From Rhizobium sp. NXC24 (lineage in GTDB: Bacteria; Pseudomonadota; Alphaproteobacteria; Rhizobiales; Rhizobiaceae): DNA of 64,000 nt. Position numbers and translations under genes: made by a program. The stretch lies in the NCBI RefSeq assembly GCF_002944315.1, contig NZ_CP024314.1, positions 620,001 through 684,000 of the forward strand, given 5' to 3'. The notes beneath the pieces were generated by a model. That model saw nothing but the letters and a program-made list of their open reading frames with translations. It was not told the origin of the DNA and did not search any database. How positions within the stretch are numbered: position 1 is the first letter of the stretch; every line of letters starts with the position of its first letter. Below are positions 1 through 64,000 of the stretch, one piece after another.

Positions 1-112
1 CTTCATGCGCGAGGGCCTGATCGAAAGCAGCGGCCCGCCGCAGGAAATGTTCGGCAGCGGCGCCTCGCCGGCCTTCCGCCAGTTCATCGGATATTTCGGA
101 ACCCCGACATGA
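1..112 (+). CDS. Amino-acid ABC transporter ATP-binding protein, 3' end only
   Basis: Only the last 36 codons are inside the window, read from base 2. The peptide has the tail typical of GlnQ/HisP-type ATPases: a Met-Arg-Glu-Gly turn, then 'GPPQEMF', and a final 'FRQFIGYF'. In this family that segment follows the H-loop. The Walker motifs lie upstream, out of view. The stop codon overlaps the next start (ATGA), so this importer is probably co-transcribed with the lyase-like and oxidase genes and may import their substrate. The specific amino acid cannot be told. Confidence 0.7.
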   Translation, partial: FMREGLIESSGPPQEMFGSGASPAFRQFIGYFGTPT

Positions 113-1605
113 CGATCACGCTTCGCACGGTGCTCGGTTGGCGGGATATTGCCAGCGTGGCGGAGGGCGCGCCTCTGTCGCTTGCGCCCGCCGTCCGGGA
201 GCGCATCACCTATGCGAGCCGGATTGTCGAACGCATCGTCGAGACCGGCGTGCGCGCCTATGGCATCAATACCGGTGTCGGCGCGCTGTCGGACACAGTG
301 GTCGATCGTGAATCCCAGAGCCGCCTGTCGCGCAATATCATCCTCAGCCACGCCTGCGGCGTCGGAGAGCTTCTGGCACCGCGTGAAGTGCGCGCCATTA
401 TCGCCGCGCAGATTGCCAATTTCGCCCATGGCCATTCCGGCGTGCGGCTGGAGATCGTCAGTCATCTCGCGGCCTTTCTCGAAAAGGATTGCATTCCCGA
501 CGTGCCCTCGGAAGGTTCGGCCGGGTATTTGACGCACAATGCCCATATAGCGCTGGTGCTGATCGGGGAGGGCAGTGCCAAGGTCGCCGGTAAAGCCATG
601 TCCGGTCGTGAGGCATTGGCGGCGATCGGTCTTGAACCGCTCGTGCTCGGCGCCAAGGAAGGACTGAGCCTCGTCAACGGCACGGCCTGCGCCACTGGAC
701 TTTCCAGCGTGGCATTGGCGCGCGCCGAGCGCCTGCTCGCCTGGGCCGATGCGATCGCCGCGCTGACGCTGGAAGCCGCAGGGTGTCAGGCGGCGGCATT
801 CGATGACGCCGTGTTGGCGCTGCGCCCCTCCAAGGGCATCGCCACGGTCGGCGCATCGCTGCGCGCCCGCTTGCAAGGTAGCGGCCTGATTGCAGCGGCT
901 TTGGGCCGGCGTACCCAGGACGCTCTCAGCCTGCGCGCCATTCCGCATGCCCATGGCGCGGCACGCGACGTCTTCGACAATTCCGCAGATGTTGTCGACC
1001 AAGAGCTTGCTTCCGTCACCGACAATCCGGCGGTTTCCGGCACGCCGGAGAACCCGATAGTCTCGTCGGAGGCGCATGCGGTTGCTCCCGCGCTCGGCCA
1101 GGCAGCCGACAGCCTCGCCATCGCGCTCGCCCAGATCGCGGCGATGAGCGAGCGGCGCACGGATCGGCTGGTCAATCCGCTCGTCAGCGGCCTGCCGGCT
1201 TTCCTCGCCAGCGACGCCGGCAGCAATTCCGGTTTCATGATCGCGCAGTATACGGCCGCAGCGCTTGTTAACGAGAACCGTCGGCTGGCGGCACCCGCCA
1301 GCACCGACGGCGGCCTGACCTCCGGCCTGCAGGAGGATTTCCTGGCGCATCCGACAGCGGCGGCAAACAAGCTGCTCGCGGTGATCGACAATGCCGAATA
1401 TATCCTGGCGATCGAATTGATGGCGGCGGCGCAGGCGCATGACTTCCTCAGTGCCGCGGGAGGCCGCGCCGCTGGCACGGACGCGATCTACAGTATGGTG
1501 CGCGACCGCATTCCGCACTATGGCGACGACCGACCCTTGAGCGGCGATATGGAAGCCTTGCGAAACCTCGTTCGCGAGACGCTGCCGCCCGATTTTGCCA
1601 AATAG
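109..1605 (+). CDS. hutH: Histidine ammonia-lyase (HutH) family protein with non-canonical MIO region
   Basis: This 498-aa protein has the length and fold signatures of aromatic amino-acid ammonia-lyases. It has YGINTG with Tyr51, LVNGT with Asn190, QDxxSLR with Gln270 and Arg276, a conserved NSGFMIAQYTAAAL block near 373-386, and QED with Glu409. Canonical enzymes form the MIO cofactor from an Ala-Ser-Gly triad inside GSVGASGDL. Here the matching stretch (136-146) reads GSAGYLTHNAH and lacks that triad. The QDxYSLR tyrosine is Leu273. The protein may therefore be a paralogue with altered or no lyase activity rather than a true urocanate-forming HutH. No hutU, hutI or hutG lies nearby. It overlaps the upstream ABC ATPase by four bases and sits nine bases before an amine oxidase. 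Confidence 0.8.
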   Translation: MTITLRTVLGWRDIASVAEGAPLSLAPAVRERITYASRIVERIVETGVRAYGINTGVGALSDTVVDRESQSRLSRNIILSHACGVGELLAPREVRAIIAAQIANFAHGHSGVRLEIVSHLAAFLEKDCIPDVPSEGSAGYLTHNAHIALVLIGEGSAKVAGKAMSGREALAAIGLEPLVLGAKEGLSLVNGTACATGLSSVALARAERLLAWADAIAALTLEAAGCQAAAFDDAVLALRPSKGIATVGASLRARLQGSGLIAAALGRRTQDALSLRAIPHAHGAARDVFDNSADVVDQELASVTDNPAVSGTPENPIVSSEAHAVAPALGQAADSLAIALAQIAAMSERRTDRLVNPLVSGLPAFLASDAGSNSGFMIAQYTAAALVNENRRLAAPASTDGGLTSGLQEDFLAHPTAAANKLLAVIDNAEYILAIELMAAAQAHDFLSAAGGRAAGTDAIYSMVRDRIPHYGDDRPLSGDMEALRNLVRETLPPDFAK

Positions 1606-1614
1606 GATAGCTTT

Positions 1615-2790
1615 ATGACCGCTCAGTTCGACGTCGCTGTCATCGGCCTCGGCGCCATGGGGAGCGCTGCAGTTTCCTTTCTCTCGGCGCGTGGCGTCAA
1701 GGCGATCGGCATCGACGCTCACTTTCCCGCCCATGCCTTGGGTTCGTCGCATGGCGACAGCCGGCTGATCCGCCTCGGCTATTTCGAGGACCCGTCCTAT
1801 GTGCCGTTGCTGCGGCGCGCCTATGAGAACTGGCGAGTGCTGGAAGCGCGGCTGCGCGCCGATATCCTGACGATCACCGGTGTCCTGCAGATCGGCAAAC
1901 CGGACAGCAAGATCGTCCGCGGCACCCGGGCCTCCTGCGAGCTGCATCATTTGCCCTATGATGAACTCGATCGGAAGGCGATGGCGACATGCTTTCCGGC
2001 CTTTGCGTTGGACGAAGACGAAGTTGCGGTGCTCGATCCGCAAGGTGGCTATCTCCGTCCGGAAGCGGCTGTCATGGGCTATCTGAAGCTCGCGGCCGAG
2101 GATGGCGCGGTCCTGCATTTCGGCGAGAAGGTGACGGCAATCGAGCCCGACGATGCCGGCGTGACGATTTCATCTGATGTAGGCCGCTATCGCGCCAGAC
2201 GGGTGATCGTCTCGACCGGTTCGTGGATCGCCGAACTGGTGCCGCAGTTGAGGGAGCATGCCAATCCGATCCGCCAGGTCGTTGCCTGGTATCAACCGCG
2301 GGACGGCTTCGTGACGCAGCCGCATCGCATGCCCGCCTTCCTCCGCGACGAGGGGGAGGACGGTTCCTATTTCGGCTTCCCGGCCATCGGCGTCGACGGC
2401 GTCAAGATTGGCCGCCATGCGCATTTCATGGAGCCGATCGATCCGAACCAGCCGAACCCGCCCGTCAATGACAGGGACAAGGCGCTCCTGGATAACTTCA
2501 TCGCAAAGCGCCTGCCAGCCGCCGCGGGCATTCGCGTCAATGCCATCACCTGCCGCTACACGATGCTGCCGAGCGAGGATTTCCTGATCGATCTCATGCC
2601 CGGCGAGCCAAATGTCGTCGTTGCCTCACCCTGTTCCGGCCATGGCTTCAAATTCACCAGCGTCGTCGGAGAAATTCTTGCCGATCTCGCGATGGAGGGC
2701 GGCACGAGGCTACCGATCTCGGCCTTCTCCTTCGAGGCGATGGAGAATTTCCTTGCGCCGCGGAAGATGCAGGCTCGCGCCAAGCAATAG
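1615..2790 (+). CDS. solA: FAD-dependent N-methyltryptophan oxidase / monomeric sarcosine oxidase family
   Basis: This 391-aa protein begins with a Rossmann FAD-binding motif (VIGLGAMGSAA, residues 9-19). It continues with the family's GSSHGDSRLIR block. Near the C-terminus it has ITCRYTMLPSEDFLID followed by SGHGFKFTSVVGE. Cys313 in that block matches the cysteine that binds FAD covalently in monomeric sarcosine oxidase and N-methyltryptophan oxidase. These enzymes oxidise secondary N-methyl amines, releasing formaldehyde and H2O2. It is translated right behind the ammonia-lyase relative and the amino-acid importer, so an unusual N-methylated amino acid is a plausible substrate. MSOX and MTOX cannot be separated by eye. 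Confidence 0.85.
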   Translation: MTAQFDVAVIGLGAMGSAAVSFLSARGVKAIGIDAHFPAHALGSSHGDSRLIRLGYFEDPSYVPLLRRAYENWRVLEARLRADILTITGVLQIGKPDSKIVRGTRASCELHHLPYDELDRKAMATCFPAFALDEDEVAVLDPQGGYLRPEAAVMGYLKLAAEDGAVLHFGEKVTAIEPDDAGVTISSDVGRYRARRVIVSTGSWIAELVPQLREHANPIRQVVAWYQPRDGFVTQPHRMPAFLRDEGEDGSYFGFPAIGVDGVKIGRHAHFMEPIDPNQPNPPVNDRDKALLDNFIAKRLPAAAGIRVNAITCRYTMLPSEDFLIDLMPGEPNVVVASPCSGHGFKFTSVVGEILADLAMEGGTRLPISAFSFEAMENFLAPRKMQARAKQ

Positions 2791-2811
2791 CGGGCGCCGG
2801 ATCGGGCCGTG

Positions 2812-3585
2812 TTACTGCTGTGGCTTGTTCGTCTTGGGCGGCAGCAGATTGGCTAATTCCATCGGGAAGGGAAACAGGATCGTCGACGTCTTTTCACCGG
2901 CGATGACATTCAGCGTGCTCAAGTAGCGAAGCTGCATGGCCTCCGGTTGCTTGGCCAAAACCTCGGCTGCTTCGAGCAGCTTCGCCGCCGCCTGCTGCTC
3001 GCCTTCGGCATTGATGATCTTGGCACGCCGCTCGCGTTCCGCCTCCGCCTGGCGGGCGATTGCGCGGATCATGGTTTCGTTGATATCGACATGTTTGATC
3101 TCGACATTGGCGACCTTGATGCCCCAGGCATCCGTCTGGGCATCGAGGATCTCCTGAATGTCGCTGTTGAGCTTGTCGCGCTCCGCTAGCATCTCATCGA
3201 GGTCGTGCTTGCCGAGCACCGAGCGTAGCGTCGTCTGGGCGAGCTGGCTTGTCGCCATCATGAAGTCCTCGACCTGGATCGTCGATCTCTCGGGATCGAT
3301 GACGCGGAAATAGATCACGGCGCTGACGCGGACCGAGACGTTGTCATGCGAAATGACATCCTGGCCGGGCACGTCGAGCACCCTTGTGCGCAGGTCGACC
3401 CGCATCATCTGCTGGACATAGGGGACGAGCAGGAACAGGCCGGGTCCCTTGACGCCGGTGAAGCGGCCAAGCGTGAAAACCACCCCGCGCTCGTATTCCC
3501 GCAATATTTTGATCGCGGACGCAAGGACGAGCAGCAAGATCAGGATGACCACAAGATAGAAGGCGAGATCTGCAAACATGCCCAT
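2812..3585 (-). CDS. Slipin / SPFH (stomatin-prohibitin) family membrane protein
   Basis: The 257-aa protein starts with one hydrophobic helix (about residues 4-24), then the SPFH/band-7 domain. Signatures include [43 protein letters not shown], and a charged helix [20 protein letters not shown]. The ATG at 3585 is chosen because GGAGGA lies just upstream and the next residue series matches slipin N-termini. A longer frame would run into nfeD. It is the second gene of a two-gene operon with nfeD, 35 bases downstream. Such slipin-NfeD pairs are widespread, and the NfeD protease is thought to cleave the C-terminal part of the partner slipin. The likely role is inner-membrane quality control. 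Confidence 0.9.
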
Positions 3586-3620
3586 GATTTTTCCTCCTGC
3601 TTTCCGGAGCTGCCGCTTGT

Positions 3621-5027
3621 CTAAGTGCTGCGGATCACCTCGAGCGTCAGGCCGTCGCGGCCGGTCACTGTAACGGCGTCGCCGGTGGCAAGCGGCTCCG
3701 AGGACACTGCCTTCCAGCGCTCGCCATGGGCGATGACATAGCCTGCGGTGCCCGTCCAACTGTCGACCTTGCCCGGGATGCCGATCATCTGTTCCGTGCC
3801 GGTACCGACTTTGCGCCAGCGGGAGAGGATCGCGAGGCGGGCGACGAGGAGGCTGAATGCAAAGGCTGCGACGGCGATACCGCCTAGTACGCCCCAGGAC
3901 ACTTCAAAGCCTGGAATATCCGTATCGAACAGAATGGCCGCCCCGAGCACGAGTGCAATTCCACCGCCCATGCCAAGGGCGCCAAAGGAGGGCGAATGCG
4001 CTTCGGCAACGGTGAGGCCCACGCCCATGATGATCAATCCGACGCCGGCATAGCTCACCGGCAACAATGCCAGGGCGTAGAGACCGAGCAGCAGGCATAT
4101 GCCGCCGATCGTGCCGGGGACAAATGTTCCAGGGGTGAGAAATTCGAAGATGATGCCGTAGATGCCGACCATCATCAGGATGAGCGCGATGTTAGGATCT
4201 GTAATCACGGATAGGAGACGCGTACGCCAGTCCGGTTCGAATTCGCGAAGGGTAAGGCCGGCGGTATCGAGACGGACATCCGTCTGGCCAACACGAACCG
4301 TGCGTCCTTGCGACTGAGTTAAAAGGTCTTCTATGGTGTTCGCCGTGAAATCGACGACGTGCTCGTGAACGGCGGCGGTTGAAGAAAGGCTCGCGGCCTC
4401 TCGCACGGCCCGTTCCGCCCAATCGGCGTTGCGATTGCGCAGTTCAGCCAGCCCGCGAATATAGGCGACGGCATCGTTGATCGCTTTCGCTTCGCTGGCG
4501 CTGCGGGGGACTTGTCCCTGTGTGCTATCCGGCTTTTTCGGAGTGTCCTTATCGGGCTCCGTACCGCCAAAAGGGCTGCCGCCGATGGCGATCGGAGTGG
4601 CCGCGCCGATATTGGTGCCCGGCGCCATCGCCGCGATATGGCTTGCATAGAGAATATAGGTACCGGCGCTGGCGGCCCGGGCGCCACTTGGCGCCACGAA
4701 TCCCGCCACAGGCACAGGCGAGGCAAGGATCGCCCTGATAATGTCTCGCATCGATGTGTCGAGACCGCCTGGAGTATCGATCTGCAGGACGACCAGGTTC
4801 GCGCCATCTGCGCTGGCACGTTGAAGGCCGCGCCGTATATAGTCCGATGTCGCCGGGCCGATGGCGCCGTTCACCTTGAGGACGATAGCAACGCGCTCTG
4901 CTCCGAATGTCGGTGAGGCGGTTAGGCCGAACGCTGATGCCAGAGCCAGCATCAAGGCGAGGATTGGCGGCATTCGTCGCCAAAGCTTCAAACACTGCGC
5001 TATCGTTCGCCGAGCATTCATTTTCAT
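3621..5027 (-). CDS. nfeD: NfeD family membrane-bound ClpP-class serine protease
   Basis: This 468-aa protein has four parts. First comes a signal/anchor segment (about 20-43). Next is a ClpP-class protease domain with IDTPGGLD (83-90) and AASAGTY, where Ser120 is the likely nucleophile. Lys181 (EAKAINDA) is the expected general base of the Ser-Lys dyad. Several transmembrane helices follow (about 280-400). A C-terminal OB-fold ([17 protein letters not shown]) ends the protein. This is the long NfeD type, in operon with a slipin. The name comes from a nodulation-efficiency phenotype in Sinorhizobium, but the family is general. The first ATG of ATGAAAATG was taken; no strong Shine-Dalgarno is visible. 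Confidence 0.9.
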
Positions 5028-5324
5028 AAATATATGGCAGCGTCGTCAAACGGTAAGTGGAAACCGTCCCTGTCGATTTCCATTATTTTTAAAGGAGCTA
5101 AGGAGCTCAACAGATCCAGATGTCTCAGGCCACGAAGCCCGAATCCTGAGGCGGAACGAGCGACTTCCAGGACCAATAGGTCACAGCCACCGGCTCGAAG
5201 CTGTCATAATTTGTTTTTTGATCCTCTCGCATATTGCCTCCCGCCTTATGGTTGATATTTCTGCCATGCCTTTATTACTGGCGTCGGAAGCGCCGCATCG
5301 GACCTCTTCCCGTTGTCGGGGATC

Positions 5325-5660
5325 ATGAACACCATTGTCGGGTCTTTCAAATCGGACACTGTTGGCATTGCCCGGGCTGAGCAAATCGGGGTGAGCAAGG
5401 TTACGAATGTCGGCCAGACATCCCTCGAAAAGGTCGGCAAATTCAAGAAGGTGATCGTCGGCGAAGAGTTCGTCATCGAATGCGGCGCTTCCAAGTTCAT
5501 CATGCGGCAAGACGGCACGGTCATCATTCTGGGGACGCATTTCAACTTCACGGCATCCGGACCGACACAGATCAACGGCAAGGTCGTCGATCTCAATAAG
5601 CCGGGTGGTGGCTTTGCCGAAGCATCGCCGACGTCGTCGGATACGACGGCGCAGGGCTGA
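5325..5660 (+). CDS. Stand-alone VgrG C-terminal (gp5-like beta-helix) domain protein
   Basis: The 111-aa product resembles only the tail of T6SS spike proteins. It has short repeated 'xVGxxxxxxVG' strands (VTNVGQTSLEKVGKFKKVIVG), then CGASKFIMRQDGTVIILG and a closing QINGKVVDLN. In full VgrG proteins this follows several hundred residues of gp27/gp5 core, which are absent. The frame is closed 72 bases upstream, and no VgrG core was recognised between here and nfeD. A TTG at 5313 is an alternative start. It is the first gene of the effector cassette. It could be a remnant of a vgrG or a free tip-extension piece delivering the downstream PAAR-like effector. Confidence 0.65.
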   Translation: MNTIVGSFKSDTVGIARAEQIGVSKVTNVGQTSLEKVGKFKKVIVGEEFVIECGASKFIMRQDGTVIILGTHFNFTASGPTQINGKVVDLNKPGGGFAEASPTSSDTTAQG

Positions 5661-5667
5661 CGCGCCG

Positions 5668-6729
5668 ATGTCGGTCGACAACCGTACGCCCTTTCCTGCG
5701 CTCGCCTTTCGCCAATACAACCTGTCGGGCGATCTCCTCGGCGTCGTTGTTGCCAGAGGCACGTTCAAGCTCGCGAATGGCGGCCCGCTGGTCGTGGATG
5801 ATGTCCAGCGGCCTTTGGTCATGTCGGATGCCTATGATGGCGACCCGCACCAGACGCCGCAAATGGCTTGCACGGATCTGGCACCGTTCAAGCCGGGCAC
5901 GGACGTAACCTTTATCGGCGCCGGCTTTGCTCCGGGTGGCGTGGCAGCTTCTTCGTGGACGTGCGGTCTGAAAGTCGGACCCGTTCAAAAGCGTCTGCGC
6001 GTTCATGGGCCGCGTTTCTGGCGTGCGAAGACCCGCAAGACCTGGCGCGGGCTGGTCGATAAGGACAAAGAGGATGCCCTTGATGGCTGGGAACTGACCG
6101 CGGGAGAAGCGGTGACCTATGTCCCGATCGACTGGCGGTTTGCCTTCGGCGGTAGGATCGAGGGCGGCGAGCTATTTGAACGAAACCCGCTAGGGATCGG
6201 GCTCGTCGACGAGGACCGCTTTCGCGAAAGACCGGAGTGGCCGGCGCCGCAAATCGAGGATGCTGATGCGCCCATTCGCGCCGTCAGCGACAGGCCGGCG
6301 CCGGCGGGCCTTGGTCCACTTTCGCCATTCTGGGAGGATCGGAGCCGGAAGGCCGGCACCTACGATGACGCCTGGCTGAAGGACAGGCATCCGCTGCTTC
6401 CCCACGATTTCGATTTCTCCTTCTGGCAGGCGGCGCATCCTGACCTGGTGGCAAATCCTTGGCTGCAGGGCAACGAACCCTTCGAACTGGATCACCTCCT
6501 GCCAGGAATGGGAGTGTTTCGCGGCAGTCTGCCCGATGTCCGGCTTGAGGTCGCGATCGATCGAGGCACAGGGCCGGCGCGCGGTCCCATGGTGCTAGAC
6601 GGCGTTCATTTCGACATGCGGCCCGGTGTCGGGCGCGTTTTCCTGACCTGGCGAATTGGCTTCCCATGGCCGGAGCGCCGCGGCCTGCCGCGCCTTGTCT
6701 TCGCAAGTTCCGCCCAAGGAGTGGCTTGA
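5668..6729 (+). CDS. DUF2169 domain protein, T6SS effector adaptor/chaperone
   Basis: This 353-aa protein begins with the DUF2169 pattern NRTPFPALAFRQYN and VVVARGTFKL. It then shows VIDWRFAFGGRIEGGELFERNPLGIGL and the late 'PLLPHDFDFSFWQAAHPDL'. DUF2169 proteins are typically encoded between vgrG-like and PAAR/DUF4150 genes and help load effectors onto the spike; that role is taken from the family. It starts seven bases after the VgrG-tail stop, and its TGA overlaps the effector ATG (TGATG), so the three are translationally coupled. No catalytic residues are evident. Confidence 0.8.
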   Translation: MSVDNRTPFPALAFRQYNLSGDLLGVVVARGTFKLANGGPLVVDDVQRPLVMSDAYDGDPHQTPQMACTDLAPFKPGTDVTFIGAGFAPGGVAASSWTCGLKVGPVQKRLRVHGPRFWRAKTRKTWRGLVDKDKEDALDGWELTAGEAVTYVPIDWRFAFGGRIEGGELFERNPLGIGLVDEDRFRERPEWPAPQIEDADAPIRAVSDRPAPAGLGPLSPFWEDRSRKAGTYDDAWLKDRHPLLPHDFDFSFWQAAHPDLVANPWLQGNEPFELDHLLPGMGVFRGSLPDVRLEVAIDRGTGPARGPMVLDGVHFDMRPGVGRVFLTWRIGFPWPERRGLPRLVFASSAQGVA

Positions 6730-8288
6730 TGGGCGAGAGGCAATTTCCCGACCCGATCTATGATAGCGATTTCGCCGCCCTCTACGGGCTTCCTGCCGAT
6801 ACGAGAATTATCGGCCCGCCGATGTCGGGCACTTTGCTCACCAAGACGCCGGACGGCAGCAATCCCATGCTCAGCTATGACGGCCCTTGGCCGCCTCCGA
6901 AGAAGGAGGCGACCAAGGCAGTGGAGCAGCCATGTCCCACCGCTGCCGATCCCCCACCGCCTGAGCTCATTCCCGACGACAGCAAGGCGATTGCGGTTTG
7001 TTTGTCGCCGGACGTGTGCAAATCACCGGACAAGCCGGTTCCCTACATGTCTTGGGGCAAAGCCTCAGACGATCTGAACTATTCGCCGGATGTCCGCTCG
7101 AACGGTATGGTCATCAAGCGCCAGGATTCCAAGTTTTCATGCTGTTATGGCGATGAGCCGGGCGTTGGATTGGGATGCAAATCCGGCACGGTTGGAGATG
7201 TTGTCGAACCGGTTACATCCTCGGGAATCGTGCGTGCAAATGGCATTTGGGTCCAGCGCCACAACGATCGCTGCACATTGAACAACGGCAATACCGAAGG
7301 CGAATACGTCCATATTCAGTCGACTGACACGAAGAAGGCGCCCGACGGCAACGACAAGGACGACAAGGCTTGGTACGAAAAGGCTTGGGATTGGACCGGC
7401 GAGAAGCTTCATGACGCCGGGCAGGCTATCCATGAGTTTGACGAAAGCCACGGTCGCGTCATAACACGCGGCATGGGAGGGCTGCAGGCCATAGGTGGTG
7501 CTGCGGAGAGTGTCGCTGGCGCCGGTCTAGCTGGTGTCGGCGGCGCAGCGTCTGCAACCGGCGTCGGAGCGGCGCCGGGTGTTCCAGCCATGATTGGAGG
7601 GGCCGCACTCGCGGTCAACGGCTATGATAATTTCTCAACCGGCTTAAAGCAGCTTTGGACCGGGGAAACTCAAACAACTGCGATCGCCCAGGCCGCCGGG
7701 CAAATAACTACTGCATTTGGAGGATCGCCTCAGACGGCGCAGACCGTTGAGAATGTCGTTGGAATGACCCAGGCGGTAGGCGGTGGTGCCGGTACAATCG
7801 CCGCCGGTATCGGCAAGGCCGGGACGATCGCAAAGACGGCCAAAGTCGGTGACGACATTGTCGAAGAAGGAGCCAATGTCGGGAGGGCGGTTGAAAGCGG
7901 CGAGGAAGGGGCGCGCAGCACACGCACATTCAAGAGCCTACGTGACCGTTATCTCGGCCGCACGCCGGGCAAGGCAAGCAAGACTGGGCGGCAAGTTCGC
8001 GAAAGAATGAGAGAAGAAGGAACGCTCCGAACAAATCGAAGAGGGCAGGACGAATTCTTGGCGGAAGATGGTAATTGGTATCCGGTCGATTCGCCGCAAA
8101 CGCATATGGGACATTATCCAGTTGACGCAGTTGACTATTGGAATGAAACCGATCGCTATCTTGGAGAGCGATCACCTGAGGTCCGGCAGTGGATGTTGGA
8201 TCCGAACAATTATCGTTTTGAATATGGACCACTAAATTCCGCTCGCGGAGGTGCTACGACCTCCAGATATCTTCCACCGGAAAATTAA
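6729..8288 (+). CDS. PAAR-like (DUF4150) T6SS effector with C-terminal GH-E/HNH-type nuclease domain
   Basis: This is a 519-aa modular effector. Residues about 85-195 carry a PAAR-like DUF4150 domain (SSGIVRANGIWVQRHNDRC, NTEGEYVHI). A glycine/alanine-rich hydrophobic linker follows (about 235-385). The last 120 residues form a separate module: an RNRGQDEFLAEDGNWYP-like strand, MGHYPVDAVDYWN with Gly461-His462, WMLDPNNYRFE with Glu498, then NSARGG. The GH...E arrangement fits the GH-E class of HNH/Endonuclease VII-fold toxins, so DNA or RNA cleavage in rival cells is the likely activity. This module is visibly less G+C-rich than the front of the gene, as expected for exchangeable toxin tips. 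Two TPR-like immunity candidates follow at once. Confidence 0.75.
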   Translation: MGERQFPDPIYDSDFAALYGLPADTRIIGPPMSGTLLTKTPDGSNPMLSYDGPWPPPKKEATKAVEQPCPTAADPPPPELIPDDSKAIAVCLSPDVCKSPDKPVPYMSWGKASDDLNYSPDVRSNGMVIKRQDSKFSCCYGDEPGVGLGCKSGTVGDVVEPVTSSGIVRANGIWVQRHNDRCTLNNGNTEGEYVHIQSTDTKKAPDGNDKDDKAWYEKAWDWTGEKLHDAGQAIHEFDESHGRVITRGMGGLQAIGGAAESVAGAGLAGVGGAASATGVGAAPGVPAMIGGAALAVNGYDNFSTGLKQLWTGETQTTAIAQAAGQITTAFGGSPQTAQTVENVVGMTQAVGGGAGTIAAGIGKAGTIAKTAKVGDDIVEEGANVGRAVESGEEGARSTRTFKSLRDRYLGRTPGKASKTGRQVRERMREEGTLRTNRRGQDEFLAEDGNWYPVDSPQTHMGHYPVDAVDYWNETDRYLGERSPEVRQWMLDPNNYRFEYGPLNSARGGATTSRYLPPEN

Positions 8289-8290
8289 GG

Positions 8291-8746
8291 ATGACCGGCA
8301 TGCTTAAGGAAAAAATCGATCAGCAAATCAGTAAGCAGATAGATCAGATCCTGAAAGAATCGGGAGATCTTTTTCAAAAGGGCGATTTGCGAGAATCGTT
8401 GAAAGTCGCAGAGAAAGCTTGGGATCTCATCCCCAATCCGAAGAATAAATGGGACTATTACCCACAAAGCCTGTCAAGCGGATTCGTCGAGGACTACACG
8501 GAGCTGCGCGACGTAGACGCTGCCCGAAAATGGATCGACGCAACTTATGAGATGTACGACGATCCCAGTCATTCCTCCCACTACGTTTTAATGCTGGAGG
8601 GCAGTTCGCTCTATAGGCTCGATCTCAAGGACGAGGCCTATGGTGTTTTTGAAAAGATCTATACGCTTTTCGGCCGCGAAGGCTTCAAAGGTGAGCAACT
8701 CCAGTATCTTGAATTCTATCTGAAGGAGCGGGCCAACCGTGGTTGA
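8291..8746 (+). CDS. TPR-like putative immunity protein 1
   Basis: This 151-aa soluble, helical protein has no signal peptide. It contains a tetratricopeptide-like pair, with GDLFQKGDLRESLKVAEKAW followed by LIPNPKNKWDYY. It starts two bases after the effector stop. The position directly behind a toxin-tipped effector is where cognate immunity proteins are normally encoded. It shares a spaced pattern (GD-x6-A-x4-L-x-P-x-P-x2-KW) with the next gene, which suggests duplication. A second in-frame ATG lies three codons in. Immunity function is inferred from position; the TPR assignment is by eye. Confidence 0.6.
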   Translation: MTGMLKEKIDQQISKQIDQILKESGDLFQKGDLRESLKVAEKAWDLIPNPKNKWDYYPQSLSSGFVEDYTELRDVDAARKWIDATYEMYDDPSHSSHYVLMLEGSSLYRLDLKDEAYGVFEKIYTLFGREGFKGEQLQYLEFYLKERANRG

Positions 8747-9182
8747 CGATGCAGACGACGAGCTGCCTGATGATCTCTATGAGAAAGTGACGGAGCTTTC
8801 CGAGCAAGGTAATGTGCTGCTTGAGGGAGGCGATCCGCACGGTGCGATCAAGGCGTGGCGAGCTGCGCTGGAGTTATTGCCCGAGCCGCAGACGAAGTGG
8901 GAAGCGGCGATGTGGCTTTATGCGTCGATCGGCGATGCACAAAGACAGGCCAATGAAAAGGCTGCCGCACTGCAGTCTTTTCAGACGGCGCTCGCCTGTG
9001 GCGATGGTTATGCCAACCCTTTCGTCTTGCTGGGCTTCGGCACCTGTCTCTACGATCTAGGTCGCCGGGACGAGAGCACTGACCCTTTGCTGCGCACCTA
9101 CATGCTGGAGGGCGGCGAGATTTTCCAAGATATCGATCCCGTCTATCTCGATCATCTGCGGTCGAAAAAGCTTATCGATTGA
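8739..9182 (+). CDS. TPR-like putative immunity protein 2
   Basis: This 147-aa acidic, helical protein begins at a GTG that overlaps the end of the previous gene by eight bases. It carries TPR-like helices (NVLLEGGDPHGAIKAWRAAL, LELLPEPQTKWEAAMW, KAAALQSFQTALACGDGY). It is a relative of immunity candidate 1, with the same GD...LPxPxxKW pattern, but is more G+C-rich. It could be the immunity gene of a toxin once present here or a second protector against the same nuclease. The stop codon lies right at the edge of a truncated dioxygenase gene, which marks the end of the cassette. Confidence 0.6.
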   Translation: MVDDADDELPDDLYEKVTELSEQGNVLLEGGDPHGAIKAWRAALELLPEPQTKWEAAMWLYASIGDAQRQANEKAAALQSFQTALACGDGYANPFVLLGFGTCLYDLGRRDESTDPLLRTYMLEGGEIFQDIDPVYLDHLRSKKLID

Positions 9183-9468
9183 CGAAGGCCGTGATTGACG
9201 ACGGACCGGTCGGTAGCCTGTTGCGACAGGCGGAATATCCGCTGCGCCGACCGGCGCATCTGCATTTAATGGTCAAGGCGCTGGGTTTCGAGATGATCAC
9301 CACACATATCTATGACGGCAGCGACCAACAGTCGGCGAGGATACCATTTTCCGCGTGAAGCCGGAGTTGATCCGTGACTTCGAGCGCGTGAGCATCGGCG
9401 ATGCGCCGTCCTGGCGGCTCGAATTCACCTTTGTCATGGCGCGCGCAAAACAGGGAGCCGAAGCATGA
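9183..9468 (+). pseudogene. Remnant of an intradiol (hydroxyquinol-type) dioxygenase, C-terminal part, frameshifted
   Basis: Translation from about 9191 gives VIDDGPVGSLLRQ, then RRPAHLHLMVKALGFE and TTHIYDG. This closely follows the iron-site region of the intact dioxygenase at 10583-11491 (PDDGPVGQLL, RPAHLHYIIKARGFE, THIFD). After about 9330 the frame must shift to continue as DTIFRVKPELIRDFERV and a normal C-terminus ending at the TGA overlapping the next ATG. The N-terminal two thirds are missing. The break lies immediately after the immunity gene stop. It is read as an older paralogue truncated when the T6SS cassette was inserted or rearranged. Confidence 0.75.
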
Positions 9469-10523
9469 GCCGCAATTTCGTCTATAGCGGCAGCCCCGCC
9501 CATATCGTGTTCGGCGAAGGCAAAAGCGCGCTTGCCGGAGAATGGGTGGAGAAGCTCGGAAGCAGGCGCGCGCTTGTCCTGTCCACGCCCCCGCGGAAGC
9601 CGGATGCTGAGGCTTTGGCGGCGCGCCTCGGGCCGCTTGCGGCGGGCGTCTTTGCCGGCGCTGTCATGCATACGCCGGTCGATGTCACCGAAAAGGCGAT
9701 GGAGGTCGTCCGGCAGACCGGTTGCGATTGCGTCGTTTCACTTGGCGGCGGCTCCACGACTGGCCTCGGCAAGGCGATCGCTTTTCGCACCGACCTGCCA
9801 CAGATCGTCATCCCGACCACCTATGCCGGCTCCGAAGTGACCCCGATCCTCGGCCAGACCGAGGGCGGGCGGAAGACGACAGTGCGCCATGCCAGCATCC
9901 TGCCGGAAGTCGTGATCTATGATCCGGCGTTGACGCTCGGTCTGCCCGTCGGCATGAGCGTCACCAGCGGGCTGAATGCCATGGCGCATGCCATCGAGGC
10001 CCTGTATGCGCAGGACCGCAACCCGATTTCGACGTTGATGGCCGTCGAGGGCCTCCGGGCCTTCAAGACCAGCCTGCCGGCGATCATTGCATCGCCTGGG
10101 GATATCGACACACGGGCGGATGCGCTTTACGGCGCCTGGCTCTGCGGCACCGTGCTCGCCACGGTCGGAATGGCGCTGCATCACAAGATCTGCCACACGC
10201 TCGGCGGTACGTTCGACACGCCGCATGCCGAAACGCATGCGATCATGCTGCCGCATACAGCGGCGTACAACGCGGGCGCGGTGCCGGAGCTGCTGGCATC
10301 GGCCGCGACGATTTTCGGCGACTCGGTCGGCGGCGGGCTTTGGGATTTCGCTAGGGCTGTGGGCGCCCCGATGGCGCTGAGGGATCTGGGGCTCAGCGAA
10401 GCGGATCTCGATCGCGCCGCTGAGATCGCGACCGAGAACCCCTATTGGAACCCGCGGCCGATCGACCGGCAATCCATTCGCTGCCTGTTGCAGGATGCCT
10501 GGGAGGGCAGGCGACCGCAGTAA
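9465..10523 (+). CDS. Maleylacetate reductase
   Basis: This 352-aa member of the iron-type alcohol dehydrogenase superfamily has the maleylacetate reductase pattern. It has an N-terminal FVYSGSPAHIVFG, nucleotide-binding VSLGGGSTTGLGKAIA, then PTTYAGSEVTPI, and the HHKICHTLGG block with conserved histidines. The enzyme reduces maleylacetate to 3-oxoadipate with NAD(P)H, the step after ring cleavage of hydroxyquinol. It starts inside the ATGA at the end of the dioxygenase remnant. It lies 59 bases upstream of an intact hydroxyquinol dioxygenase, giving a complete lower pathway. No upstream resorcinol or resorcylate hydroxylase gene is present in the window. Confidence 0.9.
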   Translation: MSRNFVYSGSPAHIVFGEGKSALAGEWVEKLGSRRALVLSTPPRKPDAEALAARLGPLAAGVFAGAVMHTPVDVTEKAMEVVRQTGCDCVVSLGGGSTTGLGKAIAFRTDLPQIVIPTTYAGSEVTPILGQTEGGRKTTVRHASILPEVVIYDPALTLGLPVGMSVTSGLNAMAHAIEALYAQDRNPISTLMAVEGLRAFKTSLPAIIASPGDIDTRADALYGAWLCGTVLATVGMALHHKICHTLGGTFDTPHAETHAIMLPHTAAYNAGAVPELLASAATIFGDSVGGGLWDFARAVGAPMALRDLGLSEADLDRAAEIATENPYWNPRPIDRQSIRCLLQDAWEGRRPQ

Positions 10524-10582
10524 CATCATGCTGACGATCCGGCCGCCGAGCTGCGCCGCGTCTTCGCATCAATTTTGGGCCA

Positions 10583-11491
10583 ATGAGGGTGATGGACATG
10601 GATGTGCACGAAAAGGGATTCTTCACCGAGGGGAATTCGGTCGAGGTCGTCACCGGCCGCAACCGCAACGCCAAGAACGAACGGCTGAAACAGGTGATGG
10701 AAGTCATCACCCGCAAAGTGCACGAGGTGGTGAAGGAGATCGAGCCGACACAGGACGAATGGCTGCAGGCCATTCTGTTCCTCACCCGCACCGGTCAGAT
10801 CTGCAACGAGTGGCGACAGGAATTCATCCTGCTCTCCGATGTGCTTGGCGTCTCGATGCTGGTGGACGCGATTAACAACCGCAAGCCATCGGGCGCTTCG
10901 GAAAGCACGGTATTGGGGCCATTCCATGTCGATGGCGCGCCGGAGCTGGAGATGGGCGCCAACATCTGCCTCGACGAGAAGGGCGAGGACATGTTCATCT
11001 CCGGCCGCATTCTCGACACCGACGGACGGCCGATCGAAAGCGCTGTTATCGATGTCTGGCAGGCCAATGATGAAGGTTTCTACGATGTCCAGCAGCAGGG
11101 GGTACAACCTGATTTCAATCTGCGCGGCGTTTTTCGCACTGGTGCCGATGGCCGTTATTGGTTCCGGGCGGTGAAGCCGAAATATTACCCAATCCCCGAC
11201 GACGGCCCGGTCGGCCAGCTTCTCGGCCAGCTCGGCCGCCATCCCTACCGTCCGGCGCATCTGCACTACATCATCAAGGCGAGGGGTTTCGAGCCCCTGG
11301 TAACCCACATCTTCGATCCGGATGATCCTTACATCAATTCCGATGCTGTCTTTGGCGTGAAGGAGAGCCTGCTTGCTCGGTTCAAGCGGACAAATGATCC
11401 TTCACGCGCAAAAGAATACGGCTTTCAGGGAGCTTTCTGGGATGTCGAGCACGATTTCGTGCTCGCGGCCAAATCGCAGGTGATGGGTTGA
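10583..11491 (+). CDS. Hydroxyquinol 1,2-dioxygenase (intradiol)
   Basis: This 302-aa protein has the N-terminal helical dimerisation part and the catalytic beta-sandwich of intradiol dioxygenases. Likely Fe(III) ligands are Tyr167 (GFYDVQ), Tyr202 (KYYPIPDDGPVG), and His226 and His228 (RPAHLHYI), in the usual 2-Tyr/2-His arrangement. ASESTVLGPFHV and VIDVWQANDEGFYD are typical of the hydroxyquinol branch. It opens benzene-1,2,4-triol to maleylacetate, which the preceding gene product reduces. ATGs at 10592 and 10598 are possible alternative starts because GAGGGTG sits inside the first codons. Its stop abuts the stop of the convergent MFS gene (TGATCA). Confidence 0.9.
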   Translation: MRVMDMDVHEKGFFTEGNSVEVVTGRNRNAKNERLKQVMEVITRKVHEVVKEIEPTQDEWLQAILFLTRTGQICNEWRQEFILLSDVLGVSMLVDAINNRKPSGASESTVLGPFHVDGAPELEMGANICLDEKGEDMFISGRILDTDGRPIESAVIDVWQANDEGFYDVQQQGVQPDFNLRGVFRTGADGRYWFRAVKPKYYPIPDDGPVGQLLGQLGRHPYRPAHLHYIIKARGFEPLVTHIFDPDDPYINSDAVFGVKESLLARFKRTNDPSRAKEYGFQGAFWDVEHDFVLAAKSQVMG

Positions 11492-12808
11492 TCAGATCTT
11501 CGGGGATGTTGCGGCCCCGATCTCTCTTTCTCTGGCGACCCGCTCTTTTCGCGATATCTGCTGTTCCACGACGAAGACGAGCAGGCCGCCGATGGCCAGG
11601 CATCCGGCCAGAAAGAACATCGGGGCAATCGTGCTTCCCGTTGCGTCTTTGATCCATGGCACGACGTTCTGGGCAATGAAGCCGCCGAGATTGCCCACGG
11701 AGTTGATCGCCGCGAGGCCCGCCGCGGCGCCGGCGCCTCTTAGGAACCGTGAGGGCAGGCTCCAGAAGACCGGCTGACCGGAAAAGATGCCGGCAGCAGC
11801 GATACACAGAAACGCGAACTGCAGCGTATGGTCCGGGATCAGCGCGGAAAGCAGGAGCGACAGCGCTCCGACGAAGGCCGGGATGACGATATAGGGCGTC
11901 TTCGATTTCGCCTTTGCCGCCATGGCGGGAACGACATAGAGGCTGATTGCGACTAGGATCCATGGAATGATGTTCAGGAAACCGTTCTCGGTGTTGCCGA
12001 CGCCGAAGCTTTTCACGATCGTCGGCAGCCAGTAGCTGAGGCCATATGCTGCGAGTGGAAAGGCGATGTAGCAGAGCGCCATCAGCAGCACGCGCGGATC
12101 GACAAGGGCTTTGAAGCCGTTATCAGCGTTCTTGTCCATGCCGGCATTTTCCGAGGTAAGCTTATCCTGCAGCCAGCGCTTCTCCTGGTCGGTGAGAAAG
12201 TGCGCCTGCTCCGGCCGATCCGACAGATAGAATATCGTCACCACGCCCAAGATGATGGCCGGAATGCCCGTCGCGATGAACACCCACTGCCAGCCGGCGA
12301 TATTGTAGAGCCCGTCGAGATCGAGCAGCATGCCGCCGAGCGGCGCGCCGACGGCGTTGGCGATTGCGCTGAAGATCATGAACAGCCCAACCATCGTGCC
12401 GCGATAGGCGGACGGAAACCAGAGCGTGAGAAGATAGAGAACGCCGGGGAAGAAGCCTGCCTCGCAAGCGCCGAGAAGGAAGCGCAGGATGTAGAACATC
12501 GTCGCATTCTGCGTATAGGCGAGCAGCGTCGTCACGATGCCCCAGGAGATCAGAATTCTGGCGAACCATCTGCTGGCGCCAAATCGTTCCAGCATCAGAT
12601 TGCTCGGCACTTCGAAGATGAAGTAGCCGATGAAAAACAGAGATGCGCCAAGGCCATAGGCATATTCGCTCATGCCAAGCGCATCGACCATCTGCAGCTT
12701 GGCGAAACTGACATTCTGCCGGTCGATATAGGCGACCAGATACAGGAGCCCCAGAAAGGGCATCAGACGCCAGGTGATTTTAGAGACGAGCTGTTTTTCG
12801 TCGACCAT
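11492..12808 (-). CDS. MFS transporter, anion:cation symporter (ACS) family
   Basis: This 438-aa polytopic protein has about 12 hydrophobic helices. ACS-family signatures include an N-terminal ITWRLMPFLGLLYLVAYIDRQNVSFAK, FEVPSNLMLERFGASRWFARI, and ACEAGFFPGVLYLLTLWFP. Members take up carboxylates such as phthalate, tartrate, glucarate or hydroxybenzoates. Beside hydroxyquinol genes, an aromatic acid is a reasonable guess. The start at 12808 is preceded by GGAGAAACAGCC; upstream codons do not resemble the family. Confidence 0.85.
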   Translation of the reverse strand: MVDEKQLVSKITWRLMPFLGLLYLVAYIDRQNVSFAKLQMVDALGMSEYAYGLGASLFFIGYFIFEVPSNLMLERFGASRWFARILISWGIVTTLLAYTQNATMFYILRFLLGACEAGFFPGVLYLLTLWFPSAYRGTMVGLFMIFSAIANAVGAPLGGMLLDLDGLYNIAGWQWVFIATGIPAIILGVVTIFYLSDRPEQAHFLTDQEKRWLQDKLTSENAGMDKNADNGFKALVDPRVLLMALCYIAFPLAAYGLSYWLPTIVKSFGVGNTENGFLNIIPWILVAISLYVVPAMAAKAKSKTPYIVIPAFVGALSLLLSALIPDHTLQFAFLCIAAAGIFSGQPVFWSLPSRFLRGAGAAAGLAAINSVGNLGGFIAQNVVPWIKDATGSTIAPMFFLAGCLAIGGLLVFVVEQQISRKERVAREREIGAATSPKI

Positions 12809-13030
12809 GGCTGTTTCTCCCACAATTTTATCCGGATGTTCTGAGCACCCGAGGATGAGCAAGCAGATTATTTCGCTTTCTAGATGTAGCGGAAGAAGCC
12901 TGGGGCAATATGTGTTCGGCAAGTTCGTTGCTGATGGCAGCATCCGATTGTTGGTCGGACCACGTCTGCGGCGCTGATTTTCCGAAAAAATCTTTTACGC
13001 GGCGATCCGTTTCTGTCCCTGGAGTCGTCT

Positions 13031-13363
13031 TTGCTGTGTCCGAAACAGAAGGAGACAGGGCATGTCCAACGAGTCCATTTGATCAATCTGCTGAAGGTCA
13101 AACCTGGGCAGCAGGAGGCGCTGATCGCGCTCTTGAAGCAGAACATCGACACAGTGATCCGCACGCTCCATGGCTGGAAGACGACCCGGCTGATCGCGGC
13201 AAAGGATGGCGCCAGCGTCGTCATCTACTCCGAGTGGGAGACCCTCGCCGCCGTCGAGGCGATGCGCGGCGATCCGCGCATGCAAGCCTATTTTCCAAAG
13301 ATTGCTGAGTTGGCGAGCTTGGACTCCACGGCAGGCTCGGTGGTTTTGAGCGAAAGCCGATAA
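13031..13363 (+). CDS. Small antibiotic-biosynthesis-monooxygenase-like (ABM fold) protein; 5' end uncertain
   Basis: The body from about 13066 gives VHLINLLKVKPGQQEALIALL, then GWKTTRLIAAKDGASVVIYSEWE and AMRGDPRMQAYFP, a typical dimeric alpha-beta barrel. The start is puzzling. A good Shine-Dalgarno (GAAGGAGA) precedes an ATG at 13062 that codes MSNESI and hits TGA, in a frame one base off the main body. The long frame can only open at a TTG (13031) without a clear RBS. Either a one-base deletion has damaged the 5' end or a non-standard start is used. It lies just before an EthD-type gene. Confidence 0.6.
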   Translation: MLCPKQKETGHVQRVHLINLLKVKPGQQEALIALLKQNIDTVIRTLHGWKTTRLIAAKDGASVVIYSEWETLAAVEAMRGDPRMQAYFPKIAELASLDSTAGSVVLSESR

Positions 13364-13415
13364 GGATGAGTGCACAAGTAAATTTGCGTTAAACAAATAA
13401 CTAAGGAGAACTGCA

Positions 13416-13730
13416 ATGGCTCGGATGGTCGTTATTTACCCGACACCGAAGAACATCGAGGAATTTGACCGGCATTACTTTGAAGTCCACGTGCCCCTCG
13501 CCAAGAAAATTCCGGGTCTCAGGAAATACGAGGTCAGCGACGGACCCATCGCAACGGTGGTTGGAGGCTCCACGATTCATCGGATCGGAACGCTGTATTT
13601 CGACGACCTCGCGGCGATCGAAAGGGCATTTGCCAGCCCGGAGGGACAGGCGACCAGGGCGGATCGCCAGCTTTTTGCGCCTGATGACTCGGGCGTTCAG
13701 ATGTTCCTTTTCGACAACCGGGAAGTTTGA
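13416..13730 (+). CDS. EthD family protein
   Basis: The 104-aa protein matches the EthD pattern of small ferredoxin-like dimeric barrels. It has MVVIYPTPKNIEEFDRHYFE, VHVPLAKKIPGLRKYEVSDG and a C-terminal AFASPEGQATRADRQLFA. A strong AAGGAGAA lies eight bases before the ATG. EthD proteins accompany oxidative degradation systems, but their exact chemistry is mostly unknown. Together with the preceding ABM protein it may belong to an oxidative stress or xenobiotic response that includes the downstream ECF sigma factor. Confidence 0.85.
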   Translation: MARMVVIYPTPKNIEEFDRHYFEVHVPLAKKIPGLRKYEVSDGPIATVVGGSTIHRIGTLYFDDLAAIERAFASPEGQATRADRQLFAPDDSGVQMFLFDNREV

Positions 13731-13735
13731 GCCCA

Positions 13736-13763
13736 TCCCCCTCGTCCCGCGGGCGAGGGGAAA
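13736..13763 (+). terminator. GC-rich hairpin after the EthD gene
   Basis: A nearly uninterrupted inverted repeat begins seven bases after the EthD stop. CCCCTCG pairs with CGAGGGG around a CCCGCGGG centre. Only AAA follows, not a T-run, so it is a weak terminator candidate. It might instead be part of a rhizobial intergenic palindrome. Confidence 0.4.
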
Positions 13764-13923
13764 CGATGGTGGCCGCTTATACAGGTCGCAAAGATCGCAA
13801 ATCAGGCAAAAAGGGCTGAGCGATGCCAGCAACCAAAGTAATTTTGGTCCTCATCCGCAATGGTTGGCACAACCGTTCGGCGTGGGATAGAGTTGCGCGC
13901 GGAAGCGCCGTAGGTTTCGACAC

Positions 13924-14781
13924 ATGAGCACCGACGAATTCGAAGATCGTTTGAGAGCGCTGCGGCCACGCCTTCACCGCTATTGCGCGCGCATGACGGG
14001 ATCGGCCGTCAGTGGCGAGGATGTATTGCAGGATGCCCTCGTCAAGGCTCTTCACGCGCGGGCCCAGGGCGCCGAGGTGGATAATCTCGAGGGCTGGCTG
14101 TTTCGCATAGCCCACAATGCGAGCCTCGATTTCCTGCGCGACAGGTCCCGCAAGGCGGTCGTTCCGCTCACCGAAGACATGGAAGCGGCGCCGATACCCG
14201 AGGCGGATATCGTTGCGATCAGCTTCCAGACGTTTCTGCGGCTGCCTGAGCTTCAGCGCTGCGCGGTGATCCTCAAGGATGTCCTCGGTCATTCGGTGGA
14301 GGAGATCGCGGGCATTGCCGAGTGCTCTCCGGCCGCCGCCAAATCGGCGCTCCAACGCGGGCGAGCGGCGTTACGGCAACTCGCACAAGAGCCCGAAGAC
14401 CTCCGATTGCCGCTGATATCCGACCCGGATCGGCGGAGGATCACCGCTTACGTCGATCTGTTTCGCGGTGGCGATTTCGACGCGATCCGCGCCATGCTCG
14501 CTGACGAGGTGAAGCTCGATCTGGTGAACCGGCTCCGGCTGGAGGGCCGCGACAAGATTGGCATCTATTTCACGCGTTATTCGGAAGAGACGAGATGGCG
14601 CTTCGCCCTCGGCGCCATTGAAGGACAGCCGGCCATGCTGGTCTTCGACAGCACTGGCCCGATGGACAGACCCGCGCATTTTGTCCTGATCGGCTGGTCG
14701 GAAAACCGGATCATTGAGATCCGAGATTTCCTGTTCGCGCCCTATGTGCTCGAGGCCGTAGATTGGGTGCGACTAGGCTGA
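13924..14781 (+). CDS. ECF RNA polymerase sigma factor with C-terminal SnoaL-like extension
   Basis: In this 285-aa protein, residues about 10-75 form sigma region 2 (LHRYCARMTGSAVSGEDVLQDALVKA, GWLFRIAHNASLDFLRDR). Residues about 105-155 form region 4 (LPELQRCAVILKDVLGHSVEEIAG, AAKSALQRGRAALR). The remaining 120 residues form a SnoaL/NTF2-like domain, as in SigJ/ECF41-type sigma factors, where the extension modulates activity in place of a separate anti-sigma factor. No anti-sigma gene is adjacent, which fits. The small barrel proteins upstream could be targets, as ECF41-like factors often neighbour oxidoreductase or barrel genes. Confidence 0.85.
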   Translation: MSTDEFEDRLRALRPRLHRYCARMTGSAVSGEDVLQDALVKALHARAQGAEVDNLEGWLFRIAHNASLDFLRDRSRKAVVPLTEDMEAAPIPEADIVAISFQTFLRLPELQRCAVILKDVLGHSVEEIAGIAECSPAAAKSALQRGRAALRQLAQEPEDLRLPLISDPDRRRITAYVDLFRGGDFDAIRAMLADEVKLDLVNRLRLEGRDKIGIYFTRYSEETRWRFALGAIEGQPAMLVFDSTGPMDRPAHFVLIGWSENRIIEIRDFLFAPYVLEAVDWVRLG

Positions 14782-14815
14782 AAGCTTATGGATCGAGTCC
14801 TGATCCGCCCTCGGC

Positions 14816-15859
14816 TCAATTCGACCGCGACGCCAACCAGCTATGCCATTCTTCCTCGCTGCCGTGGAAAGCATTGAGGTCAATCCGCCCTTCGACCCCA
14901 TGTGTCAGGCCGGAACCCGAATATTGCCAGAACAACCATTTCCGTCCCGGATAGACCTGGGAGGGATGTGCGGCCACCGAGCGCAGCCAGAAGGGATAGT
15001 CGGTGAATTCGCCCCGCAAGTTGTCGCGGTAGAAATCCGGCGCGGTGTAGATGATCGGGCGTTGGCCGTAATACCGCTCCAGCTTATCCATAAAAACCTG
15101 CATTTTTTCCAGAACGTGCTCGCGTGAGGGTTTTCTCCTGCAGCTCGACTCCCCGTTCCACTCGACGTCTATCACCGGCGGCAGAGCGCCGGCCTCCCTC
15201 GGAACGTTGCGGATGAACCAATCGGCTTGCTCGCCGGCAGTCCGGCACCAGTAGAAGAAATGATAGGCACCCCGCTTCAGCCCCGCCTCCTTGGCTCTGC
15301 GCCAGTTCTTCTTGAACATGGGATCGAGATGATCGCCGCCGTCCGTCGCCTTCAAATAGACGAAGTTCGCACCCTGCGCCTGCAACTTCTCCCAATCGAT
15401 GTCACCCTGCCAGCGTGAAACGTCGACGCCGTGCACGGCGAGTTTTCTGGGTGAGGAACTGCCGAAGTTGATGGGCTTGGCGTCCCGGAAGCGACGGCTG
15501 TAGATTTGCATTCGCGTTTGCGGCGCGGCGCTGATCGCTGGGTTCACCGGCATGAGCAGAGCGACCGGTTTTTCCGCGGGAACGGGCACGCCGTCGGTCT
15601 TGGCTGTTGGCACGAACGCCTGCGGCTCCGGAGGTGTTTCCGTCCATGTCAGCGCTTGCCGTTGCTGCTGCTGTTTGACCACTTGCGGAGCGGTGCTGCC
15701 GACCTCAGCGGTCGGCACAGGTCCGCTCGAGCGGGTGATGGAATTGGTCGTCTCCTGCGACGGTGGCGCGACCGGGATGTCTTCCGGACCGGAGCTGGCG
15801 GCGCATGCCGACAAGATCAAGGAGGTGAGAAAGATTGCTGACACAGCCGCTAGACGCAT
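14816..15859 (-). CDS. GH25 lysozyme-like lipoprotein
   Basis: The 347-aa protein has a signal peptide with lipobox LSAC (Cys19-20 region), a Pro/Thr-rich linker, then a GH25 (Cpl-1/chalaropsis lysozyme) domain. The domain shows VHGVDVSRWQGDIDWEKL, NFVYLKATDGGDHLDP, GAYHFFYWC, PPVIDVEWNGESSC and KWLFWQYSGSG. The DVEW acidic pair is the expected catalytic site for muramidase action on peptidoglycan. The start at 15859 gives a clean lipoprotein signal; an extension to 15922 would put arginine-rich residues in front of it. The likely location is the periplasmic face of a membrane, with a role in wall remodelling. Confidence 0.85.
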   Translation of the reverse strand: MRLAAVSAIFLTSLILSACAASSGPEDIPVAPPSQETTNSITRSSGPVPTAEVGSTAPQVVKQQQQRQALTWTETPPEPQAFVPTAKTDGVPVPAEKPVALLMPVNPAISAAPQTRMQIYSRRFRDAKPINFGSSSPRKLAVHGVDVSRWQGDIDWEKLQAQGANFVYLKATDGGDHLDPMFKKNWRRAKEAGLKRGAYHFFYWCRTAGEQADWFIRNVPREAGALPPVIDVEWNGESSCRRKPSREHVLEKMQVFMDKLERYYGQRPIIYTAPDFYRDNLRGEFTDYPFWLRSVAAHPSQVYPGRKWLFWQYSGSGLTHGVEGRIDLNAFHGSEEEWHSWLASRSN

Positions 15860-16002
15860 ATGAACCCGCACGCAAAACAACAGTCGACGGCAGAATCCAT
15901 GTAGTCGGACACCCGCCGACATGAATTGCTAATGGAGAATTACCAAAAAAGATTGAATCCAATCTTTACGGGTCAATAATCGGGTTTCGTGGTGTTTGGT
16001 CT

Positions 16003-16033
16003 GGTGCACGCCGGATCAGGGCCGGCGTGCACC
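16003..16033 (-). terminator. Perfect 12-bp hairpin at the end of the DUF899 operon
   Basis: GGTGCACGCCGG and CCGGCGTGCACC are separated by a seven-base loop. The repeat overlaps the last codons and stop of the minus-strand membrane protein gene. On the minus strand it is followed by a C/A-rich stretch; on the plus strand by GTTTTGTTGG. It probably ends or stabilises the minus-strand transcript, but the missing U-tract makes termination uncertain. Confidence 0.5.
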
Positions 16034-16309
16034 GTTTTGTTGGCGGGACAGAAGCCTCAGCCAAGGCGTCAAATGGAAGACGCTCATGAGCAAATACATC
16101 GGGACCATTCCGCCAAGTGGTAAAGCCCCCGACATGGCCGAGCAGATCATATCCTGATCGCCGACAGCGGCGGTCAGCAGCGCCATGATCGCGAATGTCG
16201 GCGCCGCGGCGAGGGACAGCCAGTGAGAGATGCCAACGGCGACAGCGTCACCGGCAGACCCGCCGCCGGCGAGAAAGCCGTCTTTCGAAGGGGTGGGTTC
16301 ACTAAACAT
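16016..16309 (-). CDS. Small membrane protein of unknown function
   Basis: This 97-aa product has two or three hydrophobic segments (HWLSLAAAPTFAIMALLTAAV, SGALPLGGMVPMYLLMSVFHL) and a basic C-terminus. The ATG at 16309 lies eight bases after the stop of the DUF899 gene, with GGAG about 12 bases upstream, so the two form an operon. A longer frame exists but would overlap DUF899 in an unconserved-looking stretch. I do not recognise a family. The pairing with DUF899 and the late PWLRLLSRQ tail are the only clues. Confidence 0.6.
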   Translation of the reverse strand: MFSEPTPSKDGFLAGGGSAGDAVAVGISHWLSLAAAPTFAIMALLTAAVGDQDMICSAMSGALPLGGMVPMYLLMSVFHLTPWLRLLSRQQNGARRP

Positions 16310-16316
16310 CGACACG

Positions 16317-17093
16317 TCAGCTCCGGCCGTACTGGTCATGATGGCGCCACCAGATCCCATTCTCGTTGCGTCCCTTGGGGGCACGATCGAGCCACTGGTA
16401 CATGCCCCAGAGGCCATCCAGCCCGCGCGCGTAGCTGGAATAGGTGTGGTAAACGACGCCGTCATCGAGCGCGAAGGCGCTGAGGCCCGGCCTTTCGCGC
16501 GTAAATGTGGCAGCGTCGGTTCCGGTCATGGCCGCCATTTGCGAGACCGGTTTCTCGCTGCCGCGCTCCTGCCGAGGTTGAGGTGAAGGCGCCTCGCGTC
16601 TGAAATTATATTCAATGCCGCCCTCGCGCTGCTGGTCCTCGGTGAAGCAGACGCTGAAATCGCCATTGAAATCGCTGCCGAACGAGGACGCCCAGGGGAA
16701 GGTCCACCCCATTCGCTGCTTGAATGCCTGCAGCTTTGCAAGTGGTGCGCGCGATATCGCCGAGAAGGCGACATCGTGGTTTTCGAGATGGACGACGAAG
16801 CCGTTGAATCCATCCGCGATCGAAGAGCAGGATGGGCAGCCGGCCGTATAGTCGGGACCGAACATGAAGTGGTAGACGAGGAGCTGCGAGCGTCCCTTAA
16901 AGAGATCGGCGAGCGAGGCTCTGCCATTCTCCGTCTCGAAACGATAGTCCTTTTCGATCCGTACCCAGGGGAGGGCTTGCCGACGCAGCGCCAATTCGTC
17001 GCTTCGCCGCGTCAGCTCCTTCTCCTCCGCGAGCAGGTCCAACCGTGCAGCCAGCCATTCTTTGCGTGTCGCTGTCATATGTGCGGTCATCAT
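16317..17093 (-). CDS. DUF899 family thioredoxin-like protein
   Basis: The 258-aa protein has the DUF899 layout. It starts with a coiled helical region (RKEWLAARLDLLAEEKELTRRSDEL), then LPWVRIEKDYRFET, LLVYHFMFGPDYTAGCPSCSSIADG and WTFPWASSFGSDFNGDF. It ends with GLDGLWGMYQWLDRAPKGRNE. The CPSC motif lies where thioredoxins have their redox site, so a disulfide or peroxiredoxin-like role is possible; the family is not biochemically settled. The ATG at 17093 is chosen for the GGGAG six bases upstream. It is divergent from the HTH gene at 17209, about 115 bases away, which may regulate it. Confidence 0.85.
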   Translation of the reverse strand: MMTAHMTATRKEWLAARLDLLAEEKELTRRSDELALRRQALPWVRIEKDYRFETENGRASLADLFKGRSQLLVYHFMFGPDYTAGCPSCSSIADGFNGFVVHLENHDVAFSAISRAPLAKLQAFKQRMGWTFPWASSFGSDFNGDFSVCFTEDQQREGGIEYNFRREAPSPQPRQERGSEKPVSQMAAMTGTDAATFTRERPGLSAFALDDGVVYHTYSSYARGLDGLWGMYQWLDRAPKGRNENGIWWRHHDQYGRS

Positions 17094-17208
17094 TTTTCTC
17101 CCTTGGCTATCTGCCGCCGTATCATTCAAGATGCGACGTGCTGTTTGGTGGTAGTAAACTACGCCCGGCTATCGAATTGATGGGAGTTACAAGTTTGACG
17201 GGATTTCG

Positions 17209-18429
17209 ATGGACTCGATGATCACCGCTGCGGCCTATGCGCTTGCGGCGGGCGATCCTCTCGGCGCGTTGAAGCGAGTTGCCCTGCGCGATGATGCGCC
17301 GGCGCTCGCGCTGAGGGGCATCGCGATGGCGCAACTCGGTGATCTCGGCCGCGCAAAGGTGCTCCTCAAGAATGCGGCGCGCGCCTTCGGGCCAAAGGAG
17401 GGCATGGCCCGCGCCCGGTGTGTCGTCGCCGAAGCGGAGATCGCACTCGTCTCGCGCGACCTTACCTGGCCCGCCAGAGCGCTTGCCGCGGCGCGGGCGA
17501 CCCTCGAGGCACATGGCGACCGCGTGAATGCCGCCCATGCCCGCAATCTCGAAGTCCGGCGCCTGCTCCTGATCGGCCATCTCGACGAAGCCGAGCGCGT
17601 GCTCGCTGAGCTTGACCCGACACCGCTTCCTCCCGCCTCGAGGGCGGCTTACGAGCTGGTCGTTGCCGGCATCGCCATTCGCCGCCTGCAGACGAAGGCA
17701 GCGCGTGCAGCACTTACGCGGGCAGGGCAGGCCGCAAGTGCAGCGGATATTCCTGCGCTGACGGCGGAGGTCGAAAGCGCCTCGCTCGTGCTGAACACGG
17801 CTGCGGCGCGCCTGATCCTGCGTGGCGAGGAGCGCCCGCTCCTGCTTGAAGAGGTGGAAACGCTTCTGGAGTCGGGGACGGTAGTGGTGGACGCATGTCG
17901 TAACGTCGTCCGGAATGCAGGGGCGGTGGTTTCGCTTGCGACGCGCCCGGTCCTGTTCGCGCTTGCACGCGCGTTGGGCGAAGCCTGGCCCGCAGATGTG
18001 CCGAGAAGCACACTTCTCACCCGCGCCTTTCGGGCCAAACATGCCGATGAATCGCATCGTGCAAGACTGCGTGTCGAAATAGGGCGGCTTCGCGCTGAGC
18101 TTCGGACGCTGGCGGATGTTCGGGCTACGAAACGTGGCTTTGCGCTGGTGCCGCGCCGCGCAAGCGAAATCGCCGTGCTGGCGCCGCCCGTCGAAGAACA
18201 GCATGCGGCGCTGCTCGCCTTTCTTGCCGACGGCGAATCCTGGTCGAGTTCTGCGCTGGCGATTGCACTTGGAGCGAGCCCGCGCACGGTACAGCGTGCG
18301 CTCGAACAGCTTGCGGAAGCAGGCAAGGTACAGTCATTGGGTCTTGGGAGGGCACGCCGCTGGATGACCCCGCCCGTGCTCGGATTCCCGACAATCTTGT
18401 TACTCCCCGGTCCTCTGCCGAATGAATAG
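17209..18429 (+). CDS. Helical-repeat protein with C-terminal helix-turn-helix, probable regulator
   Basis: This 406-aa, Ala/Arg-rich protein consists mostly of TPR-like helices over residues 1-220. A linker follows, then a C-terminal winged HTH (about 340-395: LLAFLADGESWSSSALAIALGASPRTVQRALEQLAEAGKVQSLG). The HTH resembles DeoR/MarR-like recognition of a promoter. It is divergent from DUF899 and overlaps nothing. The downstream beta-propeller gene starts nine bases later, so the two are co-transcribed. I infer local control of the DUF899 operon and of its own transcript; the ligand is unknown. Confidence 0.7.
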   Translation: MDSMITAAAYALAAGDPLGALKRVALRDDAPALALRGIAMAQLGDLGRAKVLLKNAARAFGPKEGMARARCVVAEAEIALVSRDLTWPARALAAARATLEAHGDRVNAAHARNLEVRRLLLIGHLDEAERVLAELDPTPLPPASRAAYELVVAGIAIRRLQTKAARAALTRAGQAASAADIPALTAEVESASLVLNTAAARLILRGEERPLLLEEVETLLESGTVVVDACRNVVRNAGAVVSLATRPVLFALARALGEAWPADVPRSTLLTRAFRAKHADESHRARLRVEIGRLRAELRTLADVRATKRGFALVPRRASEIAVLAPPVEEQHAALLAFLADGESWSSSALAIALGASPRTVQRALEQLAEAGKVQSLGLGRARRWMTPPVLGFPTILLLPGPLPNE

Positions 18430-18438
18430 GATGACAGC

Positions 18439-19095
18439 ATGAAACGATCTCAAGCCGAAATTCTTCATGAATATGGACCCTTTCCCGGCGCCGACCGCGT
18501 GAACGGCGTCACCTTCGATGGCCAGCACGTCTGGTTTGCCTCCGGAGACCGGTTGAACGCCTTCGATCCGGCAAAGGGGGAGGAGCTGCTGCATTCGATC
18601 GAAGTCGCCTCTCATGCGGGAACGGCCTTCGACGGTCAGCATCTGTTTCAGATCGCCGAGAATATCATCCAGAAAATCGATCCGAAGACCGGTCGCGTGC
18701 TCGCTACGATCCCGGCGCCTGGCCATGGCGGCGACTCCGGGCTCGCATGGGCCGAGGGGACGCTCTGGGTTGGGCAGCATCGCGGCCGGAAGATCCATCA
18801 AATCGATCCGCAAACGGGGGCAATCCTCCGCACCATCGAGTCCAACCGCGTCGTAACCGGGGTCACCTGGGTCGACGGCGAACTCTGGCACGGCACCTGG
18901 GAAGGTGACGAGAGTGATGTGAGGCGGATCGATCCCGAAACGGGAAAGGTCCTGGAAAGGCTCGACATGCCGGCTGGAGTGGGTGTGTCGGGACTGGAGT
19001 CCGATGGCGGAGATCAGTTCTTCTGCGGCGGTGGAGGCAGCGGTAAGGTGAGAGCTGTCCGCCGGCCAAGCCGCGCGCCCAAGCCCAAAGGCTAG
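18439..19095 (+). CDS. Beta-propeller (Vgb / glutaminyl-cyclase-like) repeat protein
   Basis: The 218-aa protein is built from repeated blades of the type 'V-x-G-V-T-F-D-G-x-x-V-W-F-A' and 'IDPxTGxVLxTI' (three copies: IDPKTGRVLATI, IDPQTGAILRTI, IDPETGKVLERL). It has no signal peptide. The pattern is that of Vgb-like or glutamine-cyclotransferase-like propellers, though a complete propeller would need more blades than are present here. Translated nine bases after the HTH gene with AGGATGAC as RBS. Catalytic function is not evident. Confidence 0.7.
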   Translation: MKRSQAEILHEYGPFPGADRVNGVTFDGQHVWFASGDRLNAFDPAKGEELLHSIEVASHAGTAFDGQHLFQIAENIIQKIDPKTGRVLATIPAPGHGGDSGLAWAEGTLWVGQHRGRKIHQIDPQTGAILRTIESNRVVTGVTWVDGELWHGTWEGDESDVRRIDPETGKVLERLDMPAGVGVSGLESDGGDQFFCGGGGSGKVRAVRRPSRAPKPKG

Positions 19096-19523
19096 CGGCC
19101 CTCAAAACTGTTTAGCGAATGCCGAGCGGATGTTTCGCGTCAGGCGAATCGAAGGTGGATGTCGTTCGAAAAGGCAAGCCATCCGGGCGGCTTTGCGCAT
19201 CAATTGGTTTTCCCGTCCCTCCATATTCACAGATTTTCCGGGAACGAGAAGCCGGCGCCGACTTCTCCATTGCCGTTACTGCGCGCTCTATGAGCGGTGA
19301 AAAATCCGTTAACTATCCGTTGCTTGGTCATCGTTCGTCAGATGTCGTCCATGGACGCATGACCAGCGTCTGCGCGTGGCCATAGGCTCGACCGGCGCTG
19401 CGCGACGATTTTTGCTTGTTCATATTACATTGCTGAAATAAAAGGTTATCGGCGCGTTAACAGGCGCCTGTCCCAAGACTCAAAAAAGACTTCGCAAGAA
19501 TCTATGTAGAGAAGGAGACGATA
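19096..19523. other. Intergenic stretch without a supported gene
   Basis: These 428 bases hold no convincing coding region. One 88-codon open frame (19119-19385) has no RBS and no family resemblance. A short inverted repeat GGCGC-N8-GCGCC sits near 19450-19470. The stretch from about 19410 is A/T-rich and probably carries the promoter of the small HTH gene. Confidence 0.5.
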
Positions 19524-19769
19524 ATGTCCATTTCACTCAATAATTTCAATGAGGTTCCACCGCAAGCCGTGCATGCGGACGATGTCGCGGCGCGTGTGAA
19601 GGCAGCCCGTGAAACCGTGGGCTACAGCATTGAAGATCTGGCGGTGACCTGTGGTCTCGCCAATGAGGAAATCATAGGCATCGAAGATGGCGCAGATATT
19701 GATCCGGCTAAACTGAAGCGGATCGCCAATGCACTTCAGCTTCCGCCGTCAGCGTTCCTGGCGGTTTAA
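19524..19769 (+). CDS. Small XRE-family helix-turn-helix protein
   Basis: This 81-aa protein has an XRE/Cro-type HTH over residues 24-78. It reads VAARVKAARETVGYSIEDLA, VTCGLANEEIIGIEDGADIDP, and KLKRIANALQLPPSAFL. It has a strong RBS (GAAGGAGA) seven bases before the ATG. The family binds DNA as a dimer, and there is no ligand domain. It stands alone between two gene-free stretches, so its targets are unknown. Confidence 0.85.
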   Translation: MSISLNNFNEVPPQAVHADDVAARVKAARETVGYSIEDLAVTCGLANEEIIGIEDGADIDPAKLKRIANALQLPPSAFLAV

Positions 19770-20151
19770 TTTTGAAAGAATCTGGTCGGCCTTGCCCCCC
19801 AGCAAGAGCCGACCAGCGGGGGCACTAATATTCCCATCGGCGAGCACTCCGGTGGTGACGTGTTCCCCCATAGCATATTGCTCTTCTTTATCTCTTACGT
19901 TTGATGGCTTTCGCCTCCGCCGCATGGCCGAGGTTCGTAGCGTCTCCACGCCTTGGGTTTTCCAACATAGATGCTGTCGAGATCGCGGTGATGAGGAACA
20001 CCGATCGATGTCGGCGTCACTCGCTCCTAGCCACGACTTCAATCACGCATTCCAATGTTCCGGGCTATATTGACATCACCTTTCCCACCGCTATCATTCC
20101 ATTATAAAATTTAATGTTCCGTAATAAGGGAATAAACAAGGGAATGATATC
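19770..20151 (+). promoter_or_regulatory. Upstream region of the first dipeptide-type ABC operon
   Basis: No gene is supported in these 382 bases. The last 70 are A/T-rich and contain repeated TTCC/GGAA half-sites, including TTCC-N8-GGAA at 20117-20132. Further ATTCC, GGGAAT and GGGAATG elements lie close by, just before the GTG of the binding-protein gene. This is the expected place for the operon promoter and possibly for the IclR regulator encoded inside the cluster. The operator reading is inference. Confidence 0.35.
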
Positions 20152-21678
20152 GTGCGAAGCAAATTTGCCTTTCTGCTGGGAACAGCTCTTCTCATCATGC
20201 CATCGGCGCTTCTGGCGCAGGAAAAGGGCGGCGTGATCAATGTCGCGACAATTGGTGAGCCGCCGACATTGGATCCAATGGTTTCGACGGCCGATCTGGT
20301 CGGCATCGTTTCGCAGCATATTTTCGAAACGCTTTTTACCTTCGACAAGAATTGGAAGGTAACGCCGCTTCTGGCCGAGAGCATGCCCGACATCAGCGCT
20401 GACGGCAAAACCTATACGATCAAGCTTCGCACCGGCATCAAGTTCCACGACAATAGCGAGATGACATCGGAAGATGTCGTTGCCTCGCTCAATCGCTGGA
20501 CCAAGATCGCCTCACGCGGCAAGCAGACCGCGGCTATGATCGACAGCATCTCGGCGGTCGATCCCTCGACGGTCAAGATCGTGTTGAAGCAACCCTATGC
20601 GCCGCTTCTCTCCCTGCTCGCCTTCAACAATTCGGCCGCGATCATCATTCCGGCCAAGCATCAAGAAGATCCGATGACCACCTTCATCGGCACCGGTCCC
20701 TATATGCTGAAGGAGCGCAAGGCTGACCAATATATTCAGTTGGTGCGCTTCGATGGTTATAAGTCCCGCAGCGGCGAGGCCGATGGTTATGGCGGCGCCC
20801 GGCATCAATATCTCGATGAAATCCGTTTCGTGCCTGTTCCCGACGCCAATACCCGCGTCGAGGCGGCGGTTGCCGGTCAATATGATTATGTCGACTCGCT
20901 GCCGGTCGAATCCTTCGACCGCTTGAAAGGCTCGACCGCTTCCGCGCCGGTCATGCTGAAGCCCTTCGGCTATCCGGTCTTCGTATTCAACACGGCGAAC
21001 GGCATCACCAAGAATATCGATATCCGCAAAGCGGTACGCACAGCGCTCAGCATGGAGGACATGCTGGCCGCTGCCTTCGGCAGCACTGATTTCTATGCGC
21101 TCGATGCCGCATTTTATCCAAAGTCCTACGCCTGGAACACGGATGCCGGCACGGATGGCGCCTATAATGTCGCCGATCCCGAGGCCGCCGGTGCGCTATT
21201 GAAGAAGGCAGGCTATAACGGCGAGCCGCTGCGTATCCTCACCAGCCGTCAATACGAATTCCATTACAAGATGGCGCAGGTTGCCGCCGAATATCTGAAG
21301 CAGGCCGGCTTCAATGTTGATTTGCAGGTTGTTGATTGGGCGACGCTAACGCAGCGCCGTGCCGATCCGAAACTGTGGGACATCTATATCTCCCACAGCC
21401 CCTTCCTGCCCGAGCCGGCTTTGATGGGGCAGATGTCGACGAGCGCGCCCGGCTGGTGGGACACGCCGGCCCGAAAGGTCGCGGTCGATGCCTTCAATTC
21501 CGCCGTTGATCCTGACAAGCGCGTGGCGCGGTGGGCTGATGTCCAAAAGGTGATGTACGACGAAGTACCGCTGATCAAGATTGGCGACTTCAATGCGCTG
21601 GCTGCCAAATCGCAGAAGCTCGAAGGGGTCGAGGCTGCGCCCTGGCCGTATTTTTGGAACGCGTCGGTCAAGAAGTAG
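20152..21678 (+). CDS. Dipeptide/oligopeptide-type ABC transporter substrate-binding protein
   Basis: The 508-aa family-5 binding protein has a Sec signal (KFAFLLGTALLIMPSALLAQ). It continues with GGVINVATIGEPPTLDPM, ISADGKTYTIKLRTGIKFHD and IIPAKHQEDPMTTFIGTGPYML. GTG start with AAGGGA RBS. Family-5 proteins bind peptides, opines, glycosides, nickel and other ligands. Here the enzyme genes downstream (deacetylase, SelA-like PLP enzyme) suggest an N-acylated or amino-sugar/amino-acid derivative rather than a plain peptide. It is the first gene of the operon and is followed by an intercistronic hairpin. Confidence 0.9.
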   Translation: MRSKFAFLLGTALLIMPSALLAQEKGGVINVATIGEPPTLDPMVSTADLVGIVSQHIFETLFTFDKNWKVTPLLAESMPDISADGKTYTIKLRTGIKFHDNSEMTSEDVVASLNRWTKIASRGKQTAAMIDSISAVDPSTVKIVLKQPYAPLLSLLAFNNSAAIIIPAKHQEDPMTTFIGTGPYMLKERKADQYIQLVRFDGYKSRSGEADGYGGARHQYLDEIRFVPVPDANTRVEAAVAGQYDYVDSLPVESFDRLKGSTASAPVMLKPFGYPVFVFNTANGITKNIDIRKAVRTALSMEDMLAAAFGSTDFYALDAAFYPKSYAWNTDAGTDGAYNVADPEAAGALLKKAGYNGEPLRILTSRQYEFHYKMAQVAAEYLKQAGFNVDLQVVDWATLTQRRADPKLWDIYISHSPFLPEPALMGQMSTSAPGWWDTPARKVAVDAFNSAVDPDKRVARWADVQKVMYDEVPLIKIGDFNALAAKSQKLEGVEAAPWPYFWNASVKK

Positions 21679-21698
21679 CAGCCCATAGGCTCGTCATT

Positions 21699-21721
21699 CC
21701 GGCCGCGATGGAAGCGGCCGG
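21699..21721 (+). repeat. Intercistronic hairpin between binding protein and permease genes
   Basis: CCGGCCGC and GCGGCCGG are separated by seven bases, with no T-run after. Such hairpins behind the first gene of ABC operons often protect or partly terminate the message, so that the binding protein is made in excess over the membrane parts. The structure is seen; the effect is inferred. Confidence 0.55.
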
Positions 21722-21736
21722 AGGATCGGACAAGAC

Positions 21737-22678
21737 ATGATACGCTATATCCTCCAGCGCCTTTTCGGCATGATCGTCGTGATGTTCCTCGTGGTCACGA
21801 TCGTCTTCGTGATCGTGCGCGTCACTCCCGGCGATCCGGCTGCCGTCATGCTCGGTCCGGATGCGACGGCGCAGGACATTGCGAGCCTCAGAACGAGGCT
21901 CGGCCTCGATCAGCCGCTAGCCCTGCAATACCTCTACTACTTCGGTCAGCTTCTGCGGGGCGATCTCGGTCAGTCGATCTTTCTGAACGAGCCGGTGACC
22001 TCGGCGCTGGTCGAGCGCGCCGAGCCCACCTTCTTTCTGACGGTGTTCTCGCTGGTCATCGCTAGCATCATCGCCCTGCCGATCGGCATCTATTCCGCCT
22101 ATCGCCGGGGCTCGTTGTTTGATCAGGCGGCGACGGCGCTTGCCATGCTGGCGGCCAGTATTCCGAGTTTCTGGCTCGGCCTGATCCTCATTCAATCCTT
22201 CGCCGTTCGCCACGGTATCTTTCCCGTCTCCGGATATGGCGGTCCAGGTTCGTCATTCGTGGACCGGATGTATCACCTGGCACTGCCCTCGATCGTGCTC
22301 GGCGTCGTCTCCTCGGCGCTGATCCTGCGCTTCACCCGCGCCTCGATGCTGGACGTGCTCGGTGACGACTATATCCGCACAGCCCGCGCCAAGGGGCTTG
22401 TCGAGCGCAAGGTGATCCTGAAGCATGCGCTGAAAAACGCGCTGATCCCGATCCTCACCGTCATCGGGTTGACCGCGGCGGTGCTCATTTCCGGCGCGGT
22501 GGTGACCGAGACCATCTTCAGCCTGCCGGGCATTGGTAATCTCGTGGTGTCGGCCGTGCTCCGACGCGACTACCCGGTGATCCAGGGCGCACTGCTCGTC
22601 ATTGCCGGGCTGTACGTCCTGATCAATTTTGCGATCGACATGCTCTATCTGCTGGTTGATCCGAGGGTGCGCTATTGA
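21737..22678 (+). CDS. ABC transporter permease, DppB/OppB type
   Basis: The 313-aa polytopic protein begins MIRYILQRLFGMIVVMFLVVTIVFVIVRVTPGDPA, the usual DppB N-terminus. It shows the LGLDQPLALQYLYY motif and carries the EAA-type loop DDYIRTARAKGLVERKVILKHALKNALIP that docks the ATPase. GGAGGATC upstream serves as RBS. It forms the channel with the next gene; their stop and start overlap (TGATG). Confidence 0.92.
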   Translation: MIRYILQRLFGMIVVMFLVVTIVFVIVRVTPGDPAAVMLGPDATAQDIASLRTRLGLDQPLALQYLYYFGQLLRGDLGQSIFLNEPVTSALVERAEPTFFLTVFSLVIASIIALPIGIYSAYRRGSLFDQAATALAMLAASIPSFWLGLILIQSFAVRHGIFPVSGYGGPGSSFVDRMYHLALPSIVLGVVSSALILRFTRASMLDVLGDDYIRTARAKGLVERKVILKHALKNALIPILTVIGLTAAVLISGAVVTETIFSLPGIGNLVVSAVLRRDYPVIQGALLVIAGLYVLINFAIDMLYLLVDPRVRY

Positions 22679-23547
22679 TGGCCGCGATTTCAGACACAAG
22701 CGCCGGCGCCGAGCGCCGCAAATTCGCCAGACGTCTCTTCAAGCGCAAAACCGTCGTCTTCGGTGTCGCCGTGCTGACGATATTCGTGCTGCTCGCCGTC
22801 TTCGCGCCGTTGATTGCGCCCTATGCGCCAGGCAAGCTGTCCATCGTCAACCGGCTGAAGCCGCCAAGCTTCATCCACCTCTTCGGAACCGATGAGTTCG
22901 GCCGCGACGTCTTTACCCGCACTATCTATGCCGGCCGTCTGTCATTGCTGGTCGGTGGCGCGGTCGTCGCACTGGCTGCGGTGATCGGCGTTACGCTCGG
23001 CCTGCTCGCCGGCTTTTTCAGGCAATTGGATACGCCGATCGCCCGGCTGGTCGATGCGATGATGGCATTTCCCGATATCCTGCTGGCGATCGCGCTGGTC
23101 GCGGCCCTCGGGCCGTCGCTGACGACGGTCATCATCGCGCTCAGCATCGTCTACGCGCCGCGGCTGGCGCGTATCGTCCGCGCCTCGACGCTGGTTATCC
23201 GCGAACTGCCCTATGTGGAGGCGGCGCGCGCGCTCGGCGTCTCGACCCTGCATATCATGACGCGACATGTGCTCAGAAACCTGCTGTCGCCGATCCTGGT
23301 GCAGGGCACCTTCCTGTTTGCCAACGCCATGCTCGCCGAAGCCGGCCTTTCCTTCCTCGGCCTTGGCGTGAGCCCGGATATTCCGACCTGGGGAACGATG
23401 ATCGCCGCCGGCCGGCAATATCTCGATCAGGCCGATTGGATGACGCTCTTTCCGGGCTTTGCCATCATTCTCTCCGTCCTGTCGTTGCAGATGGTCGGCG
23501 ACGGATTACGCGACATTCTCGATCCCAGACTTCGAAAGGACTTGTAG
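22678..23547 (+). CDS. ABC transporter permease, DppC/OppC type
   Basis: The 289-aa permease has the DppC N-terminal cytoplasmic stretch, a first helix (VVFGVAVLTIFVLLAVFAPLIAPY), the GTDEFGRDVFTRTIYAGRLSL signature, and the loop YVEAARALGVSTLHIMTRHVLRNLL. It ends GDGLRDILDPRLRKD, typical of the family. Its ATG overlaps the stop of the DppB-type gene. The deacetylase gene starts three bases after its stop. Confidence 0.92.
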   Translation: MAAISDTSAGAERRKFARRLFKRKTVVFGVAVLTIFVLLAVFAPLIAPYAPGKLSIVNRLKPPSFIHLFGTDEFGRDVFTRTIYAGRLSLLVGGAVVALAAVIGVTLGLLAGFFRQLDTPIARLVDAMMAFPDILLAIALVAALGPSLTTVIIALSIVYAPRLARIVRASTLVIRELPYVEAARALGVSTLHIMTRHVLRNLLSPILVQGTFLFANAMLAEAGLSFLGLGVSPDIPTWGTMIAAGRQYLDQADWMTLFPGFAIILSVLSLQMVGDGLRDILDPRLRKDL

Positions 23548-23550
23548 CCC

Positions 23551-24753
23551 ATGTCTTCCGGATATGAACCGAAGCGGCCATTGCTGATCGCCAACGTCAA
23601 GCCGATGGCTTTCGGTCTGGCGACGTCAGGCGGCGTCACTGACGTGCTGGTTGGCGCGGATGGGCGTATCGCCGAGGTCGGACCATCGCTTGCCGTCTCG
23701 GCCGATGTCGAAAGGATCGATGGCAAGGGTGCTTGGATGTCGCCGGGCTGGATCGATCTGCATGTCCATATCTGGCATGGCGGCACGGATATTTCCCTTC
23801 GCCCATCGGAATGCGGCGTCGAACGCGGCGTGACGACCTTGGTCGATGCCGGCTCGGCGGGTGAAGCGAATTTCCATGGCTTCCGTGAATATATCATCCA
23901 GCCGGCGCGCGAACGCATCAAGGCGTTTCTCAATCTCGGTTCGATCGGTCTCGTCGCCTGCAATCGCGTCAGCGAATTGATAGACATACGCTCGATCGAT
24001 TTTGACCGCATGCTGCAGGTCTATGCCGACAACAGCGAGCATATTGTCGGCATCAAGGTGCGCGCGAGCCATGTCATCACCGGCTCGTGGGGGATTACGC
24101 CCGTCAAGCTTGGCAAGAAGATCGCCAAGATATTGAAGATCCCGATGATGGTGCATGTCGGCGAGCCGCCGGCACTCTATGATGAGGTGCTGGAGATCCT
24201 CGGACCCGGCGATATCATTACGCATTGCTTCAACGGCAAGGCCGGTAGCAGCCTCATAGAGGATGAGGATCTCTTCAATCTCGCCGAGCGTTGCGCTGGT
24301 GAGGGCATCCGCCTCGATATCGGCCATGGCGGCGCGTCTTTCTCCTTCCGCGTCGCCGAGGCCGCCATCCAGCGCGGGCTTCTGCCGTTCTCGATCTCCA
24401 CCGATCTGCATAACCGGTCGTTGAATTCCCCGGTCTGGGATCTCGCGACGACGATGTCGAAGCTGCTGTCGGTCGGCATGCCCTTCGAGAAAGTAATCGA
24501 AGCGGTCACGCATGCACCGGCCTCGGCCATCAAACTGCCGCTCATCGATCGGCTCGCGGTCGGGGAGCGGGCCGAATTCACGATCTTCGACCTTGTGGAG
24601 TCCGATATCGAGGCGGTGGATTCGATGGGGGATGCGGCCGTGCTGAAACAGCTTTTCGAACCGCGCTTCGCAGTCATCGGCGCTGACGCTTTTGCCGCGA
24701 GCCGTTACATCCCGCGGGCGCGAAAGCTGACGCCTCACGGCCACTGCCATTGA
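23551..24753 (+). CDS. Amidohydrolase/deacetylase family metal-dependent hydrolase
   Basis: This 400-aa amidohydrolase-superfamily TIM barrel has a complete binuclear metal site. His71 and His73 lie in DLHVHIW. Lys169 (IVGIKVRAS) is the probable carbamylated bridge. His202 lies in VHVGEP, His225 in THCFNG, and Asp285 in STDLH. It matches the dihydroorotase-like group exemplified by Agrobacterium Atu3266 and Enterococcus EF0837. These hydrolyse acetyl-(R)-mandelate-like substrates in vitro; the physiological substrate is unclear. Its place between an importer and a SelA-like enzyme suggests deacylation of the imported compound. Confidence 0.85.
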   Translation: MSSGYEPKRPLLIANVKPMAFGLATSGGVTDVLVGADGRIAEVGPSLAVSADVERIDGKGAWMSPGWIDLHVHIWHGGTDISLRPSECGVERGVTTLVDAGSAGEANFHGFREYIIQPARERIKAFLNLGSIGLVACNRVSELIDIRSIDFDRMLQVYADNSEHIVGIKVRASHVITGSWGITPVKLGKKIAKILKIPMMVHVGEPPALYDEVLEILGPGDIITHCFNGKAGSSLIEDEDLFNLAERCAGEGIRLDIGHGGASFSFRVAEAAIQRGLLPFSISTDLHNRSLNSPVWDLATTMSKLLSVGMPFEKVIEAVTHAPASAIKLPLIDRLAVGERAEFTIFDLVESDIEAVDSMGDAAVLKQLFEPRFAVIGADAFAASRYIPRARKLTPHGHCH

Positions 24754-24795
24754 TTGCTGAGTTCCGAATTTAATGATTGTACGACAGGAGTTTGC

Positions 24796-25293
24796 GTGAA
24801 CCAGTCTTCCGCCACCGCCGAGAGCGCACAGGGTTCGCCCTATGAACGCCTCTCCACCCTCGGCATCGTGCTGCCGCCGCCGCCGCCGCCGATCGCCAAC
24901 TTCGTGACGCATGTTTGCGAGGGCAACATGCTCTATCTGTCCGGCCAGGGGCCGCGCGAGGCCGACGGCACTCTGCATTTCGGCAAGGTCGGCGCCGAGG
25001 TCGGTATTGAACAGGCCTACGCCGATGCGCGGCTGACCGGCATCAATCTGCTGGCCGTCATGCAGGATGCGCTCGGCGATCTCAAGCGCGTCAAGCGGGT
25101 GGTGAAGCTTTTGGGCATGGTCAACGCCACGCCCGATTTCGCCGATCATCCTAGCGTCATCAACGGCTGTTCCGACCTCTTCATCGAGGTTTTCGGAGTG
25201 GCCGGCCAACATGCACGCTCGGCTGTCGGCTTCGGTTCGTTGCCGGGCAATATCACCGTCGAGATCGAAGCGATCGTGGCTTTGCACGGCTGA
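24796..25293 (+). CDS. RidA/YjgF family protein
   Basis: This 165-aa protein has the large-subunit-type RidA pattern. It has YERLSTLGIVLPPPPPPIANFV, LYLSGQGPREADGTLHFGKVG, AYADARLTGINLLAVMQDALGDL and SAVGFGSLPGNITVEIEAI. RidA proteins deaminate reactive 2-enamine/imine intermediates that PLP enzymes release, which fits a SelA-like beta-eliminating enzyme encoded in the same cluster. The GTG at 24796 with CAGGAG upstream is preferred to a frame opening 14 codons earlier. The proline run PPPPPPP at 32-38 is a family trait of this subgroup. Confidence 0.85.
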   Translation: MNQSSATAESAQGSPYERLSTLGIVLPPPPPPIANFVTHVCEGNMLYLSGQGPREADGTLHFGKVGAEVGIEQAYADARLTGINLLAVMQDALGDLKRVKRVVKLLGMVNATPDFADHPSVINGCSDLFIEVFGVAGQHARSAVGFGSLPGNITVEIEAIVALHG

Positions 25294-25308
25294 GGAAGGG
25301 ACAGAACG

Positions 25309-26148
25309 TCAATGGCCGCGCCAACCCATCAATCTCTCGATCTTTTCCGCCGAGCTTCGAACCTGCGCGACGTAGTGACCTTCGTCGGAAAAGGCTTTCT
25401 GCTCCGGCAGAACGATGGAGATGGTGGCGACGCACTGGCCATCGCGGTCGCATACGGGCGAAGCGATGCAGGCGACGGCATAGTCGGATTCTCCGGCCTG
25501 GATCGACAGACGGGCTTCCAGCGCTTTCGCCGCAGCCGTCGACAGCGTCACCGGGTCGACATCGGCGCGGCCGGTCGGAGAGGTGCGTGCGCAGTGCCTG
25601 AAAAGCGCGATGCGCTCTTCCTCCGGCAGATGACCGACGAGCAGGCGGCCGGACGCCGTCCAGTTGAGCGGCACCCGCGTGCCGACGCGCGAGGCGACCT
25701 GAAAGTGGCTTGGACCATCTGCCATGGCGAGAACGAGCATATGGTCGCCGTCGCGGCCGCAGACCTGAACAGTTTCGCCGGCCTGCCGGCAGAGATCGTG
25801 CATTTCGTGGGTGGCAACGCTCATGAAATCGAGCGATCGGGCGTAGGCGAGGCCGTAGTGATAAAGGCGGGAGCCGAGCCAGATCGTGCCGTCGGCATTG
25901 CGGCTAAGCAGGTTCTTCTCAACGAGGTCGTCGACGATGACGTAGACGGTCGAGAGCGGTGCGCCGATCGCCTTGGCGACCGCGTAGACACCGCAGGACG
26001 TGCCGGTTTCGTAGAGGTGATCGATGACCTGCAGCGCCCGGTCGATGCCGCTGACGCGCGAGCGCCGCGCTCCCTTGACGGCGGCGGCGTCGTTTTCATT
26101 GGCCGTCTCGCTCTCGGAGTAGCCGATGGGTGATGTCTTTGCGTCCAA
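25309..26148 (-). CDS. IclR family transcriptional regulator
   Basis: This 279-aa protein has an N-terminal winged HTH over about 33-95 ([43 protein letters not shown]). The IclR effector domain follows, with [38 protein letters not shown] and [25 protein letters not shown]. It is the only reversed gene inside the importer-enzyme cluster, lying between ridA and the SelA-like gene and divergent from the latter. It is therefore the likely local regulator. The 109-base gap to the SelA-like gene holds an A/T-rich patch (TTACATAATTATGG) as a candidate site. Confidence 0.9.
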
Positions 26149-26257
26149 AAACCGAACTCCCGTTCAAATCGGTGGTTTGTTACATAATTATGGCATAGCT
26201 GTCGATGGTCCGGTACTGCAAGTGCCGCCCCGCCAGCAAAAAAATCTGGAGGTTCCC

Positions 26258-27457
26258 ATGCCGAATGAAGACATTCGTCCGTCCGTCGGACTTCGCCCCG
26301 TCATCAATGTCTCGGGCACGATGACGAGCCTCGGGGCATCGATCGTGGTTCCCCAGGCGATTGCGGCAATGGGCTCCATTCTGCCGCAGTTCGTGGAGAT
26401 CAACGACCTGCAGCGCAAGGCGAGTGCGGTCATCGCGCGGCTGACCGGCGGCGAAGCGGGATTCGTTACGGCCTCCTGCTCGGCAGGCATCAGCCTGGCA
26501 GTCGCCGCCGCCATCACCGGCAACGACCTCGCCGCAATCGAGCGTCTGCCCGATGTTCGCGGCGATAAGAACGAAGTCATCGTTCAGATGGGACATGTGG
26601 TGAGCTACGGCGCGCCGGTCGACCAGGCGGTGCGGCTTGCGGGCGGCAAGGTCGTGCTGATCGGCCAGGCGACCTCGACCTACCGGCATCATCTGGAAGG
26701 TGCGATCACGGAGAAGACGGCGGCCGCCCTTTATGTCGTTTCGCATCATGTCGTTGACTATGGGATGTTGAGCCTCAAGGAATTCTGCGAGATCGCCCAC
26801 GCCAAGGGCGTGCCTGTCATCGTCGATGCGGCTTCCGAATATGATCTGCGCATCTTTCTGGAGCAGGGAGCGGATCTTGTTCTTTATTCCGGCCACAAAT
26901 TCCTGGGCGGCCCGACCTCGGGCATCGTCGCGGGACGCAAGGACATGGTGCGCAACACCTTCCTGCAGAACCTCGGCATCGGCCGTGGCATGAAGGTCGG
27001 CAAGGAAAGCATCTTCGGCGTCATGGCGGCGCTCGAAGCCTGGGAGACGCGCGACCATGCCGGCATACGCGAGCGCGAGACCGGCTATCTCAATCTCTGG
27101 CACAACCGCTTCGACGGCCGTCCCGGCGTTAAGGCGGTGATCGAGCCCGACCCGACCAACAATCCGCTCGACCGCCTGCGTCTCACCATCGAAGCGCGCG
27201 AGGCCCACATCACCGCCTGGGACCTCGCCGACGCCTTGGCCCGGGGAACCCCGCCGATTATCGTTCGCGACCACGAAGTCGAGCACAATTATTTCTACCT
27301 CGATCCCTGCAATCTGCATCCCGGCGAGGAGACAATCGTGGCCGCCCGTATCGGCGAAGAACTCGACAGGGCGCAAGCCTCAAACGAGATCATCGCTACC
27401 TCACTCGAAGATCGCAGCCGCCGCCGTTTCGACGGCCTGTTGCGCTGGCCGGATTGA
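26258..27457 (+). CDS. SelA-like PLP-dependent enzyme (D-glucosaminate-6-P ammonia-lyase/DgaE type)
   Basis: This 399-aa fold-type I PLP protein belongs to the SelA-like group. It shows [18 protein letters not shown] at the N-terminus, [22 protein letters not shown], Asp190 in VIVDAASE, and Lys214 in [15 protein letters not shown] as the Schiff-base lysine. True SelA charges tRNA-Sec. Shorter relatives such as DgaE are catabolic ammonia-lyases or aldolase-like enzymes, and nothing here points to selenocysteine (no selB or tRNA-Sec nearby). The ATG at 26258 has TGGAGG upstream. Together with RidA it suggests beta-elimination with imine release. Confidence 0.8.
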
Positions 27458-27476
27458 GACGGTGAATAAGGGGACG

Positions 27477-29315
<1,839 letters not shown>

Positions 29316-29432
29316 TGGCCGCGGCTTTCGTGCCCGTGTCGCCGTCGCGGTGTCGCGGGCCGTACCTGGACATATCGTTTAGCCGCCGGTGATGTTATCG
29401 TTACAGAGCGAGCCTTGTCTTGAGGATATTCC

Positions 29433-30353
29433 ATGGATTCTTCCCCGCAACCCCGACCGACCGAGGCGGGTATTCTGCAATTCATGGAGATCTGCGATTC
29501 CTTCTATCCGCCTGAAGCGGTGGCGGCTTCCATAGAGCAGCAGCGCCAATGGTATGACGCACTTTGCAGCCGTTTCAACCGCCCGCTGCCCGACGGCATG
29601 TACACACGGGATGAAGTCGTGGCGGGCAGAATTCCGGTGAGGCATTATCAGCCGGCAACGATTCGGACCTCGATCTGCCTGCTCTACCTTCACGGCGGCG
29701 GCTTCGTGGTCGGTTCGCTCGAGAGCCATCATGCGATCTGTGCTGAGATCGCCGACCATGTCGGGGCCGAGTTGGTGTCGGTCGATTATCGTCTGGCGCC
29801 AGAGCATCGCTGGCCGGCGCAGACGGACGATTGTTTTGTTGTTCTCAAGCAGTTGCTTGCCGAAGGAAAGACCGTCGTGCTGATCGGCGATAGCGCCGGC
29901 GGCAATCTGGCGGCGGGGCTCGCCGTTCGGGCTAAGGGTGAGCGGCTCTCCGGCGTTGTCGGGCAGATATTGATCTATCCGGCGCTCGGCGGGGATCTTG
30001 TTTCCGGCTCCTACGAGGAGATGGCGAATGCGCCGGGGTTGACGACCGCCGACGTCGGTTATTATCGCAGCGTGTTGCAGGCACCCGCCGGCGATCCGGT
30101 CGCCGAGCCTCTTGCGTCATCGTCGTTCGCCGGCCTTCCATCGGCTTTTATAACGGTCGCGCATTTCGATCCGTTGCGGGACGATGGCCGCAATTATGCG
30201 GCAAGGCTTGCCGCGGCGGGTGTCGAGGTCTGGTTTCGCGAGGAGCCGCAGATGGTGCATGCCTGGCTGCGTGCCCGGCATATGAGCGATGGCGCGAGCG
30301 CCGGTTTTCGCGCCATATGCGAGGCAGCGAGCCGTTTTTCCGGATCGAACTGA
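29433..30353 (+). CDS. Alpha/beta hydrolase, hormone-sensitive-lipase family
   Basis: The 306-aa esterase-type protein has the oxyanion-hole motif LYLHGGGFVVGS and nucleophile elbow IGDSAGGNLA. Its acid/base residues lie late (VAHFDPLRDDGRNYAARL and QMVHAWLRAR). HSL-family enzymes hydrolyse short acyl esters of many kinds. It has its own RBS (GAGG) after a 117-base gap, so it may be separate from the ABC operon. Its stop adjoins that of the convergent CocE-type hydrolase. The substrate is not deducible. Confidence 0.87.
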   Translation: MDSSPQPRPTEAGILQFMEICDSFYPPEAVAASIEQQRQWYDALCSRFNRPLPDGMYTRDEVVAGRIPVRHYQPATIRTSICLLYLHGGGFVVGSLESHHAICAEIADHVGAELVSVDYRLAPEHRWPAQTDDCFVVLKQLLAEGKTVVLIGDSAGGNLAAGLAVRAKGERLSGVVGQILIYPALGGDLVSGSYEEMANAPGLTTADVGYYRSVLQAPAGDPVAEPLASSSFAGLPSAFITVAHFDPLRDDGRNYAARLAAAGVEVWFREEPQMVHAWLRARHMSDGASAGFRAICEAASRFSGSN

Positions 30354-32357
30354 TCACATCAGATCGCGCGGAATTCGCTTTTCCTCGAAGATTTTTTCGA
30401 AAATTTGCGTATTGCCTTCGAAGGCGATGACGGACGCACGGATGATCCATTCGGCTGCCGTGCAAGAAATCGTCGCCGTCGCCACCGTGCGGACATACCA
30501 TCCCGGCCGCCCCATGTCGCATGTCCAGATCGAGGTTCCACTCATCGACAGCGGATCGTCCGGCGCGATGGACCAGACCTCTTCGCGGAGCTGGCGCGTG
30601 GAAAGACCGGTGCCCGGATGTTCGAAAAGGCCGGTGTCCTCGCGGATTTCATAGAGGGTCTTGTTGGCGGAGAGGTCGCGCACGACCTGACGCTTCGTCG
30701 AGGCAGGGGCATGTTCGATATATTTTGGCAGTTGATCGGGATTGTCCGGCTGCTTGATATCGATGGTTTCATGTTCGCCGAGCTTTGGCAGGCCGAAACC
30801 GATGGAGGCGATGTCGATCGTCAGGCCCGGATTTTCCGGCGGCGGCAGGATCATCGGCCAGTATGCCGTCGAAAGCGAAAGGCCGATGCGGTGGCCTTTT
30901 CGGAAGCGATAACCGCAGGCATCCAGCGTCAGCCTGATTGTGGTGCGTTCGCCCTTCTTCAGGGGCTGCGGTTCGGCATTGCCCTCTCGATGAGCGAGAT
31001 TGAGCACGCCGAAAGAGACGCGTGTCGCTGTGCCGTCCGGGTGGAGATCAATGAGCCTGGCGCAAAGATTGGCCGTTTCGGCATCGCAGCGTAGCGACAG
31101 AGTGACGACCGGACGGCCGAGATAATCATGATCGACGGCCAGCGGCGTGGTCTGGAAAGTCAGCGAGCCGGCGTCGTCGAGGCGCTGGTCGATCGCCATT
31201 TCGGCATCCGGTTTCAGCGTGAAATATTCGCCCGAAGTCGTCCCCGTATCGAGGGGCGAGCACAGATAGACGGCATGTTCCGGCGCATGCGGGATCGGCA
31301 TGCCTTCCATCAGCGTGCCGAACTGTTCGACAAAGAAGCATTGCATTTCCGGCTTTTGCCAATCCTGCTTGGCGATCCAGAAGCCGGGGTCGAAATCGCG
31401 GCGCGGCGCAGGCCTTACAGCATCGAGAATATAGGCGCGCACCTGCGGCATGCCCTCTACACCATTTTGGTCGCCGCGCAGCCAGCGGTTCCACCAGGCG
31501 ATCGCCTCGCCATGAAAATCGGCGCGGGGCTTCGGCCAGGCAAAATGCGGATATTTGTGGACCCACGGGCCGATCAGCGCCTGCGCCGTATCGCCGAGAC
31601 CTTCGACGGCCATCAGAGGCGTATTGCGATAGCCATCCGCCCAACCGGCAATGACAAGGGCCGGGATTTCGACATCGGCGAAATTCTCGCAGATCGAGCC
31701 ATGCCGCCAGAAATCGTCACGGCGCTGATGCCGGAGCCATTCCTCCATGAAGAAAGGCTCGTTCTCCAAGCGTTGTAGCCACATATCCTTCCAGCGGTCG
31801 CCGACGATCTCGGGGTCGGGAGAGCGCGACTGATAACCGAGCATGGTGGCAGCCCAGGAGAGTTGCGCCGAGAGATGGCAGCCGTTCTTATAATGGATAT
31901 CGTCATTGTAGCGGTCGACCGTGGAGGCGATCGATATCACCGCCTTGAGCGCCGGCGGGCGCAAGGCCGCCACCTGCAAGCTGTTGAAGCCGCCCCAGGA
32001 AATGCCCATCATGCCGACGTAGCCGTTCGACCACGGTTGCGCCGCAATCCAGGCGATCAGCTCGCAGGCATTGGCAAGCTCCAACTCCGTATATTCGCCG
32101 TCGATAACGCCATCGGATTCGCCGGAACCTCTGATATCGACGCGCACGCCCGCGATCCCGGCTGCAGCAAAGACCGGGTAGGTGGATTCATCGCGGGGGC
32201 TCGTTCCGTCACGCTTTCGGTAAGGCAGAAATTCGAAGACTGCCGGCACGGGGTCGCTCTCCGCGCCGTCCGGCATCCAGATGCGTGCGGCAAGCCGCGT
32301 CCCATCCTTCAGGGTGATCCATTGATTTTCAATGGTGGTGAAACTGCGCTCGGTCAT
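30354..32357 (-). CDS. CocE/NonD family hydrolase (X-Pro dipeptidyl-peptidase S15 fold)
   Basis: This 667-aa protein has the S15 catalytic domain with RIWMPDGAESDPVPAVFEFLPYRKRDGT, DIRGSGESDG and nucleophile elbow GMMGISWGGFNS. A C-terminal jelly-roll follows (PLAVDHDYLGRPVVTLSLRCDAE onward). It has no signal peptide. Family members cleave acyl esters (cocaine esterase), beta-lactam acyl amides or X-Pro peptides. It is encoded 21 bases behind a Tat-exported binding protein on the same strand. It could act on the compound that this protein captures, such as an acylated betaine or peptide. GTG at 32363 is an alternative start. Confidence 0.88.
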   Translation of the reverse strand: MTERSFTTIENQWITLKDGTRLAARIWMPDGAESDPVPAVFEFLPYRKRDGTSPRDESTYPVFAAAGIAGVRVDIRGSGESDGVIDGEYTELELANACELIAWIAAQPWSNGYVGMMGISWGGFNSLQVAALRPPALKAVISIASTVDRYNDDIHYKNGCHLSAQLSWAATMLGYQSRSPDPEIVGDRWKDMWLQRLENEPFFMEEWLRHQRRDDFWRHGSICENFADVEIPALVIAGWADGYRNTPLMAVEGLGDTAQALIGPWVHKYPHFAWPKPRADFHGEAIAWWNRWLRGDQNGVEGMPQVRAYILDAVRPAPRRDFDPGFWIAKQDWQKPEMQCFFVEQFGTLMEGMPIPHAPEHAVYLCSPLDTGTTSGEYFTLKPDAEMAIDQRLDDAGSLTFQTTPLAVDHDYLGRPVVTLSLRCDAETANLCARLIDLHPDGTATRVSFGVLNLAHREGNAEPQPLKKGERTTIRLTLDACGYRFRKGHRIGLSLSTAYWPMILPPPENPGLTIDIASIGFGLPKLGEHETIDIKQPDNPDQLPKYIEHAPASTKRQVVRDLSANKTLYEIREDTGLFEHPGTGLSTRQLREEVWSIAPDDPLSMSGTSIWTCDMGRPGWYVRTVATATISCTAAEWIIRASVIAFEGNTQIFEKIFEEKRIPRDLM

Positions 32358-32378
32358 GGTCACATATCCCGAAGAGGT

Positions 32379-33959
32379 TTAAGCATTAAACCACACGCGG
32401 CTGCCGATATAGCCATTGGACATATCGTTGCCGATATCGTCGACATATCCCTTCAGCGTCTTCGAGGAAGCCATGATGTAGTCGTTGAAGACAGGCAGGA
32501 TCAGGCCGCCATCGTCTCGCACCATCAGAGCGAGCTGTCGATAAAGCATCTTGCGCTTGGCTTCGTCGAGCTCAGACCGCGCCTGCCGCACCAATTTGTC
32601 GAAGTCAGGGCGCTTGAAACGCGTATCGTTCCACTCGGCTGTTGATAGATAGGAGGTGGAGTAGCGCGAATCCTGCGTCGGGCGGCCGCCCCAGAAGGAG
32701 GCGCAGAAGGGCTGCTTGTTCCAGACATTTGTCCAATAGCCGTCTTCCGGTTCGCGTTTGACATCGATCGTAATGCCGGCCTTGCGCGCACTTTGCTGGA
32801 AGAGGATCGCCGCATCCACGGCCCCGGGAAAGGCTGCATCGGAGGTGAGCAACTGAACGGGACGGTCGAGACCCGATTTCTTGAAGTGGAAGGCGGCCTT
32901 GTCAGGATCATACGGCCGCTGCTCGATATCGGTCGGCGCGAGGGCGTAGTTGGAATTGACCGGATAGTCGTTGCCGATGGTTCCATAGCCGCCTAGAACC
33001 TTATCCAGGATCGACTGGCGATCGATGGCATATTTCAACGCAAGCCGAAGATCATTGTTGTCGAAAGGCGCCATGTCGCAATGCATCAAAAAGCAATAGA
33101 AGCCCTTGCCGGCATTCCGGACGATGTCGGCATTCGGGGCCCGCTGCAGCATCGGGACCGTCTTCGGATCGACATTGTTGATGAAATGGACTTGGCCGGA
33201 GGCAAGTGCTGCCATGCGGGCGGTGTTGTCGTTGATGACGAGTATTTCGACGCTGTCGACAAAGCCGCGATCGGCGCGCCAGTCTTTCGGATTCTTTTCA
33301 AAGGCGGCACGAACGCCAGGTTCGAAGTTTTTCAGAATGTAAGGGCCGGTGCCGATAGCGGCCGCAGGTTTGTCGACACCACCTTTCGGCTGGATGATCA
33401 GATGGTAGTCAGTGAGAAGGAGCGGCAGATCCGCATTGCCTTCCGAAAGCGTTAGCACGAGATCGCCCGCTTTTTCCTCAATACCGGTGATCGAGGCCAT
33501 CAGCCCCAGAGCGCCCGATTGCGAATTCTTGTCCGCGTGCCGCTTCAGCGTCGCGACGATATCGGCGACGATCATCTTGCTGCCGTCGTGAAACTGCACG
33601 TCATTCCTGATCTTGAAAGTCCAGACGGACGCGTCGGCAGACGGCGTCCAGGACGTTGCCAGCGACGGCAGGGGTGCACCGGTCTTGGGATCGGATTCGA
33701 CTAGCGTATCGCCCCATAGGCGGCCAATGACGAACAATACGGAGGCGCTGTATGTCGCCGGGTCGAGCGCATCGCTGGTGGCACCGCCCTTGAGGCCGAG
33801 CTTCAGATGGCCGCCATGCTTTGCTTCCTGCGCGCGGGCTTCGCGCGGCAGCAGCAGGCCGGAGGCAAGTGCAGGCAAAGCGCCGAGCGCGACGGCACCG
33901 CCGAGGAAGTGGCGGCGGCCGATTTTCATCTGTGAAGATTGATCCTTTTCATGAGTCAT
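32379..33959 (-). CDS. Family-5 ABC substrate-binding protein with Tat signal (copy 1)
   Basis: The 526-aa protein has a twin-arginine signal (IGRRHFLGG then ALGALPALASGLLLPREARAQ). The mature part has GGHLKLGLKGGATSDALDPATY, GTGPYILKNFEPGVRAAFEKN and a C-terminal NDMSNGYIGSRVWFN. It is closely similar along its length to the binding protein at 38447-40036. Yet it lies beyond the ATPase gene and an HTH gene and is followed by the CocE-type hydrolase, not by permeases. It probably shares the DppB/C-type permease at 36518-38349. The ATG at 33959 fits the Tat signal; an 86-residue longer frame does not look coding. Confidence 0.87.
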   Translation of the reverse strand: MTHEKDQSSQMKIGRRHFLGGAVALGALPALASGLLLPREARAQEAKHGGHLKLGLKGGATSDALDPATYSASVLFVIGRLWGDTLVESDPKTGAPLPSLATSWTPSADASVWTFKIRNDVQFHDGSKMIVADIVATLKRHADKNSQSGALGLMASITGIEEKAGDLVLTLSEGNADLPLLLTDYHLIIQPKGGVDKPAAAIGTGPYILKNFEPGVRAAFEKNPKDWRADRGFVDSVEILVINDNTARMAALASGQVHFINNVDPKTVPMLQRAPNADIVRNAGKGFYCFLMHCDMAPFDNNDLRLALKYAIDRQSILDKVLGGYGTIGNDYPVNSNYALAPTDIEQRPYDPDKAAFHFKKSGLDRPVQLLTSDAAFPGAVDAAILFQQSARKAGITIDVKREPEDGYWTNVWNKQPFCASFWGGRPTQDSRYSTSYLSTAEWNDTRFKRPDFDKLVRQARSELDEAKRKMLYRQLALMVRDDGGLILPVFNDYIMASSKTLKGYVDDIGNDMSNGYIGSRVWFNA

Positions 33960-34082
33960 GACCGGTCCCTCGTTTTTCCATTTTGTAGGTGGGAACGTAG
34001 AGGTCAGGCCGGCTGACGCAATTTCGCGACTTGACGCGTCTTTGAGCGAGTTTACGCTAGTCTTTCCAAGACGGAGTAGCTG

Positions 34083-34868
34083 ATGTCTCATTTGGTCGAG
34101 AACCTCAAAATTGCCTGTGCAACGCAGCGTTCCATTTCGCATCTGTGCCGTGCAATCGATATTAACCGGCAACAATTCAACCGATACATCAACGGTCAGA
34201 CGAAACCGTCTGCCCATAATCTAGCGCGCATAGCCAAGTATTTCGATCTCGATTCGGCCGACTTTGGTCTCACTCCCAGGCTCTTTCGCGAGCGGCTTCG
34301 CAAACCGAACCTAGACTTCAATCAAAGTTCCGAATTCTTAAAAGCGTTCCCTGGAGATCTGACCGCGCTTCGGCGCCATATCGGCTATTTCCAGACGTAT
34401 CATCGCTCGCCGTCCTGGCCTGGAATGGTCGTGTGTTCGTGCAGCCGCCTTATCGAGCAGGGCGGGCTGGTGCATGTCAAATCAATGGAGCGTCTGCGGG
34501 ACCCTGGAAACGGCATCCAGCAGTTTTCGAAATATGTGGGCTTGGCCGCCTTCTATCGAAACCGGATCTTCATTACGGAGCGCGTCGTCGGCCCGAACCC
34601 CATATTGTCACAGACGATCCTCCTGCCATTCGACGAGTACCAGCGCGTCTACTTGCGTGGAACGACAATGGGAGTTTCCTGGCGAAAGGAAAACCTCCCC
34701 TATGCGTCGCGGATGATCTGGCGGCATGTCGGCGCCGAGCCGGATCTGCGTGAACTTCTTTCGCGCTGCGGACCTCTGCCGCTATCGTCGCGCCTGCTGC
34801 CACCGACGGTACGCTCGTTTCTCGCCGATCCCTCCGCTGAGGTATATGCGGTGCCGGCGGAGTATTGA
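34083..34868 (+). CDS. Helix-turn-helix transcriptional regulator (XRE-like) with unknown C-terminal domain
   Basis: In this 261-aa protein, residues about 17-55 form an XRE-like HTH (SHLCRAIDINRQQFNRYINGQTKPSAHNLARIAKYF). The rest (about 90-260) is a less familiar domain with GDLTALRRHIGYFQTYHRSPSWPGMVVCS and YRNRIFITERVVGPNPILSQTILL, possibly a ligand-sensing barrel. It is divergent from binding protein copy 1 (123 bases) and convergent to the ATPase gene. It is therefore the natural candidate to control the importer and hydrolase. Confidence 0.75.
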   Translation: MSHLVENLKIACATQRSISHLCRAIDINRQQFNRYINGQTKPSAHNLARIAKYFDLDSADFGLTPRLFRERLRKPNLDFNQSSEFLKAFPGDLTALRRHIGYFQTYHRSPSWPGMVVCSCSRLIEQGGLVHVKSMERLRDPGNGIQQFSKYVGLAAFYRNRIFITERVVGPNPILSQTILLPFDEYQRVYLRGTTMGVSWRKENLPYASRMIWRHVGAEPDLRELLSRCGPLPLSSRLLPPTVRSFLADPSAEVYAVPAEY

Positions 34869-34893
34869 CGATATCGATATCGGCAACGAGCCT

Positions 34894-36525
34894 TCAATTT
34901 CCGGCGCTCTCCATTTTCCGCGTCGCCAGCACGCGCTCCAACCAGCCGATCTCCATTTCCGGCACGGACTTCAGCAGCAGATCGGTGTAGTCGTCGAAAG
35001 GAGGCGAAAGCACCTTCGATTTTGGCCCGAAGCGCACGAGCTTGCCGCGATGCATGACCGCGACACTATCGGCGATGGCGCGCACGATAGCGATGTCGTG
35101 GGTGATGAAGATGTAGGAAAGCTGGGATTCCTCTTGCAGCCGCATCAGCAGTTTCAGGATGCCTTCAGCAACCAGCGGATCAAGCGCCGAGGTGGGCTCG
35201 TCGCAGAGGATGAGTTCCGGCTTGGCGGCAAGGGCACGCGCAATCGCGACGCGCTGTTTCTGGCCCCCCGAAAGCTCGGCCGGATAACGGTCGATGAAAC
35301 CATTGCCCATCTCGATCTGGTCGAGCAGCTCTTTCACCCGCGCCGTCTTTGCCGAGCCCCGCAGGCCATAATAGAAGGTGAGGGGACGACCGATGATGTC
35401 GCGCACAGTTTGGCGGGGATTCATGGCCGTATCGGCCATCTGGTAGATCAGTTGAATACGCCGCAGCTCGTTGCGCGAGCGGTTTCTGAGAGCCGGTGTC
35501 AGCGGTTTCTTGTCGAAAGAAATCCCGCCATCGCTGGGCGGCAGCAGTCCGGTGATGACACGGGCAAGCGTCGATTTACCGGAGCCGGATTCACCGACAA
35601 TGGCAAGCGTCTGACTTTTTGGTACATGTAGAGAAACATCGTGCAGCACCTTGAAACCGTTCGAATATTGCGCGCTGACGTGTTCGACTTTTAAAAGCGT
35701 GTCGGATTGATCGACCGCCTCCTCGCGTGCGGTCTGGCGAACGTTGACGAGGGCGCGAGTATAGTCTTCCCGCGGCGCCTCGATGATCTGCTGCACGGGG
35801 CCGTATTCCACCTTTTTGCCGTGCCGCAACACCATGATGTCGTCGGAGATCTGCGCGACGACGGCAAGGTCATGGGTGATGTAGAGGGCTGCCGTATGGG
35901 TTTCCTCGATGGCGTGCTTGATCGCCGCAAGCACGTCGATCTGCGTCGTCACGTCGAGTGCGGTGGTCGGCTCGTCGAAGACGATCAGTTCGGGATTGGA
36001 GCAGAGCGCCATCGCGGTCATTGCGCGTTGAAGCTGGCCGCCGGAGACCTGGTGCGGAAAACGATCGCCGAAGGTCTCCGGGCTGGGCAGGCCGAGGACG
36101 CGGAAGAGGTAAAGCGCGCGTTTCTTCGCCTCGTCCTTCGTCATCAGACCATGCTTGACGGAGGCTTCGATCACCTGTTCGCCGAGCTTGTGGGCCGGAT
36201 TGAACGCGGCTGCAGCCGATTGCGCGACGTAGCAGACGCGTGCCCCGCGAATCCTGCGAATGCCCGATTTCCCGAGCGGAAGAATATCGACGCCGTCGAG
36301 CAGCACTGCGCCGCCGGTAATCTCCGCGCCGCCGCGGCCATAGGCCAGCGCCGAGAGGCCGATGGTGGATTTGCCGGCGCCGGACTCGCCGATGAGGCCG
36401 AGCACCTTGCCCTTCTGTAGGTCAAAGGAGACGCCGTCGACGATCGTGACCCGCTTCGGCGGTTCGCCGGGCGGGTAGCTGGTCGCTTGGATCTTGAGAT
36501 CGCGAACGGAAAGAAGCTCAGGCAT
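34894..36525 (-). CDS. Dipeptide-type ABC transporter ATP-binding protein, fused DppD-DppF
   Basis: The 543-aa tandem ATPase has a first domain with Walker [10 protein letters not shown], signature SGGQLQRA and Walker [10 protein letters not shown]. The second domain has [20 protein letters not shown] and LILCDEPTS. It is shorter than the fused ATPase at 27477 because the linkers and the peptide-type C-terminal segment are reduced. The ATG at 36525 lies inside the end of the permease gene (eight-base overlap), with GGGAGGAC upstream. A GTG two codons earlier is possible. It is the last gene of the long minus-strand operon. Confidence 0.92.
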
Positions 36526-37345
36526 CGCCACGTCCTCCCTTGAGGCTGGAGGTGCGCTTCAAGAGCCAGTCGACCACCAGATTGACACAGACTGCAAGCG
36601 CCGCAATCGCGGAGCCCGGCACGAGAGCGGCGGAAATGCCGAAGATGATACCGTCCTTATTGTCCTTGACCATGCCGCCCCAATCGGCCGACGGCGGCTG
36701 TATGCCGAGCCCGAGGAATGACAGCGTCGACAGGAACAGGATCGAAAAGGCAAAACGCAGGCCGAACTCCGCCAGCAATGGCGAGAGCGTGTTCGGCAGG
36801 ATTTCACGGAAGATGATCCAGACCTTGCCTTCGCCGCGCAGTTTGGCGGCTTCCACGAACTCCATGACCGCCACGTCCAGCGCGACCGCGCGGCCGAGGC
36901 GATAGACGCGCGTGGAATCGAGGATCGCCATGACGAGGATGAGCACGGCGAGATTCTGCGGTAGCACGGCGAGCACCACCAGCGCGAAGATCAAGGTCGG
37001 GATGGACATCATCAAATCGTTGAAACGCGAGAAGACCGTGTCGATCAATCCACGCGAGACAGCGGCGGTGAAGCTGAGGATGATGCCGAGCGAAAACGAA
37101 ATGATCGTCGCGGTCAGCGCCACGAACAGCGTGGTGCGGGCGCCGTAGATAAGCCGCGAAAGGATATCGCGGCCGAGATTGTCAAGGCCGAAGAAATATT
37201 GCGCGTCGGCTGGCTGCCAGACATTGCCGACGACTTCGGTTTCGCCATAGGGCGCGATCAGGGGGGCAAAGATCGCGCAGATGAAAGCCAGCAGAATGCC
37301 GATGATGCCGACCCAGGCGGTGATGGGGATGTCTCTCAATCTCAT
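36518..37345 (-). CDS. ABC transporter permease, DppC/OppC type
   Basis: The 275-aa permease begins LRDIPITAWVGIIGILLAFICAIFAPLIAPY. It has the FGLDNLGRDILSRLIYGARTTL signature and the EAA loop MEFVEAAKLRGEGKVWIIFREILPNTLSPL. The start overlaps the stop of the DppB-type gene by four bases, and its end overlaps the ATPase start. The coupling indicates one transporter complex. Confidence 0.92.
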   Translation of the reverse strand: MRLRDIPITAWVGIIGILLAFICAIFAPLIAPYGETEVVGNVWQPADAQYFFGLDNLGRDILSRLIYGARTTLFVALTATIISFSLGIILSFTAAVSRGLIDTVFSRFNDLMMSIPTLIFALVVLAVLPQNLAVLILVMAILDSTRVYRLGRAVALDVAVMEFVEAAKLRGEGKVWIIFREILPNTLSPLLAEFGLRFAFSILFLSTLSFLGLGIQPPSADWGGMVKDNKDGIIFGISAALVPGSAIAALAVCVNLVVDWLLKRTSSLKGGRGDA

Positions 37346-38349
37346 CGTGGATGCCTCAGGCGCGGGTTTGCGACGATCGCCAGGATATCGGCAACCATGT
37401 TGAGCAGGATGTAGACGGCGGCGAAGATCAGGCCGCAGGCTTGGACCACCGGCATGTCGCGCACGGTGACGGCATCGACCATGTACTGACCCATGCCGGG
37501 ATAGACGAAGACGACTTCCACCACCACGACACCGACGATGAGATAGGCAAGGTTCAGCGCCACGACGTTGATGATCGGCGCCAGCGCATTGGGGGCGGCA
37601 TGTTTGACGATCGCGCGAAAGGCGCTGAGACCCTTCAATTCCGCCGTTTCCATGTAGGCGGACGACATGACCGAGAGGATCGCTGCCCGTGTCATGCGCA
37701 TCATATGCGCGAGGACGACGAGCACCAGCGTCGCCGTCGGCAAGGCGATGGCCTTCAATCGGTCGATAAAGCCCATACCGTCATAGACGGTCGCCGGAAA
37801 GGTCGCGATCCCGAATTTCACGGCGAAAAACAGAATGAGCAGATAACCGATGAAAAATTCCGGCAATGAAATCGCCGCCAGCGAGATCACGTTGATGATC
37901 TTGTCGGGCAAACGGTTTCGGAAATGCACGGCCAGCATGCCGAGCCCGACGGCGAGTGGTACGGAGATTACTGCGGCACAGGCCGCAAGGAAAAGCGAAT
38001 TGCCGAGACGTTTGCCGATCTGCTCGCTGACGGAATTCTTGCTGGCCCAGGATGTACCGAAATCGCCCTGCACGGCGTTGCCGAGCCATTCGACGTAGCG
38101 GGTCGTGACAGACCGGTTGAGGCCGAGTTCGGTGCGGATATTGGCGACGGCCTGTGGCGTTGCCGACTGGCCGAGATAGGTGGTCGCGAAATCGCCCGGC
38201 AAGGCTTCGAGGCCGCCGAAGATCAGGACCGAGACCGCGAAAAGCAGCACGAGGCTGAGCAGGCAACGCTCGATGATGAGGGAAAGCAGCGGGAAGCGCT
38301 GCTTGAACCGCAATCCGGGCAGCACTGTGCTGGGTTGTAGATTGGACAT
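37342..38349 (-). CDS. ABC transporter permease, DppB/OppB type
   Basis: The 335-aa permease has a longer cytoplasmic N-terminus than usual (MSNLQPSTVLPGLRFKQRFP), then IIERCLLSLVLLFAVSVLIFGGLEALPGD. It also shows LGLNRSVTTRYVEWLGNAVQGDFGTS and the EAA loop AYMETAELKGLSAFRAIVKHAAPNALAP. The ATG at 38349 is chosen because the preceding codons are Arg/Ser-rich and unlike the family. It follows the binding protein copy 2 gene by 97 bases. Confidence 0.9.
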   Translation of the reverse strand: MSNLQPSTVLPGLRFKQRFPLLSLIIERCLLSLVLLFAVSVLIFGGLEALPGDFATTYLGQSATPQAVANIRTELGLNRSVTTRYVEWLGNAVQGDFGTSWASKNSVSEQIGKRLGNSLFLAACAAVISVPLAVGLGMLAVHFRNRLPDKIINVISLAAISLPEFFIGYLLILFFAVKFGIATFPATVYDGMGFIDRLKAIALPTATLVLVVLAHMMRMTRAAILSVMSSAYMETAELKGLSAFRAIVKHAAPNALAPIINVVALNLAYLIVGVVVVEVVFVYPGMGQYMVDAVTVRDMPVVQACGLIFAAVYILLNMVADILAIVANPRLRHPR

Positions 38350-38446
38350 GACTGATGCCTCGCGCTGAAACGTCTGGAGGACCGCGAAGGTTTTCCGCGA
38401 TCCCGGTTCCGTTAGAGATAAGGGCGTTTCTGCCCTGCTTCGAGCA

Positions 38447-40036
38447 TCAGGTCTCCAACCAGACGCGGGTCGCGACGTAGCCGTTCGACATATCGTTGCC
38501 GATGTCGTGGACATAGCCCTTCACCTGCTTGGTGGAGGCGTTCACGAAGTCGTTGAACATCGGCAGAATGACGCCGCCCTCGTCGCGGACCATCATCGCC
38601 ATGCTGCGATAAAGCTCCTTGCGCTTGGCTTCGTCGAGTTCCGAGCGGGCTTCCAGGAGAAGCTTGTCGAAGTCCGGACGCTTGAAGCGGGTGTCGTTCC
38701 AGTCCGCCGTCGAGAGATAGGCGGTGGAATACATCTGATCCTGCGTCGGGCGGCCGCCCCAATAGGAGGTGGAGAAGGGCTGGACGTTCCAGACGTTGGT
38801 CCAGTAGCCGTCGCCCGGCTCGCGCTTAACCTCGATGTTGATGCCGGCCTTCTTGCAGCTTTCCTGATAGAGGACCGCGGCGTCGACGGCGCCCGGGAAG
38901 GCGACTTCCGAGGTGCGCAGCAGCACGGAGCCGCTGTGGCCGGACTTCTTATAGTGGAAGGCGGCCTTGTCGGGATCGTAGCTGCGCTGCTCGATGCCTT
39001 CGGGGAAGAGGGCATAGGTGCTATTGATCGGGAAGTCGTTGCCGACCTTGCCGTAGCCGCCGAGGATCTTCTTCACCATGGTTTCGCGGTCCATGGCATA
39101 TTTCAGCGCCAGGCGAAGGTCGTTATTGTCGAACGGCGCCGTGTTGCAATGCATGATGAACACGTAATGCCCGCGGCCGGCGGTCGAGAGGATTTCGACA
39201 TTGGGCGCGCGCTTCAACAGGTCCACGGTCTTTGGATCGACGCGATTGATGTAGTGCACCTGACCGGACGACAGCGCGGCGATACGTGCCGTCGCATCGT
39301 TCATGCCGATGATTTCGATCGAGTCGACATAACCGCGATCAGTACGCCAATCGTCCTTGTTCTTCTCGAACGTCGCGCGCACGCCGGGCTCGAAACTGAC
39401 GAGCTTGTAAGGACCGGTGCCGATCGAAGCGAGGGGATCGTCATTACCGCCATTCGGCTGGATGACGAGATGGTAGTCGGAGAGCAGCAACGGCATGTCG
39501 GCGTTGCCTTCGGTCAGCGTCAGGACGAGATTGTCGCCGTCGGCCTTGATCTCCTTGATCGATTTCATGACGCCGAGCGCGCCTGATTCCGACTTGCTGT
39601 CGGTGTGGCGCTTGAGGGTGGCGACGACGTCGTCGATGGTTAGCTCCTTGCCATTGTGGAACTTGACGCCCTTGCGGATCTTGAAGGTCCATGTGGCAGC
39701 GTCCTTCGACGGCTCCCAGGATTCGGCAAGTGCCGGCACGGCGGCACCGGTCAGGGGGTGAGATTCCACTAGCATGTCGCCCCAGCAACGGCCGACGCAG
39801 AACATGAACTGTGACAGGAATTTTGCCGGGTCCTTGGAATCGGTTGCGGCACCGCCTTCGAGGCCGAGTTTCAGATGGCCACCGCGTTTTGGTTCGGCTG
39901 CCATCGCGCTTTCGGTGAAAAGCTGATCGGCAAGTGCCAATGTCATACCGGCCGCCATGGCGCGCCCCATGAATTCGCGACGGCTGAGACCGCCGGAGGT
40001 CACACGGCTTGCCAAGTGTTTTGTGTAATCTTTCAT
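38447..40036 (-). CDS. Family-5 ABC substrate-binding protein with Tat signal (copy 2)
   Basis: The 529-aa protein has a twin-arginine signal (LSRREFMGRAM followed by TLALADQLFTESAMAAE). The mature sequence parallels copy 1 closely (GGHLKLGLEGGAATDSKDPAKF, GTGPYKLVSFEPGVRATFEKN, NDMSNGYVATRVW). It lies directly upstream of its permeases, so it is the primary receptor. It follows the crotonobetainyl-CoA hydratase-like gene by 127 bases on the same strand. This suggests a ligand connected with betaine or carnitine catabolism rather than ordinary peptides, but that is inference. RBS AGGAACAGGGG. Confidence 0.9.
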   Translation of the reverse strand: MKDYTKHLASRVTSGGLSRREFMGRAMAAGMTLALADQLFTESAMAAEPKRGGHLKLGLEGGAATDSKDPAKFLSQFMFCVGRCWGDMLVESHPLTGAAVPALAESWEPSKDAATWTFKIRKGVKFHNGKELTIDDVVATLKRHTDSKSESGALGVMKSIKEIKADGDNLVLTLTEGNADMPLLLSDYHLVIQPNGGNDDPLASIGTGPYKLVSFEPGVRATFEKNKDDWRTDRGYVDSIEIIGMNDATARIAALSSGQVHYINRVDPKTVDLLKRAPNVEILSTAGRGHYVFIMHCNTAPFDNNDLRLALKYAMDRETMVKKILGGYGKVGNDFPINSTYALFPEGIEQRSYDPDKAAFHYKKSGHSGSVLLRTSEVAFPGAVDAAVLYQESCKKAGINIEVKREPGDGYWTNVWNVQPFSTSYWGGRPTQDQMYSTAYLSTADWNDTRFKRPDFDKLLLEARSELDEAKRKELYRSMAMMVRDEGGVILPMFNDFVNASTKQVKGYVHDIGNDMSNGYVATRVWLET

Positions 40037-40163
40037 TCCCCTGTTCCTTCTTCTTGATGCGTTGATAGAACTTTCGGGCAAAGCTTCGGATGCGGTTTCC
40101 TCTCCGCCGGAAGCTCGATTGCCCGCGATCATGCGGGAAAATAATGCGGTTGTCGCCGCCTTC

Positions 40164-40946
40164 TCACTTTCCTTTCCAGATTGGGCTTCGCTTCTCCGCG
40201 AATGCCCTTGCGCCTTCCAACTGATCCTCGCTCGAATAGAGGGCATCGACGGTCGCAAATTGCCGTTTGGTGATCTTGTTCATGGCAGTCTGAAACGTCG
40301 TTCCCTCCGCTTCGCGGACAATTTCCTTGATGGCTGCGTAGACGAGCGGCGGGCCGCCTTCGAGAAGCCGGGCAAGTTCCCAGGCTCGGCTCATCAATCG
40401 GTCCGCAGCGACGATCTCATTGACGAAGCCCCAACGATGAGCCTCGGCAACGTCAAGCCAGCGGCCGGTCAGGAGCATGTCCATGGCGATATGATAGGGA
40501 ATGCGCTTCGGTAATTTGATCGATGCAGCATCTGCGACGGTCCCCGAGCGGATTTCCGGAAGGGCGAAGGTCGCGTGTTCGGCGGCGATGATCAGATCGG
40601 TGGAAAGGGCAATCTCCAGGCCGCCGCCGCAACAGATGCCATTGACGGCGCAAATCACCGGCTTGTTGAGATCGCGAAGCTCCTGCAGACCCCCGAAACC
40701 GCCGACGCCATAGTCGCCGTCGACCGCATCGCCGGCGGCAGCCGCCTTCAAATCCCAGCCGGCCGAAAAGAACTTCTCGCCGGCACCGGAAATGATCGCC
40801 ACGCGCAGATCGGGGTCGTCACGGAAATCGCGGAAGATCAGCCCCATCTCGCGGCTTGTCCCAAGGTCGATGGCGTTCGCCTTCGGCCGGTCGATGATGA
40901 CCTCCAAGATACCGTTGTCGCGCCTTGTGCCAATGGGGCTGTGCAA
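40164..40946 (-). CDS. caiD: Enoyl-CoA hydratase family, probable crotonobetainyl-CoA hydratase (CaiD-like)
   Basis: The 260-aa crotonase-fold protein begins VIIDRPKANAIDLGTSREMG. It has SGAGEKFFSAGWDLKAAA and VNGICCGGGLEIALSTDLIIA for the oxyanion hole, and a C-terminal AFAEKRSPIWKGK. The YGVGGFGGL and SAGWDLKAA stretches are those of carnitinyl-CoA dehydratases (CaiD). The enzyme would hydrate crotonobetainyl-CoA to carnitinyl-CoA. It starts six bases downstream of the CoA ligase gene, as part of one operon with an acyl-CoA dehydrogenase and carnitine dehydrogenase. Assignment to betaine rather than general fatty-acyl substrates rests on those neighbours and the CaiD-like motifs. Confidence 0.82.
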   Translation of the reverse strand: MHSPIGTRRDNGILEVIIDRPKANAIDLGTSREMGLIFRDFRDDPDLRVAIISGAGEKFFSAGWDLKAAAAGDAVDGDYGVGGFGGLQELRDLNKPVICAVNGICCGGGLEIALSTDLIIAAEHATFALPEIRSGTVADAASIKLPKRIPYHIAMDMLLTGRWLDVAEAHRWGFVNEIVAADRLMSRAWELARLLEGGPPLVYAAIKEIVREAEGTTFQTAMNKITKRQFATVDALYSSEDQLEGARAFAEKRSPIWKGK

Positions 40947-40952
40947 CTTCCG

Positions 40953-43010
40953 CTACCTCCTTCGCCGGATGAGGGCATCCGCGGCAATGACGCCACGATT
41001 TTCAGGCAGAACCATCAATGGATTAATGTCCAGTTCTTCCAGTCGTGCGGCGTTTTTTACGACATATTCTGCCGCTGATAAGACGGCGTCGGCAACTGCA
41101 TCGAGACTGCTCTTCGCCCCGCCACGATAGCCTTCGATCAACTTCCTGACCTTCAGCCGCGATATGGCGTCCAACACGTCTGTCTTCGTCACGGGAAGGG
41201 CTAAAATAACGGAGTCTTCAAGCAATTCCACTAGGATTCCACCCGCGCCGATCGTCAATGCCAATCCGACGACGGGATCGCGCACGGCGCCGACGATCAA
41301 CTCGGCGACGGGGCGCTCGACCATCCGTTCGACGAGGTATCCGGAGGCGATCGGAACCATCCGCTGCGCCGCTCTTTGCACCGCCTCCACATCCCAGAGG
41401 TTGAGTGCGACGGCTCCGACCTCGGACTTGTGCTCGACGCCCAACGCCTTCAGGGCAACAGGAAAGCCGATACGGCGCGCCTGTTCTGCGGCCTCGCTCG
41501 GATTGGATGCCGTTTCGCCTAAGGGAATGGCGAGACCGGCGGCGGACAACTCCGCTTTGGCCGCCGCCTCGCTCAAGGTTTCGATCTCGCCTGCGATCAC
41601 GGGAATATCGAGCAGCGGTAGCGGGGATTGAGCACGCCAGGCCATTCCGATCCGGCTTGCCACTTCCGCCGCCGTGATGGCTTCGCTAATGCCGCAGAGA
41701 GGCACTATGCCATCCCGCATTAGCTGCAAAGCAATCGTTTCCGGCATGTTTTCCGGCAGCGTCGCCAGGATGCCAGCGCGGGCGCCAGTGCGTTTTGCCG
41801 CAGCAGCAACGGCGGCAACCGTCGTCATCCAGTCCGCTGCATCGCAACGATCGTCGCGCGGAAAATCGAGGACGATCAGATTGAGCGCGTAGTCGCCTTC
41901 GAACATGGCGGTGAAGGCCTCCGACTGGCGTGAAAGATCGCCCCAAACGAAGGTGTGGTAGTCGAGAGGATTGGAGAGCGTCACCATCTCGCCGAGGCTG
42001 TGCCGCAAGGCCGGCAATTGCTCCGGTTTCAGAGCGCGAAAATCCACCGCCCGGCCGGTCGCAGCATCGGCCATTAGCGAGGCCTCCCCGCCGGAACAGC
42101 TCATCGAAGAGATCGCATTGCTTTGCAGTGGGCCAGTCACGTGCAGCAGTTTCAGCGTTTCGACGAGTTCCGGCAGGGTCGCGACCCGGCCGATGCCGAG
42201 GCGAGCGAGAACCGCATCGGCAACCGCATCGCTGCCGGCCAGGGATGCCGTATGCGAAACGGCGGCGCGCTGCGCCTGTTCGGATTTGCCGACCTTCAGA
42301 GCGATGACGGGTTTGCGCAATTCCCTCGCACGCACGGCAAGTTTTTGAAGGGTCTGGACGTTGCCGAACCCCTCGATATGCAGGCCGATCGCCGTAACGC
42401 GAGGATCTTCCAGGACGGCGAGGGCGAGATCGCACAATCCGATCTGCGCCTGGTTGCCTGCCGTCATCAGATAGCTGATGGGGAGGCCACGCCTTTGCAT
42501 GGAGAGATTGATGGCGATGTTCGAGGATTGGGTGAGAATGGCAACACCGCGTTCGACACGCACCATTCCGTGCTGATCGGGCCAGAGCAGGGCGCCATCG
42601 AGACCGTTGATCACGCCATAACAATTCGGCCCGACGATCGGCATGTCGCCGGCCGCATCGACCAAGGCCTCCTGCAAAGTGGCACCATCGGCCAGTTCGG
42701 CGACGGCTTCGCTGAAGCCGGAGGCGTAGCAGACGGCGCCGCCGGCGCCTCTGGCTGAAAGCGCGCGCACGATATCGATAGTCAGCATCCGGTTAACACC
42801 GACGAAGGCGGCATCCGGTGCGGCGGGCAGGTCTTCCACCGATCGATAACAGCGGCGCCCAAGTACGTTATCGAGCGTCGGATGCACCGGCCAGATGTCC
42901 CCGGCAAAACCCATGCGATCGCATTGTTCGATGACCCGGCGCGCCTCACGGCCGCCGAAGACGGCGATCGTTTGCGGTCTGATCAGGCGATCGAGCGGGC
43001 GTTGCGTCAT
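40953..43010 (-). CDS. ADP-forming acyl-CoA synthetase family protein (CoA-binding plus ATP-grasp)
   Basis: The 685-aa protein has the fused layout of NDP-forming acyl-CoA ligases. A CoA-binding domain comes first (DRLIRPQTIAVFGGREARRVIEQC, PVHPTLDNVLGRRCYRSVEDLP). A succinyl-CoA-synthetase-like middle follows (QSSNIAINLSMQRRGLPISYLMTAGNQ, KSEQAQRAAVSHTASLAG). The C-terminal ATP-grasp part shows FPVALKALGVEHKSEVGAVALNL and ELDINPLMVLPENRGVIAADALI. It activates a carboxylate as its CoA thioester with ATP or GTP. In this operon gamma-butyrobetaine or crotonobetaine is the likely acid; better-known systems use AMP-forming ligases (CaiC) or CoA transferases (CaiB). The ATG at 43010 lies four bases after the dehydrogenase stop. 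Confidence 0.82.
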   Translation of the reverse strand: MTQRPLDRLIRPQTIAVFGGREARRVIEQCDRMGFAGDIWPVHPTLDNVLGRRCYRSVEDLPAAPDAAFVGVNRMLTIDIVRALSARGAGGAVCYASGFSEAVAELADGATLQEALVDAAGDMPIVGPNCYGVINGLDGALLWPDQHGMVRVERGVAILTQSSNIAINLSMQRRGLPISYLMTAGNQAQIGLCDLALAVLEDPRVTAIGLHIEGFGNVQTLQKLAVRARELRKPVIALKVGKSEQAQRAAVSHTASLAGSDAVADAVLARLGIGRVATLPELVETLKLLHVTGPLQSNAISSMSCSGGEASLMADAATGRAVDFRALKPEQLPALRHSLGEMVTLSNPLDYHTFVWGDLSRQSEAFTAMFEGDYALNLIVLDFPRDDRCDAADWMTTVAAVAAAAKRTGARAGILATLPENMPETIALQLMRDGIVPLCGISEAITAAEVASRIGMAWRAQSPLPLLDIPVIAGEIETLSEAAAKAELSAAGLAIPLGETASNPSEAAEQARRIGFPVALKALGVEHKSEVGAVALNLWDVEAVQRAAQRMVPIASGYLVERMVERPVAELIVGAVRDPVVGLALTIGAGGILVELLEDSVILALPVTKTDVLDAISRLKVRKLIEGYRGGAKSSLDAVADAVLSAAEYVVKNAARLEELDINPLMVLPENRGVIAADALIRRRR

Positions 43011-43014
43011 CCGA

Positions 43015-44175
43015 TCACGCTCCGAATGGCCGCAGCAGATCGCGGCTGATGATGTGACGCTGAATTTCCGAGGTTCCGTCCCAGATGCGTTCGACGCGCG
43101 CATCGCGCCAGAAACGGGCAAGCGGCAGGTCGTCCATCAAGCCCATGCCGCCGAAAATCTGGATCGCCTCGTCGGTGACGCGGGCAAGCATTTCGGAGGC
43201 GTAGAGCTTGGCGGACGCAATCTCGCGATTGGCCGGGATGCCGGCATCCAGTTTCCACGCGGCGGATAGTGTCAGCAGGTCGGCGGCGTCGATCTCCGTG
43301 ATCATGTCGGCAAGCTTGAACGACACGCCCTGATTGGCGCCTATCGGTTTGCCGAACTGTTTCCGCTCCGCCGCATAGGGCAGCGCCAGATCGAAAACGC
43401 GCCGGGCCCGCCCGACACAGCTCGCGGCGACCGTCAGACGCGTTCCGTAAAGCCACTCATTGGCAATATCGAAGCCGCGATGTACCCCACCCAGCACTTG
43501 GGATTTAGGCAGACGGCAATCCGTGAAGCTCAGTATCACGTTGTGATAGCCGCGATGGGAAACTGAATCGTAGCCCTTGAGGATCTCGAACCCCGGCGTG
43601 CCGCGATCGACCAGGAAAGCGGTGATCTTCTTCTTCACGCCCCTCGGCGTTTCCTCTTCGCCGGTTGCGGCAAAGACGATGACGAAATCGGCGATGTCTG
43701 CGTGCGAGATGAAATGTTTGGTGCCGTTCAGAACGAAATCGTCGCCATCCTGCCGGGCTGCGCATTTCATGCCGCGCATGTCGGAGCCGGCGTCGGGTTC
43801 GGTGATGGCGAGCGCGTCAATCTTCTCGCCACGCACGGCCGGCAGAAGATAGCGTTCGCGCTGCTCGCCCTCGCAGGCCATCAGAATGCCGGAAGGACGG
43901 CCGAAAAAGACGGTGAGCCCCATCGAGCCCCGACCCAGCTCGCGCTCGACAAGGGTGAAGGTGACGTGATCAAGCCCGGCGCCACCGATTTTCTCGGGGA
44001 AATTGCAGGCATAGAAGCCGAGCTCGATGCATTTGCGCCGGATCTCGTCCCCAAGCTCAGGCGGCACGAGGCCGGTACGCTCGACCTCGTTTTCATGCGG
44101 ATAAATCTCCGTCTCCACGAAGTCGCGGACCGTCTGGACGATCATCTCCTGCTCTTCGTTGAGCCCGAAATTCAT
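43015..44175 (-). CDS. Acyl-CoA dehydrogenase, probable gamma-butyrobetainyl-CoA dehydrogenase
   Basis: The 386-aa flavoprotein is of standard acyl-CoA dehydrogenase length. It has ALAITEPDAGSDMRGMKCAARQDGDDFVLNGTKHFISHADIAD for FAD/substrate binding. RKQFGKPIGANQGVSFKLADM and QIFGGMGLMDDLPLARFWRDARVERIWDGTSEIQ complete the C-terminal helical domain. FAD is implied by the family. Within this operon the natural step is oxidation of gamma-butyrobetainyl-CoA to crotonobetainyl-CoA before hydration. The start at 44175 is 13 bases after the carnitine dehydrogenase stop. The substrate is inferred from context only. Confidence 0.85.
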   Translation of the reverse strand: MNFGLNEEQEMIVQTVRDFVETEIYPHENEVERTGLVPPELGDEIRRKCIELGFYACNFPEKIGGAGLDHVTFTLVERELGRGSMGLTVFFGRPSGILMACEGEQRERYLLPAVRGEKIDALAITEPDAGSDMRGMKCAARQDGDDFVLNGTKHFISHADIADFVIVFAATGEEETPRGVKKKITAFLVDRGTPGFEILKGYDSVSHRGYHNVILSFTDCRLPKSQVLGGVHRGFDIANEWLYGTRLTVAASCVGRARRVFDLALPYAAERKQFGKPIGANQGVSFKLADMITEIDAADLLTLSAAWKLDAGIPANREIASAKLYASEMLARVTDEAIQIFGGMGLMDDLPLARFWRDARVERIWDGTSEIQRHIISRDLLRPFGA

Positions 44176-44188
44176 GATCGCTCCCCTC

Positions 44189-45679
44189 CTAACGCTTTTG
44201 TCCGACATGACGCCCGACGCCTTCAGGCACAGGCAGTCTTGCGTGGGCCTCGGCAATCGGCCTTATTTTGCTCAGCACCTCCTCCGGTGCGGGAGCGGCT
44301 TTGCCGGCCTTGGCGTCGACATGCAGCAGCATCTGTTCGGCGGTGGCGATCGCTTCGCCGGTTATCGTGTCGTAGATCGTATGGAACACGTGCAGTCGCT
44401 TCTCGTCGGCGGACAGAAGTTGGCAGGTGGAATGGATAGCTTGGCCGAGCTTGGCTTCGCCAAGATGGCGAATATGAGTCTCCACTGTATAGTAGCTGTG
44501 ACCGCGCTCGACATAATCGAGATCGACGCCGATCAGACGCAGCAACGCGTCAGACGTGTCGCCGAAGACCTGCAGATAGCGGTGTTCCGTCATATGGCCG
44601 TTGTAGTCCACCCATGCCGGGCTGACTTTGGTTTCGATCAGACGCAGAGGCTGCGCGAGATCCGCCAGCTTTTTGTCGCCGCCGGCGGAGGCCCAGAGGC
44701 CGTGCTCGAATTCCTTAAGCAGCTTGCCGGCGCCCCAGCCCTTGCCGCCATGGCCGCCCTTCAGCGTCTGCAGGATGCCGACGAGATTTTCGTCGCGAAT
44801 GCGCTCCAGCTCGCGGATCGACAGGCCTGCCGCCTGTTCGTCCGACTGCTGGCCGATCTTTTCGACAAGGGCGTCGTCGAGATCGACGACATCCATAAGC
44901 TTCGTCCAGTTCCATTGCAGGGCCGGGCCGAACTGCGCCAGGAAGTGCCGCATACCCGCTTCGCCGCCGGCAATGCGGTAGGTCTGGAACAGACCCATCT
45001 GCGCCCAGCGCAGGCCGAAGGAATAGCGGATGACGTCATCCAGCGTCTCTACCGTGCAGATATCGTCCTTGATCAGCCAAAGCGCCTCGCGCCACAGGGC
45101 TTCCAGCAGACGGTCGCCGACGAAAGCTTCGATCTCCTTGGCAATGTGCACGCCCTTCATGCCGATTGGCGGCAGCCGGGCCATGGCGGCCTTGATCGTT
45201 TCCATCGAAGTCTTTTCACCGCCGACGATTTCGACGAGCGGCAGCAGATAGACGGGGTTATAGGGATGGGCGACGAAGAGGCGTTCCGGATGACGCATAT
45301 CGCGTTGCAGATCGGTTGGCAGCAGCCCCGAAGTGGATGAGCCAATCAGGGCATCGGGCCTTGCTACCGCATCGATCTGCGTCAGGACTTTACGTTTGAG
45401 GTCGAGCCGCTCGGGCACGCTTTCCTGGATCCAGTCGGCATCGCCGACGGCCGCTTCAAGCGTGTCCCTGAAAGTGAGCTTGCCGCGCGGTGGAAGCGGC
45501 GCACCGGTCAGCATCGCATAGGCTTTTTCCGCGTTCGCCAGAACTTCGCCGACGATGCGGGTCGCTTCCGGATGCGGGTCGAAGACATCGACATCGATAC
45601 CCGCCAGCAGAAAGCGGGCAATCCATCCGCCGCCGATGACGCCGCCGCCGATGCAGGCTGCCTTGTTGATCCTGGTCAT
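44189..45679 (-). CDS. Carnitine 3-dehydrogenase fused to a hotdog thioesterase (CdhA-CdhB type)
   Basis: This is a 496-aa fusion. Residues 1-320 form a 3-hydroxyacyl-CoA-dehydrogenase-like module: NAD motif CIGGGVIGGGWIARF (9-23), SSTSGL (114-119), HPYNP with His138, and Glu150. Residues about 345-475 form a 4HBT/hotdog thioesterase with WVDYNGHMTEHRYL (356-369). In Pseudomonas the two activities are separate (CdhA, CdhB). Sinorhizobium is known to carry a fused carnitine dehydrogenase/betainyl-CoA thioesterase, which this matches in length and order. It oxidises L-carnitine to 3-dehydrocarnitine and hydrolyses the betainyl-CoA made by the cleavage enzyme, giving glycine betaine. Confidence 0.9.
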   Translation of the reverse strand: MTRINKAACIGGGVIGGGWIARFLLAGIDVDVFDPHPEATRIVGEVLANAEKAYAMLTGAPLPPRGKLTFRDTLEAAVGDADWIQESVPERLDLKRKVLTQIDAVARPDALIGSSTSGLLPTDLQRDMRHPERLFVAHPYNPVYLLPLVEIVGGEKTSMETIKAAMARLPPIGMKGVHIAKEIEAFVGDRLLEALWREALWLIKDDICTVETLDDVIRYSFGLRWAQMGLFQTYRIAGGEAGMRHFLAQFGPALQWNWTKLMDVVDLDDALVEKIGQQSDEQAAGLSIRELERIRDENLVGILQTLKGGHGGKGWGAGKLLKEFEHGLWASAGGDKKLADLAQPLRLIETKVSPAWVDYNGHMTEHRYLQVFGDTSDALLRLIGVDLDYVERGHSYYTVETHIRHLGEAKLGQAIHSTCQLLSADEKRLHVFHTIYDTITGEAIATAEQMLLHVDAKAGKAAPAPEEVLSKIRPIAEAHARLPVPEGVGRHVGQKR

Positions 45680-45686
45680 GGTGGCC

Positions 45687-46589
45687 TCAGCGCTTCGTCA
45701 GTTTTAGCTTCTTGCGGACATCCTCGGGGCCGATGATGCGCGCGCCCATGCCTTCGACCGCCTGCACCGCCTTTTCGACGAGCTGCGCATTGGTCGCGAG
45801 CATGCCCTTTCCGGCATAGAGATTGTCCTCGAGCCCAACGCGAACGTTGCCGCCGGCAAGGATCGCCGCCGCCGGATAGGCCATGGCGTTACGGCCGATC
45901 GAAAAGGCCGAGAAGGTCCAGCTTTCGGGAACGTTATTGACCATCGCCATAAAGGTGTTGAGGTCATCGGGCGCCCCCCAGGGGATGCCCATGCAAAGCT
46001 GGATGAGGACCGGGTCCTCAATAAGACCCTCCTCGGCAAGCTGCTTGGCAAACCAGAGATGACCGGTATCGAAAGCTTCGATCTCGGGACGCACGCCGAG
46101 ATCCGTCATCTTCTTTGCCATCGCCCGCAGCATGGAGGGCGTGTTGGTCATGACATAGTCGCCGAGACTGAAGTTCATCGTGCCGCAATCGAGCGTGCAG
46201 ATTTCCGGCAGGCATTCGGCGACGTGGCTGACGCGCTCGGAGGCGCCTGCCATGTCAGTACCGCGGGCGTTAAGGGGCAGGGGGCTTTCAACATCGCCGA
46301 AGATCAGGTCGCCGCCCATGCCGGCGGTCAGGTTGAGCACCACATCGACATCCGCAGAGCGGATGCGATCCGTCACTTCCCTGTAGAGATCGTTGCGGCG
46401 GCTCGCGGCGCCGGTCTCGGGGTCGCGGACATGGCAGTGGACGACGGCGGCACCAGCCTTGGCGGCATCGATCGCGGATTCCGCGATCTGCTTGGGAGTG
46501 ATCGGAACATGGCTGGATTTGGAAACCGTGTCGCCGGCGCCGGTGACGGCGCAGGTGATGAAGACATCGCGGTTCATCGCAAGAGGCAT
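45687..46589 (-). CDS. cdhC: Dehydrocarnitine cleavage enzyme, BKACE family (CdhC)
   Basis: The 300-aa BKACE (beta-keto acid cleavage enzyme, formerly DUF849) protein has zinc ligands His51 and His53 in VVHCHVRDPETG. It also has FITCAVTGAGDTVSKS at the N-terminus, EAFDTGHLWFAKQL and RVGLEDNLYAGKG. With acetyl-CoA it would split 3-dehydrocarnitine into betainyl-CoA and acetoacetate. The gene starts the minus-strand catabolic operon. It lies seven bases before the fused dehydrogenase-thioesterase and is divergent from a CdhR-like regulator. RBS GGGAGAAC precedes the ATG at 46589. Confidence 0.9.
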   Translation of the reverse strand: MPLAMNRDVFITCAVTGAGDTVSKSSHVPITPKQIAESAIDAAKAGAAVVHCHVRDPETGAASRRNDLYREVTDRIRSADVDVVLNLTAGMGGDLIFGDVESPLPLNARGTDMAGASERVSHVAECLPEICTLDCGTMNFSLGDYVMTNTPSMLRAMAKKMTDLGVRPEIEAFDTGHLWFAKQLAEEGLIEDPVLIQLCMGIPWGAPDDLNTFMAMVNNVPESWTFSAFSIGRNAMAYPAAAILAGGNVRVGLEDNLYAGKGMLATNAQLVEKAVQAVEGMGARIIGPEDVRKKLKLTKR

Positions 46590-46687
46590 TTTTGTTCTCC
46601 CTCGTATTGAGCCCATTACGAGGCATGCGACGTTCCCATGCTTTGCATTTTCGGAAGAGAACGATACATTACCGGAAATATCAGGGA
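46590..46687. promoter_or_regulatory. Divergent control region between cdhC and cdhR
   Basis: These 98 bases must contain the promoters of both the carnitine operon and its presumed activator. A/T-rich patches and a GATACATTACCGGAAATATC stretch lie near the cdhR side. CdhR/GlxA-type activators bind close to such sites. I cannot define an exact operator by eye. Confidence 0.4.
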
Positions 46688-47686
46688 ATGCCCGTGCTGA
46701 CTTCGTCCAACACACCACTCGACATCGATCTGCTGGTGCTTCCGGAAACGAACCTGATCCTGATTGCTTCGGTGATCGAACCGTTGCGTGGGGCCAATCG
46801 TATCTCCGGAGCCGAGATCTATCGCTGGCGCTTGTTTACACTTGATGGCGCGCCCGTCGAAACGACGAGCCATATCCCGGTTCCTGCGTCGGGCGGCTTC
46901 CGCCCCACAAGCGACACCACTCCGCTCTTCGTGCTGGCGAGCTACAATTGGCGGGGCAGCGCGACGCAGGCGCTGAAGATGCAGTTGTCGCAGACGGCGC
47001 GCTACCGTTCGATGATGGCGGGCATCGAATCCGGCAGTTGGCTGCTCGCCGAGGCAAGCCTTCTCGACGATGTTTCGGCGGCTGTTCATTGGGAGGATTT
47101 CGACGATTTCGCGCTAGCCTATCCGCAGGTCCGTGCCGTCAAGGATCGTTTCGTGATCGACGGCAAGCGCATCACCACCGCCGGCTCGCTGCCGACCGTC
47201 GACCTGATGCTGGAGATCATCCGGCGGCGGCAGGGCTATTCGCTTGCGCTCGAAGTCAGCAGGCTTTTTATCTACGAGCCGGCCAATACGCGGAGCGCGG
47301 CTGAGCTTTCGCCCTCGACCGCCGGCTTGCGGATGCGCGACCCGCGCGTTGCACAGGCCATTCGTCTGATGGAGGAAAACATCGAGCAACCGCTGGTCCT
47401 GACGCGCCTGGCGCGGCGCATCGGCCTCAGCGCTCGCCATCTCCAGGCGCTCTTTCAGGAAAGCATCGGCGCGCCTCCGCATGTGCATTATCTCGCCCTT
47501 CGGCTCAATGCTGCGCGCCGCAAGGTGATCGAGACCAAGGATTCTTTCGCTGAGATTGCCGCGGCAACCGGCTTCAACTCGGCTTCGGCATTTTCCCGAA
47601 GCTATCGCGCCAGTTTTTCGGAAAGTCCCTCCGGCACGCGGCGGCGCCTGCGCGGGCGCTCTACGGCTGCAGCAGAGCCGACATAG
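46688..47686 (+). CDS. cdhR: GlxA-family AraC-type regulator, CdhR-like
   Basis: The 332-aa protein has an N-terminal DJ-1/PfpI (amidotransferase-like) sensor (DIDLLVLPETNLILIASVIEPLRGANR, AGIESGSWLLAEASLLD). A C-terminal AraC DNA-binding domain has two HTHs (LARRIGLSARHLQALFQESIG and FAEIAAATGFNSASAFSRSYRASF). In Pseudomonas, CdhR of this same architecture activates carnitine catabolism, and the gene is likewise divergent from the cdh genes. The ATG at 46688 is chosen for its AGGGA RBS. Its 3' end overlaps the convergent LysR gene by 26 bases. Confidence 0.87.
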   Translation: MPVLTSSNTPLDIDLLVLPETNLILIASVIEPLRGANRISGAEIYRWRLFTLDGAPVETTSHIPVPASGGFRPTSDTTPLFVLASYNWRGSATQALKMQLSQTARYRSMMAGIESGSWLLAEASLLDDVSAAVHWEDFDDFALAYPQVRAVKDRFVIDGKRITTAGSLPTVDLMLEIIRRRQGYSLALEVSRLFIYEPANTRSAAELSPSTAGLRMRDPRVAQAIRLMEENIEQPLVLTRLARRIGLSARHLQALFQESIGAPPHVHYLALRLNAARRKVIETKDSFAEIAAATGFNSASAFSRSYRASFSESPSGTRRRLRGRSTAAAEPT

Positions 47687-48536
47687 GCTGGAAGGCTTCA
47701 CGCACCATTTCCGCGAGCTCCTGGATCGCCTCGCTGGAATGATAGGGATTGCGGCGAAGCACGACGCGCGAGGAATCGACCGGCGGAAAGCCGTCGTCGC
47801 TCGTCAGCTCCCGGCAGCCATGCGGAATGTTACTGCGGGATAGCGTCGTGACGGCGAGGCCTGCGGAGACGGCGTTTTTCAGGCCGGAACTGGTATCGGC
47901 AACGAAGGCGATGCGATAGGGCCGCGCCTGCTGCTCCAGGGAACGCAGGGCAAAGTCGCGCGCCCAGGTCGAGTTCCGGTATGTCGCAACAGGCAGCGGC
48001 GTCGCGTCATGCAAGCGGTGCACCAACGATGTTACCCAGACTGTCGGATCGATGCAGAGCACCTCGCCGGTGGTCTGATTGCTCCAGTCGAAGACCACAG
48101 CGATATCGAGTTCGTCCTTCTCCAGCGCGCTGAGATTTCGAGCGGTGTAGTCGCAGGAAACGGTCACTTCGACGGCTGGATGCCGGACAGCGAAGGCGGC
48201 AAGCGCCGCGGGCAGGACGGTTTGGCTATATTCTTCTGGAATTCCGATCCGCACAGGTCCATTCAACGGCTTGGTGCGGATCGTCGCAGCGGCCTCGTTC
48301 AACAGGTCGACGATCCGTCGGGCGTAGGGCAGCAACTGATTTCCCGGCCGGGTCAGCACGACCCCACGTGCGCTTCTTTCGAATAGCGCCTCGCCGACAA
48401 TTTCTTCGAGACGCTTGATTTGGGCGCTGACGGCCGATTGCGTGCGGCCAATGCGCTGTGCGGCAACGGAAAAATTCGACGTCTCGGTGATGATGAGAAA
48501 CGTCCGGAGCAAATCGCTTTCGATGGGTTCGCGCAT
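47661..48536 (-). CDS. LysR family transcriptional regulator
   Basis: The 291-aa protein has an N-terminal LysR HTH (LLRTFLIITETSNFSVAAQRIGRTQSAVSAQIKRLEEIVGEALFER). A periplasmic-binding-like effector domain follows (GPVRIGIPEEYSQTVLPAALAAF, TSSGLKNAVSAGLAVTTLSRS). The ATG at 48536 removes 24 upstream codons unlike the family. It is divergent from the EamA exporter gene (116 bases apart), so it probably controls that exporter. Ligand unknown. Confidence 0.9.
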   Translation of the reverse strand: MREPIESDLLRTFLIITETSNFSVAAQRIGRTQSAVSAQIKRLEEIVGEALFERSARGVVLTRPGNQLLPYARRIVDLLNEAAATIRTKPLNGPVRIGIPEEYSQTVLPAALAAFAVRHPAVEVTVSCDYTARNLSALEKDELDIAVVFDWSNQTTGEVLCIDPTVWVTSLVHRLHDATPLPVATYRNSTWARDFALRSLEQQARPYRIAFVADTSSGLKNAVSAGLAVTTLSRSNIPHGCRELTSDDGFPPVDSSRVVLRRNPYHSSEAIQELAEMVREAFQPMSALLQP

Positions 48537-48652
48537 GGGCAAGCCACAAAAATTTCCGATGGCATATATCTCTACTATTCGTTTGTCTGATGTCAAATAT
48601 CGGCGCACACAGGGGCGATCCGTTCAGGTGCTTCGCTTCCGAGATACCGCAC

Positions 48653-49573
48653 ATGACCATTCAGGCCCCCGCCAGATCATTCTCTGCCAATGAGTACGAA
48701 AAGGGCGTCGCCCTCGTCGTTGCGGCAACGCTCGCTTGGAGCGCCAGCGGCGTCTATGCGCGGCTGCTGACGACGGATCTCTGGACGGCGATCGCCTGGC
48801 GGTCCCTGTTCGGCGGATTGTTCCTGCTGATCCCGAGCTTCTTTCTTGAAGGCGGATTCTCGCGCCGCCAATGGAGCTCGGTCTTTCACCCGTCGGGGCT
48901 TGCGATGATCGCCTGCCAAACCTTCAGCCAGGCCTGCTTCATCGGCGCGCTTTATATGACCACCGTCGCGAATGTGACCATGATCTATGCCACGGCGCCC
49001 TTCATCGCCGCCTTCCTCGGCTGGGCGATCTTGAAGGAGCGGGTGCCGCGGAGAACGCTGATTGCAGGCGGCGTCTGCCTGCTCGGCGTGGCGATCATCG
49101 TTGCCTCCTCGATCGGCGGCGGCACCGGTCTCGGCGATCTCCTAGCGCTCGGGATGACGGCCTCATTCGCCCTGGTCATCATCATTCCGCGCATCGACCG
49201 CAGTGTACCGAGCCTGCCGCCGACTATCATCGGTGCCTTCCTGACACTCGTCATCTTTGCGCCGTTCAGCTCGGTCGGTTCGCTCGATCTACACAACTGG
49301 CTGGTGCTTGCCGCCTTTGGAGCAACCAATTTCTCCTTTGCGCTCGTCCTGTTTCTCGCCGGCGCGAAGCGCATGCCGCCCGCGGACGCCGCTCTTATCG
49401 GGACGATGGAGATTGTGCTCACGCCATTCTGGGTCTGGCTGTTTTTTTCCGAAAAACCGCCGCTTGCCACCTTCGTCGGCGGCGCCATCATCCTTGCCAC
49501 CGTCCTCTGGCACACGTTCATCGATCTCAAGAAGAGCCGGCGCAGCCCAGAGCCTAGAACAACATGCCCATAA
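48653..49573 (+). CDS. EamA/DMT family transporter
   Basis: The 306-aa protein has ten predicted hydrophobic helices in two EamA repeats. The first includes VALVVAATLAWSASGVYARLLTTDLWTAIAWRSLFGG and TVANVTMIYATAPFIAAFLGWAILKERV. The second includes GAKRMPPADAALIGTMEIVLTPFWVWLFFSEKP. The DMT superfamily mostly exports metabolites such as amino acids. It is probably regulated by the divergent LysR gene. Start at ATG 48653 after a run of codons lacking family character. Confidence 0.88.
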   Translation: MTIQAPARSFSANEYEKGVALVVAATLAWSASGVYARLLTTDLWTAIAWRSLFGGLFLLIPSFFLEGGFSRRQWSSVFHPSGLAMIACQTFSQACFIGALYMTTVANVTMIYATAPFIAAFLGWAILKERVPRRTLIAGGVCLLGVAIIVASSIGGGTGLGDLLALGMTASFALVIIIPRIDRSVPSLPPTIIGAFLTLVIFAPFSSVGSLDLHNWLVLAAFGATNFSFALVLFLAGAKRMPPADAALIGTMEIVLTPFWVWLFFSEKPPLATFVGGAIILATVLWHTFIDLKKSRRSPEPRTTCP

Positions 49574-49823
49574 GACCAGATCTGGAAGGTATCACGCTTG
49601 AAACCAGACGCTAGACCGAGAGGAGCAATATGACCTCAGCGATCTCCATGACGAATATAAATATTCTCTTATAAGCTGTATATTTGTTCAGCTAACATTC
49701 ATTTAGCGGAAGGCAAATAAACAATCGCCGCAACGCCTTGCGGTTGATCGAGGCTCGGCTGCTGACAGCTCACGAGGCAGGTGGCCGGGCCTCTCAAGTC
49801 CCTGGACAGCACGGATAACTCGC

Positions 49824-49964
49824 ATGCGGCTGCTTCTCGCTTTGATTGACTGGCTCTCGGAGCGATGCCGGAAGCGGGCGGAGCAGGAGACCGTTCACTA
49901 TTCCGCCGATGATCCATGGGTGCTCCGGCAGATCGAAGCGTTCGAGCGAGAATTGAAGCAATAA
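49824..49964 (+). CDS. 46-aa small protein of unknown function
   Basis: A short open frame encodes an amphipathic N-terminal helix (MRLLLALIDWLSERCRKRAEQE), then HYSADDPWVLRQIEAFERELKQ. Codon use is G+C-rich at third positions and the composition looks protein-like. The charged C-terminal helix (RQIEAFERELKQ) is coil-like. No clear Shine-Dalgarno is visible. I do not recognise a family. The surrounding 500 bases have no other convincing gene. Confidence 0.45.
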   Translation: MRLLLALIDWLSERCRKRAEQETVHYSADDPWVLRQIEAFERELKQ

Positions 49965-50091
49965 AGCGCACCAGTGAAATGCGGACGTAGAGCCGGACGT
50001 TTTCCTCCGGATCGACCGATATTGATAATGACTTGGACCTCACACGAGTCATCCCACTGGCGATAGGGATCTTGTCGTGGTGACGGGCGTC

Positions 50092-51219
50092 TTATTCGCG
50101 CTCCCCGCGGACACTCCAGTAAAATACGTCGAGCTTGTGGCTGGGAGTTGCGCCTTGGAACGTATCACCGAAAGCCTTGTCGAGGATGGAGGGGTTGAAC
50201 ACGACCTTTTGTGAAAGAAACTCAAAAAAACTGGCGACCAGCAACTGACGCGCGGTACCCCTATTGTCATTCTCGGGCCTAGCCTTCCCGAAGACTGCGT
50301 AGCGATCGTTAGTATAAGTCCTCGTGCCGTTGTCATATGCGCATCCCGGGATCATCTTGACGTTTTCGGTAATGATTTCGAGATCACCCACGAAATAGTG
50401 AAAATCATCATGGCAGAATGCGTTTGCCGCGGCTGTATACCCGCTATAGGACTTGACCCTGTTTTCAGTACCTTCTCCGCACAAAGGCTTTGAATCCGGA
50501 TTCAGCGGATCGCCGCGCAAGTAATCGATTAGCGCGTCTTCGAATTTGGGAAGCTCATGCGCAATCAGAAGCGCGTTGATTCCCTCATTCTGAGCTGTCG
50601 TCCCACCTACAAGACCGATTAGTGGCTTTTTGGGGTAGGAACAGATTTTATCCGGCGGATCCTCCCCCTTGCGTGTGATGTAGCTTATCCCGGTTAAAAA
50701 GAGCGGCGCAGAAACTATGAAGCCGTTGCGCCGTTCATTGGTGATCGTTGCCGGATCGCAAAGTATGTCAAACTTGACGCCAAGGTCGAGGAAACGCGAA
50801 TCGTTTATCGGGGAAATAGTGTTGCTCGTGGTGGCGTCTTTGCCTGCAACGGTGGTCGCACCTGCTGAAGCTTCTTTTTCACGCGCCTCGTCAATGTCGT
50901 AGATGCCGATGTCATTGAAGGTCAATTCGCCTGGCTTTGCGTCCAGTATCATCTCGGCGAGGGCGGCATCACATATTCGCACCATGTAGCCCGTATAACC
51001 GGCTCGTTCCAACGGACCGCGTGCCGCATCGGATGCCTTCTCGCCGGGCAGGCTGGACCTATAGGAAAAGGGCCGGGCATCGCTTCGGACCCCGATGCAA
51101 AGCTGCGTCTTCTCGTTGCATGTCGTGACTGGCGGTTGCTGGGGAGGCTCGGCTTCCGCGACCCCTCCCGCAATAAAGGTAAAACACGCAAAAAGCGAAC
51201 TGAGCAGTGCAGTATTCAT
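50092..51219 (-). CDS. Periplasmic solute-binding-like (SBP family 3 fold) protein of unknown role
   Basis: This 375-aa protein has a Sec signal (LLSSLFACFTFIAGGVAEA). Its pattern resembles amino-acid-binding proteins: QLCIGVRSDARPFSYRS, GYTGYMVRICDAAL, KFDILCDPATITNERRNGFIVSAPLFLTGISYI and LIGLVGGTTAQNEGINALL. It has several cysteines (CNEKTQLC, ICDAAL, ILCDP, KICSYP), suggesting disulfides. No permease or ATPase gene is near. Instead it follows a large membrane protein gene by 23 bases. The operon is less G+C-rich than the surroundings. It may be the ligand sensor of the adjacent membrane protein rather than a transporter part. Confidence 0.7.
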   Translation of the reverse strand: MNTALLSSLFACFTFIAGGVAEAEPPQQPPVTTCNEKTQLCIGVRSDARPFSYRSSLPGEKASDAARGPLERAGYTGYMVRICDAALAEMILDAKPGELTFNDIGIYDIDEAREKEASAGATTVAGKDATTSNTISPINDSRFLDLGVKFDILCDPATITNERRNGFIVSAPLFLTGISYITRKGEDPPDKICSYPKKPLIGLVGGTTAQNEGINALLIAHELPKFEDALIDYLRGDPLNPDSKPLCGEGTENRVKSYSGYTAAANAFCHDDFHYFVGDLEIITENVKMIPGCAYDNGTRTYTNDRYAVFGKARPENDNRGTARQLLVASFFEFLSQKVVFNPSILDKAFGDTFQGATPSHKLDVFYWSVRGERE

Positions 51220-51242
51220 TGATCGCCCCCTTAGTTCAGTTT

Positions 51243-53186
51243 CTATTTCGCGTCGTCGTCTCCAGCCTCCGTAATCTCAAGCATAACGGCAAATGTCAGA
51301 AGAAATAGAAATGGAACGAAGCAAAAAATAAACGTGTCTCTCGTTTGTTGAGAGAACAAAGCGGCTTTTGGTGCTGAGGGAAGTGCAGATCCATAGGTCA
51401 GGAAAATCGCAAGCCACATATATCCCGCATATACTGCAGAGAAAATAATACTGATTAATACTGTCCAAAAAACACTGAGATGCCTGTGCTTATCCATAAT
51501 AACGAGGGCCGCGAATGAGAGGATCAACCCGGCCCCAAAATGGAGGGCAAAAAACTCTCCCGATTGTTCGAATAAAAAAATGATTTGCGTTTGTGTCAGA
51601 TGAAAATTTACGGCCCATGCCAACTTAGCAAAGTTGACCGCAGCCGACGCAAAAACTGCGATAAGCCCCGACAGCAAGGACATGCCAAGCAGCGTCAGGA
51701 ACGGAAATTGATAGAATTTCCAGTCCGTTCGCCATGATTGTTGCTCGATGCGTACCTCGCGCGCGACGAGCACAAAGAAAACGCTCAAGAGAACCAGAAG
51801 TCCCGAATGAAGAGTATCCCAGGCTGTCGTTTCGATAAAAATGGGCCGTTGGGAAAGATTATATCGGTGAATGGCTTCCTTCGTCTTGCAGTCGGCGTCA
51901 GCTGGAGAACAAACAGGCTGGGCGATGGTATCCTTTGTATTTAATTTATCATTGTTCGCGCTTGCATTATTGTTTGCTCTCACTTGATTAGCAATTTCGT
52001 TCTCTAAGACGCGTGTTTGTTCGCTATACACGCCTGGATCACTTTGCACTTTCCAGTCACGCCACTGGTTGTAAATGAGAAAAGTCGCGATCGCGCCAAG
52101 GACCAAGCCAACCATCATGCTGATCGCGAACGAGTTTTGTTCGGCGTTATATTTTTCCTGGATTCGCTTTATGGTTTTTTCCATCGGGCTCAGAGGTCTT
52201 GTTTCTTCTTTCCTTTGAGACTTCTGACCGAGTTTCGGAGGGCGCCTGCGGAGCAAGCCGCTTTGGCTGAAGACTGACCGGTTATTGCGCACAAATAAGA
52301 CGGCGAACACTGCCATCGTATTCGATCGCGCGATCGCCGCTTCGCGCTGGAGATTCGAAAGCGCGTCCCATATTTCATGTATATCGGGCTTTGCGGCTCC
52401 GTCTTCGCTGCCGGATTGAAGCTTCTTTTGTAAAGCAGCTATGAGGTCATGCAAGGCGGTGAGCTGCCCGTCGAGCTTGTTCGACAGTGCTTCCAGCTCA
52501 GACATTTGATATAGCGGGAAGTATAGCATTCGATTATTCGCGTTTGTAGCGACTGAGAGATAGTCAATTGTGGCCAACGATGACTCGATCTCCGCTATTT
52601 TCCTGCCTAAACCGATACTATTCTTGATTGATTCAGTCGCGTCGCGAAAACTTGTGACCAACAATCCCGGTTGATCTCTTAGGAACTCCTCATAGTCCAC
52701 GCTGCGTAGACTCTCTATGACCCTGTAGACGCCCCGGGGGATGCCGGCCATCCGATGAGCAAGACTTCTCATCGTCGCTTCGATGGGTTTGACAGCACCA
52801 ATCGACAGGAATGAAATTAAGAGGGCAGAAACGAAGATGGGTTTGCCGTAGCTCGTCGCAGACAGTACCGACGGGTCACTTGCGGGCAACAGGACGTTGT
52901 CGGTTGCACCGATTTCGCTTCTGGCCTTGCTCGCGCTCAATAACAGGTCATACACCTCTGCCGACCCCAAGACCACGGCGTAGACGATAAGGTACAAGCC
53001 AGCATAGAAGGTGAAACCAGCGATAATCTCGCCGGTCGTGCAGAGGTTCCTCACCTCGACTTCTTTGAGAATCGGGTGCAGCGAGAATGGATGGTCGCCG
53101 GTTTGCGAGTTGAAATTCCGAGATGCCTCGATCAGCAGCGTCACCGCTCCGGCTGCAATGGCGCCCGCGTAGATCAAATCGTTCAT
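51243..53186 (-). CDS. Large polytopic membrane protein of unknown function
   Basis: This 647-aa protein has about nine hydrophobic helices. Three are at the N-terminus (about 2-20, 53-78, 112-135). A long cytoplasmic helical stretch (about 140-345) with QMSELEALSNKLDGQLTALHDLIAAL coiled-coil character and basic RRRPPKLGQKSQRKE follows. Then comes a helix near 350-370, an external Asn-rich loop with CSPADADC, and five more helices to the acidic end TEAGDDDAK. No transporter, kinase or nuclease motif is recognised. It lies between a 40-aa secreted peptide gene (24 bases upstream) and the binding-like protein gene (23 bases downstream). TTG at 53192 is an alternative start. Confidence 0.65.
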   Translation of the reverse strand: MNDLIYAGAIAAGAVTLLIEASRNFNSQTGDHPFSLHPILKEVEVRNLCTTGEIIAGFTFYAGLYLIVYAVVLGSAEVYDLLLSASKARSEIGATDNVLLPASDPSVLSATSYGKPIFVSALLISFLSIGAVKPIEATMRSLAHRMAGIPRGVYRVIESLRSVDYEEFLRDQPGLLVTSFRDATESIKNSIGLGRKIAEIESSLATIDYLSVATNANNRMLYFPLYQMSELEALSNKLDGQLTALHDLIAALQKKLQSGSEDGAAKPDIHEIWDALSNLQREAAIARSNTMAVFAVLFVRNNRSVFSQSGLLRRRPPKLGQKSQRKEETRPLSPMEKTIKRIQEKYNAEQNSFAISMMVGLVLGAIATFLIYNQWRDWKVQSDPGVYSEQTRVLENEIANQVRANNNASANNDKLNTKDTIAQPVCSPADADCKTKEAIHRYNLSQRPIFIETTAWDTLHSGLLVLLSVFFVLVAREVRIEQQSWRTDWKFYQFPFLTLLGMSLLSGLIAVFASAAVNFAKLAWAVNFHLTQTQIIFLFEQSGEFFALHFGAGLILSFAALVIMDKHRHLSVFWTVLISIIFSAVYAGYMWLAIFLTYGSALPSAPKAALFSQQTRDTFIFCFVPFLFLLTFAVMLEITEAGDDDAK

Positions 53187-53210
53187 CGCCAAGCGTCCGA
53201 GGTCTATCTC

Positions 53211-53333
53211 TCAGGGGCAGTTTTGAGCTGATGAATTGCAGGGACCAGCGGCCATTGCTCGGTTCTCGTCAACGACGACAAAACCAGCAATTCCAAAAGC
53301 GAGGACACTCATCATCAATAAGAACTTGATCAT
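53211..53333 (-). CDS. 40-aa secreted small peptide
   Basis: A short frame encodes MIKFLLMMSVLAFGIAGFVV, a clear signal-peptide core. VDENRAMAAGPCNSSAQNCP follows. AMA-A looks like a signal peptidase site, leaving a peptide of about ten residues with two cysteines (CNSSAQNC). AAGAG-like SD (AAGAGTG) lies about six bases before the ATG. It is the first cistron before the membrane protein, 24 bases away. Whether it is a signal, a substrate or a leader peptide is unknown. Confidence 0.55.
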   Translation of the reverse strand: MIKFLLMMSVLAFGIAGFVVVDENRAMAAGPCNSSAQNCP

Positions 53334-53448
53334 GTGTTCACTCTTTTAATGGTGGTGATTTTTAATTATGTCGCACTTAAAACTTGCGTCAACTGCGTGG
53401 CAAAGGACGTATGTTCGCCTGTTAGTCGACATATGTCGCCGTTCAGCT

Positions 53449-54249
53449 TTATGGCCAAAGCTCGTAGAAGTGCTGGACCGGCCCATGACCGGTGCCGACG
53501 GTGAGCGTTTGGGCCGCCGCAACCGCGCCCGCAAGATAATGCTTGGCGGTGGCAACAGCTTCCGTCAGTGTCGAACCCTTTGCAATCTCCGCCGCCAAGG
53601 CGCTGGACAGCGTGCAGCCGGTTCCATGCGTATTCTTGGTTGGCATGCGACCGGCTTCGAACCAGGTCAGCCCCTCCGGGCTTGCGAGAACATCAGGGCT
53701 TTCATTGCCGGCAAGATGCCCGCCCTTGACCAGAACGGCCAGCGGGCCGAGCTTTGCTAAGCTTTCTGCCTGCCGCGCCATCGTCTCGCGATTTTCGGCA
53801 ACGGGTTCGTGCAGAAGCGCCGCCGCTTCCGGCAGATTGGGCGTCAGCAGCGTGGCCAGGGGAAGAAGCTGGTTGGTCAGGACGTCGACAGCATCCGCGG
53901 CAAGCAGCGCTGCACCGCCCTTGGCGATCATGACGGGGTCCAGCACGATCGGCACGCCTCGATGGGGAGCGAGCGCATCGGCAACGGCTTCGGCGATTGC
54001 CGCATTGGCAATCATGCCGATCTTGACGGCATCGACGCGTATATCGGCAAAGATCGCCTTGATCTGATCGGCGACGAACTGCGGAGGAACGGGGTGAACG
54101 CCGGAAACGCCTTGCGTGTTCTGGGCCGTCAACGCGGTCAGCGCCGCCATGCCGTAGATGCCGCGTGCCGAAAATGTCTTCAGGTCGGCTTGAATGCCGG
54201 CGCCGCCGGAGGGGTCGGAGCCGGCGATGGAGAGGACGTTTCGGATCAT
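53449..54249 (-). CDS. thiD: Hydroxymethylpyrimidine/phosphomethylpyrimidine kinase
   Basis: The 266-aa ribokinase-fold kinase is of canonical ThiD length. It has LSIAGSDPSGGAGIQADLKTFSARGIYGMAALTALTAQNTQGV, VLDPVMIAKGGAALL, and TKNTHGTGCTLSSALAAEIAKG with the catalytic Asp/Gly anion-hole region. It phosphorylates HMP and HMP-P for thiamine synthesis or salvage. The ATG at 54249 overlaps the end of a deleted thiM remnant, and the message is led by a TPP riboswitch. Expression should thus fall when thiamine diphosphate is plentiful. Confidence 0.95.
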   Translation of the reverse strand: MIRNVLSIAGSDPSGGAGIQADLKTFSARGIYGMAALTALTAQNTQGVSGVHPVPPQFVADQIKAIFADIRVDAVKIGMIANAAIAEAVADALAPHRGVPIVLDPVMIAKGGAALLAADAVDVLTNQLLPLATLLTPNLPEAAALLHEPVAENRETMARQAESLAKLGPLAVLVKGGHLAGNESPDVLASPEGLTWFEAGRMPTKNTHGTGCTLSSALAAEIAKGSTLTEAVATAKHYLAGAVAAAQTLTVGTGHGPVQHFYELWP

Positions 54250-54419
54250 GGGCGTGCCTTTCTGATCCAGCCGATAGACAACGCACCGGAGATTGCGGCG
54301 AATTCGCCGACCTCCGTTTCGGCAAACGCCGTCGCGACCAAGTTGGTGATGCATAGCACCAGTGGAGGGTTTGTCCGCATGGCCGTCAGCAGCGCGCCGG
54401 GAGTGGTTTTATCTTGCAT
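54246..54419 (-). pseudogene. thiM: Internally deleted thiM (hydroxyethylthiazole kinase) remnant
   Basis: The 57-codon frame starts MQDKTTPGALLTAMRTNPPLVLCITN, a proper ThiM N-terminus. It then jumps to FAETEVGEFAAISGALSI, which normally lies about 30 residues further on, and ends at once. More than 200 residues of the kinase, including the ATP site, are missing. The reading frame is still open and its stop overlaps the thiD start (four bases). It may now serve only to couple translation from the riboswitch leader to thiD. Confidence 0.75.
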
Positions 54420-54486
54420 ATCGCCCCTTTCGGGCGGGGCGAGACGCGAAGGGGACAACGACAAGAGCACGCCGAGACCCCGAGCG

Positions 54487-54563
54487 ACTCCCTCCGCCAG
54501 CATTATCTGGTTCAGGTTCAAAGGGTGCTTCTCAGCCCATCACGCGACGGGCGCCCCTGTCTC
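54487..54563 (-). ncRNA. TPP riboswitch (thi element)
   Basis: On the minus strand the conserved thi-box core is present. It shows GGGGCGCCC, then GGGCTGAGAAG, CACCCTTTGAACCTGA, and CCAGATAATGCTGGCGGAGGGA. These elements form the P2/P3 pyrimidine-sensing helix and the P4/P5 pyrophosphate-sensing helix. It lies about 70 bases before the thiM remnant and thiD. Binding of thiamine diphosphate should reduce expression of the downstream gene. Confidence 0.95.
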
Positions 54564-54653
54564 TCATCACCGTCTTTTTCGCAGAGAAAGACCGCCCTGT
54601 CACCAGCAAATCGCAGTATCGAGATGACCGAGCTTCCGCAGCGTTAAATGTCT

Positions 54654-56132
54654 CTAGTGGTGGTGGCCCACCTCCGGCCCGTGTTCTGGCTTTCTGATGA
54701 ACAAGGCCGCCGCGATCGCTCCCAGCGAGATGATCGTCCCACAGAGAAATGCCGCCTTAATGCCGCCAGTCGTTGCCGTAAGGATACTGGCGCCGCTAGC
54801 GGAGAGGCTGGTGGACCGGAGCGTCATGATCGCGACGAACAGCGCGGTGCCGGCGGCACCGGCGACTTGCTGGGTCGCACCGAGCATGGCGCTGCCATGC
54901 GAATAGAGGTTCGGCGGTAGCGATCCCAGGCTGACGGTGAATAGCGGCGTGAACATCAGCGCAAGACCGATGCTGAGCACGATATGGGCGATCAACAGCA
55001 TCCAAAACGGCGTATCCTGCTGAATGAAGACCAGTCCGCCCATCACCATGCTGAGCATGATGGCCCCCGGAATGATCAACGGTGCTGGACCGTATTTATC
55101 GAACAGGCGCCCGACGGTCGGTGCGCAAAGGCCCATGATCAGCCCGCCAGGCAGCAACAGCAGTCCGGTTTGCAGCGTCGACAATCCCAGCACGTTTTGC
55201 AGATAGATGGGCAGCAGGATGAAGACGCCGAACATCGACATCATCAGAATGGCCATCATGGCGGCGGCGATCGTGAAGGTCTTTGTGGTCAAGGTGCGCA
55301 GATCGAGCAGCGCTCTATCCTGTTTCTGCAAATGCAACTGACGCAATACGAAAACCGCGATGACGACAGCGCCGGTCAGGAGCGGAATCCATGGCGACAC
55401 CACGGGCGCGCGAAGTGCTGCGTCGCCGAGCCCGCTGAGGCCGTAGACGAAACCGCCGAAACCGATGGCTGAGAGGATGATCGAAAAGATATCGATCGGC
55501 GCGGTGGTTGGAACCGTCACGTTCTTCATCCGCAAGGCGCCAAGCGTCAATGCGCCCAACGCGATCGGCAAGACCAGGAGGAACAGCCAGCGCCATTCGA
55601 GCGCCGAAAGGATGAGGCCGGAAATGGTGGGCCCGATGGCCGGCGCCACGGAAATGACGACCGAGATATTACCCATGGTCCTGCCGCGGGAGTCCGGCGG
55701 CACCAAGGTCATCACTGTCGTCATCAGCAGTGGCATCATGATCGCCGTGCCCGAGGCTTGCACGATCCGCCCGAGAACAAGCGCCGCGAAACCCGGCGCC
55801 AGCGCCGAGATCAGCGTACCGGCGCTGAAGAGCGACATGGCGAGAATGAATACTGGCCGGGTGTTGAGCCGTTGCAGCAGGTATCCGGTGATCGGGATGA
55901 CGACGGCCATGGTCAGCATGAAGGCCGTGGTCAACCACTGAGCGGCACTCGCGGTGATATCGAGATCCGCCATCAGATGGGGGAGCGCAACACCCATGAT
56001 GGTTTCGTTGAGAATGACGACAAAAGCCGACACCAGCAGCAGGGCTATAACGAGTTTGTTGCGGGCACTATGGTCTTCCACGGTGGGAATATCCTGTTCC
56101 ACATCGGCAAAAGTCTGGCTTTCGGTCGTCAT
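54654..56132 (-). CDS. DHA2-family multidrug efflux MFS transporter
   Basis: The 492-aa protein has 14-helix type MFS features. It reads SAFVVILNETIMGVALPHLMADLDITASAAQWLTTAFMLTMAVVIP, ALVLGRIVQASGTAIMMPLLMTTV, PPDSRGRTMGNISVVISVAPAIGPTISG, and a His-rich end GPEVGHHH. The motif-C-like GPTISG segment marks an antiporter for drug export. It stands alone with no HlyD partner. A 420-base upstream region with palindromes separates it from the DUF1127 gene. Substrate unknown. Confidence 0.88.
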   Translation of the reverse strand: MTTESQTFADVEQDIPTVEDHSARNKLVIALLLVSAFVVILNETIMGVALPHLMADLDITASAAQWLTTAFMLTMAVVIPITGYLLQRLNTRPVFILAMSLFSAGTLISALAPGFAALVLGRIVQASGTAIMMPLLMTTVMTLVPPDSRGRTMGNISVVISVAPAIGPTISGLILSALEWRWLFLLVLPIALGALTLGALRMKNVTVPTTAPIDIFSIILSAIGFGGFVYGLSGLGDAALRAPVVSPWIPLLTGAVVIAVFVLRQLHLQKQDRALLDLRTLTTKTFTIAAAMMAILMMSMFGVFILLPIYLQNVLGLSTLQTGLLLLPGGLIMGLCAPTVGRLFDKYGPAPLIIPGAIMLSMVMGGLVFIQQDTPFWMLLIAHIVLSIGLALMFTPLFTVSLGSLPPNLYSHGSAMLGATQQVAGAAGTALFVAIMTLRSTSLSASGASILTATTGGIKAAFLCGTIISLGAIAAALFIRKPEHGPEVGHHH

Positions 56133-56552
56133 GGTGCTGCCTTGAGTTTGAATTCAGAAGGGCAATCGAATTGCCTGGAACGGTGAACCGCTTGGCGCTT
56201 TCCCGATTATGACGAACGGCCGCGTGAGATTACGACACGTGCAGCGAATTATTTTTGCGCCATTGATTGTCTGAGCAACGCGCGCCTGCAATTCTTGCCG
56301 GTTGCTCACCGGCAAGAATGCTAATGGGCTGACAAAGGTCAACCCTAAAGATGTTTCGGTTGGCCTGGTCCGGAGAGAGAATTTGAAGTGACAGAATGGG
56401 CCGCCTTCAGACCCATGCGCTACTTGCATGGGTGCAGTGAAGCCTTGGCGCTGCAATAACCGAGGGTGCCGTATTATATACCTCTCATCGAAGCAAAGGG
56501 GAGCGCCACGGACGGCAGCTCGGCTTCGAATGCCCGAAGAAAGGGGATCATC
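56133..56552. promoter_or_regulatory. Divergent intergenic region between efflux MFS and DUF1127 gene, with two strong palindromes
   Basis: No gene is supported here. At 56291-56319 ATTCTTGCCGGT and ACCGGCAAGAAT form a perfect 12-base inverted repeat with a five-base spacer. At 56405-56442 CTTCA-G-ACCCATGC and GCATGGGT-GCAG-TGAAG form a second, interrupted one. The first is nearer the MFS gene and could be a repressor site; the second lies 110 bases before the DUF1127 ATG. T-runs are absent, so simple termination is unlikely. Confidence 0.45.
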
Positions 56553-56699
56553 ATGAACGTAGCACGCTCTTTCAACAACTGGCGCAAGTATCGTCAAACG
56601 GTCGCCGAACTGGGCCGTATGTCCACGCGCGAACTGGATGACCTCGGTATCGGCCGCGGCGACATCCGCAACATCGCTCGCGGTGCGGTTGCTCGCTAA
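56553..56699 (+). CDS. DUF1127 small protein (CcaF1-like)
   Basis: The 48-aa basic protein matches DUF1127: VARSFNNWRKYRQTVAELGRMSTRELDDLGIGRGDIRNIARGA. The RBS AGAAAGGGG precedes the ATG at 56553. In Rhodobacter the DUF1127 protein CcaF1 is encoded just before the CcsR small RNAs, binds RNA and affects their maturation. Here the same order recurs, with four CCUCCUCCC hairpins 200 bases downstream. DUF1127 proteins also act in phosphate and stress responses in Agrobacterium. Confidence 0.9.
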   Translation: MNVARSFNNWRKYRQTVAELGRMSTRELDDLGIGRGDIRNIARGAVAR

Positions 56700-56733
56700 C
56701 GGCTCATAAACGCCATAACTTCGACTTTTCGTC

Positions 56734-56769
56734 AGCGCCTGCTTCCTCCCGAGCGGGCGCTTTTGTTTT
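56734..56769 (+). terminator. Rho-independent terminator-like hairpin after DUF1127
   Basis: AGCGCC and GGCGCT enclose a 16-base loop, and TTTTGTTTTG follows, giving a usable U-tract. It sits 35 bases after the DUF1127 stop. It implies either partial read-through into the RNA array or a separate promoter for the array. Confidence 0.65.
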
Positions 56770-56906
56770 GCGCACGCTGTCGGCGGTTTCCCGCATTTTC
56801 AATGTAAGTCGATGCTAATGGAGCATCCCGCTTTTCGCACAACGCATGCCTGCCCTGCAAAGAAATGCCTATGAACTGAGCAAATCTGCGATATGATCTT
56901 GGTTAT

Positions 56907-56938
56907 CGAAGCGATGCACCTCCTCCCGCATCCCTTCG
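56907..56938 (+). ncRNA. CcsR/cuckoo-type small RNA hairpin 1
   Basis: CGAAGCGATGC pairs with GCATCCCTTCG (one C-C mismatch) around a loop containing CCTCCTCCC (56919-56927). The loop is an anti-Shine-Dalgarno sequence, the hallmark of the alphaproteobacterial CcsR/cuckoo RNA family. A TATGAT hexamer lies at 56892-56897, a possible -10 box. Confidence 0.75.
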
Positions 56939-56942
56939 TGAT

Positions 56943-56977
56943 GTAGGCGCCCTTATCCTCCTCCCAAGGTCGTCTGC
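56943..56977 (+). ncRNA. CcsR/cuckoo-type small RNA hairpin 2
   Basis: GTAGGCGCCCTT pairs with AAGGTCGTCTGC through 11 pairs including G-U, with one mismatch at the same kind of position as hairpin 1. The loop carries CCTCCTCCC at 56957-56965. It follows hairpin 1 by four bases. Confidence 0.72.
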
Positions 56978-56979
56978 GG

Positions 56980-57012
56980 GAACAGTAGCACTCCTCCTCC
57001 CAGCTACTGTTC
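56980..57012 (+). ncRNA. CcsR/cuckoo-type small RNA hairpin 3
   Basis: GAACAGTAGC and GCTACTGTTC form a perfect ten-base stem. The 13-base loop holds CCTCCTCCC at 56993-57001. Stem sequence differs fully from hairpins 1, 2 and 4 while the loop is constant, which argues for selection on structure and loop. Confidence 0.8.
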
Positions 57013-57023
57013 GGTTCTTTTCG

Positions 57024-57057
57024 AAAGCCTGCCGCACCTCCTCCCGCGGCAGGCTTT
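57024..57057 (+). ncRNA. CcsR/cuckoo-type small RNA hairpin 4, also terminator
   Basis: AAAGCCTGCCGC and GCGGCAGGCTTT make a perfect 12-base stem around ACCTCCTCCC (motif 57037-57045). TT then C follow, giving a five-T run that starts inside the stem. It is the last and most stable of the four and probably terminates the transcript. Confidence 0.82.
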
Positions 57058-57347
57058 TTCGTTTGGAGCTTCGGCAACAGCAGGGAGAGTTGATCGATTC
57101 TCGATGTTGTCATGAGCTCAATGAGCTTTTCGCCGTAGAGGGGCCGCGCCTGCGCTTGCCGGATGACCCATTCGTGCGGAAAATATCGAGCAATCGTTGG
57201 TGCCGCCATCTGCGTCCCATCGGCAAGTCAGCTTCGCTCCATCTTATTTGTCCTAATGTTCCGTGCCCGAAATCATCCTGCGGGCCTCGTGCAGATCGCG
57301 GCGCTTGACGCGTTTCGATCTCAGGACTGTGAGAGGAATGTTTCCGC

Positions 57348-58982
57348 ATGCTGAAGACCTTTGACGACTACGCCCCCGGCCTTGCCTCGAACGGCAAAAT
57401 GGCTGAGACCGCAGGCGCGCCGTTAAAGCCGTCCGGCAAGGACAAGGATGCGCTTCTCACCTGCCTGATTTCCGGTGGGGACGAGAGATTGGAGTGCGAC
57501 GCTGCAACCGGTCTCAACATGTATGGTTACGGGCCATCGCCCCGACCGCAGGATCTGGCCTTCGGCTCCTCGACGGCATCGACCATTTCCGCACCGGCTT
57601 TCGCGGCGGTCGGCGCTTATTATGCTGATCTTTTGCGGGAGATGGAAACGCGGCCTGCGGCCGACATCTACGCGCGGGAGATCGCGCGGATGCGGACGAA
57701 ACTGCTGCATCTGCTTGGCCTCGATCAAGGCTCAGGGCCTTCGCGGGTGGATGCCGTCATGGCGACGTCAGGCACCGATATCCATCTTTTCGCTGCGGAG
57801 CTGCTGGCGCGCCAGGACGATCGAACCTTGATGACCATCACGCTGATGGGCAACGAGACCGGGAGCGGGGTGATGACCGCGGCAGCCGGGCGCCACTTCA
57901 TGAGCCGCGTCAGCAGTAATAGGCCCGTCGCCAAGGGTGAGGAACTAAGCCCGGGACATGCCACGCGAAATACGACGGTCGCGGTGCGCAATCCGGATGG
58001 CACGTTGCGGAGCGAAGAAGAGATAGAATTGGAATTGAGGGGGTTGATCGAGCTTGCCCGCGCGGCTGAACTCAGATGCCTTTTGGTCGTCACGGATGTT
58101 TCCAAGACCAGCCTGCTGGCGCCAGGCCTCGAAACGGTCTTTCGCCTGAAAGCGCGCTTCGGCGCCATGCTCGATATCATGATCGACGCCTGCCAGTTTC
58201 GCGTCTCCGGGGCAACGATCCGTGCCTATCTGGCCCATGATTTCCTTGTGGCCGTCACCGGCTCCAAATTCCTGGCCGGTCCGATTTTCAGCGGGGCGCT
58301 GCTGTGTCCGCCTCGGATGTCGGATCGCTTGAAACAGCGGCCTTTGTCTCCGGCTTTTGCCGATTATTGCGCGAAAGCGGATTGGCCGGAAGGCTGGGTG
58401 GCCCGGGACGCGTTGCCAGATCACGCCAATTTCGGCCTCTTGCTGCGATGGAAGGCGGCGCTGTTGGAACTGGAGCGCTTCGTTGGCATGCCTGAGCAAA
58501 AGGTGATTTCGGTGCTGAACGCTTTTGCAGAGGCGGTCGGAGAGCGGCTGAAGCACGATAGGGCCTTCGAACTGCTCGATAGCCGACCGATAGACCGGAA
58601 GAGCCTGTGCGGCGACTCGCACGCCCCGGGCTGGGATGAAATACCTTCGATCTTCTCATTCTATCTGCGCAATCCCCATCAGGACGGCATCCTGACGGCG
58701 ACGGAGATGGCCGCGGTATACAAGAACCTTGCCGTTGAGCAGAACGGCCTTATACCGGTGCGTCTCGGTCAGCCCGTTCGCTGCGCCGATTTCGGCGATA
58801 TGCCCGCCAGTGCCTTGAGGATATGCCTGAGTGCGCCGTTGATCGTGCGGGCTTGTGAGAGTGCCGATGCGCTTGATGAGCTCATCTCACAGGCAATGAC
58901 GGTCCTAGATCGAACGGCTGACATGGCCGCGCAATTGGCATCCCAGCCGAGCATGGCCCGCACGTCAGGCGTGCAAGCCTAG
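57348..58982 (+). CDS. PLP-dependent (fold type I) protein of unknown specificity
   Basis: This 544-aa protein has aminotransferase-like landmarks: VMATSGTDIHLFAA (cofactor phosphate loop region), Asp280 in MIDACQFR, and Lys307 in VTGSKFLAGPIFSGALL as the Schiff-base lysine. The GSKFLAGP site and the IYAREIARMRTKLLHLLGL segment set it apart from the SelA-like enzyme in this window. It has no signal peptide. The RBS GAGAGGA lies about 12 bases before the ATG at 57348. I cannot assign a reaction; decarboxylase-like or transferase chemistry is possible. The neighbours give no pathway clue. Confidence 0.6.
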   Translation: MLKTFDDYAPGLASNGKMAETAGAPLKPSGKDKDALLTCLISGGDERLECDAATGLNMYGYGPSPRPQDLAFGSSTASTISAPAFAAVGAYYADLLREMETRPAADIYAREIARMRTKLLHLLGLDQGSGPSRVDAVMATSGTDIHLFAAELLARQDDRTLMTITLMGNETGSGVMTAAAGRHFMSRVSSNRPVAKGEELSPGHATRNTTVAVRNPDGTLRSEEEIELELRGLIELARAAELRCLLVVTDVSKTSLLAPGLETVFRLKARFGAMLDIMIDACQFRVSGATIRAYLAHDFLVAVTGSKFLAGPIFSGALLCPPRMSDRLKQRPLSPAFADYCAKADWPEGWVARDALPDHANFGLLLRWKAALLELERFVGMPEQKVISVLNAFAEAVGERLKHDRAFELLDSRPIDRKSLCGDSHAPGWDEIPSIFSFYLRNPHQDGILTATEMAAVYKNLAVEQNGLIPVRLGQPVRCADFGDMPASALRICLSAPLIVRACESADALDELISQAMTVLDRTADMAAQLASQPSMARTSGVQA

Positions 58983-59013
58983 CATCCCACCGAAGCGGCG
59001 ACAGCAGGGCATC

Positions 59014-59598
59014 TCAGGCGGCGGCACTATGTTCGCCCCTGGCCGCCGTCCATACCTCACGCGCCGCATCGGCGTTCATGGTGGCGATGGCGATGCCGAC
59101 GATCAGGTCCGGCCAGGCGGAATTCCAGAGAAATGCGGTCACGAGACCTGCCGCAATGATGGCGACATTGGCGAGCGTGTCGTTGCGAGCCGATAAAAAC
59201 GCTGCCCGGGTTAGGCTGCCGCCATGCGCGCGAAAACGGGCCAGCATCATGGCGCAGGAAAGATTGATGGCGAGCGCGCCGAGGCCCGCCAGCGATAGGG
59301 GCAGTGGTTCCGGCGCAACCGGCATCATGAATTTCTTCCAGGCGGTCCAGATGGTCGCCAGCCCGGGAACGAGCAGGATCGCGGCAAGAGCCATGCCAAC
59401 GCGGGCGCGATTGCGGGCGCTCCAGCCTAGTGCCATCAGGATCAGGAGATTAACCGACGCGTCTTCGAGGAAATCGACGCTGTCGGCAAAGAGCGATACC
59501 GAACCGATGGACAGCGCGACCACAAACTCGACACAGAAATAGCCGAGGTTAAGAAGCGCCACACGTTTGACCACGTTGCGGAGTGTAATGTTGGTCAT
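59014..59598 (-). CDS. Cation-diffusion-facilitator-like membrane protein, minimal form
   Basis: This 194-aa protein has five or six hydrophobic helices. CDF-like features include LNLGYFCVEFVVALSIGSVSLFADSVDFLEDASVNLLIL and a second metal-site helix FLSARNDTLANVAIIAAGLVTAFLW. The DSVDFLED and SARNDTLAN motifs match the transmembrane metal site (D-x3-D/E and N-D pairs). The cytosolic C-terminal domain of usual CDF proteins (about 90 residues) is missing. It is convergent with the PLP gene. Substrate metal unknown. Confidence 0.78.
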   Translation of the reverse strand: MTNITLRNVVKRVALLNLGYFCVEFVVALSIGSVSLFADSVDFLEDASVNLLILMALGWSARNRARVGMALAAILLVPGLATIWTAWKKFMMPVAPEPLPLSLAGLGALAINLSCAMMLARFRAHGGSLTRAAFLSARNDTLANVAIIAAGLVTAFLWNSAWPDLIVGIAIATMNADAAREVWTAARGEHSAAA

Positions 59599-59818
59599 AT
59601 CAGCTCTTCACACTCCTCGCCGACCCCAGCTTATCGAGAGCTATTAGGTCTTCCTTACAACCCGCTGAAATCCACCAAACCTCAGCTAAGCGACCGAACA
59701 AGACGAATATGGGCTGAACCTAAGTCGCTGCGGTGAGTTTTCAGTTTAACGTCAGCTCGCCGCGATAACAGCTTGGCCACGCCAGACGCAGAACCCTCGT
59801 GGCCTTCGGAGAATAAGA

Positions 59819-61891
59819 TTGAATCTCATAGTACTGCGTGATTCTCCTGTTCCGGAGTTCGTGCGCCAGCCTATTCCAGGCCATTTAAAATATCGCGCCG
59901 ATATCGACGGGCTTCGCGCGCTGGCGATCCTGCCAGTCGTGCTTTATCACGCGGGCATTCCGGGGTTCAGCGGCGGTTTCGTCGGCGTCGATGTTTTCTT
60001 CGTCATCTCCGGGTTCCTGATGGCTTCGCTGATCTCGGGTGAGGTTGCTCGCGACGATTTCAGCATCGTGCGTTTCTACGAGAGGCGAATACGGCGAATT
60101 TTTCCGGCGCTCTTTGCCGTCCTTGCAGCCTCGTCCATAGCGGCATGGTTGCTTCTGATGCCGGTCGAGCTGGAATATTTCGCCCGCAGTGTAAAGGCCG
60201 CCGCATTGTTCACCTCGAACATTCAGTTCGAGAAGGAGAGCGGTTATTTCGACATCGGCGCGCAGTTGAAACCGCTGCTGCACACCTGGTCGCTGGCAGT
60301 CGAAGAGCAGTTCTACATCCTGTTTCCGCTGCTGCTGTTGGCGGTCAACCGATTTGCGCGGCGCTATACGGTGCCCATTCTGCTTGGCCTGTTGATCGCC
60401 TCGTTCGCGGCGAGTGCCTGGACGGTCTTCCGCACGCCTGCGGCGGCATTCTACCTTTTGCAGTTCCGCGCCTGGGAATTGCTGATCGGCGCTTTGCTGG
60501 CTTTCCATGTGATACCGAGACCGGCCCGGCCTGTGGTGCGGGAGAGCCTTGCGGCCCTCGGCGTAATCCTGATCGCCATCGCCGTCTTCGGTTTCACCGA
60601 TCATACTCTATTTCCCGGCCCTGCCGCTTTGCTGCCCTGCCTCGGTGCGGCCCTGGTGATCTATGCTGGAGCGGAACATGGATTGGCCGGACGAGCGCTG
60701 CGGGCGAGGCCGCTAGTGTTCGTCGGCCTGGTTTCCTATTCCCTCTATCTCTGGCATTGGCCGATCATCGTCTTCACACGCGAAATCTTTGGCCGCGAGC
60801 TTTCCCCGGTCCAGAGTGGCTTGATCGTCGTCGTCTCGCTCGCTCTCGCCGCATTTTCGTGGCGGTTCATCGAGCAGCCTTTTCGCGGTCGTGGCAGTCG
60901 TTTGGGTCGAAGGCCCTTATTCGCGGCCGCAGCAGTGGTCATGGTCGCGGTGGTCGGATTCGGTAGCTACGTCATTCGCGACAATGGTGCGCCGAGCCGC
61001 CTCCCGGCCGATGTACAGAAGGTCTACGCCGCAACATATGACATCAGCCGTTACGGCGCACCGCCATGTTTTGCCGACTCCGATACGACCGGCCCGTCTC
61101 TATCAGACATACGCGCGGGAAAACTTTGTCCGCTCGGCGCTGACGGATCGGCCTCTCCTTCCTTCCTTGTTTGGGGAGATTCGCATTCCGGAGCTATGTC
61201 TCCGGCGATTGACGAGGCGGCGAAACAGGCTGGCGTTTCCGGTCTGTTTGCGGGACATGCGTCATGTCCGCCATTGCCGGATGCGCAGCTTCCGGCTCGC
61301 GGTGATGTGAAGCGGTGCGGCGAGTTCAATGCAGCCGTCCGTGATCTCGTTAGATCGAAGCATATTCCGCTGGTATTCCTGATCGCCTACTGGCCGAAAT
61401 ATGTGCATGATGCCGAGTTGCCGCATGAGGGCGTCTACTTCGACCCATCGGTGCCGCCGCCATTAGAGGACAAGTCCGCACCAGTCACGGCATCCCTCGA
61501 CAGGCTGGTGGCGGAGCTGACGCAGCAGGGAACCAAGGTTGTGCTGGTCATGGACGTGCCGGAAATGGGCCGGTACATGCCGGAAGCCGTCGCCAAGGCT
61601 GTGATGACCAAGACATCGACGGAGGTTGCCCCGCCGTGGAGTTACGTTGCGAAACGGCAGGCATTGTCGCGCGCTATTCTGGCTGGTCTAGCGGCCAAAT
61701 ACGGCGCGGCTATAGTCGACCCGCTGCCTGCGATCTGCCACGATGGGCATTGCGACGCGACACAAGACGGCATGCCGCTCTATAAGGATGCCGACCACAT
61801 CACAGCCACTACCTCGAAAAGGCTCAGCTACCTGTTCTCTCCCATATTCTCGGCCCCGAAGCGAACATCCGCTGCCTTCGGTAATTCATAA
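59819..61891 (+). CDS. Acyltransferase 3 (OafA-type) fused to SGNH domain
   Basis: In this 690-aa protein, residues about 25-375 form a ten-helix acyltransferase 3 domain. It begins YRADIDGLRALAILPVVLYHAG and includes GVDVFFVISGFLMA, RFYERRIRRIFPALFA and LLHTWSLAVEEQFYILFPLLLL. A C-terminal SGNH hydrolase-like domain follows: VWGDSHSG (Asp454, Ser455) and late DADHIT with the catalytic Asp-His pair. Such OafA/OatA proteins O-acetylate cell-surface polysaccharide or LPS. Translation appears to start at TTG 59819, because GGAGAATAAGA lies just upstream and no ATG or GTG fits before the first conserved block. Confidence 0.88.
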   Translation: MNLIVLRDSPVPEFVRQPIPGHLKYRADIDGLRALAILPVVLYHAGIPGFSGGFVGVDVFFVISGFLMASLISGEVARDDFSIVRFYERRIRRIFPALFAVLAASSIAAWLLLMPVELEYFARSVKAAALFTSNIQFEKESGYFDIGAQLKPLLHTWSLAVEEQFYILFPLLLLAVNRFARRYTVPILLGLLIASFAASAWTVFRTPAAAFYLLQFRAWELLIGALLAFHVIPRPARPVVRESLAALGVILIAIAVFGFTDHTLFPGPAALLPCLGAALVIYAGAEHGLAGRALRARPLVFVGLVSYSLYLWHWPIIVFTREIFGRELSPVQSGLIVVVSLALAAFSWRFIEQPFRGRGSRLGRRPLFAAAAVVMVAVVGFGSYVIRDNGAPSRLPADVQKVYAATYDISRYGAPPCFADSDTTGPSLSDIRAGKLCPLGADGSASPSFLVWGDSHSGAMSPAIDEAAKQAGVSGLFAGHASCPPLPDAQLPARGDVKRCGEFNAAVRDLVRSKHIPLVFLIAYWPKYVHDAELPHEGVYFDPSVPPPLEDKSAPVTASLDRLVAELTQQGTKVVLVMDVPEMGRYMPEAVAKAVMTKTSTEVAPPWSYVAKRQALSRAILAGLAAKYGAAIVDPLPAICHDGHCDATQDGMPLYKDADHITATTSKRLSYLFSPIFSAPKRTSAAFGNS

Positions 61892-61919
61892 CCGGTTCAA
61901 CGCAAGATGCCTTGAGCCT

Positions 61920-63527
61920 TCAGTGCATTCCACCGCCGCCTTTTCCAAGGTCGATATTGCTGAGGATCAGGGCAAGTGGGATTGCCGAGAGGGCGATGAG
62001 AGTCAGCACGTAAAAAACGTCGATATAGGCGAGATAGCTCGATTGCATCTGAACCTGTTGTCCGATCCATGCTGTCGCCTGCGATTGCGCGTCGGCCATG
62101 GTCGCGCCTTTCTGCGCAAAGTAGCGCGTCATGGTCTGGAGGGTCTCCTGGTAGGCTGGGGCGGATGGGACTATGTGTTCGACGAGCCGGCTTTGGTGCC
62201 ATTGCTCGCGATGTGCCAGAACGTTCAAGGCAATGCAGACACCGATCGAGCCGCCGATATTGCGCGCCGCGTTGATCATGGCGGAGGCCTGATTGGTCTG
62301 GTCCGGCCGCAGGCCGTAATAAGAGGCTGAGGTGATCGCGATGAAGATCAACGGCAGGCCCAATCCGATATAAAGCCGCGACCAGACGAAGAACGCAAAA
62401 TTGAGGTTGGGATTGAGCCGCGTCAGCCACCACATCGACCCTGCAATGATCAATGCACCGGTGGCGATCATGTATTTCGGCTGGACCACCGTGGTCAGGC
62501 GACCCGCGACGAACATCATGACCATGGTGACGAGACCGCCCGGCGATAGCGCGAGGCCGGCCCAGGTGGCGGTGTATCCATAATCCTGCTGCAGGACCTG
62601 CGGAAGGAATTGCGTCGTCGCGATCAGGATCGCGCCGGTTGCCATCATGACGATGAAACAGGATCCGAACTGCCGGGTTCCAAGCAGCCGTCCATCAATG
62701 ATCGGGTTCGATTTCGTCAGCACCCAGGGGATCGCCAGTGCAAAGGCCAACACACAAAGCGCCGTCATGGCGATGATGAAATTCGAATCGAACCAGTCTT
62801 CCGTCTGGCCGCGATCGAGAACGAGTTCGAGCGAACCCAGAAACGTTGCCACAAGCAGGAAGCCGACAAGATCGAAGCGGATGCCTTGCCTGCGGAGCTC
62901 CTGCCGTTTTCGGCGCATTTCCTGCGATCGCTCCACCAGAAAATAGACGAGGATGAAGGCAAAGACGCCCACCGGGCCGTTGATCAGGAAACACCAGTGC
63001 CATGAATAATTATCCGAGAGATAGCCGCCGAGCGTGGGGCCGATCACTGGCGCCACCACGACCGCAACGCCGAACATCGCAAATGCCTGGCCGCGTTTTG
63101 CCGGCGGAAATGAATCGGCGAGGATCGCCTGCGACGTCGGCACCATGCCGCCGCCGGCAAATCCCTGGATGACGCGGAAGATGAGAAGCGATTGGAGATT
63201 CCACGCCAGTCCGCAGAGAACGGAGGCGATCGTGAAGATCGCGAGGCAAGAGAGATAGAAGCGACGTCTGCCATATCGTTCGGCGATGAAGCTGCTGGCG
63301 ACCAAAATGGTTGCGTTGGAAACGAGATAGGTCGTAACCACCCAGGAAGCCTCGTCGGCGCTGACTGCAAGGCCGCCCGAAATATAGCGCAGCGCCACAT
63401 TGGCGATCGTCGTGTCCAGGACTTCCATGAAGGTCGCAAGCGAGACCACGACCGCGATCAGCCATGGATTGGTGGCGCCCGCGGCGGGGGTGGTCGCTCT
63501 GCCAGCGGTTGTGTTTGCGCCGCTCAT
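61920..63527 (-). CDS. DHA2-family efflux MFS transporter, EmrB type
   Basis: The 535-aa, 14-helix protein shows NPWLIAVVVSLATFMEVLDTTIANVALRYISG, WVVTTYLVSNATILVASSFIAERYGRRRFYL, PPAKRGQAFAMFGVAVVVAPVIGPTLGG and WCFLINGPVGVFAF. These are typical of EmrB/FarB proteins that pump drugs through an HlyD-type adaptor to the outer membrane. The ATG at 63527 lies one base after the stop of the adaptor gene, so the pair forms a tripartite efflux system with an outer-membrane factor elsewhere. The start is supported by that overlap. Confidence 0.9.
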   Translation of the reverse strand: MSGANTTAGRATTPAAGATNPWLIAVVVSLATFMEVLDTTIANVALRYISGGLAVSADEASWVVTTYLVSNATILVASSFIAERYGRRRFYLSCLAIFTIASVLCGLAWNLQSLLIFRVIQGFAGGGMVPTSQAILADSFPPAKRGQAFAMFGVAVVVAPVIGPTLGGYLSDNYSWHWCFLINGPVGVFAFILVYFLVERSQEMRRKRQELRRQGIRFDLVGFLLVATFLGSLELVLDRGQTEDWFDSNFIIAMTALCVLAFALAIPWVLTKSNPIIDGRLLGTRQFGSCFIVMMATGAILIATTQFLPQVLQQDYGYTATWAGLALSPGGLVTMVMMFVAGRLTTVVQPKYMIATGALIIAGSMWWLTRLNPNLNFAFFVWSRLYIGLGLPLIFIAITSASYYGLRPDQTNQASAMINAARNIGGSIGVCIALNVLAHREQWHQSRLVEHIVPSAPAYQETLQTMTRYFAQKGATMADAQSQATAWIGQQVQMQSSYLAYIDVFYVLTLIALSAIPLALILSNIDLGKGGGGMH

Positions 63528-63528
63528 G

Positions 63529-64000
63529 TCAGCGCCTCGGCCGGACGGTGACCGTGGGGACCACGGACATGCCAGGGCCGATCGAGAGATCCGCCGGCCA
63601 ATTGTCGACGACAATCTTCACCGGCACGCGCTGTGTGACCTTCACATAGTTGCCGGTCGCGTTCTCGGCGGGAAGCAGGGAGAACGCCGTGCCGGAGCCG
63701 GGCTGAACCGATGCGACCTTGCCGTGCAGCTTGTGATCCGGATAGGCATCGATCGTCACATCCACCGGCTGCCCCGGCCGCATGTCGGTCAACTGCGTCT
63801 CCTTGAAATTCGCGGTGATCCAGATTTCGTCGGGAACGAACATCGAGATGGCCTGTCCGGCTTCGATGTATTGCCCTTTGGCACCAGTGAGGCGGACGAC
63901 ACGGCCGCGTTGGGCCGCGACGATCGTCGTATATTTGAGGTTCTGCTGCGCCTCTTCGGCCTGAGCCCGCGCTTGGCTCAAACTCGCGGCAGAACTCGCC
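63529..64000 (-). CDS. HlyD/EmrA-family membrane fusion protein, C-terminal part
   Basis: The gene runs off the right edge; the last 156 codons are visible. They include the end of the coiled-coil hairpin (SLSQARAQAEEAQQNLKYT) and the barrel-sandwich lipoyl half (TIVAAQRGRVVRLTGAKGQYIEAGQAIS). A beta-barrel follows (WITANFKETQLTDMRPGQPVDVTIDAYPDHKLHGKVASV), then LLPAENATGNYVKVTQRVPVKI. This last motif is diagnostic of EmrA-like adaptors. It links the EmrB-type pump to an outer-membrane channel. It is coupled to the pump gene. Confidence 0.88.
   Translation of the reverse strand, partial: ASSAASLSQARAQAEEAQQNLKYTTIVAAQRGRVVRLTGAKGQYIEAGQAISMFVPDEIWITANFKETQLTDMRPGQPVDVTIDAYPDHKLHGKVASVQPGSGTAFSLLPAENATGNYVKVTQRVPVKIVVDNWPADLSIGPGMSVVPTVTVRPRR

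Follow-up and report, generated by a model that had tools for sequence, protein, structure and literature searches.

The locus analysed here raises the question of how a gene for a DUF1127 small protein and the anti-Shine-Dalgarno (aSD) RNA hairpins behind it are wired together. In the window, i.e. the whole 64-kb stretch of DNA that was analysed, the gene is located directly upstream of the hairpins on the same (+) strand, across a gap of about 200 nt. The first-pass annotation saw in this a copy of the CcaF1-CcsR1-4 system of Rhodobacter, in which the protein and the RNAs share one transcript. We consider another answer reasonably probable, namely that the locus comprises two neighbouring transcription units, both predicted to be activated by LsrB, with an RNA that would silence mRNAs by covering their Shine-Dalgarno sites.

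The DUF1127 gene and the four-hairpin RNA

The Pfam search confidently identified the DUF1127 gene upstream of the hairpins (Table 1), as claimed in the first-pass annotation; its product is tiny and arginine-rich. No clear RpoH signature was seen upstream of position 56553 upon inspection by eye. The genome contains six DUF1127 genes and four copies of the ar14 RNA. DUF1127 proteins have been reported to bind RNA in Rhodobacter (PMC10253847), and a DUF1127 protein to bind PhoR in Agrobacterium (PMC12501420).

Table 1. Features of the DUF1127-RNA locus (positions are those of the window)
Feature	Position	Strand	Basis
VtlR/LsrB-like box before DUF1127 gene, TGCATGGGTGCAGTG	56425..56439	+	2 mismatches to published 15-mer
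-10-like TTATAT, putative DUF1127 promoter	56474..56479	+	conserved A.TATAT column block, 30-locus alignment
DUF1127 small-protein gene, 48 aa	56553..56699	+	PF06568, E 6.2e-17
Intrinsic-terminator-like hairpin with T-rich tail, behind DUF1127 gene	56734..56770	+	11 pairs; shuffle z -4.16
Weaker VtlR/LsrB-like box before RNA, CGCATGCCTGCCCTG	56843..56857	+	4 mismatches to 15-mer
-10-like TATGAT, putative RNA promoter	56892..56897	+	conserved block, 30-locus alignment
Predicted four-hairpin sRNA, about 159 nt	56904..57062	+	ends transferred from SmelA099, 160 nt
Hairpin 1, CCUCCUCCC loop	56907..56938	+	fold; shuffle z -4.97; outside Rfam match
Rfam RF02344 (ar14, NfeR1 family) match	56939..57061	+	102.5 bits; gathering score 58.8
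Hairpin 2, CCUCCUCCC loop	56943..56977	+	fold; covariation alignment; comparison with three-hairpin copies
Hairpin 3, CCUCCUCCC loop	56980..57012	+	fold; shuffle z -2.11; covariation alignment
Hairpin 4, CCUCCUCCC loop, and terminator with T tail	57023..57058	+	fold; shuffle z -5.89; covariation alignment

The 9-mer CCTCCTCCC occurs four times in the window, always on the + strand (56919, 56957, 56993 and 57037), against 0.53 occurrences expected per window and a maximum of three in 100 shuffles. The fold of 56904-57062 (-63.7 kcal/mol) comprises four separate hairpins with the motif in every loop, so that the annotated succession of four hairpins with variable stems and one and the same aSD loop (56907-57058) stands, the shuffles never having reached four motifs. 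Hairpin 2 is no better than shuffles if cut too short (z +0.60); with its full arms (56943-56977) it forms 7+4 bp around a mismatch, as judged from the fold only, and in a longer fold (56730-57062) other pairing displaces it while the remaining three hairpins stay. An alignment of 27 loci revealed compensatory changes in 18 of the 40 predicted pairs, each of these having at least one sequence in which both bases differ and still pair. The alignment comprised 19 of the 30 aligned loci from the genus, the other 11 being left out, and 8 four-hairpin loci from the family sample described below.

The ar14/cuckoo superfamily is characterized by hairpins in tandem whose stems vary and whose loops contain CCUCCUCCC; the window RNA has all these features. 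In rhizobia, members of this family influence both symbiosis and stress, and they frequently adjoin DUF1127 genes. The kinship with the cuckoo RNAs of Rhizobiales, noted in the first-pass annotation, is corroborated both by the match to RF02344 above its gathering score and by the SmelA099-like four-hairpin form. The Rfam match covers only hairpins 2-4, leaving hairpin 1 outside, which has the practical consequence that the three-hairpin model misses the first hairpin of a four-hairpin member. Comparison by eye with two three-hairpin copies (L012 and L013) revealed that hairpins 1, 3 and 4 of the window RNA correspond to ar14 hairpins 1-3; hairpin 2 is therefore probably an extra module relative to the three-hairpin ar14.

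Four-hairpin aSD RNAs are already in print, the form represented by SmelA099 having been described in 2011; SmelA099 (four hairpins) and SmelA075 (three hairpins) exhibit CCUCCUCCC loops and variable stems, as does the window RNA (PMC3927594). SmelA099 is given as a detected RNA of 160 nt (pSymA 1328175-1328334; PMC2873474), and in the S. meliloti record we found a four-hairpin array at these coordinates, in which the first CTCCTCC follows the listed 5' end at a distance of 16 nt, and the same VtlR/LsrB-type box 41 nt before the nominal start. The DUF1127 hallmark was not found on the SmelA099 strand in the 1.8 kb examined, whereas the window has such a gene. Since this S. meliloti homologue is listed as a single 160-nt RNA, the four modules of the window probably belong to one RNA with a length of about 159 nt. 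Four separately processed RNAs are less likely for the same reason, though SmelA075 has been reported to have shorter forms (PMC2873474). The 544-aa ORF that adjoins the RNA on its other side (57348-58982, +) has no Pfam match at E 0.001.

NfeR1/ar14 resembles the window RNA in its aSD loops, its Rfam model (RF02344) and an LsrB-type box upstream, but has three hairpins in 123 nt instead of four. The three aSD motifs of NfeR1 have been reported to act redundantly and to silence ntrB at the translation start (PMC10746234). Because the window RNA has the same loops, mRNA silencing is by analogy its likely action: the redundant CCUCCUCCC loops would pair with the Shine-Dalgarno regions of presumed targets and block initiation of translation.

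A terminator and a promoter-like block between the gene and the RNA

The first-pass annotation had also placed a terminator-like hairpin between the protein gene and the RNAs, and such a hairpin, with 11 pairs and a T-rich tail, is indeed present. A terminator scan returned one site of this kind against a shuffle mean of 1.6, which is not significant by itself, and support for the terminator therefore comes from conservation: the stem and the T tail, with a variable loop, are kept in 30/30 related loci. These 30 loci were chosen as the best BLAST matches to the window, hence their conservation is partly built in. Four motifs in a row occur in each of them; there is a fifth in L033, and in L020 an additional one on the opposite strand, at another place within the 3.6 kb of this locus. 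The terminator hairpin was also considered as a fifth aSD module and rejected, as the loop CTTCCTCCCGAG of the window becomes CTTTCTTCAG, CTTTCTCCAG and others in the relatives, while the stem is kept.

Apart from the terminator stem, only a block of ~70 nt before the RNA is conserved in the spacer, the rest of which varies in sequence and length. This block contains the short box GCAT-N3-TG-N3-T, published in PMC7486931, in 30/30 relatives, at 41-43 nt before the RNA, and the TATGAT element; the earlier hint that the terminator changes promoter use thus gains substance from 30 loci. No good -35 element was seen before the RNA, and a generic sigma-70 scan gave nothing on the + strand; its single hit, on the minus strand, compares with 0.7 in shuffles. 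In the window the box CGCATGCCTGCCCTG lies 41 nt before the nominal RNA start.

The same short box is located 5' of the DUF1127 gene in 30/30 relatives, between -120 and -127 relative to the ATG, so that it accompanies both putative promoters in 30/30 loci, although with its 7 fixed bases it is a weak pattern, common by chance. The published 15-mer of VtlR, CAATGCAGCCATGCA (PMC12595884), occurs with at most 2 mismatches at 37 places in the genome, versus 3 for the reversed control. Among the 37 places are these three: the box TGCATGGGTGCAGTG upstream of the window DUF1127 gene, and one site 42 nt ahead of each of two further ar14 copies. The weaker CGCATGCCTGCCCTG site is not among the 37, but its spacing from the window RNA is the same as that of the strong sites of those two copies. 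The genome encodes an LsrB orthologue (645 bits to 9HH1, the deposited A. tumefaciens LsrB data; PMC11975290), whose gene adjoins two ar15 RNAs.

In the arrangement that we favour, the first unit would comprise the DUF1127 gene with its own promoter and intrinsic terminator, and the second unit the ~159-nt SmelA099-like RNA with its own promoter and with the last hairpin as the terminator. With a VtlR/LsrB-type box at either putative promoter, the LsrB of this genome probably activates the two units, and the protein and the RNA would be tied by shared regulation, not by co-transcription. Precedents exist for both halves. NfeR1 is reported to be LsrB-activated (PMC10746234). Three DUF1127 genes of Brucella under VtlR/LsrB control are, like the window gene, small and preceded by a VtlR-type box (PMC12595884), and Atu1667 of A. 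tumefaciens encodes an orthologous small protein under VtlR/LsrB (PMC7486931); in the accounts available from these two sources a cuckoo RNA behind the gene is not described, whereas the window gene has one. The LsrB regulon varies, since in one study LsrB was dispensable for AbcR expression in S. meliloti (PMC7486931). A DUF1127 gene of S. meliloti has been reported to be attenuated by a uORF (PMC12218461). Elsewhere in the same genome (L011, G000:C1:1790300-1793300) an ar14 copy is placed before two DUF1127 genes rather than behind them; it carries TGCATATGAAGCAT, which fits the TGCA-N6-GCAT pattern reported for NfeR1.

Two proposed wirings across the family

In the family sample of 81 genomes ar14 was found in 78 and DUF1127 in 77. 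Among the matches listed, 71 of 150 ar14 rows have a DUF1127 gene on the same strand no more than 1 kb upstream, and the remaining rows have it only downstream (24), antiparallel (1) or not at all (54). Merging gave 121 places, one of them without any array, and 152 arrays of at least 2 modules among the matches listed. Classified by how far the nominal RNA start lies from the DUF1127 stop codon, 42 of these arrays were tight (≤15 nt), 7 were middle and 7 were set back (>80 nt), the window and one congener being among the last; 70 lacked an upstream DUF1127 gene and 26 were follow-on arrays. A site with at most 4 mismatches, 25-80 nt before the RNA, was identified in 0/42 tight, 0/7 middle, 7/7 set-back, 26/70 DUF1127-less and 0/26 follow-on arrays among the matches listed, while the reversed control gave 1, 0, 0, 1 and 0, respectively (1/42 tight, 0/7 set back). 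Six of the 7 set-back arrays among the matches listed have four hairpins and one has five, and the terminator-like hairpin passes the scan rule in 4/7. In L120 five modules were counted, with a distance of 13 nt between two of them; the four modules counted in each of L129 and L150, neither of which has a site, appear to be miscounts, and both arrays were kept in the classes.

Upstream of the DUF1127 gene itself, a site with at most 3 mismatches in either orientation occurs in 30/42 tight loci, while the one-orientation reversed control gave 0/42, and on this ground the operon form, too, looks LsrB-linked via its single promoter. In the set-back loci such a site was found in 2/7, and the short box, by eye, in 4/7. 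For the split form, the case for boxes at the two promoters thus appears strong in the genus and thinner beyond it.

A second sample, obtained by a pattern scan of named genomes, comprised 80 loci among the matches listed, 15 of which had no array of at least 3 stem-loops and stayed outside the class counts; it yielded 74 arrays of that size. Among the matches listed, the site precedes the RNA in 0/15 tight, 2/6 set-back, 0/1 middle, 15/42 scored DUF1127-less and 1/9 follow-on arrays, and the reversed control gave none. Among the set-back arrays without a site, inspection by eye showed a fit to the short box in L200 and L244 and none in L197 (Rubellimicrobium) or L216 (Cognatiyoonia). In the Falsirhodobacter and Tabrizicola records, arrays with 10 (L222) and 9 (L235) counted aSD hairpins begin at the DUF1127 stop codon.

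These data suggest, with about even confidence on our part, that there are two wirings which both keep the partners in the LsrB regulon: an operon form whose RNA starts at the stop codon of the DUF1127 gene, and a split form, present in Rhizobiaceae and having four-hairpin RNAs, in which a terminator together with a second LsrB box takes the place of co-transcription. If so, the split form would allow the level of the RNA to be controlled separately from that of a protein which possibly binds it, and it would provide a natural test: if the protein and the RNA act together, joint control should outlast co-transcription via the shared regulator. Four-hairpin aSD RNAs, the control of NfeR1 by LsrB, that of DUF1127 genes by VtlR, and the neighbourhood of DUF1127 genes and CcsR-like RNAs are known already; the split wiring would be a plausible architectural twist on these families. 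It was not found in the literature searched, outside of which lies a key paper (Reinkensmeier and Giegerich 2015). The CIN1 locus of that work, as cited in PMC10253847, also places a short DUF1127 gene beside CcsR-like RNAs in alphaproteobacteria, and set-back loci with promoters of their own may already be described there.

Alternative explanations

The established case of such a neighbourhood is CcaF1-CcsR1-4 of Rhodobacter sphaeroides, where a DUF1127 gene precedes four homologous small RNAs, as in the window, and where, according to PMC10253847 and PMC8625941, an RpoHI/HII promoter drives the ccaF1 co-transcript, whose 3' UTR is cleaved by RNase E to release CcsR1-4. Applied to the window, a stress-induced transcript from the DUF1127 promoter would read through the hairpin at 56734, RNase E would separate the mRNA from the sRNA(s), and the DUF1127 protein would aid maturation. 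Gene order and strand agree with this, and in the 42 of 152 arrays (among the matches listed) that start within 15 nt of the DUF1127 stop codon co-transcription would be hard to avoid. However, in the window a terminator with a T tail and a second promoter-like block, both conserved in the 30 relatives, separate the gene from the RNA, and four-hairpin RNAs without DUF1127 upstream carry the site in 4/6 arrays (the other two being L129 and L150), as does SmelA099. Thus, the gene order and the four aSD-loop hairpins of the proposed copy hold, its single co-transcript finds no support at the sequence level, and we regard processing of this type at the window locus as rather unlikely.

Two separate units could also exist with the RNA promoter under another activator or sigma factor in place of LsrB. 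The box before the RNA is weak, with its 4 mismatches, the conserved block is longer than the box, SmelA075 is reported to rise strongly after a shift to 40 C (PMC2873474), and NtrC to act on the NfeR1 promoter as well (PMC10746234). The box nevertheless occupies the position of the strong sites at two other ar14 copies and is kept in 30/30 relatives, which makes a different regulator improbable in our opinion. It is hardly credible that the conserved repeat is accounted for by coding on the minus strand, where an ORF of 136 aa (56799-57209) spans the hairpins. A frame is open across the four motifs in 30/30 relatives; on the other hand, these frames differ widely in length (62-148 codons, any of three frames being allowed), the window ORF has no Pfam match, the hairpin pairs covary and T tails follow the + strand hairpins. 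The open frame is probably a by-product of the stop-free aSD repeat. Our preference accordingly stays with two LsrB-activated units.

Relatives, plasmids and neighbouring features

A match to the locus was found in 80/80 genomes searched within the genus, and among the matches listed 48/80 genomes (the source genome included) have a row that spans the query from about position 10-27 to at least 660. In other Rhizobium genomes (G128:C2, G128:C4, G123:C2, G123:C4, G131:C24 and G091:C1) there are additional DUF1127-RNA pairs whose spacing is similar and whose spacers have diverged, as if the whole unit had been duplicated. The search of 56890-57070 against 50,697 phage records gave no match. The window sits on a 2.38-Mb contig; in the plasmid set 571 records match and 125 cover at least 80%, the best named one being from Rhizobium sp. 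CB3060 (99.9% over 721 bases). On a Ti plasmid (L289, pTiAg57 138799-141106) a DUF1127 gene and a four-hairpin RNA are located between an exonuclease gene and dinB; in this A. fabrum pTi copy the box has TA instead of TG.

Elsewhere in the window, a TPP riboswitch (RF00059) was identified at 54472-54568 (-), ahead of a thiD-like frame; between the two, a short frame resembles only the start of thiM (53449-54521, -, for the region of these frames).
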